From positions 1 to 35,177 of the forward strand of contig NZ_JAFAUS010000278.1 of assembly GCF_019243155.1 (NCBI RefSeq): DNA of 35,177 nucleotides. Reading direction: 5' to 3'. Of this stretch, positions 1 through 35,177 are shown piece by piece. Position numbers and translations under genes: made by a program. The DNA is from Mycobacterium sp. (lineage in GTDB: Bacteria > Actinomycetota > Actinomycetes > Mycobacteriales > Mycobacteriaceae). The stretch's first letter is position 1, and each line of letters starts with the position of its first letter. The notes under the pieces were generated by a model, which ran no database searches, had not been told where the DNA came from, and was given only the letters and a program-made list of their open reading frames with translations.

Positions 1-178
1 CAGCCGGCATCACGCCGTAATCGTGGACACCGGAACGGGTTTCATGATCACCGACGTGCGGTCGACCAATGGTGTCGAGGTGCAGGGGCAGCGCATTGCG
101 CCCAGGGCCACCCTGACCGACGGGGACCACATCCTGATCGGCAACTCCGAGTTCGTCTTCGAAGTCCTCTCGGCCTGA
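1..178 (+). CDS. embR: C-terminal FHA domain of an EmbR-like transcriptional regulator (5' truncated by window)
   Basis: Frame from base 2 reads SRHHAVIVDTGTGFMITDVRSTNGVEVQGQRIAPRATLTDGDHILIGNSEFVFEVLSA*, closely resembling the remembered C-terminus of M. tuberculosis EmbR (SRHHAVIVDTGTNYVINDLRSSNGVHVQ...). Confidence 0.75.
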   Translation, partial: SRHHAVIVDTGTGFMITDVRSTNGVEVQGQRIAPRATLTDGDHILIGNSEFVFEVLSA

Positions 179-181
179 GGC

Positions 182-805
182 CTATCCGTTCAACCTGGCG
201 GCCAGCGTGTCCACGCCAGGACCCGCAAGGTCGGCGACCGCCGCGGGTCGCCCGCTCATCGCCATCAGCAGCGCCTCGCCGGGCCCGGTGACCTCGGGTC
301 CGTTGCCATGCGCCCAGTCGACGTCGGCGGCGCGCAGTCGCAGCCCCCGAATCCTGCGTCCCGCACCGAGTCTCGGATTGCCGGGCACCAGGCCCAGGAC
401 CCGCTCGAGCCGGTCGGTGGGCACGGTACGCGGCCGGCCGAGGGCGCGGCGGATGTCCTGGTGGTGGATCGTGCCGTCGACGAGCGCGATCATGCCGCCG
501 AAACCCGCTGTCAGGCCGCGTGGTTGGAGATGATGGCGCAAAAACTCGAGTAGCTGCTGCGGACCGAGGGACGAGAACTCGTCGACACCGATCTGGTTGG
601 TGCGCACGATCCAGCCCTTCGCGAACCGCTTCACCAGTTGCGCCGTGCTGAGCTCCTCATAGCTGATCACATGCGCGACAACGTCTTTGACGTTCCACTT
701 GGTACACAAGGTGGGCGCCTCCCAATCCTGCGGCGTCAAAGTGGCCAGGAATTCGGCGAGGTCGGCCCGCTCGGCACGGGCCATGGTCATCAGGTCCGCG
801 GTCAT
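182..805 (-). CDS. Mycothiol-dependent maleylpyruvate isomerase-like / DinB-fold (TIGR03083-type) protein
   Basis: 207-aa ORF with N-terminal ERADLAEFLATLTPQDWEAPTLCTKWNVKDVVAHV motif; start overlaps upstream gene stop by 4 nt (ATGA). Confidence 0.8.
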   Translation of the reverse strand: MTADLMTMARAERADLAEFLATLTPQDWEAPTLCTKWNVKDVVAHVISYEELSTAQLVKRFAKGWIVRTNQIGVDEFSSLGPQQLLEFLRHHLQPRGLTAGFGGMIALVDGTIHHQDIRRALGRPRTVPTDRLERVLGLVPGNPRLGAGRRIRGLRLRAADVDWAHGNGPEVTGPGEALLMAMSGRPAAVADLAGPGVDTLAARLNG

Positions 806-1290
806 TCCGCGACCTCAGTGCTCATCAGCTGGGTGTAGCGACCAAGGTAAAGCGGCCAGCCCGCGTCGCCGTCGACGCCGTCGGCGAGGGACTGCCATCC
901 CGGACCGTGGCGGTCAAGATGGCGGTGTTCGATCTCGACGAGGGTGCGCTCGGCCGACTGCGCGGTGAAGCGGACTTCGACTTCGCTGGCCTTCCCGGGG
1001 TCGGTTTCCAGCTGCCATGTCGCGCCGATGTGCCACGCGAAGACCAGGCGCCGCGGCGGTTCGAAGGCCAGGATGCGCGCCCACCGGCAGACGCTGCCGT
1101 CGACGCCGCGGTCGTAGATGTCGCCTCCCACCCGGGGTTCCAGCACCGTCTCGGCGATCGGGACCGCCAACAGGTTGTGGTCGCGGGGTTTGATGGCCCC
1201 GAATTGATCGGTGAAGACGGCGAACGCGCGCTCGATGGGTGCGTTGACCACCACGTGGTGCGCGACGTTCGGGGTTCGCTGCGGCGTCAT
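802..1290 (-). CDS. SRPBCC / AHSA1-type (activator of Hsp90 ATPase homolog) domain protein
   Basis: 162-aa ORF with VNAPIERAFAVFTDQFG...VGGDIYDRG...EPPRRLVFAWHIG; ATGA overlaps on both sides indicate an operon. Confidence 0.85.
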   Translation of the reverse strand: MTPQRTPNVAHHVVVNAPIERAFAVFTDQFGAIKPRDHNLLAVPIAETVLEPRVGGDIYDRGVDGSVCRWARILAFEPPRRLVFAWHIGATWQLETDPGKASEVEVRFTAQSAERTLVEIEHRHLDRHGPGWQSLADGVDGDAGWPLYLGRYTQLMSTEVAE

Positions 1291-1610
1291 AGGGCTTCTC
1301 CCTTGCTCTCGTCGATGGTCTGGGCGTAGTTGGTGAGCGCTTGCGTCCAGAACCGGTCGAGGTCGGCACGTAGGGCCTCGAGACCGGTCGGGTCGAGCTG
1401 GTAGACCCGCCGGGTTCCCGCGGCGCGGTCGCGCACCAGCCCGGCGGACTTGAGCACCTTGAGGTGTTGGGACACCGCGGGCCGGCTCACGGGCAGGTCG
1501 CGGGCCAGTTCACCGACCGCCAGCGGACCGTGGGCGAGCCGCTCCACGATGGCCCGTCGCGTGCCGTCGCCCAGGGCCAGCCAGGCGTTATCGCTTCGGT
1601 AAGCGGCCAC
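1287..1610 (-). CDS. ArsR-family winged-helix repressor
   Basis: ALGDGTRRAIVERLAHGPLAVGELARDLPVSRPAVSQHLKVLKSAGLVRDRAAGTRRVYQL is a classic ArsR HTH; GTG start at 1610 preferred over the longer ORF (to 1703) because the promoter-like region lies upstream of it. Confidence 0.85.
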   Translation of the reverse strand: MAAYRSDNAWLALGDGTRRAIVERLAHGPLAVGELARDLPVSRPAVSQHLKVLKSAGLVRDRAAGTRRVYQLDPTGLEALRADLDRFWTQALTNYAQTIDESKGEAL

Positions 1611-1615
1611 GAACT

Positions 1616-1647
1616 GTAAGTGTAGGCTTACGGAGCTTGCGATCCAA
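1616..1647 (-). promoter_or_regulatory. Candidate leaderless promoter plus operator for the ArsR operon
   Basis: On the minus strand: TTGGAT (1642-1647), 17-nt spacer, TACACT (1619-1624), 8 nt to GTG start; inverted repeat GTAAG-N6-CTTAC (1616-1631) covers the -10. Confidence 0.5.
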
Positions 1648-1778
1648 TAGGCCCACTGCGTGGGACGCAAGAATTTCGCAAGAATCTCTAGACCATCTAG
1701 CAAGCGGGCTGTCGCAACCTTGTGTTGTCGGTCATCGGGGCCGACCCAAGATAAATACGGCAGATAGGAATCACCACC

Positions 1779-1994
1779 ATGAAGGACATGAAGGTCTCCA
1801 AGCTTCGCGTCGCCGCGGGCGTCGGGCTGACCACCATCGGTCTGTCACTCGCCGGGTCCCTGATGCCGGCCGTCGCCTCCGCGAGCCCCTACGTTCCGCA
1901 CAGCGGTCCGTTACACCCGATTCGCCACTACGCCGCGAACTTCATCAACCCCGGCTGGGCGATCACCCACCCGCTTCGCTCCAGCCTTCCGTGA
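1779..1994 (+). CDS. Small secreted protein (71 aa)
   Basis: MKDMKVSKLRVAAGVGLTTIGLSLAGSLMPAVASAS: basic n-region, hydrophobic core and AxA-like cleavage site, followed by a short mature peptide. Confidence 0.65.
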   Translation: MKDMKVSKLRVAAGVGLTTIGLSLAGSLMPAVASASPYVPHSGPLHPIRHYAANFINPGWAITHPLRSSLP

Positions 1995-2017
1995 CCCTGA
2001 GGTCGCTTGCACGAAAC

Positions 2018-2056
2018 AATCTGCCCCGCTTCCGGTTTGAAGAAGCGGGGCAGATT
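2018..2056. terminator. Bidirectional intrinsic-terminator-like hairpin between convergent genes
   Basis: AATCTGCCCCGCTTC (2018-2032) - 9 nt loop - GAAGCGGGGCAGATT (2042-2056), a perfect 15-bp stem between the + small ORF and embC (-). Confidence 0.75.
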
Positions 2057-2078
2057 CGTTGTTGCGGCAGTCTGGACG

Positions 2079-5000
2079 TCAGTGTCGCAGCGGCGCGGGG
2101 TTCCACAGGCCGCTGCGCGTCGCCACCCCCAACTGCAACTGAGCGGGCTGGGCGTCGGGGTAGTACGGCGTCAACCGCTGTAACGAGCCCCAGTCCCGCG
2201 ACCAGTCTTCCTTCAGATAGGTGGCGATGGTGGTCGCCTTCAACAGCAATTCGGTGACGCCCAGCGGGCCGCCGCCGTTGTTGTCCATCACCGGGGAGTT
2301 GGCCTCGGCGCCGAACCGGTCGGGCAGGATGCGCCATTTCGGCGCCTCGTCGACGCCGTTCTGATGACCGAACGGCCGCTGGCACGGGAATGCCAGTCCG
2401 ACAAGCCAATCCAAGAACACCGGGTCGACGGAGCCCACCACGTCCTGCAGCGTGCTCAGTTGCGGAATCCGCGGCGGAGTGAGCGCGATCCAGTGCTGCG
2501 GAGCCAGGTCTTCGTCGTTGGCGACCAGGCGGACCTGGGTCGCGTTGCTCGGGATCGCCGAGCGCGCCAGCCGCAGGTTACGCCAGGCCGGCGACGCCCC
2601 GACGTCCGAGAACTGCAGTGAGCCACCGGATTTCCCGGCGGCCGCCTCGTCGTCGGTGGCCCATTGCAGCTGCACCTCGTGGGCGTCGAACCGGCCCGCG
2701 GCCGACACGACCATCAGCGGCCGGGCCTGGTCGCGGGCGGGCAGTCGATACCAGCCCGACCGCAGCCGGGCGACGACCTGAACACCCGACCGCCAACTTC
2801 CCAGCACCGGCGTGCGGGCGGGGTCGAGGTTGTAGGGCAGCGCGGCGGGCGAGCCGTTGATCCCCGGTGCCTGGGTGGTGCCGCCCTCGGTGCCGGCCTG
2901 ATTGGTGGTCGCGGTCTTGTCCTCGTCGTTGACGAAGCTGCGGTCGCCCGGGCGTTCCATCACCGGGTCGGCGCGGACGTCAGCGGGAATGCCGTTGGGG
3001 GTGAAGGCTTCCGACAACCCGGCTCCCAGCGCGTCGGCCACCGGCCCCGTCACCGGCGAGAGCATGCCGATGTTGGGATCCTGCTCCACCAGCACGTCTT
3101 CGGCCAGTCCGCAGGACTTACCGGCCAGCGCCTCGAGGTTCGACCGGCCCACCGACCACGCCGGATACTGCCCGGTCATCGCCAGGGTCAGCGATGCCAC
3201 CTCGAAGACAACCAGCAGCCAGGTGGCAACCGCCAACGGAGACTGGATGATTCGTTCGGCCCGCGTGCCGTTCGGGGTCCCCGAGTCGGTGGCAACGAAG
3301 TGGAACCACGCCCCCAACAACAACACCACTACGGTCAGGCCCAGCAGTGCCGTCGCAAACGCGTAGTGCCAGGCGGGAAATTCGTTCGACCAAGGCACCC
3401 CGAAATTTGACACGTACCACCAGCCGTTGACGCTGGCGAAGGACAGCGCCACCAGAAACAGCACGACGGCGGCGAACACGGTGCGGTTGCGTCGCGACCG
3501 CATGGCCCCGGCGGTGACCGCGACCGCGGCCAGCGCGCCCAGTGATCCGGCCAGGCCCGCGAACACCCCGAAGTGGTGCGTCCACTTGGTGGGGGTGAAC
3601 ATCATCGCCAGGAACGAAATGATGGTGATGCCCATGATGCGCAGACTCGGTCCGCTGGCGGTGCCCGGAATTCGGCCCTTGCGCAACGACATTGCCACCG
3701 AGATGCCGAGCGCGAGCAGCAGCGCCAGGACGGCGAAGCGCCGGGCGACCGACCCGTCCGGGCTGGCCATGAACAGCCGCTCGTAGCGGATGTGTTCGTC
3801 GAACCAGCTCAGGCTCGGCCCGACGGCCCGCTTGAGGGCGGTGGCCTGGATCTCGCCGGCCAGGGTCTGGTCGCGGAAGATCAGGATGATCGTGACGGTG
3901 GCCGCGGCGAGCAAGGGCGCCACCAGTGGCAGCGCGCCGAACCGCTTGTATCTGCGGTGCAGGATGGTGCGCAGCGGGCCGATCGCCACCAGCAGCGCAC
4001 CGATCGAGGCGATCCCCGTGGGCCCCGAGAACAGGGTCAGCGCGCCGATGATGCAGGCGATCGCGACCGGCAGCAGCCTGCTGGTGGCCACCGCCCGTTC
4101 CACCGAGCACCAGGTCAGCAGGATGCCCAGCGCGATGATCGGCTCGGGCCGCAGGCCGTTGTCCAGCGGCAGCCACACGGCGAGGAACATGCCCGCCGCC
4201 GTCCATGCCGCGGCGCGGTTCTTCTTGACCGCGTCGCCCAGGCGGGGGATGACTTCACGGCTGATCGCCCACCAGCAGGTCAGCGCCATCACCAAGGTGG
4301 GCAGCCGCATCCAGACGCTGGATGTGCTGACGTGCGCCCACAGCGCGAGCAGGTCGTAGTACCAGCCGAACGGGGCCTCGGGCGTGCCGATCCACCGGTA
4401 GTAGTTGGCCATGTAGCCGGCGTGCTCGGACACCCGGGCCATGGTCAGGATGTAGCCGTCGTCGGAGGTGTTGGCGCCGACGAAATGCCACCACGTCAGC
4501 ACGGCGATGACGAGGGCGTCCAGCCCGCCGATCGACCACCAGCGCGGCGGCAGGAAGCGGCGGTGCCGGGTGCCGTCGGCGGTGTCGAGCACGTGCAGCG
4601 CCGCCAGCGCGGCGACGGTCAGCACCACCCCGAGGATCATCGCGGCCAGCTTCAGCGTGGTGGGGCTGCTGCTGTAGCGGGTGTCGATGGTCGCCGAGAA
4701 GCTCAGGCCCGGGGGCGTCAGTCCAGCCAGGTCGGTGAACACGCCGACGATCTGCGGGCGGAAGTCGTAGCCACTGCGCTCGCCGCGCAGGGGTGAGCCG
4801 GGGTGCTCCGCGTTCGGTCCTTGCGTCAGCCCGACGAATTCGGCGGTGACCCGGTCGGCGTGGGCGGTGAAGGTCAGCCGCTGGCATGCCGGGCTGAGGA
4901 CCTGGCTCAGCGGGGCGCTGACCACCGGAACGTTGCGCACCACGAGCACCAGCTCGTCGTTGGCGCGCAGGATGAGCAGCCCGCGGTCGACGGCCTTGGG

Positions 5001-5336
5001 GGCCTGTTTGGGCACAGTCGACAGCAGCACCGTCTTGGACGCGTTCTGCGGGCCGGCCAATCCGGCGGCGGCCTGGCACGGGATGGTGACGTTCAGCTCG
5101 GTGGCGACGTACCCGATCAGCGGCGCCTCGACGCTGTTGAACGTGCCGTTCTGGGGCCAGTTCAGGTGCGCGGTGGTCTGGTTGACCGGCAGCAGCGGGG
5201 TGGCGATCGCCAGCAGGGCTCCGAGTAGACCGGCGACGGTAGCGACCAGCCGGGCGATCCGGTGGTTTCCTTCCGTGTCGTTCACGGAGCTAGATGCTAG
5301 TTCTTCGGCCGTCTGCCGCGAGGTGTCGGTGCTCAT
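2079..5336 (-). CDS. embC: Arabinosyltransferase EmbC
   Basis: [82 protein letters not shown]...; near full-length match to remembered EmbC. Start moved inside the ORF (4-nt overlap with aftA stop). Confidence 0.97.
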
Positions 5337-7261
5337 CGGCCGCTCGCCACGGGCTGGGCCGCCGGCTTGCGCACGGCCAGGACGAACGGACCGACGCTCT
5401 GGACGGCGAAAGCCGGGCTGTCGAACAGGGCGCCACGCAGATCGACGGTGTAGCGGCGCACGTTGGGCTGGTTGGGATACACGTCCTCGGCCAGCCGAAG
5501 GGTGTAGTTGCCTACTGCGCCGCGCCGCATCAGGAAGACCGTCGGGGGCGGCCACGGGCAGGTGTCCAGGGCGTGGATCAACTCGTCGGCGGTCTTGAGC
5601 GTGGCCCACTTGTTGATCTGCGCGGCGCGCAGGTCGAACTGCGCGAGCGGGTTGGCGTAGTGCGACGTCAGTCCCTGGAATCCCCAGTAGGGGTAAAAGG
5701 ACAGGAAGCTGTAGTCAGCGGTCATCACCACGGTCTGGTTGCGGGGCTTGCCGGTCTCCCGCACGATCGCGGCGTCGATGGTGGGGTAGAACTTCTCCGA
5801 GCTGGGCGGCCGCCGGTCGCCGCGCTGCCCGCCGCCGTCGGTGTCGGTGTAGGCGATGGTGAGGTCCGGCCGCAGCACGTCGGGGATGTCCTGGCTGAAC
5901 GCGATCGCGGCGGCCAGGCCGATGGCACCCGCTACCGGGACGATCGACCGTTGCGCCCCCCGGCTCCAGTCGCGGTCGACGGCTCGCGCGGTTAGCGCCC
6001 GGGTGGCTTCCAGGAAGCCGAACACACCGGCGACGACCAGCAGCACGGTCAGCGTCGGCTGCAGCCGGAACGACAACAGCGTCGTGCGCGCCAGCGTGGT
6101 CAGCATCGACAACAGCGACCACAGGTAGACGGCCAGCACGCCGATCGTCAGTGCCGCCGCCCGCACCGACGAGCCGGCGCGCACCGCCAGCCACAGCGTG
6201 CCCACCATGCAGACCGTTCCGAGCAGCGAGAACTGCAGCATCGGGAAGGTCAGCACGGCGCCGTCGGCCGGCAGGTAGTGGTTGGCGCTACCGGTGTTGC
6301 TGATCGGGCTGTGCGCCGCCCGCAGCAGAAACGGTGTCCAGGTGATGGCGCCGATCGCCGCCGCGAGGACGGCGACGACGGCCAGCCGCCGCAGCGGATC
6401 GAATGTGGCCTTGACGCCGCTAGCCCGCCAGCGCGCCGCGGCCAGCCCGCATCCCATCAATGCGAGCGTGAAGGCGCTGAAAGCGAACAGCAGCGGGTAC
6501 CAGGTGGCCGTCCAGCCGAGGAACAACCCGGTGCCGACCACCGCCGCCCAGCCGCCCGACCGCGCGCCACCGCGCAGGCCCGACCACGCAAGCACCAGCA
6601 CTGGCGGCAGCAGCACCGTGATCATCGCCGAGTACGGCTCGGGCGAGCTGTAGGCCAACGCGACCGCCGCGGATGCGGTGGTGACGGTCAGCGCGTATTC
6701 GAAGCGGACCAACCGCCCCCACAACACCAGGGCGACCGCGACGGCGACGGTGATCGAGGTGATGGCCCACGGCTTGAAGATCTCCCAGGCCGGTGTCCCG
6801 CTGAGCGCCGCGGCGCGCCCGCCGATCCAGAACCAGCCCGGCGGATAGTAGGGCGGCAGCCCGATGTAGGTCATGTCCGCCAGGGCTGGGCTGTCGGCGA
6901 GCCGGGTCAGGTACTCGGTGCGGAACTGCTGGTCGACGGAGATGCCGAACAGATACAGCTTGGTCGCCCCGAGCGGCATGCCCAGCGTGACGACGGTGAA
7001 CGCGGACACGAAGACCAGGCCGCCGAGCTGTGCCGCCAGCCGGCCACGGGGACGGGTGGAACGCCGCCACAGCCAGCCGACCGCGACCAGACCGGCCAGG
7101 CAGCCGACCTGCCCGACGGTGGTCAGCGCGTGCAGCTGGTTGGACGACGGGAAGGCGGGCCATTGAACGCGGGCGATGGCCGTCAGCGACAGCACCGCGA
7201 CAACAACGGCCACCATCGCCGCAACTGCCATCTGGCCCAGGGCGGCCAGCGCGTTACGCAT
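5333..7261 (-). CDS. aftA: Galactofuran terminal/priming arabinofuranosyltransferase AftA
   Basis: [26 protein letters not shown]...[24 protein letters not shown]...; matches Rv3792; immediately upstream of embC. Confidence 0.96.
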
Positions 7262-7263
7262 GA

Positions 7264-8028
7264 TCAGATTGGCAACTTGCGGAAGATTGTCCGCGGGATG
7301 TGTCGCAACACGATCATCACGTACCGGAATGCTGCTGGGGCCCAAACCAATTCCTTACCTTTTGCGGCCGAGGTCACCGCGAGGTTGGCGACGTACTCCT
7401 TATCGACGGTCAGCGGCGCTTCCTTGACGTGCGCGCTCATCCGGGTACGTACCTGGCCGGGCCGGATCACCAGAACACGAACGCCGAACTCGCGCAACGC
7501 TTCTGCCAATCCGAGATAGAAACCGTCGAGCCCCGCTTTGGTGGAGCCGTAGACGAAGTTGGACCGCCGCACCCGCTCCCCGGCCACGGTGCTCATCGCG
7601 ATGATCTGGCCGAAGCCCTGAGCACGCATCTTCTCGCCCAGCAACACGCCCACCGAAACAGCGGCGGTGTAGTTGATCTCGGCGGCCAGCACGGCCTTGC
7701 GCTGGTTCTGCCACAGCTCCTCGGCGTCGCCGAGGATGCCGAACGCGACGATCACCACGTCGACATCGCCGTCGGCGAATGCCTCGTCGATCATCTTGGG
7801 GTGGCTGTCGGGGTCGGTGGCCTCGAAGTCGATCAGCTGCACCGACTTCGCGCCGGCCGCCTTCATCTGGGCCACCGCGTCGTCGCGGCCCGGGTCATTG
7901 GGCATGGCGGCCAGCACAATCCGCGCGTGGGCGTTCTTCAGGTAGCGCTCACAGATGGCGAGCCCGATCTCGGAGGTACCGCCCAGCAGCAGGATGGTCT
8001 GCGGATTTCCTACGGCATCGAGCACCAT
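7264..8028 (-). CDS. dprE2: Decaprenylphosphoryl-2-keto-ribose reductase (SDR family)
   Basis: [30 protein letters not shown]...; SDR fold, adjacent to dprE1 and aftA as in Rv3790-3792. Confidence 0.96.
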
Positions 8029-9420
8029 TTAGAGCAACTCCAAACGTCGGGCCATGTCGGACGCGAACACCCGTTCGGGGTCCGCCCTGCGGCGCACCGC
8101 AATCCACTCGTCGATGCGCGGGTACATGGCGTGGAAGGTGTCGGCGTTCACCCGGGAGTCCTTGGCGGTGTACACCCGCCCGCCGAATTCCAGTACGCGA
8201 CGGTCGAGTTCGTTGAGAAACTCGTTGATCCCCGGCTTGTTGGGGAAATCCATCGCGACGTTCCAGCCCGCCATCGGGAAACTCAGCGGTGCGCGGTTGC
8301 CGGGGCCGAAGAGCTTGAAGACGTTCAACGCCGAGTAGTGGCCGCTGGTCTGAATCCAGCGGATGATGGCCTTGAACTCGTCCATCGCGTCGGGCGGGAC
8401 CAGGAACTGATGTTGGGCGAAACCGCTTGGCCCGTAAGCATTGTTCCAGCCGCTGACCAGATCGAGCATGTGATAGAACTGCGACAGATTCTGGATCTTG
8501 CCGGTGTAGGTTCCGCCCAGCCGGTAATAGATCTCGCCGATAGCCATGAACGACAGTTTGTTCAGCGCGCTGATCGGAAATATGTCCGGCACCGTCAACA
8601 GCTGCGGCGCATCGAATTTCAGCGGATCCTTGGCCAGCTTCTTGGGCAGCTGGTCCAGCGTCGCCAGGCTGCCCCGGCTGACCGCGGCCCGCCCGAGTTT
8701 CGGCGGCGGACTGATCAGGTCGAACCAGGCGCTGGAGTAGGTGTAGTTGCTTTCGCTGCCGTCGAGGTGAACGGCGACCGTCTCGTCGAGGTCCTTGGTG
8801 GCGACGCCGTCGGCGATGAAGTACGCGGTCTCGGTCGGCGTCATCGCGATGGTGGCGCGCAAGACGATGCCCGTCAGCCCGTTACCGCCGACGGTGGCCC
8901 AGAACAGCTCGGCGTCGCTTCCGTCGGGCGTGATCGTGCGGACCGTGCCGTCGGCCATCAGCAGGTCCATGCTGCGCACGTGGTTGCCGAAGCTGCCCGC
9001 GCTGTGGTGGTTCTTGCCGTGGATGTCGCAGGCGATCGCGCCCCCGACGGTGACCTGGCGGGTTCCCGGCAGCACCGGAACCCATAGCCCGAACGGCAGC
9101 GCCGCCTTCATCAACTGGTCCAGGCTGACGCCGGCGTCAACATCGACCAGCCGGGTGTCGGCGCTGATCGAGTGGATGCGATTGAGCCCGGTCATGTCGA
9201 TCACCAGGCCGCCGCCGTTTTGCGCGTTGTCGCCGTAGGACCGGCCCAGCCCGCGCGCGATGACGCCCCGCCCCTTGTGACCGGCCGTGTCGGCGACCTG
9301 GGCGACGGCCTTGGCGATGACCTCGGGATCGCGGGTGGAGAGCACCTGGGCCACCGACGGCGCGGTGCGGCCAAAGCCCATCAGCCGGGTGGTGGTGGTC
9401 GGTACATCGGTGCTCAACAT
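8029..9420 (-). CDS. dprE1: Decaprenylphosphoryl-beta-D-ribose oxidase (FAD-dependent)
   Basis: [29 protein letters not shown]...[18 protein letters not shown]...[23 protein letters not shown]...; Rv3790 ortholog. Confidence 0.97.
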
Positions 9421-9452
9421 CGTCAAAGAGGGTACCGCTTGCAGAACACGGC

Positions 9453-9881
9453 TCAGCGGATGCGGAAGATTACCGCCCGTTGCACGACGAAGTTGATCAC
9501 CGTCGCGGTGCCCTGCGCGATCACGAAGGCGACGATGGGAGCCCACCCCCGGTAGTGCAGAAGCACCAGGCACAGATGGTTGAGACCGACCTGCACGGCG
9601 AAGGTGATGGCGTAGAGAACCATGACCGCGACGAACCGGGCGGTGCTGGGAGCCGCCTGGAAGGTCCACCGACGGTTGATCAGGTAGGCCGTGATGGTGC
9701 CGACGATGAAGCTGGTGGCCTTGGACGCGTCGACCTGGACGCCCACGACCTTCCAGAGCAGCATGTAGAGGCTGAAGTCAACCACCGCCGACAGACCGCC
9801 GGTCACGACGAAACGCGTGACCTGCGTGGTCAGGCTCAACTGCGAGACCTGCGGCGCGGAATCGGGCAGCGGGGCAACCAT
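9453..9881 (-). CDS. GtrA-family membrane protein (Rv3789-like)
   Basis: [32 protein letters not shown]...INRRWTF: GtrA motifs; position next to dprE1. Confidence 0.92.
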
Positions 9882-9922
9882 TATGCGGAGTCTAACGGTG
9901 GCTCCCCGCGTTCCAGGGGGCG

Positions 9923-10402
9923 CTACTTGGGCAGTTTGACCGAGATCAGTTCGACCTGGTTCTCACCCTGCGGGGTCGAGTAGGTCACGGTGTCGCCCGC
10001 CCGACGGCCGGCGAGGGCCTTGGCCAACGGGCTGCGCGCGGTCAGCGTCTCGGCTTCCCGGCCGACGGGTGTCTCCTCGACGATCGAGATCACATGCATC
10101 GTGACGACCTCACCGTCGGGGAATCGCAGCGTCACCTCGGTGCCACCGGGCAGCGTCGCCGACTCCGGTGAGTCCGACGGCCCGGCGCGCAACCGCCGGT
10201 CCAGTTCGTTGATCCGGTCGGTCAGGACAACCAGCTCGTCGGCGCGCTGGATCGCCTCGGCCGCGTCGCCGTGGTCGCCCACCATGCCGCGGTCGTTCTT
10301 GACTTCGGTTTCCAGACGATCACGCCGCTGCCGTAGCCGGTCCAGTTCCGCGGCCAGATTCTCCCGCGCCGTATCCGCCGCCGATTGGGCTTTCTTGCTC
10401 AC
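9923..10402 (-). CDS. GreA/GreB-like C-terminal domain protein (Rv3788-like)
   Basis: [36 protein letters not shown]...[31 protein letters not shown]; matches remembered Rv3788. Confidence 0.92.
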
Positions 10403-10502
10403 GTCCGTGGACCTTTCGCCCCGTTTGTCTGGATGGCGTATCAGTGTTGCACCACCGCGGGGCCGCCGCTACCACCAATTTCAGTGATCCGGTCGGCCGG
10501 GG

Positions 10503-11333
10503 TTACACCCAGTAGGGCACCCGGGCCCGGTATTGCCGCATCGCGAAGGCCGCCAGCACCCACCCGACGGCCGTCAGCACCAGCACCACTTCCCAATGCC
10601 GCAGTTCCTGGTGCGCGCCCAGCAGCGGGGAACGAACGATGTCGAGGTAGTGCAGCAGCGGGTTGAGTTCCACGATGCTCGACCATCGCCCGGCGCCCTG
10701 CTGCCGCAAGGTGTCGTCGTTCCAGATGATCGGCGTCATGAAGAACAGCAGCTGCACGATCGACAACAGCAGTGGACCGATATCGCGGTAGCGGGTCGCC
10801 AGGATGCCGAAACACAGTGACACCCATATGCAGTTGAGCACGATCAGTCCCAACGCGGGGATGACCGACAGGTCGGCCCACGACCACGGCTTTGGATAGA
10901 TCATCGCGACGACGAAATAGATGACGATGTTGTGCGCGAACAACAGCAGCTGCCGCCACACCAGCCGGTAGACGTGCACGCTCAGCGGCGTCGGCAATTG
11001 CTTGATCAGTCCCTCGTTGGCGACGAACACGTCGGCGCCCTCGAGGATGGACGCATTGATCAGGTTCCAGATGATCAGCCCCAGCGTCACATACGGCAGA
11101 TGCACGGACAGCTCGAGGTGAAACAGCTTGGAATACAAGCCACCCATCGCGACGGCCGTCGTTCCTGTGGCGATGGTGATCCAGAACGGGCCGAGGACCG
11201 AGCGGCGGTACCGCTGCTTGATGTCCTGCCAGCCCAGATGCAGCCACAGCTCATGACGGCGGAACCCGTCGGCCAGATCACCTCGGGCGCGGGTGAAGGT
11301 CCGCGACTGTGCAGCCGCGTCGATGAACGTCAC
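10503..11333 (-). CDS. rfbD: Polysaccharide ABC-transporter permease (Rv3783/Wzm-like)
   Basis: LHLGWQDIKQRYRRSVLGPFWITIATG...; GTG start at 11333 overlapping the glfT1 stop by 4 nt. Confidence 0.92.
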   Translation of the reverse strand: MTFIDAAAQSRTFTRARGDLADGFRRHELWLHLGWQDIKQRYRRSVLGPFWITIATGTTAVAMGGLYSKLFHLELSVHLPYVTLGLIIWNLINASILEGADVFVANEGLIKQLPTPLSVHVYRLVWRQLLLFAHNIVIYFVVAMIYPKPWSWADLSVIPALGLIVLNCIWVSLCFGILATRYRDIGPLLLSIVQLLFFMTPIIWNDDTLRQQGAGRWSSIVELNPLLHYLDIVRSPLLGAHQELRHWEVVLVLTAVGWVLAAFAMRQYRARVPYWV

Positions 11334-12256
11334 GCCGCTCCTCCTGGCTTCCCGAATTGCTCGCGACGCCCCAAGCGGCGCAACCGAATCCACTCCAACA
11401 GTCCCTTGGGGTCGCGGCGGGTCACCAGGAAGAACCAGCCGAACCGCACCCACTCCTGGAACAGCAGCTTGCGCAGACCGGGCTGCGCCATCAGGTAGCC
11501 ACGGTTGCGGTAGGTGTAGAACCGCTTGGTGGCGTTGTCGGGATATTGGGTGTGCATCCGTCCGCCCAGGATCGGCCGGAATTCGGCGGATCCGCAGGGG
11601 TGCAGATAGATCGCGTCGAGGCAGGTGCCGAACGGCAGGCCCGAGCGCACCAGTCGCCGGTGCATCTCCACCTCGTCGCCGCGGATGAACAGCCGCAGGT
11701 CCGGCACACCGATCGATTCCAGGGTGGACGCCCTGAACAGCGCGCCGTTGAACAGCGACGCTATCCCGGCCAGCAGGTCCTGACCCTCCGCGGTGCGCAA
11801 TTCGCTTGTCTGCCTGCGCCATACCAGGCCGCGACGCAGCGGAAAGGCCAGCCGGTCCGGGTCGTCCATGTTGCACACCATCGGCGATACCTCGGCCAGG
11901 CCGTGCTTTTGGGCACAGGCCAGCAGCGTCTGCAGGACGTGGGAGTCCTGTGGGCGTCCGTCATCGTCGGCCAGCCACACCCAGTCGGCGCCCGAAGCCA
12001 GCGCGTGCAACATCCCGATGGCGAAACCTCCTGCGCCACCGAGGTTTCGGCGTGAACCCAGGTAGGTGGTGGGAATCGGCTGCCCGTCGACCAGATCGCG
12101 GACGCGGTTGGAGCCCCCTTGATCGCCCGAAAAGTCGTTGTCCACCACGATGAGGTGATCGGGCAACCGGGTTTGGGTGCTCAGCACATCGAGCGACTTG
12201 GCCAGCTCATCGGGACGCCGGTGCGTGACGACGACGGCGTAGACGGACTCAGTCAT
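11330..12256 (-). CDS. glfT1: Galactofuranosyltransferase GlfT1
   Basis: MTESVYAVVVTHRRPDELAKSLDVLSTQTRLPDHLIVVDNDFSGDQGG... GT2 fold; gene order as in Rv3781-3783. Confidence 0.95.
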   Translation of the reverse strand: MTESVYAVVVTHRRPDELAKSLDVLSTQTRLPDHLIVVDNDFSGDQGGSNRVRDLVDGQPIPTTYLGSRRNLGGAGGFAIGMLHALASGADWVWLADDDGRPQDSHVLQTLLACAQKHGLAEVSPMVCNMDDPDRLAFPLRRGLVWRRQTSELRTAEGQDLLAGIASLFNGALFRASTLESIGVPDLRLFIRGDEVEMHRRLVRSGLPFGTCLDAIYLHPCGSAEFRPILGGRMHTQYPDNATKRFYTYRNRGYLMAQPGLRKLLFQEWVRFGWFFLVTRRDPKGLLEWIRLRRLGRREQFGKPGGAA

Positions 12257-13091
12257 CCCCGGAAGCTCTTTGCGCCAGCGGCTGTCCGGCCTGGGTGCCG
12301 CGGGTTTCGTGCAGCACCTCGCGCACATGGCGGGCCGCGTCCTCACCTTCGTAGGCGCGCACGACGTCTTCGATGCCGCCGGTGAGCCGAATCTGTCCGT
12401 GGTCGATCCACATCGCGGTCTTGCAGAGCCGGGCCAGGAATTCGTTGGAATGGCTTGCGAAGACCAGGATTCCGGAACGCTCAACCAGGCTTTGCAACCG
12501 CGACTGGGCCTTCTTGAGGAAGTCGGCGTCCACCGCGCCGATCCCTTCGTCGAGCAGCAGGATCTCGGGGTCGATGCTGGTGACCACGCCCATCGCCAGC
12601 CGCACCCGCATGCCGGTGGAGTAGGTGCGCAGCGGCATCGACAAGTAGTCACCCAGCTCGGTGAACTCCGCGATCTCATCCACCTTGGACTGCATCTGCT
12701 TTCGGGTCTGTCCGAGGAACAGGCCGCGAATGATGATGTTCTCGTAGCCGGAGATCTCAGGGTCCATGCCGACCCCGAGGTCGAAGACCGGCGCGACCCG
12801 ACCGGTGACTGTAGCCCAGCCCCGCGTCGGCTCGTAGATGCCCGAAAGTAGGCGCAGCAGAGTCGATTTCCCGGCCCCGTTATGGCCGACCAGACCGACG
12901 CGGTCGCCCAGCTCGAGGGACATCGAGATGTCCCGCAATGCCTCGATGACGACCACGTTGGAGCTGTTGCGACCGATCGTGCCGCCCGCCTTACCCAGGA
13001 AGGCCTTCTTCAAGGAGCGTGACTTGGCGTCGAAGATGGGAAATTCCACCCACGCGTTATGTGTCTCGATATGGGGACCAGAACCCGGCAC
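12249..13091 (-). CDS. rfbE: Polysaccharide ABC-transporter ATPase (Rv3781/Wzt-like)
   Basis: Walker A GHNGAGKST, signature LRTYSTGMRVRLAMG, Walker B EILLLDEG. Confidence 0.95.
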   Translation of the reverse strand: MPGSGPHIETHNAWVEFPIFDAKSRSLKKAFLGKAGGTIGRNSSNVVVIEALRDISMSLELGDRVGLVGHNGAGKSTLLRLLSGIYEPTRGWATVTGRVAPVFDLGVGMDPEISGYENIIIRGLFLGQTRKQMQSKVDEIAEFTELGDYLSMPLRTYSTGMRVRLAMGVVTSIDPEILLLDEGIGAVDADFLKKAQSRLQSLVERSGILVFASHSNEFLARLCKTAMWIDHGQIRLTGGIEDVVRAYEGEDAARHVREVLHETRGTQAGQPLAQRASGDD

Positions 13092-13111
13092 TGTGAACTA
13101 CTTGCCTCTGC

Positions 13112-13666
13112 TTAGAGGTATTGACCGTGTCCGGGGGCGCCGCCCGCCTTGCCCAGGCCCGGGGGGAGCGCACCCTGGCGCATCTTCTCCAGCTGAGCCC
13201 GAGCGGCCATCTGCTGGGCGAACAGCGCGGTCTGGATGCCGTGGAACAGTCCTTCCAGCCAGCCCACCAACTGCGCCTGCGCGATGCGCAGTTCGGCGTC
13301 GGACGGCACCGCGTCCTCGTTGAAGGGCAGCGTGAGGCGGTCGAGTTCCTCTCGAAGTTCGGGCGCCAGGCCCTCTTCCAGCTCCCGGATGCTGGTCGCG
13401 TGGATTTCGCGCAGGCGGTTGCGGCTGGCCTCGTCCAGTGGAGCGGCCCGCACCTCCTCCAGCAGCTGCTTGATCATGGTCCCGATCCGCATCACCTTTG
13501 CCGGCTGCTCAACCAAGTCGGTCAGGGAGCGCTCATCGGAGTCGTCGTCGGCTACCGACATGATCCGCGGATCAACGCCGCCGATGACCTCGATGCCGTC
13601 ATCGTCGTTGGGGGTACTCAATCCATCACCGTCCTTTGCGGGCTCACGAGTGTGGCGTCTCGCCAC
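13112..13666 (-). CDS. bpa: Bacterial proteasome activator Bpa (Rv3780-like)
   Basis: VEQPAKVMRIGTMIKQLLEEVRAAPLDEASRNRLREIHATSIRELEEGLAPELREELDRL... ending in GQYL. Start uncertain (a TTG at ~13621 with good RBS is an alternative). Confidence 0.95.
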   Translation of the reverse strand: MARRHTREPAKDGDGLSTPNDDDGIEVIGGVDPRIMSVADDDSDERSLTDLVEQPAKVMRIGTMIKQLLEEVRAAPLDEASRNRLREIHATSIRELEEGLAPELREELDRLTLPFNEDAVPSDAELRIAQAQLVGWLEGLFHGIQTALFAQQMAARAQLEKMRQGALPPGLGKAGGAPGHGQYL

Positions 13667-15623
13667 TGCCGCGCCATTCGTAGATCTTCGCTCCGCCGTT
13701 GTCGTAGATCAGCGCCCACGACTTCGACTTATCTAGCGACACTAGTCCGTCCGGCGTGCCAAACCCGCGCACGTTCGGTGTGCTGGTCAGGATGTAGCGA
13801 ATATTCAGCGCTTTGATCGCCTCGAGCACCTTTGGATCCGAATCGCCCTTGCGGGCGGAGGTCCAGAAAATGTATCGGTAGTAGCCAGGGCCCGTCTGCT
13901 GTGGGAAGTCGTAGTGGGTCCACAACGGATGCAGATCGGCAACGGCGTACATCCACGCGGTGCCGTCGATGTTCGAGTCGCCGATCAGGGTGTCGTGCGC
14001 CCCGGGCTGTTTGGCCAGATAGGCCATGGCCAGCAGGTCGCGCTTGTCGATGATCACCGAGTCGTATTTGTCCCCGAACAGCACCTTGTGCGGCAGGAAG
14101 TAGTGCCGGGCCGTGTAGACGCATGCCACCGCCAGCAGGACGGCGGTGGCCGCGATCCATACCGGTCCGGGCAGTTGCCGGAACCGTCCGGTGAGCCGTC
14201 TGGCCCCGGCGACCACCAGCACCACGATCGCGAACAACCCGATGCCCGCCATCGGCCCCAACAGCATTGCGACGACTCCGGAGAGTCGCCGCGGGTCGTT
14301 GTAGAAGAACTGACTGAATTCTTCGATCGAGTTGCCGATCGGACCTCTGAAGCTCGCCGGCGCCCCCGAATAGACGATCGCCACGATTAGCAGCAGCCAC
14401 ACCGCGGTCGGCCACCAAACCCTCTTGTACAGCAGGATCGCCATGCCAACGGCCGCCAGCACCAGGAGCTTGTACTGGGTCGGAAAGTCGTTGAGGTGGC
14501 GGGTGTGCTGTGTGACGGCGTCGATCAGGCCCTGCCTGCCTCCCTTGAAGCTGGGGAACGAATGCCCGGCGATGATGTCGGCCTGCTTGAGCACGCCCAG
14601 GAACTGCGGCGCCAAGATCAGCCCGGTCGGCACGGCTACACCGGCCAGCGTCAGCGCGTCGGCGATCCGCCCGCGCACCGGATGCCACACCGCGTCCAAC
14701 AGCCACCACGCCAGCAGGAACAAGATGACGACGAACCCGCCGGTGAGGTGCACCGACAACACGCCCACCAGCGCCAGCACGGCTAACGGGATGCGGTCGC
14801 GATGCCGCAGCGTCGAGGCGATCAGCACGAAGGTCGGGATCGCGATGCCGTAGGCCGCCAGGTTGGGCATCGCGGCGACGCCGAACTCGACGTAGGGCAG
14901 CGAGGTGAACGACACCGACAGCGCCGCCGCGGTGGCCGCGGCCCCCGCCGTGCACCACTGGCTGACGCGCGGCCGCAGCAGGTGCCAGGTCAGCATCGCC
15001 GCGCTCGACGGGAACAACCAGACAGACGCGGCCACCGAGCTCACCGTGTACCCGGTGGTGGGGGCCGCGCCAGTGAGCTGACAGAAGACGGCGACCAGCG
15101 CGTGGAACACCGACGGGTAATACAACGCCTGATGCGTCTCGACATTGCGCAGCTCACCCATGTGGGTGGACGACGCCTGGCCGGTGTCCAATATGAATCG
15201 CACCTCGTTGGCGTGCCAGACCGCGTCCCAGGTGCTCGGGATGGTCTGCCAATGCGCCGCCAGGCCGCGGTAGGCCGCCCACATGATCAGCAGCGTCCCC
15301 AGCAGCACGCCGGCCGCCACCGTCAGCGCCGGCCAGCGACTCATCGCGCGGGCTTCGGCGGTGGTGTCGCGGTAGCGGGCGAGCAGGAGCTGCAGGACCG
15401 TCATCAACAGGCACACCGCGACCAGCGTGGCCAGCGCCGTCCAGCCGTTCCACGGGATCCCGATGGCACCAAACGGAATAATGGCGAGCGCCACCACGCC
15501 ATAGGTCAACGCCGGGCCCACTGCGACGGCAACTGGCCACGACAACTGACTGATACGTGCGACGGTCGCCCCGGGCGCTATCAGCAAAAACAATGCAACC
15601 AGCGTTCCGAACCAGAGCCCCAC
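13644..15623 (-). CDS. GT-C-type integral membrane glycosyltransferase (Rv3779-like)
   Basis: Multi-TM protein VGLWFGTLVALFLLIAPGATVARISQLSWPVAVAVGPALTYG...; GTG start at 15623 chosen by similarity to Rv3779. Confidence 0.9.
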   Translation of the reverse strand: MGLWFGTLVALFLLIAPGATVARISQLSWPVAVAVGPALTYGVVALAIIPFGAIGIPWNGWTALATLVAVCLLMTVLQLLLARYRDTTAEARAMSRWPALTVAAGVLLGTLLIMWAAYRGLAAHWQTIPSTWDAVWHANEVRFILDTGQASSTHMGELRNVETHQALYYPSVFHALVAVFCQLTGAAPTTGYTVSSVAASVWLFPSSAAMLTWHLLRPRVSQWCTAGAAATAAALSVSFTSLPYVEFGVAAMPNLAAYGIAIPTFVLIASTLRHRDRIPLAVLALVGVLSVHLTGGFVVILFLLAWWLLDAVWHPVRGRIADALTLAGVAVPTGLILAPQFLGVLKQADIIAGHSFPSFKGGRQGLIDAVTQHTRHLNDFPTQYKLLVLAAVGMAILLYKRVWWPTAVWLLLIVAIVYSGAPASFRGPIGNSIEEFSQFFYNDPRRLSGVVAMLLGPMAGIGLFAIVVLVVAGARRLTGRFRQLPGPVWIAATAVLLAVACVYTARHYFLPHKVLFGDKYDSVIIDKRDLLAMAYLAKQPGAHDTLIGDSNIDGTAWMYAVADLHPLWTHYDFPQQTGPGYYRYIFWTSARKGDSDPKVLEAIKALNIRYILTSTPNVRGFGTPDGLVSLDKSKSWALIYDNGGAKIYEWRGSGETPHS

Positions 15624-15751
15624 TCGACTAGTATGGCTGGCCGGGTGCCCTGGCTCGGGAGGCCACCGACTGGCAGGAACGGCTTCCACCTTTCTAGGCA
15701 CCCGCTACCGTCACAATTTCGCCCAAAAGCGGAAGCTCTAAGGTGGCTTTC

Positions 15752-16948
15752 ATGGCTTATGACGTCGCCCGGGTGCGTGGACTGCATCCGTCCCTGGGTG
15801 ACGGTTGGGTGCACTTCGATGCGCCGTCCGGGATGTTGATCCCCGATTCCGTCGCGACCACGGTGTCGACCGCGTTCCGCAGGTCCGGCCCCAGCACGGT
15901 CGGTGCGCACCCGTCGGCGCAGCGCAGCGCGGCCGTCCTGGAGGCGGCGCGCGCGGCGGTGGCCGATCTGGTGAACGCCGATCCCGCCGGTGTCGTGCTG
16001 GGCTCGGACCGCGCGATCCTGTTGTCGTCGCTTGCCGAGGCGTCGTCGTCGCGGGCCGGCCTGGGCTACGAGGTCGTCGTCAGCCGCCTCGACGATGAGG
16101 CGAACATCGCGCCGTGGCTGCGCGCGGCCCATCGCTACGGCGCCAAGGTGAAGTGGGCCGAGATCGACATCGAGACCGGCGAGCTGCCGACGTGGCAGTG
16201 GGAGGGCCTGATCGGCAAGTCGACCAGACTGGTGGCGGTGGCCTCCGCGTCGGCGACGCTGGGCACGGTCACCGACCTGCGCGCGATGACCAAGCTGGTG
16301 CACGACGTCGGGGGGTTGGTGGTCGTCGACCATTCCGCCGCGGCGCCTTACCGGTTGCTCGACGTCAAGGAGACCGACGCCGACGTCGTCGCCGTCAACG
16401 CCGCGGCGTGGGGCGGCCCCCCGATCGGTGCGATCGTGTTTCGCGATCCGGTGCTGCTCAACTCGTTCAGCTCGATCTCGACGGACCCCAAGGCCACCGG
16501 GCCGGCCCGGCTGGAGACCGGCGCGCACCAGTTCGGCCTGTTGGCCGGAGTGGTCGCCAGCATCGAGTACCTGGCCGCGCTCGACGAGTCCGCTCGCGGC
16601 AGTCGGCGCGAACGCCTGTCGGTGTCAATGCAATCCGCCAGTTCGTATCTGAACCGGATCTACGACTACCTGATGGTGTCGCTGCGGTCGTTGCCGTTGG
16701 TGATGGTGATCGGCCGTCCCGAGGTGCGAATTCCGGTCGTCAGCTTTGCTTTACACGGTGTTCCCGCCGAACGGGTGGTGCAACGGTTGGCCGACAACGG
16801 CATCCTGGCCATCACCAGTGAGAGCTCGCGCGCTCTGGACGTGTTGGGCGTCAACGACATTGGTGGCGCGGTCACCGTGGGGCTGGCGCACTACTCGACG
16901 ACGGCCGAGGTCGACCAGTTGGTGCGAGCGCTCGCGTCGCTGGGCTAA
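15752..16948 (+). CDS. PLP-dependent class V aminotransferase / cysteine desulfurase-like protein (Rv3778c-like)
   Basis: [42 protein letters not shown]...; AAGGTGG ribosome-binding site before ATG. Confidence 0.93.
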
Positions 16949-17919
16949 GCCTTTAGCGTCAGCACGATCTTTCCGTGCACCTCGCCGTCCGCCAGCTTCT
17001 GGTGGGCGGCCCCCGCCCGCTGGATCGGAATCCGCTCGCCGATGATCGGCCGCACCCGTCCGTCGGCGATCATCGGCCAGACCGCGTCGGTCACCGCCGC
17101 CACGATCTCGCTCTTGCTGTGTGGGCCGCTGGTCGGCCGTCCCCGCAGCGTCGTGCCGATGACGTGCGCCCGCTTGGCCAGCAGCTTGCCGATGTTGAGC
17201 TCGCCCTTCAGCCCGCCCTGCATGCCGATGATGACCAGCTGGCCATCGCTGGCAAGCGCGTCGATATTGCGGTCCAGATAGGAGGCGCCCATGATGTCGA
17301 AGATCACGTCCGCCCCGCCGGATTCCTGCAGCCGCGCCACGAAGTCCTCGTCGCGGTAGTTGATGGTGATCTCGGCCCCCAGGTCGCGACAGGTCTGCAG
17401 CTTCTCCTCCGAGCCCGCCGTGACCGCCACCCGGGCGCCCAGCACCCGGGCCACCTGAATGGCGTGGGTCCCGATGCCGCTGGCCCCGCCGTGCATCAAC
17501 AGCAACTGGCCTTGGCCCAGGTGGGCCGTCAGCACCAGGTTGGACCACACCGTGCACGCCACCTCTGGCAGCCCGGCGGCGTCGACCAGGTCGACTCCCG
17601 ACGGGATCGGCATCACCTGGCCGACGGGGACGACGACGTGCTCGGCGTACCCGCCGCCGGCGAGCAGTGCGCAAACGTGTTGTCCGACAGTCCATTCGGT
17701 GACGCCGGAGCCGACCTCGGCGACGACGCCCGACACCTCCATGCCGATGATCTCGCTCGCACCCGGCGGCGGCGGATACTTGCCGGCGGCCTGCAACAGG
17801 TCGGCCCGGTTCACACCGGCCGCGACGACCTTGATCAGCACCTCGCCGGGCCCGGCGGACACATCCGGCACTTCTTGCCAGGAAAGTTGATCGGAAGATT
17901 CGGCGACGATTGCGCGCAT
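16945..17919 (-). CDS. Zinc-type / NADPH:quinone oxidoreductase (Rv3777-like)
   Basis: [53 protein letters not shown]... MDR family. Confidence 0.93.
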
Positions 17920-17975
17920 GCGGGTCACGCTACTAGGAAGCCGGGCGGGCCACCGACCCCGTTACCCTTATCAGC

Positions 17976-18062
17976 GGTGGCGTGGCAGAGCGGCCTAATG
18001 CACTCGCCTTGAAAGCGAGAGACGGCTAAAACCGTCCGGGGGTTCAAATCCCTCCGCCACCG
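17976..18062 (+). tRNA. tRNA-Ser (anticodon TGA)
   Basis: Acceptor GGTGGCG/CGCCACC, anticodon stem-loop CTCGC-CTTGAAA-GCGAG, long variable arm, T arm GGGGGTTCAAATCCCTC. Confidence 0.95.
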
Positions 18063-18068
18063 CTCTCA

Positions 18069-19187
18069 TCAGCCGACGGGCTCGTGCAACGTGGGCGCAT
18101 AGCGCAGCACCGCGCCCACCCCGTCGACCGGGGCGATGCGCTCGTCGGTGCGAACCAGCGCGGCCCCGATAGAGGTCGCGAACATCGGGAGCGCCTCGTC
18201 GGCCCGCAGCGTCTTGGCCGGCGCGGCACCCTGCTCGGATAGCACGTTTTCGTTCTCGGCGATGGTCGTCCGCTCCTCGTCGGAGACGACGGTGGCGTCC
18301 TCGATGTCGCCGATGATCAGCGTCTCGACCGCGCCCTGCCGCAGCGCCGAGCACACCGCGCCCAGCCCTTCGGCCGCCAGGCCCGACTGCCGCCCGATCT
18401 CGGCGGTGAACCGCCGGGCGACCTCATCGATCGTCCGTAGCTGGCGCTTGAGGAATTCGGCTTCGATGGCCTCCTCGACCTCGTTGAAGTCGTGACCGCT
18501 GTGCCGCGCTCCCACTTCAAGGGCAGCGATGCGCTCGTGCAATCGTTCGGGCAGCTCCGCGATCAGATCGGAACGCGATCGGACCTCGCCCACCACGAAG
18601 ATCACGTCGAACTCATGGTGGTCGACGAGTTCGCTGACGCGGTCGGCGACCGCGCGCAGATTCTTGCGCGCGGCTTCGTCGGTGCGCATCTGGGCGTCAC
18701 CGTATCCCGCGTTTTCGGCTCCCGCGGCTTTGTGTACCGGGTGCCCGCCGCCGTCGACGGCTTCCGAGCGCAGCCTGCCCCCGACATGGGTGGTGATGTC
18801 GGCGCCGGTGTGGTCGACGATCACCAGGACGTAATCCGGATGATCGAAGCTCTGCGCCAGAATCGGGACGATATAAGGCAATTCGGACACTCGGACGACG
18901 GTCGCGGGGGTCGGCAACGCCAGATGCTCGTTGATCGCCACGCCGTCGGCACTGGCGATTACCGCTCGACCGCTGCGGCCGACCGGAGGGCGCAGGTCGT
19001 TGACGGCGGTTGCGATCTTGCCGATGACCGCTTCGTCTGCGTGCCGGCGTTCGAGTTCCTCGCGGACCGCGCGCAATTTGAGGTCTAGCTGGGCGGCGGC
19101 GTCGTGGGTGTCGTGCGAATCGTCGAAGTACACCGAGGCGAACGGCCCCGGGACGTCGAGCAGTTTGCGGAAGCGTTCAGATTCCAT
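18069..19187 (-). CDS. Archaeal/eukaryotic release factor 1-like (baeRF/Balon-like) protein, Rv2629 paralog
   Basis: LLDVPGPFASVYFDDSHDTHDAAAQ...YIVPILAQ...VDHTGADI...FVVGEVRSRSDLIAELPERL...ADEALPMFATSIGAALVRTDERIAPVDGVGAVLRYA; parallels the remembered Rv2629 sequence over the full length. ATG at 19187 preferred over 19265. Confidence 0.9.
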   Translation of the reverse strand: MESERFRKLLDVPGPFASVYFDDSHDTHDAAAQLDLKLRAVREELERRHADEAVIGKIATAVNDLRPPVGRSGRAVIASADGVAINEHLALPTPATVVRVSELPYIVPILAQSFDHPDYVLVIVDHTGADITTHVGGRLRSEAVDGGGHPVHKAAGAENAGYGDAQMRTDEAARKNLRAVADRVSELVDHHEFDVIFVVGEVRSRSDLIAELPERLHERIAALEVGARHSGHDFNEVEEAIEAEFLKRQLRTIDEVARRFTAEIGRQSGLAAEGLGAVCSALRQGAVETLIIGDIEDATVVSDEERTTIAENENVLSEQGAAPAKTLRADEALPMFATSIGAALVRTDERIAPVDGVGAVLRYAPTLHEPVG

Positions 19188-19222
19188 GCCTAGTGGGTGC
19201 CCGACCCGCTGGGACGCAAACC

Positions 19223-19414
19223 CTAATAGCTTCGGTCGCCCTCGCTGTCGTCGAAGAAATGCCATTCGCCGTCACGCTCGACTTCCATGCGCCAGCCGAG
19301 TTCGTTGTCATCGACCTTGTTGTCCACGAACCACGCGTGCGCCTTATCGGCGCTTTCGATGTCCTCGGTGGCGACGACGTCGCCCTTCGGGTTGAGCACT
19401 CGGTAGGTAGCCAT
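19223..19414 (-). CDS. Hypothetical 63-aa acidic protein
   Basis: MATYRVLNPKGDVVATEDIESADKAHAWFVDNKVDDNELGWRMEVERDGEWHFFDDSEGDRSY; 35 nt upstream of, and same strand as, the Rv2629-like gene. Confidence 0.75.
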   Translation of the reverse strand: MATYRVLNPKGDVVATEDIESADKAHAWFVDNKVDDNELGWRMEVERDGEWHFFDDSEGDRSY

Positions 19415-19442
19415 CCTCGTAGTGTTCCCACCGCGCGCGTCG

Positions 19443-20681
19443 CTAACCGATGGGAATCTCGGCGGCAATCGTGTCCATCAGTGCCGTATAGCGGCGGACC
19501 TCCGGATCGCGGCCTGGTTTGCCACTGCTCACCAATCCGGCCGACAACCCCCGCGCGGGGTCGGCCCACATCGCGATGTTGGCCAGGCCGAGGCTGCCGA
19601 ACGCGTGCGGCGCGCCCCGGCCGAACGGCCCGAACCTCTTGGTACCCAGTATGAAACCGGTGCCCCAGCGGGCGGGGTGTAACCCGACCGCGAAATCCGG
19701 TCGCAGCCTTCGGCTTTGCTTGACCGCGCCGTACATGGTCTCCGGGCTCAAAACGCGTACGCCGTCGAGTTCGCCACCGCGGCGCCAGATCTCGGCGAAG
19801 CGCGACATCTCGTTCGCGGTCGACACGGTGTTGGACGACGGAACGATGGTGGTCAGGAAGAGCGGACTGTTCGAGTAGGGGATGATCTCGTGCACCGTTC
19901 CGCCGACCGCTTTGCGGAAGAGCTGCGCCACGACCGGCGGCAGCGGCCGGCCAGTGGCGTGGCTGGGAGCGACGAGAGGTAAATCTTGTTGCGCGACACC
20001 AAAATTCGTCCACCTGAAGCCGAGTGGATCGAGGATCTCGGTGGCAAGGATCTCGCGGATCTCCTTACCCGTTGCCGCGTAGACGATCTCGCGCACCAGC
20101 GGGCCCCAGGTCAGGGCGTGGTAGATGTGCACCAGCCCCGGGGGGTACAGCGGCCGCAATTCGCCGAGTTTCTGCTGCGCGTACTCGTGGTCGTCGGCGC
20201 GCTTGACGTCCGGCCTCGGTCCGGTGGGAAACGGAAGGCCGGCGCTGTGCGTCATCACGTGCCGGATGGTGATCCGGTCCTTGCCGTGGCTGGTGAAGGT
20301 GGGCATGTATTCGCAGACCCGGTCATCGAGGGAGAAGACGCCACGCTCGACGAGCATGTGCACCACCGTTGCGGCGACGGCTTTGGCCGCCGAGTAGACG
20401 CAGAACGGCGTGTCGGTCGTCACCGGGATCTGCTCGGCGTCGGGCGGATCGGTGGGCGCGTTGCCCCAGCCGTGGCCGATCGCCCGGTTGAGCACGACCT
20501 GACCGTTATGGCGGATGCACAGCTGGATCGCGGGTTGCAGCCCAGCTTGATACCAGTGCCGCGCCGCCCGCCAGATCCGCTCGATGGCGGCGGAGTCGAT
20601 GTCGGTGTGGTTTTCCTCGCCGATCGCCGTCACGGAGTCCAAATCGGCGGGAACGCGGATCTTGCCGTCCGGGGTAGTCAC
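19443..20681 (-). CDS. lipE: Serine beta-lactamase-fold esterase/lipase (LipE-like, Rv3775)
   Basis: YSAAKAVAATVVHMLVERGVFSLDDRVCEYMP (SxxK), ITIRHVMTHSAGLP, located next to echA21. Confidence 0.87.
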   Translation of the reverse strand: MTTPDGKIRVPADLDSVTAIGEENHTDIDSAAIERIWRAARHWYQAGLQPAIQLCIRHNGQVVLNRAIGHGWGNAPTDPPDAEQIPVTTDTPFCVYSAAKAVAATVVHMLVERGVFSLDDRVCEYMPTFTSHGKDRITIRHVMTHSAGLPFPTGPRPDVKRADDHEYAQQKLGELRPLYPPGLVHIYHALTWGPLVREIVYAATGKEIREILATEILDPLGFRWTNFGVAQQDLPLVAPSHATGRPLPPVVAQLFRKAVGGTVHEIIPYSNSPLFLTTIVPSSNTVSTANEMSRFAEIWRRGGELDGVRVLSPETMYGAVKQSRRLRPDFAVGLHPARWGTGFILGTKRFGPFGRGAPHAFGSLGLANIAMWADPARGLSAGLVSSGKPGRDPEVRRYTALMDTIAAEIPIG

Positions 20682-20700
20682 CTCCGCGAGGGTACGGGTC

Positions 20701-21525
20701 CTACTCGCCCTTGAACTGTGGCGGACGCTTCTCGAATGTCGCCGAGATGCCTTCGGTGAGGTCCTTGGACGGCAGGAAGGCCGCGTTCCAGGCGGCGACG
20801 TAGCGCAGGCTCTCGGAGACCGCGGCGATGCGTTGCTGGTCGAGGACGTCCTTGACGCCGTGGACGGTCAGCGGGGGGTTGGCGGCAATCTCGGCGGCGG
20901 TCGCGTGCGCGGCGGCCAGCGTGGCCTCGGGGTCGTCGTAGACGTCGTTGACCAGGCCGATCTTCTCGGCGCGCGCCGCGTCGATGTCCTTGCCCGTCAG
21001 CGCGAGCTCGCGCAGGTGGCCGTCGTTCAGGATCAGCGGCAGGCGGGCCAGGCTGCCGACGTCGGCGACGATGGCGAGCTTGACCTCACGCACGGAGAAC
21101 TTGGCCTCGGCGCTGGCGTAGCGGATGTCGACCGCGGAGATCAGGTCGACCCCGCCGCCGATGCACCAGCCGTGCACCGCAGCGATCGTGGGGGTGCGGC
21201 AGTCGGCGACCGCGGTGATCGCCCCCTGCATGCGCTTGACCTCGCGGTGGAATACCGCGCGGGGGCCGGCCAGTGCGTCGCCGGACAGCAGCGGGGTGAA
21301 TGAGCCGCCCATCGCGGGCACGTCCAGGCCGTAGCTGAAGTTCTTTCCCGACCCGGTGATCACGATGGCCCGCACCTCGGGGTCGGCGTCCAGCGTGGGA
21401 AACAGCTCGGGCAACTCGGACCAGAACGCCGGCCCCATGGCGTTGCCCTTGCCGGGACCGATCAGCGTCACCTGCGCAACCTGGTCTTTGATTTCCACAG
21501 TGACGGATTCGTATGCCTGGCCCAT
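20701..21525 (-). CDS. echA21: Enoyl-CoA hydratase/isomerase family (EchA21-like, Rv3774)
   Basis: MGQAYESVTVEIKDQVAQVTLIGPGKGNAMGPAFWSELPELF...GSGKNFSYGLD...IAAVHGWCIGGGVDLISAVDIRYAS. Confidence 0.93.
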   Translation of the reverse strand: MGQAYESVTVEIKDQVAQVTLIGPGKGNAMGPAFWSELPELFPTLDADPEVRAIVITGSGKNFSYGLDVPAMGGSFTPLLSGDALAGPRAVFHREVKRMQGAITAVADCRTPTIAAVHGWCIGGGVDLISAVDIRYASAEAKFSVREVKLAIVADVGSLARLPLILNDGHLRELALTGKDIDAARAEKIGLVNDVYDDPEATLAAAHATAAEIAANPPLTVHGVKDVLDQQRIAAVSESLRYVAAWNAAFLPSKDLTEGISATFEKRPPQFKGE

Positions 21526-21548
21526 ATGCAGACCGTAGCGTGGCGGAT

Positions 21549-22133
21549 ATGGCCCCTGACTTGCGACCCGGACCAGATTCACCACCCAACGACGAGCTGC
21601 AGAGCGCCGAGAAGACCTTCAGTGTGCTGCAGCACGTGCTGCACACCGTCGCCAGCGACGACATGTCCCGGCGGACGCCGTGCTCGGAGTATGACGTGAC
21701 CGGGTTGACGGGCCATTTGGCGCAATCGATCACCGGTCTCGCCGGCTTGGTGGGCGCGGACCTACCCGAGCCCGATCCGAGTGACTCGGTCGAGCGCCGG
21801 CTCGTCACCCTGGCCCGCCCGGCCCTGGACGCCTGGCACCGCCACGGATTGGACGGCAGCGTGCCGTTCGGCAAGGGACAGATGCCTGCCAAGGGCGCGT
21901 GCGGCATCCTGTCGATCGAATTCCTGGTGCACGCCTGGGATTACGCCAGCGCTATGGGACACGACGTCGACGCCCCGGAACCCTTGGCCGAATACGTGCT
22001 GGGGCTGGCGCACCAGATCATCAGACCGGAATTGCGTGCGCGCGCAGGATTCGACGAGCCGGTCGAGGTGCCCGCCGACGCGCGCGCCCTGGATCGGCTG
22101 ATCGCGTTCACCGGCCGAAATCCAGCCGGCTAG
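21549..22133 (+). CDS. TIGR03086 family / mycothiol-dependent DinB-like protein (Rv3773c-like)
   Basis: MAPDLRPGPDSPPNDELQSAEKTFSVLQHVLHTVASDDMSRRTPCSEYDVTGLTGHLAQSI...; GNP-like C-terminus AFTGRNPAG. Confidence 0.88.
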   Translation: MAPDLRPGPDSPPNDELQSAEKTFSVLQHVLHTVASDDMSRRTPCSEYDVTGLTGHLAQSITGLAGLVGADLPEPDPSDSVERRLVTLARPALDAWHRHGLDGSVPFGKGQMPAKGACGILSIEFLVHAWDYASAMGHDVDAPEPLAEYVLGLAHQIIRPELRARAGFDEPVEVPADARALDRLIAFTGRNPAG

Positions 22134-22145
22134 CTCGCTGCTGCG

Positions 22146-22203
22146 GCCGAGCGTGAAGCCAGCCGCACACTCGCCGCCGAGTGTGAAGCCAGCCGCACAT
22201 TCG
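22146..22203. repeat. Two tandem 28-bp copies (30-bp period) of an imperfect palindrome
   Basis: GCCGAGCGTGAAGCCAGCCGCACACTCG (22146-22173) and GCCGAGTGTGAAGCCAGCCGCACATTCG (22176-22203); 26/28 identical, each with CGAGYGTG/CACAYTCG arms; between convergent genes. Confidence 0.85.
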
Positions 22204-22215
22204 AGCGGCTAGCGG

Positions 22216-22677
22216 CTACGCCCGTTCCAGGAAGAAGTAGTAGAACCGGCCGTTGTCCAGCACGCCCTTGCCGTTCATGATGCCCATCACGGCGTCGTCG
22301 TCGATCTTCTTGAAGTGGTCGTGCACGGGCTGGCCGTCGTAGACCATCGTCGCGGTGACCTCGCCACGGAAACCTTCCAGCCAGAGGCTGGCCTCGCCCT
22401 TGCCCATCTCCTTATTGGAGAACTTGTTCCCGTCGGCGTCCAGGCAGACCAGCGGCTGCACGTCCGTCACCGACTTGAAGGTCTTACCGAACCAGCGGGC
22501 CTTCTCGAGCTGGCCGTTCATCTTGTGCCCGGTCTGGAACTCGCCGCCCTTCCACTCGCCGATCATCTCGTCGAGGGTCGCGGGCGCAAGGTCCACCCAG
22601 AATGCGTCGAGTTCGTCGTCCGGAATGTCGCCGCTGCGCTCTTTGAACTCGGTGAACTTCTTCCGGGCCAACTCCAC
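22216..22677 (-). CDS. GXWXG / DUF4334 domain protein
   Basis: DEMIGEWKGGEFQTGHKMNGQLEKARWFGKTFKS...PLVCLDADGN...GEASLWLEGFRGEVTATMVYDGQPVHDHFKKID; GTG start at 22677 preceded by GAGGAG. Confidence 0.85.
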   Translation of the reverse strand: MELARKKFTEFKERSGDIPDDELDAFWVDLAPATLDEMIGEWKGGEFQTGHKMNGQLEKARWFGKTFKSVTDVQPLVCLDADGNKFSNKEMGKGEASLWLEGFRGEVTATMVYDGQPVHDHFKKIDDDAVMGIMNGKGVLDNGRFYYFFLERA

Positions 22678-22687
22678 TGCGCACTCC

Positions 22688-23755
22688 TCAAGGTTCGTTG
22701 CGGGCAATCCAGTCGCGGGCGAAGGCCAGCAGGGCGTCATTCTCCTCCGGCGCGCCGATGGTGATGCGCACACCCTCCTCCGCGAACGGCCGCAACACCA
22801 GGCGCGCGTCGGCGGCCTGCTGCACGAAATCCGTCGTGCGAGAGCCCAGCGGCAGCCAGACGAAGTTGGACTGCGAGGGAGGCAGCGTGAATCCGGCCTC
22901 CCGCAACCCGGCGCTGACGCGGGTGCGCTCGACGACCAGCGCGTCGGTACGCGCGATCAGTTCGTCGGATGCGTCCAGCGACGCGATTGCGGCGGCCTGT
23001 GCGACGTTCGTCACGGCGAACGGCATGACGACCTTGTCCAGCGCGGTGATCAGGTCCTGGTGGCCGATCGCGTAGCCGACGCGCAGGCCCGCCAATCCGT
23101 ACGCCTTCGAGAATGTCCGCAGCACAACGACATTGCTGCGAGTGCGGGCCAGCTCCAGGCTGTTGGGCAGCATGTCGTCACGGACGTACTCGACGTAGGC
23201 CTCGTCGAGCGCGATCAGGATGTGCGGCGGCACCGCGTCGATGAACCGGATCAGGGCGTCCGGGTCGACGACCGTGGACGTCGGGTTGTTGGGGTTGCAG
23301 ACGAAGATTAACCGGGTGCGGTCGGTGATCGCGGCGAGCATCGCGTCGAGGTCGTGGGTGTGGTCGGTCAACGGCACCTTGACCGTGGCCGCGCCGGACA
23401 CCTGAATGATCGGCAGGTAGCACTCGAAGCTGCGCCAGCCGATCATGACCTCGTCGCCGGCTGAGGCGGTGATCTGCACCAGCTGCTGGCACAGCGTGAC
23501 CGAACCGCTGCCCACCGCGATGTGCTCAGGCGCGAAATCCGAACCGAGATGCATGGCCAGCGCGGCCTTGAGGTCCACGCAGGCGTTGTCCGGGTAGCGG
23601 TTGACGACGTCGATGGCTCGCACGATCGCCGCGTGAACGCTGGGCAGCGGGCCCAGAACCGTCTCGTTGCTGGCCAGCTTGATGGAACCCGGCACTGTCT
23701 TGCCGGGAACATAGACTGGCAGTCCTGCCAGTTCGGGACGTAAGCGCACGGTCAC
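22688..23755 (-). CDS. hisC2: Histidinol-phosphate/aromatic aminotransferase (HisC2, Rv3772-like)
   Basis: KLASNETVLGPLPSV...AVGSGSVTLCQQLVQI...FVCNPNNPTSTVV...ALDEAYVEYV...RTFSKAYGLAGLRVGYAIG. Confidence 0.95.
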   Translation of the reverse strand: MTVRLRPELAGLPVYVPGKTVPGSIKLASNETVLGPLPSVHAAIVRAIDVVNRYPDNACVDLKAALAMHLGSDFAPEHIAVGSGSVTLCQQLVQITASAGDEVMIGWRSFECYLPIIQVSGAATVKVPLTDHTHDLDAMLAAITDRTRLIFVCNPNNPTSTVVDPDALIRFIDAVPPHILIALDEAYVEYVRDDMLPNSLELARTRSNVVVLRTFSKAYGLAGLRVGYAIGHQDLITALDKVVMPFAVTNVAQAAAIASLDASDELIARTDALVVERTRVSAGLREAGFTLPPSQSNFVWLPLGSRTTDFVQQAADARLVLRPFAEEGVRITIGAPEENDALLAFARDWIARNEP

Positions 23756-23838
23756 TTCGACAGTTTATGTCGCGTCTGTGTACGCTATGGCCGGTTCGGC
23801 GAGACCGGGAAGGGGTCGGGTACCCTCAGGAAGTCCAA

Positions 23839-23927
23839 GGAGGCGTGCCAGAGCGGCCGAATGGGGCTCACTGCTAATGAGTTGTCCCCCTCAAAGGGGA
23901 CCGGAGGTTCAAATCCTCTCGCCTCCG
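23839..23927 (+). tRNA. tRNA-Ser (anticodon GCT)
   Basis: Acceptor GGAGGCG/CGCCTCC, anticodon loop CTGCTAA in CTCA/TGAG stem, long variable arm, T arm with GGTTCAAATC. Confidence 0.95.
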
Positions 23928-23964
23928 CAAGGTCCCTCCGGGGAACTGAATACAACTGAACCAA

Positions 23965-24037
23965 GCGCCCGTAGCTCAACGGATAGAGCATCTGACTACG
24001 GATCAGAAGGTTAGGGGTTCGAATCCCTTCGGGCGCG
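23965..24037 (+). tRNA. tRNA-Arg (anticodon ACG)
   Basis: Acceptor GCGCCCG/CGGGCGC, anticodon stem-loop TCTGA-CTACGGA-TCAGA, T arm GGTTCGAATCCC. Confidence 0.96.
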
Positions 24038-24245
24038 CTCAGCACCAGGCTTTTGCGCTCAGGCGTGAACGCGACGCTCCCGCAATCGAATACGGTCCTG
24101 TCAAGGTCTGCGGGGAGTGCGGCTCGGATAACCTTAATTGCTGTCCGGCGCAACGTATTACAGAACAAAAGACTGTCTTGTGCTGACAGGCTATAGGGGC
24201 CCCAACGTCTGCCCCAACGGATATTCCTATCGGTCGCCGAACCGG

Positions 24246-26513
24246 TCAAGTGGGGACGATGCGGCTCCACACCCGGTGCTCCTCGAGGCCGGCGACGAGC
24301 GACGAAACGATGTCCGACGCGTCCGAGCCGGCGAAGATTCCCTCGCCCTCCGACGGAACACCCGCTGCCGCAACCAGACTGGTTCCCTGTGGCAGCACGC
24401 CCAGCGGCTTGAGATGACGAAACGCCTCGTCGACGAGGGTTCGCGCACCGGCTTCGGCTGGCGATCCAGCGACGAGAACGGCGTCGACTTCAACGGATCG
24501 TCCCGTCGAGTAGGTGCGAGAAACCGGCGGGCCGCCGTTGCGGTCCAGCGTTCCGCCATGCGAAGCGAACACCAGGGGAACTAGTTTGGCCGCGGTGATC
24601 GCGGCTACCGCCGCCGTCACCTGGCCGGTGTCGGAGTCCGCGTCGGTGAGGATACCGATGCGGCGACCGGCGACCGGCCACCGTTGTCCGATCTGCGAAA
24701 GCGCCGGACTGGCCGGCGGGGCGGTAGGAGCCGAGTCCGGGACGGGCGCCTGCAGACCCAGTCGCGCGGCGACGGCGGCGCACAGTTCGGTATCGATCTT
24801 CGCAAGGACGGCGAGCTCGCGTTCCTTGATCGTTTGCTCGTAGCATTTGCCCAACTCAAAGGAGAACGCTTCGATGACATGGGCTTGTTCGACGGGCCGC
24901 AGGCTGCGGTAGAACAGGGTCGCTTGGCTGAAGTGGTCGTCGTAGCTCGCGGGATTTGCGCGCCGTTTGGTCGAGGCGGGTAGCGCAACGGGGGCCTCGA
25001 TGAAGGCGGCAAGATCGCCTCCCGCGGCGAACGGGCATCCGCCGTCGATTGAGTTCGGGCGATACGGCGCATTACCGGGATGTACGCCGTGCTGGTGAAA
25101 GCCGTCCCGCAACATGTCGTTGACCGGCGCGTGCGGGCGGTTGATCGGGATCTGGGCGAAGTTCGGACCGCCCAGCCGGGTGATCTGCGTGTCGAGGTAG
25201 GAGAACAATCGCGCGTGCAACAGTGGGTCGTCGGTGACGTCGATTCCGGGAACCAGGTGACCGGTGTGAAACGCCACCTGCTCGGTCTCGGCGAAGAAGT
25301 TGGTTGGGTTGGCGTTGAGTTGCATGGTGCCGATGACCTCAACCGGGGCCAACTCTTCGGGCACGATCTTGGTCGAGTCGAGAAGATCGATGCCCTCGAA
25401 CATCTGCTCGGGATTGTCAGGAAACACCTGGATGCCCAGATCCCATTCGGGGTAGGCGCCCGACTCTATGGCGTCGGCGAGGTCACGGCGATGGAAGTCG
25501 GGGTCGACACCGGCGGCAATCTGGGCTTCCTCCCACACCAGCGAATGCACTCCTAGGCGTGGCTTCCAGTGGAACTTCACCAGCGTCGTCGTGTTGTCCG
25601 GCGCGACCAGCCGGAACGTGTGGACGCCGAAGCCCTCCATCGTCCGGTAGGACCGCGGGATCGCCCGGTCGGACATGGCCCACATGGTGTGCGCGGATGC
25701 TTCGGTGTGCAGCGACACGAAATCCCAGAACGTGTCGTGCGCGGTCTGGGCTTGCGGGATCTCGCGATCCGGGTGGGGCTTGGCCGCATGGATGACGTCG
25801 GGAAATTTGATGCCGTCCTGGATGAAGAACACCGGGATGTTGTTGCCGACAAGATCAAACGTTCCCTCGTGGGTGTAGAACTTGGTGGCGAACCCGCGGG
25901 TGTCCCGCACGGTGTCGGCCGATCCACGGGAACCGATCACGGTGGAGAAACGGACGAACACCGCCGTCTCCGCGCCGGACTTGAGAAACCCTGCCTTGCA
26001 GATTTTCTCGGCCGCGCCGTTGCCGCGGAACACACCGTGAGCACCGGCGCCCCGGGCGTGCACCACCCGTTCCGGGATGCGCTCGTGATCGAAGTGGGTG
26101 ATCTTCTCGCGCAGATGGTGATCCTGCAGAAGCGTCGGACCGCGTTCACCGGCCTTCAGCGAATGATCGGTGTCATATAGCCGCACTCCCTGAGCGGTGG
26201 TCAGGGAGCGGTCCTGCTGCCCGCGCGCCGTCGCCGGGCCCTCTACCGGTGTTCCGGTAGCCGTGCGAAGTTCCGGGGCGATCTGATCGTTCTTGGGCGG
26301 CAACGGCTCTCGCGGCGTGGTCGGCTCGGTCAGGTCTGGTGGTTCGGCGCCCGGCGCGCTGGGAATGTAGCCGCTGGCCTGAGCCTGCTGGGCCTTCCCT
26401 TCGCGGACCAGATACTCCTGACCCGACACCGCCCCGATGGCCTGCTTGGCCACTGCCTTGACGCCCTCGACGACGCCCTTGACCGGGTTGCTGCGCCCGC
26501 CGTCCTCTGCCAT
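24246..26513 (-). CDS. katE: Large-subunit (clade II, HPII-type) monofunctional catalase with C-terminal DJ-1/PfpI-like domain and CsbD-like N-terminal extension
   Basis: HFDHERIPERVVHARGAGAHGVFR, RFSTVIGSRGSADTVRDTRGFATKFYTHEGTFDLVGNNIPVFFIQDGIKFPD, YLDTQITRLGGPNF; C-terminal RRIGILTDADSDTGQV...; AAGGAG RBS 7 nt before ATG. Confidence 0.95.
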   Translation of the reverse strand: MAEDGGRSNPVKGVVEGVKAVAKQAIGAVSGQEYLVREGKAQQAQASGYIPSAPGAEPPDLTEPTTPREPLPPKNDQIAPELRTATGTPVEGPATARGQQDRSLTTAQGVRLYDTDHSLKAGERGPTLLQDHHLREKITHFDHERIPERVVHARGAGAHGVFRGNGAAEKICKAGFLKSGAETAVFVRFSTVIGSRGSADTVRDTRGFATKFYTHEGTFDLVGNNIPVFFIQDGIKFPDVIHAAKPHPDREIPQAQTAHDTFWDFVSLHTEASAHTMWAMSDRAIPRSYRTMEGFGVHTFRLVAPDNTTTLVKFHWKPRLGVHSLVWEEAQIAAGVDPDFHRRDLADAIESGAYPEWDLGIQVFPDNPEQMFEGIDLLDSTKIVPEELAPVEVIGTMQLNANPTNFFAETEQVAFHTGHLVPGIDVTDDPLLHARLFSYLDTQITRLGGPNFAQIPINRPHAPVNDMLRDGFHQHGVHPGNAPYRPNSIDGGCPFAAGGDLAAFIEAPVALPASTKRRANPASYDDHFSQATLFYRSLRPVEQAHVIEAFSFELGKCYEQTIKERELAVLAKIDTELCAAVAARLGLQAPVPDSAPTAPPASPALSQIGQRWPVAGRRIGILTDADSDTGQVTAAVAAITAAKLVPLVFASHGGTLDRNGGPPVSRTYSTGRSVEVDAVLVAGSPAEAGARTLVDEAFRHLKPLGVLPQGTSLVAAAGVPSEGEGIFAGSDASDIVSSLVAGLEEHRVWSRIVPT

Positions 26514-26688
26514 AAGTTTCTCCTTGATTGGCTTGAAACGCCCGCCTACCCAGCGGCTTCACCCCGCGTTCCCGCAAGCAGCGCGGCGAAACGCCCATTT
26601 GCGCACAAGTTCGAAACCGGCAGTGAACTGTTTTGGCAACGCCGGGATGGTCAGCACAAGGCAATCAGGCCGAGAAGGGGGGTCGCAG

Positions 26689-26965
26689 ATGGCAAATGAG
26701 AGTTCATCAGAGCGCGAGGGCGAGGGTCGGGCGGCCGGCAGCGGAGTTGAAGCGCCGAAGGCATGAACTCGCCGCCGGCGAGCGGCCGTCCGCCGAATCG
26801 GTAGAGCGAGCGCGCCAGCGGGCACAGGAGTCGCTGCACCGCGTCGAAGACGCTCACCACGCCTCGGCTCAACGACACGAGGAGTTGGCTCGGCCCCGAA
26901 CGGCATCGAAGACGAGACGAAGGCCGCCGCGGCGCGGGCACGGCCCGATCGTAAGTCAGACGTGA
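26689..26965 (+). pseudogene. Probably frameshifted small charged/coiled protein gene
   Basis: GAAGGGGGG RBS before ATG 26689 (MANESSSEREGEG...), then protein-like sequence continues in the next frame (AELKRRRHELAAGERPSAESVERARQRAQESLHRVEDAHHASAQRHEELA), then composition shifts frame again. Confidence 0.5.
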
Positions 26966-27243
26966 GTCTTGGCGGGCCGGTCTGGATGCCTGTGCCCTCG
27001 ACGCATCAGGTTCGCCGGAGGCTGCGGCACATAACGCTGCTCCAGCTGACCGATGAGAGCTTCCGCTTCTCTGATATCTCGGCGCAGCACAACGGCTTCC
27101 GCCCGCAGTGCGTTTGCGCGCGCGTTGCTGGCCTTCGCCGTCTGACGCTCGATCCACGCCAGCTTGCCGGTCATCTCGCGCACTTGAAACCGCAAGGCGC
27201 GAATGAACTCAACAGCCTGAGCTTCCTGCCATACATCCATCAC
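26956..27243 (-). CDS. Hypothetical 95-aa coiled-coil-like protein
   Basis: MMDVWQEAQAVEFIRALRFQVREMTGKLAWIERQTAKASNARANALRAEAVVLRRDIREAEALIGQLEQRY; GGGGGG RBS upstream of GTG 27243 / ATG 27240. Confidence 0.6.
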   Translation of the reverse strand: MMDVWQEAQAVEFIRALRFQVREMTGKLAWIERQTAKASNARANALRAEAVVLRRDIREAEALIGQLEQRYVPQPPANLMRRGHRHPDRPAKTHV

Positions 27244-27342
27244 AAATAACCCCCCAGCCAGCTATCTACCCGAATGCTTTCGGGCCGCAAACCCCATCCC
27301 CATCCTGCGTTAAGCGAGCTGGTCGGGCAAAACGCCGACAGC

Positions 27343-28580
27343 TTACAGCAGCCCGAGTAATTGCATGTCGGTGACGTATTTGGCGATTACAGGTGCCGTG
27401 ACATGTGGGATGTCCGGGTTGTCCTTGTCGGGGCCGATCTTCGCCTTCTTCACCGCGGCGCGGAATCGGTCGGTCGGCGCCGGGATCCCGCGCATCGGCT
27501 CCGGCGCCTGCAAGAACGGGGCCAGCAGATGGGTCTTGTGGAGCAGCAACACGAGCAGCAGCGATTGCTGGCGCTGCCGGTCCGGCAGGGAGCGCAGGGC
27601 GGCCTCGAACCGCTGCAACCACTCACCGAAGTCGTCGATGCGCTCGATCACGCAGCCGGCATCGATCAGCCAGTCGACGTACTCATCGAACCCGATGCCG
27701 TCGTCGTGCGGGTTCATCACGTGATAGGTCTCAAAGCCCTCGACCACCTGAGCGCCCAGCGTGGTGACCGCTTCGGCGACGAATTCGACTGGCAGCGCGT
27801 CGAAGTGGGACGGTTGCCGGTTGCCGTCGGCATCGAGCCGGTAGAAGGATTTGGGCGCTAGCCCGGTCGCCACCAGGCTCAGAACCATCCGGGTGAACAG
27901 GTCCGGCACGTTCAGCTGCCCGGCGTAGGTGGTGTCGGCCAGGATCCGGTCGCAGCGGAAGACCGAGACCGGCAGGCCGCAATGTTCGTGGCACTCGCGC
28001 AACAGCACCTCGCCCGCCCACTTGCTGGTGGCGTAGCCGTTGGCGTAGTTGCCGTCGACGACGCGGCTGGGACTGATGACCCGGATGTCGGCGTCCTCGG
28101 TGAACAGCGACTGCTCGACCGGACCGCCCACGTCCGAAGTCGACACGTACGCGTAGGGCTTGAGCCTGGTCGTCAGCGCGATGCGGATCAGCTCGGCGGT
28201 GCCGCCGACGTTCGGGCTGAACAGCTCGCTGTACGGCAGCACGCTGTTGACCAGGGCCGCGCAGTCGACGATCAGATCGACGTCGTCCGCCAGGTGCTGC
28301 CAGGTCTCCTCGTCGAGACCCAGGTCGGCCTGACCCTTGTCGCCTGCGATGACCTGCAGATGATCGGCGGCCAACTCCTGGAAGTGTTGCAGTAACTCCG
28401 GGTCGCCGGTGTCGAAGGTCTTCTCCAGCCGGCGCATCGCATCCTCATCCGACTGGCCTCGCACCAGGCAGATCAGGATGCCGTCGACCGACTCCATCCG
28501 CTGCAGCCATTCCAGGGCCAGGTAGCGCCCGAGGAAGCCGGTTGCACCCGTCAGCAGGACCGTTCGCACCTCGGCGCTGG
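27343..28580 (-). other. NRPS terminal thioester reductase domain
   Basis: [26 protein letters not shown]...[34 protein letters not shown]...[12 protein letters not shown]...[14 protein letters not shown]. Confidence 0.9.
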
Positions 28581-31500
28581 GGCCCGGTAGAGCCGGCGCA
28601 TTGCCCAGCGTCGTTTCGTCGATGAACTTGTGCAGCTTGAGGTCGCTGGCGTACACCTCGGTGGCATCGGGGCCATGCACCGACGCGCAGCTGGGACCTG
28701 CGGTACCCGCTCCACCCGCAGCGGCGGCATCGGCGCTCAAGCGCTGGCTGATGGTTCTGACGGACTGCGCGTCGAACAAGGTGCGTACCGGAAGCGTGAC
28801 ATCGAGGGCGGTATTGATCTCGGCGACGAGGCGCATGGCGGACAGGGAGTCCCCACCCAGGTCGAAGAACGAGTCGTCGATGGAAACCTGTTCCAGTCCA
28901 AGGACTCTCGCGAAAACGTCGGCGACGGTCTCCTCGATCGGGTTGGTCACGGCGCGGTACTCACCGGCGGCGTACTCGGGTGCGGGCAGGGCGCGGACGT
29001 TGAGTTTGCCGTTCGGCGTCAGCGGCAGCGCCTCGAGCACGACGACGGCGGCCGGCACCATATAGGCCGGGAGCCGATCGGCCAGTTGGCTCCGCAGTTC
29101 GGCGGGATCGGCGGTGCCGGTCACGTAGCCGACGAGGCGTTTGTCGCCGGGGCGGTCTTCGCGAGCGATCGCCACCGCCGCCTGTACGCCGTCCAGCGCG
29201 GCCAAAGCAGCTTGCACGTCGCCCAATTCGATGCGGTACCCGCGGATCTTGACCTGCTCATCGGCGCGGCCCAAATACTGCAGCTGTCCATCGCCACCCC
29301 AGCGCACCAGGTCCCCGGTGCGATACATCCGCGCCCCCGGCGCACCGAACGGGCAGGCGACAAACCGAGACGCGCTCAACCCGGCCCGGCCAACGTACCC
29401 GCAGCCCACGCCAGCACCGGCCACATACAACTCACCGACCGCACCCTCGGGCGCCGGCCGCAACCAACCATCCAGCACGAACAACGCTCCCCCGGGTATC
29501 GGCGAGCCGATCGGCGCCACCCCGGACCCCGGAGTCAGCGGCGCGCTCAGCGAAGCGAGAACCGTGGTTTCGGTCGGTCCGTAGGCGTTGATCAGCACCC
29601 GTCCGGGCGCCGCCCACTGTGCCACCACGTCGGTGGGGCATGCTTCCCCGGCAACCACCAAGGCCGTCGACTCCAACCCCTTGTTCGGAAGCATGGCAAC
29701 CGCCGACGGCGTCTGGGTCAGCACGCTGACCTGTTCGGCAACCAGCAGCGCGTGCAGGTCGTCCGGCGCCGCCGCGACGGACTCCGGCACCACGACCAGC
29801 CGGCGGCCGCGCAGCAGCGACCCGAAGATCTCCCACACCGAATAGTCGAAAGCCAAGGAATGACAATGGGTCCACACCTGCCCCGGTGGCAGGCTTCGGT
29901 GCAACGCCTCGGTGAACCAGGTGACGTTGCGATGCGGAATGGCCACGCCCTTGGGGGTTCCGGTGGTGCCCGAGGTGTAGATCAGGTACGCGATGTCATC
30001 CGGCGACGGCCCCAGACATGTTGGGGCCGTGGCAGGTTGGGCCACCAACGCGGCGTCGGCGATATCGACGACCTGTAGGCCGGTCTCGTCCAGGCGCTCA
30101 CGATGCTCGGCGGTGGTGATGACTGCAATTGGTGCGGCATCGGAGAGGACGAACTCGATACGGGAGTTGGGCAGGATCGGGTCGATCGGGACGTAGGCCG
30201 CCCCGGTCTTGAGCACGGCCAGGATCGCGGTGATGGCTTCGGGGCAGCGGGGGAATACCACCGCGACCCGCTCACCGGATCCGACGCCGTGCCCGATGAG
30301 CTGATGCGCCAATCGGTTTGATGCCTCGTCCAGCTGCTGATAGGTCAGCGTGTCGCCGTTGTAGGTGATCGCCACTGCCTCGGGGGACCGGGACACCTGC
30401 TCGGCGAACACCGCCGGAATCGACACCGGAGTGCTCGCCGGCGGTGCGGTGAGCGCCGCGCGGTGACTCCATCTGTCGAGGCGGGCCTGCTCGTCGGCGT
30501 CAAGCGTTTCGAACGACGAAAGTCGTTGTCCCGCCTCGGCGGTCATCTGCGCCAGGATGCGTTGGAACCGTTCGATCAGGATGTCGATGCGGTCAGCGTC
30601 GAACACGTGGATGTCGTACTCGAGGCGGAAACCGAGTTCGTGGCCGGGGGACGCTTGGATGGTCAGGGGGTAGTGGGTGGATTCGTGGGTGGTGAAGTCG
30701 GTGATGGCCAGCTCGTGGTCGGCGACCGGCGGGGCCGTGTCGATGGGAAAGTTTTCGAAGACGAACAGGGTGTCGAAGGGTTGTTCGTGGCCGGTGATGT
30801 GATGAATGTCGGTCAGGGGCAGGTGTTGGTGGTCCAGTGTGTGGTTGGCGGCGCTTTGCAATTGGTCGAGTAACTCGGTGGTGGTTGTGGTCGCGCTGAT
30901 GCGCGCGCGAACGGGCACGGTGTTGATGAACAGGCCCACCATGGTTTCGGCGCCGAGCAGTTCGGTGGGACGGCCGGCGACCGCCGCGCCGAAGGCGACG
31001 TCCTGCTGCCCGGTGAGCTGGCCCAGCAGTTGGGCGTAGGCGCCTTGCAGCACGGTGTTGACGGTGGTGCGCGAGGCCCGGGCGAGGTCGTTGATCGCCT
31101 GGGTGGTCGCGGCGGGCAGCCGGAAGGTGTTGACGCCGCGACGATTTGGCCCGATCGAGGGGTTCGGCGCGATCAACGTGGGGTGGTCGAACCCGGCGAG
31201 CACTTCGCTCCAGGCCGCGTGGGCGGCTTCGCGGTCGCGGTCGGCCAGCCAGGTCAGGAAGGAGCGGTAGTCCCCCGGTGTGGGTAGGCGGTGGTGCTGG
31301 TAGCTGGCGAAGATCTCCTGCAGCAGGATCGGCAGCGACCAGCCATCCATCACGATGTGGTGGAAGGTGAGCACGAAGCGATGCCGCTGCGCCGAAGTGT
31401 GAATGAGGGCGGCGCGAACGACGGACGAATTGTTCAGTGTGCTGACCGAGGCGCGTTCCGCGGCGCACAACGCCTCGATGGTGGCGGCGGGGTCGTCGGG

Positions 31501-34500
31501 GTCGAGTTCGATGTAACGCCAGGGGGCGTTGGGGCGGCGGGGGATGATCTGGATCGGTTCGTCGTGGTGGGGATTGAAGCGTGCGGCGAGGTTGGGATGG
31601 CGGGTGATGACGGTCTGGACGGCTTCGCGCAGACGATGAGCGTCTAGTGGGCCGCTGATTGTCGCGGTGAGCTGGACGGCGTAGACGTCGTCGGTGGCGT
31701 CCTGCGTGGTGGCGTGGAAGAGCAGCCCTTGCTGTAGCGGGGTCAGCGGCACGATATCGGCGATGTCGTAATGCCGTTCCAGGTCAGTGATTTGGTGCTG
31801 AGTGAGCCGTGCGGGGGCGATGTCAGACGGTGATAGGCCGCCGCCACCCTTCTGGACGTGGGCGCAGATCCCGGTCAGGGCCTCGAACCAGAGTTGGCTC
31901 AGCTCGTTGACTTGGTCGGCGTCGAAAGCGGAAGGCGCCCAAGTCCAGCCGGCCAAAAGTTGTGGGCCGTCTTCGGTGTCGATGGTGGCGGCGTTGACGT
32001 CGATGGCGTGCATCAACGGCATCGGCACGGCGGCCGCGGCGTCGGTCAACGGGACGGCTTCACTGCTGATGCGCCACAATTCACCCGGCACGTCCGCGCC
32101 CGCGCCGAGTCGGCCGAGGTAGTTGAAGCCGATCACCGGGTCGGCCCCGCCCAGGTCGACCTCGGGGTTCAGGTAGCGCAGCAGCCCGTAGGTGATGGGC
32201 TCGGGCACGGCGCGAAGCTGTTCTTTGGCGGCCTTGATCACCGGCCCGAGGGCGGGATTCCCGGCAAGGACCTGATCCCAGGGCACGCCCCGTACGTCAA
32301 GCGCAACAGGGTATTTGGTGGTGAACCAGCCCACTGTGCGTGATAAGTCGACTCGTGGGGCCAGTTCCTCGTGGCGGCCATGGCCTTCGACGTCGATCCC
32401 GATCGCGGTGTGAGTGCTGGTGCCGAGGAATTTTGTCCAGGCCAGCGCGTAGGCGATCAACAGAATGTCTTGCACGCCCGCGTGGAAGGCCGCGGGCACC
32501 GGGCCCAGCAGCAGTCGGGTGACGTCGGCGTCGAGCGGGATCGATAGCCGTCCGGCGCTGGCGTACGTGTCGGTTTCGCGGTGGGGTGCCGGCAGCAGCG
32601 ACGGCGTCGCGGCGATTTCCCGCCACGTTTCGGCCTGCTCGGCGACTGCAAGGGTTTGGGCGTGTTCGGCCAGCAGGTCTGACCACCGTGCAAACGATGT
32701 GCCACCGGTCGGCAGTGCCACTTGCTGGCCGGCGTGGTGTTGGGCCCAGGCGATGTTGAGGTCCTCCAGCAGGATTCGCCAGGACACTCCGTCGACGGCC
32801 AGGTGGTGGATGAGCACCACCAATTCGTTGCTGCCGGTTGCCCACACCACGCGCAGCATCACCCCGGCAGCCGGGTTCAACCGGGCCCGGGCCGCCAGCA
32901 CCGCGTCCTGAAAGAGCGTCTCGACGACCTCTAGGCAATCACTGGCCCGCACCGAACCGGGTTCGGGCACCGTCAGCGACCAGCCCCCGTCTCCGTCGTC
33001 GTCGACGCGTAACCGCAACGCGCCGTGGCGATCCAACAGCGCCTGCAACACCACAAGGACGTCGGACTCGCCCACCCCGGGTGGGGCCTGGGCCACCATG
33101 GCCTGGTTGAACTCATCGGTCGGACCATCGACGCTGTGCAGCCAGGCCATGATCGGGGTGGTCACCACCGCCCCGGTGCCCTCGTCGACGATGTCGTCCT
33201 CGTCGTCAGTCACTCCGGCAACCCGAGCCAGTCGGGCCACGGTCTGCTCGACGAACACATCCCGCGGCCGGCAACTGATCCCGGCGGCGCGCGCCTGCGC
33301 CACCACCTGCATCGATAAGATGCTGTCCCCGCCAAGGTCGAAGAACGAGTCGTCGACCCCGACCTGCTCCACTCCAAGCACCTGGGCGAAGATCCCCGCC
33401 AGCACCTCTTCGACCGCATCGCTGGGAGCCCGGTAGTGCGCACTGCCCTGGCGGTAGTCCGGTGCGGGCAACGCCCGCTTGTCGAGCTTGCCGTTGACCG
33501 TCATCGGCAACGACTCGACCACCACGATCGCCGCGGGCACCATGAACGCCGGCAGCCGATCCGCCAACGCGGTGCGCAGCACGGCAGGATCCGCCGGCCC
33601 GGTCACGTACCCCACCAAACGCTTGTCGCCGGGACGGTCCTCGCGGGCGATCACCGCCGCGGTCTGAACCCCGTCCAAAGCCGTTAGCGCGGACTGGATT
33701 TCACCGAGCTCAATACGGTAGCCACGAATCTTGACCTGCTCGTCGGCGCGGCCCAGGTACGACAGCTGCCCATCGGCGCCCCAGGAGACCAGATCCCCGG
33801 TGCGATACATCCGCGACCCCGGCGCCCCGAACGGGCACGCCATAAACCGCGACGCGGTCAGACCCGAGCGGTGCATGTATCCCAATGCCACGCCCAGGCC
33901 GGCCAAGTACAGCTCACCGACGACCCCGGCCGGCACCGGACGTAAAGCATTGTCCAGCACGAACATTGCCGCCCCGGGTATCGGCGACCCGATCGGCACC
34001 ACCGCAGGCCCCGGAATCAGCGGGGTGCTCATCGAGGCGCACACGGTGTTTTCGGTGGGGCCGTAGGCGTCGATCATCACCCGTCCCGGTGCCGCCCAGC
34101 GTTCCACGACCTCGGGCGGGCAGGCCTCACCGGCGACGACCAACGCCGTCGATTCCAGCCCCTCGGCTGAAAGCATCGCAACGGCCGATGGGGTCTGCGT
34201 GAGCACGCTGACCCGTTCGGCAACCAGCAACGCGTGCAACTCTTCTGGGGACGCCGCGACCGCCTCGGGCACCACCACCAGCCGACGGCCCCGCAGCAGG
34301 GCGCCCCAGATCTCCCACACCGAATAGTCGAAGGCCGAGGAGTGGCACTGCGTCCACACCTGTCCCGGCGGCAGGCTCTCGTTGAGTGACTCGGTCAGCC
34401 ACGCGACGTTATGGTGGGCAATCGCAACGCCTTTCGGCGTCCCGGTGGTGCCCGAGGTGTAGATGAAGTAGGCGATGTCCGTGGGCGCCGGGTTCGGCAG

Positions 34501-35177
34501 CGCGGTGGCGGGCCTGGTGTCCACCGAGGGGTCGTCGACGTCGAGGACGAGCAGGTCGGACCGGTCGAATCGGGAATGCAGTTGAGCCGTGGTGATCGCG
34601 ACCCGGGGTGCGGCGTCGGAAAGGACGAACTCGATGCGCGCGGCGGGCCACACCGGGTCGATCGGCAGGTAGGCCGCCCCGGTCTTGAGCACTCCCAACA
34701 TCGCCACGATCGCCTCGGCGCAGCGGGGGAACATCAAGGCCACGCACTGGCCCGGCCCCACCTCATACTCGGTCAGCAGATGCGCCCACCGGTTTGCGGC
34801 TTCGTCAAGTTCCCGATAGGTGAGGCTTCGGCCGCCGCAACTGATCGCCACCGCCTCCGGGGCGCGGGCCACCTGTTCGGCGAACATGGCCGGCATCGAC
34901 ACCTTGGTGGGTGCCGGGCCGGTCAACGCCGCCCGGTTGCTCCAACCGTCCAGCACGGTCAGCTCGGACGCGTCGAGTATGTCGATGGACGAAAGCCGTT
35001 GTGATGCATCGCTGGTGATGGCCGTCAGGACGCGCTGTAGGCGTTCGATGAGGGTGTTGACGGTCGCGGTGTCAAAGACGTCGGTGCGGTATTCGACCAG
35101 CCCGCCGATGCCCGCGGGAGCACCGGCTTCGTTCCAGCGCTCGGTCAGCGAGAAGGTCAGGTCCACCCGGGCGGTGC
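27343..35177 (-). CDS. Multimodular non-ribosomal peptide synthetase, 5' truncated by window: (C)-A-T-E-C-A-T-thioester reductase
   Basis: Two A domains ([27 protein letters not shown]), two carrier motifs ([28 protein letters not shown]), E domain ([10 protein letters not shown]), C domain (HHIVMDGWS), terminal Rossmann reductase ([19 protein letters not shown]). The ORF-track start at 35166 is an internal GTG; frame stays open upstream (..ARVDLTFSL). Confidence 0.95.
28990..30430 (-). other. NRPS adenylation domain 2
   Basis: From [41 protein letters not shown] to [14 protein letters not shown]; boundaries approximate. Confidence 0.85.
30560..31830 (-). other. NRPS condensation domain (downstream of E, so expected DCL type)
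   Basis: [14 protein letters not shown]...[16 protein letters not shown]...[29 protein letters not shown]; boundaries approximate. Confidence 0.85.
31860..33170 (-). other. NRPS epimerization domain
   Basis: [22 protein letters not shown]...[19 protein letters not shown]...[12 protein letters not shown]...GFNYLGR; boundaries approximate. Confidence 0.85.
33450..34930 (-). other. NRPS adenylation domain 1 (followed by T and E domains)
   Basis: From [18 protein letters not shown] to [14 protein letters not shown]; boundaries approximate. Confidence 0.85.

Follow-up and report, generated by a model that had tools for sequence, protein, structure and literature searches.

The 372-aa protein encoded next to tRNA-Ser(TGA) in a Mycobacterium contig is very likely a Balon-type ribosome-hibernation factor of a vertically inherited lineage distinct from that of Rv2629, and the sole such factor found in its species. 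The window, i.e., the whole stretch of DNA analysed (35,177 nt), is contig 390 of a 5.44-Mb draft genome in 540 contigs with an estimated contamination of 6.39%. In what follows, lineage B denotes the clade of copies located at the lipE/tRNA-Ser site and lineage A the clade that includes Rv2629.

Organization of the locus

The order of genes on the minus strand was echA21-like, lipE-like, 63-aa ORF and 372-aa ORF, with tRNA-Ser(TGA) on the opposite strand (Table 1). The gap between the lipE-like gene and the 63-aa ORF, which lie on the same strand, was 28 nt in the window, that between the 63-aa and 372-aa ORFs was 35 nt (median of 36 nt over relatives), and the end of the 372-aa ORF stop codon was separated from the convergent tRNA gene by 5 nt. 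Beyond the tRNA, the Rv3777-like gene is followed by what we take to be an Rv3778-like gene, both names being assigned from synteny. The low dN/dS values obtained in pairwise comparisons among relatives, which were 0.09–0.20 for the 372-aa ORF where it is kept and 0.05–0.17 for the 63-aa ORF, indicate purifying selection on both and thus that both are real genes. The factor gene and the 63-aa gene occupy a common neighbourhood and are probably co-transcribed, possibly with the lipE-like gene as the first gene of the transcript; a scan for promoters and terminators revealed nothing above chance. Elsewhere in the window, past tRNA-Ser(GCT) and tRNA-Arg(ACG), a 755-aa ORF at positions 24246–26513 resembled a large-subunit catalase, a name given by sequence reading only.

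Table 1. Features of the lipE/tRNA-Ser locus (window coordinates).
Feature	Position	Strand	Basis
Rv2629-family (Balon-type, baeRF family 2) ribosome-hibernation factor, lineage B, 372 aa	18069..19187	-	NF052289, PF18844, PDB 8v9k, AF2, tree
63-aa acidic (pI 4.3) protein of an undescribed, mainly mycobacterial family, beta-beta-alpha-beta-beta predicted	19223..19414	-	conservation, AF2, dN/dS
tRNA-Ser(TGA), convergent with factor gene	17976..18063	+	ARAGORN
lipE-like gene	19443..20681	-	ORF; order kept in most relatives; name from synteny
echA21-like enoyl-CoA hydratase gene, conserved neighbour	20701..21585	-	ORF; conserved synteny
Rv3777-like oxidoreductase gene, conserved neighbour beyond tRNA	16945..17928	-	ORF; conserved synteny

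Family and predicted fold of the 372-aa protein

The 372-aa protein falls within a family already known, the Rv2629/Balon ribosome-hibernation factors. Thus, residues 7–363 scored 512.3 bits against the NCBIfam model NF052289 (Rv2629 family ribosome hibernation factor), for which the cut-off is 320, and a Pfam match to PF18844 (baeRF_family2) scored 134.7 bits. In a phmmer comparison with PDB 8v9k, which contains ribosome-bound Rv2629, residues 1–366 aligned without gaps (E 6e-111), including the C-terminal region, whose domain in Balon-type factors contacts EF-Tu, and this entry was the only strong PDB relative detected by sequence. The AlphaFold (AF2) model of the protein (pLDDT 84.3) had the aeRF1-like three-domain fold of ribosome-bound Rv2629 and was closest to 8v9k (TM 0.88–0.90), followed by Msmeg1130 and then Balon. 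These findings agree with the earlier note, which had placed the protein in the aeRF1-fold Balon/Rv2629 family and had described a parallel with Rv2629 along its length; all six motifs quoted there were present in the ORF.

Neither NIKS nor GGQ was found in the sequence of the 372-aa protein, so that neither peptide release nor stop-codon reading is expected of it. The loop at residues 153–164, which occupies the place of GGQ in aeRF1, was predicted with low confidence. Balon-type factors are described as lacking the NIKS and GGQ motifs of aeRF1, and for Rv2629 both A-site binding and inhibition of in vitro translation have been demonstrated (PMC10901736). By homology to Rv2629, the 372-aa protein would enter the A site under stress by means of its three-domain fold and would reach the decoding centre and the peptidyl-transferase centre but not catalyse release; EF-Tu(GDP) may help it, and ribosomes would thereby be held idle.

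Two lineages of the factor

Separation of the 372-aa protein from the Rv2629 lineage was evident from phylogenetic trees. In a tree with two MSMEG_1130-type outgroup rows, all 31 sampled copies from the lipE/tRNA-Ser site formed one clade, lineage B, with support of 99/96. With six outgroup rows, four of them wrong-frame ORFs, support was 99/92 for lineage B and 99/96 for the Rv2629 clade, and both lineages remained single groups in the tree with the two good outgroup rows only. The 372-aa protein did not fall within lineage A. Its identity was approximately 48–53% to lineage-A copies of slow growers as opposed to 67–80% to lineage-B copies, and the alignment contained 89 columns with conservation of 95% or more in each of the two lineages together with 17 positions fixed differently between A and B, which makes functional differences possible. 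Among 149 Mycobacterium genomes, intact lineage B was noted in 31, lineage A in 22 and both in 12; of the 31 genomes with intact lineage B, 19 yielded no lineage-A copy. The occurrence of separate clades, together with the presence of both lineages in 12 genomes, indicates that the relation of the 372-aa gene to Rv2629 is out-paralogous and not orthologous. Lineage B would then be an ancient paralogue of the Rv2629 lineage at the slow-grower lipE/tRNA-Ser(TGA) site. Multiple Balon copies in mycobacteria have been reported previously (PMC10901736).

In the source draft genome, the 372-aa gene was the sole match to the NF052289, PF18844 and NF052288 models. Two genes that flank lineage A in relatives (HPF-type and FadD-type) had only 34–36% homologues in this genome, a result that, for a draft assembly, favours real absence of lineage A over an assembly gap. 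Thus, the source species appears to lack lineage A, with the 372-aa gene as its sole Balon-type factor found. The earlier note had called the gene a paralog, which holds for the gene lineage, given the trees and the separate clades, but not within the source genome, where there is no second copy. Its description of a second aeRF1-like factor must likewise be dropped, as no other Rv2629-type, baeRF-2 or MSMEG_1130-type gene was found there. A genome search for the Rv2629 ortholog, as that note had suggested, found none and left this gene as the only one of Rv2629 type, yet the relocated ortholog that the note had associated with such an outcome was not borne out. That the gene is Rv2629 moved to another place is in fact very unlikely. 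Presence of a single copy in the source genome and a score above the NF052289 cut-off would be in keeping with relocation, whereas the well-supported separate clade, the 12 sampled genomes that carry both lineages at their two sites and the lower identity to slow-grower lineage A than among lineage-B copies all speak for an out-paralogue.

Inheritance and loss at the lipE/tRNA-Ser site

The same gene order was common to dozens of slow growers, including M. colombiense, M. scrofulaceum, M. palustre, M. paraense and M. arosiense, many of which, e.g., M. colombiense and M. arosiense, have kept the lineage-B gene. Distances between factors followed those between the neighbouring lipE and Rv3777 genes (Mantel r 0.54–0.55, P 0.001), and within the window the tRNA 3' end was not repeated over 12 nt or more. 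tRNA genes are common integration sites, and the position of the factor gene beside tRNA-Ser(TGA) had led to the suggestion in the earlier note that it was acquired there. Given the common synteny, the agreement with neighbour distances and the unrepeated tRNA 3' end, mobile acquisition at a tRNA-Ser integration site is very unlikely and that suggestion was not sustained. Lineage B at this site in slow growers is vertically inherited, and the lineage is old. When mapped onto a tree of lipE from 70 loci, the state of the factor changed 14 times, i.e., loss or breakage was frequent, and lineage B is thus dispensable in many species.

Individual loci showed different forms of change. In five of them (L241, L245, L248, L250 and L257) the factor gene was cleanly missing and only approximately 20–50 nt separated the 63-aa gene from tRNA-Ser; species with such clean loss between these two genes included M. 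interjectum and M. terramassiliense. In a Mycobacterium MAG (L229:4838-5188), the middle of the factor gene, approximately residues 204–320, was inverted in place, with inverted repeats of only about 8 nt at either end, and this inversion may be either real or an assembly error. The factor at the lineage-B site of genome G110 (L162:4698-5762) was only 52% identical and lay on a very long branch while lipE was 83% identical, which may reflect either rapid evolution or the onset of decay.

The 63-aa protein and its relation to the factor

The 63-aa protein belongs to a true, undescribed and widespread small-protein family that is mainly mycobacterial. As the earlier note had surmised from a conserved-looking ORF close upstream of the factor gene on the same strand, relatives are well kept and were detected in 100 of the 149 Mycobacterium genomes. 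When 250 genomes from across the order were sampled, they were noted in 2 of 68 genera, and Gordonia soli also carries a copy. No fitting family was found in Pfam, NCBIfam, PHROG or PADLOC, a sequence search of the PDB gave no match, and comparison of the AlphaFold model (pLDDT 77) with PDB folds gave nothing below E 0.15.

Members of this family also occur in other settings. The source genome encodes another member, 71 aa in length, immediately behind htpG (Hsp90) (L104, G000:C208:3396-3611), an arrangement seen in 12 of 12 loci examined, and a literature search found no paper describing such a small neighbour of mycobacterial htpG. Two further genomes have the 63-aa gene behind one for a universal stress protein (L099, and L100 by clustering), and in several more it adjoins pyridine-nucleotide oxidoreductase and Nudix genes. 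At L099:3939-5062 the 63-aa ORF overlaps the last bases of the universal stress protein gene, which suggests translational coupling.

It is unlikely that the factor and the 63-aa protein work together as a functional module, with the small protein regulating the factor, in the manner of an antagonist or chaperone, by binding either the factor itself or the ribosome together with it. Such a module would account for the shared strand and the spacing of 32–47 nt in 41 of 45 loci in which both genes are intact, for purifying selection on both and for their continued adjacency in rearranged loci (L081, L086 and L089). However, among 70 loci, the 63-aa gene was kept in 15 where the factor was lost or broken, the factor occurred in 9 without a nearby 63-aa gene, and both were broken in 1. 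State changes on the lipE tree numbered 4 for the 63-aa gene versus 14 for the factor, and the partial correlation of factor and 63-aa distances given lipE was 0.16, below the value of 0.22 for the factor and the bystander gene Rv3777. The occurrence of 63-aa homologues beside htpG, universal stress protein or oxidoreductase genes instead also argues against a module. These findings indicate that the 63-aa protein is not an obligate partner of the factor, is probably not a dedicated one either, and is conserved independently. Thus, the dedicated two-protein module envisaged in the earlier note was not upheld, and the co-conservation on which it leaned was only partial, as both genes were intact in most loci but in others one was kept without the other nearby. 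The 63-aa protein, probably stress-related, would share the neighbourhood of the factor in many species without being needed by it. A broader reading is that this protein and its htpG-linked homologue are small stress cofactors of a new family, acting on the machinery for protein quality and ribosome storage (Hsp90, universal stress proteins and Balon-type factors), and that lineage B answers stresses other than hypoxia, so that two Balon systems with different triggers would operate in some mycobacteria; we regard this reading as unlikely. In any case, the locus exposes an unnamed and widespread family, with a member located behind htpG, that deserves attention separately.

Upstream palindromes and possible differences in function

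With a provisional DosR-like motif, 13 of 21 lineage-A genes were seen to carry a palindrome with at most 6 mismatches at -102 to -127, which nearly always scored above shuffled sequence, while the motif was found at this position in none of 30 lineage-B genes. In lineage B, palindromes occurred elsewhere: two at -228 within the 250 nt examined and two more farther upstream. In the window, no site with 5 or fewer mismatches to the motif was present in the 400 nt upstream of the factor gene, and the best in 250 nt, with 9 mismatches, did not exceed shuffled sequence. Genome-wide counts of the box were 0–2 in every genome whatever its lineage and provided no usable control. This contrast is a lead, a hint that stress control of lineage B may differ from that of lineage A. 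Expression of the factor would probably be tied to the transcript of lipE and the 63-aa gene and not to the DosR hypoxia regulon.

The different genomic setting of lineage B, the absence of a DosR-like box from the lineage-A position and the 17 fixed differences could also point to a ribosome-binding paralogue with another job, such as rescue of stalled ribosomes; a non-catalytic role in the relief of stalled ribosomes has been proposed for baeRF proteins (PMC6514570). Nevertheless, the protein has gained no catalytic GGQ and has the same fold and domain order as Rv2629, and a job other than hibernation seems improbable. In species in which only lineage B was found (19 of 31 sampled genomes), what is known of Rv2629 in relation to hypoxia may not carry over.

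Comparison with known factors

What is new here is a second, vertically inherited lineage of a known hibernation-factor family. Archaeal and eukaryotic aRF1/eRF1 and Pelota are distant fold relatives; the 372-aa protein has neither a GGQ nor a NIKS motif. Balon of Psychrobacter urativorans (PDB 8rd8/8rdv/8rdw) is an aeRF1-type hibernation factor of the same architecture (TM 0.57–0.59) but with an identity of only about 18–19%. Balon genes elsewhere most often adjoin RaiA (PMC10901736), whereas the 372-aa gene lies beside lipE and the 63-aa gene. A gene that clusters with an HPF/RaiA (S30AE)-domain gene was noted near many lineage-A loci (L103, L119, L121-L123, L125-L126 and L128-L129) and was not seen at the lineage-B site.

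Solved structures among mycobacterial members of the family are those of Rv2629 and Msmeg1130. Msmeg1130 of M. smegmatis (PDB 8v9j/8v9l) is likewise a Balon-type A-site factor with the same fold (TM 0.65–0.68), but identity was 18–19% and the 372-aa protein, with 44.8 bits against the MSMEG_1130 family model NF052288 as opposed to a cut-off of 480, is not a member of that family. The closest known factor is Rv2629 of M. tuberculosis, which belongs to the same family by curated cut-off, aligns ungapped over 366 residues, has the same fold and, like the 372-aa protein, contains neither GGQ nor NIKS. The two differ in that the 372-aa protein falls in a separate clade, is encoded at another chromosomal site, shares about half of its residues with Rv2629 and, by the provisional motif, belongs to a lineage without the DosR-like palindrome at the lineage-A position.
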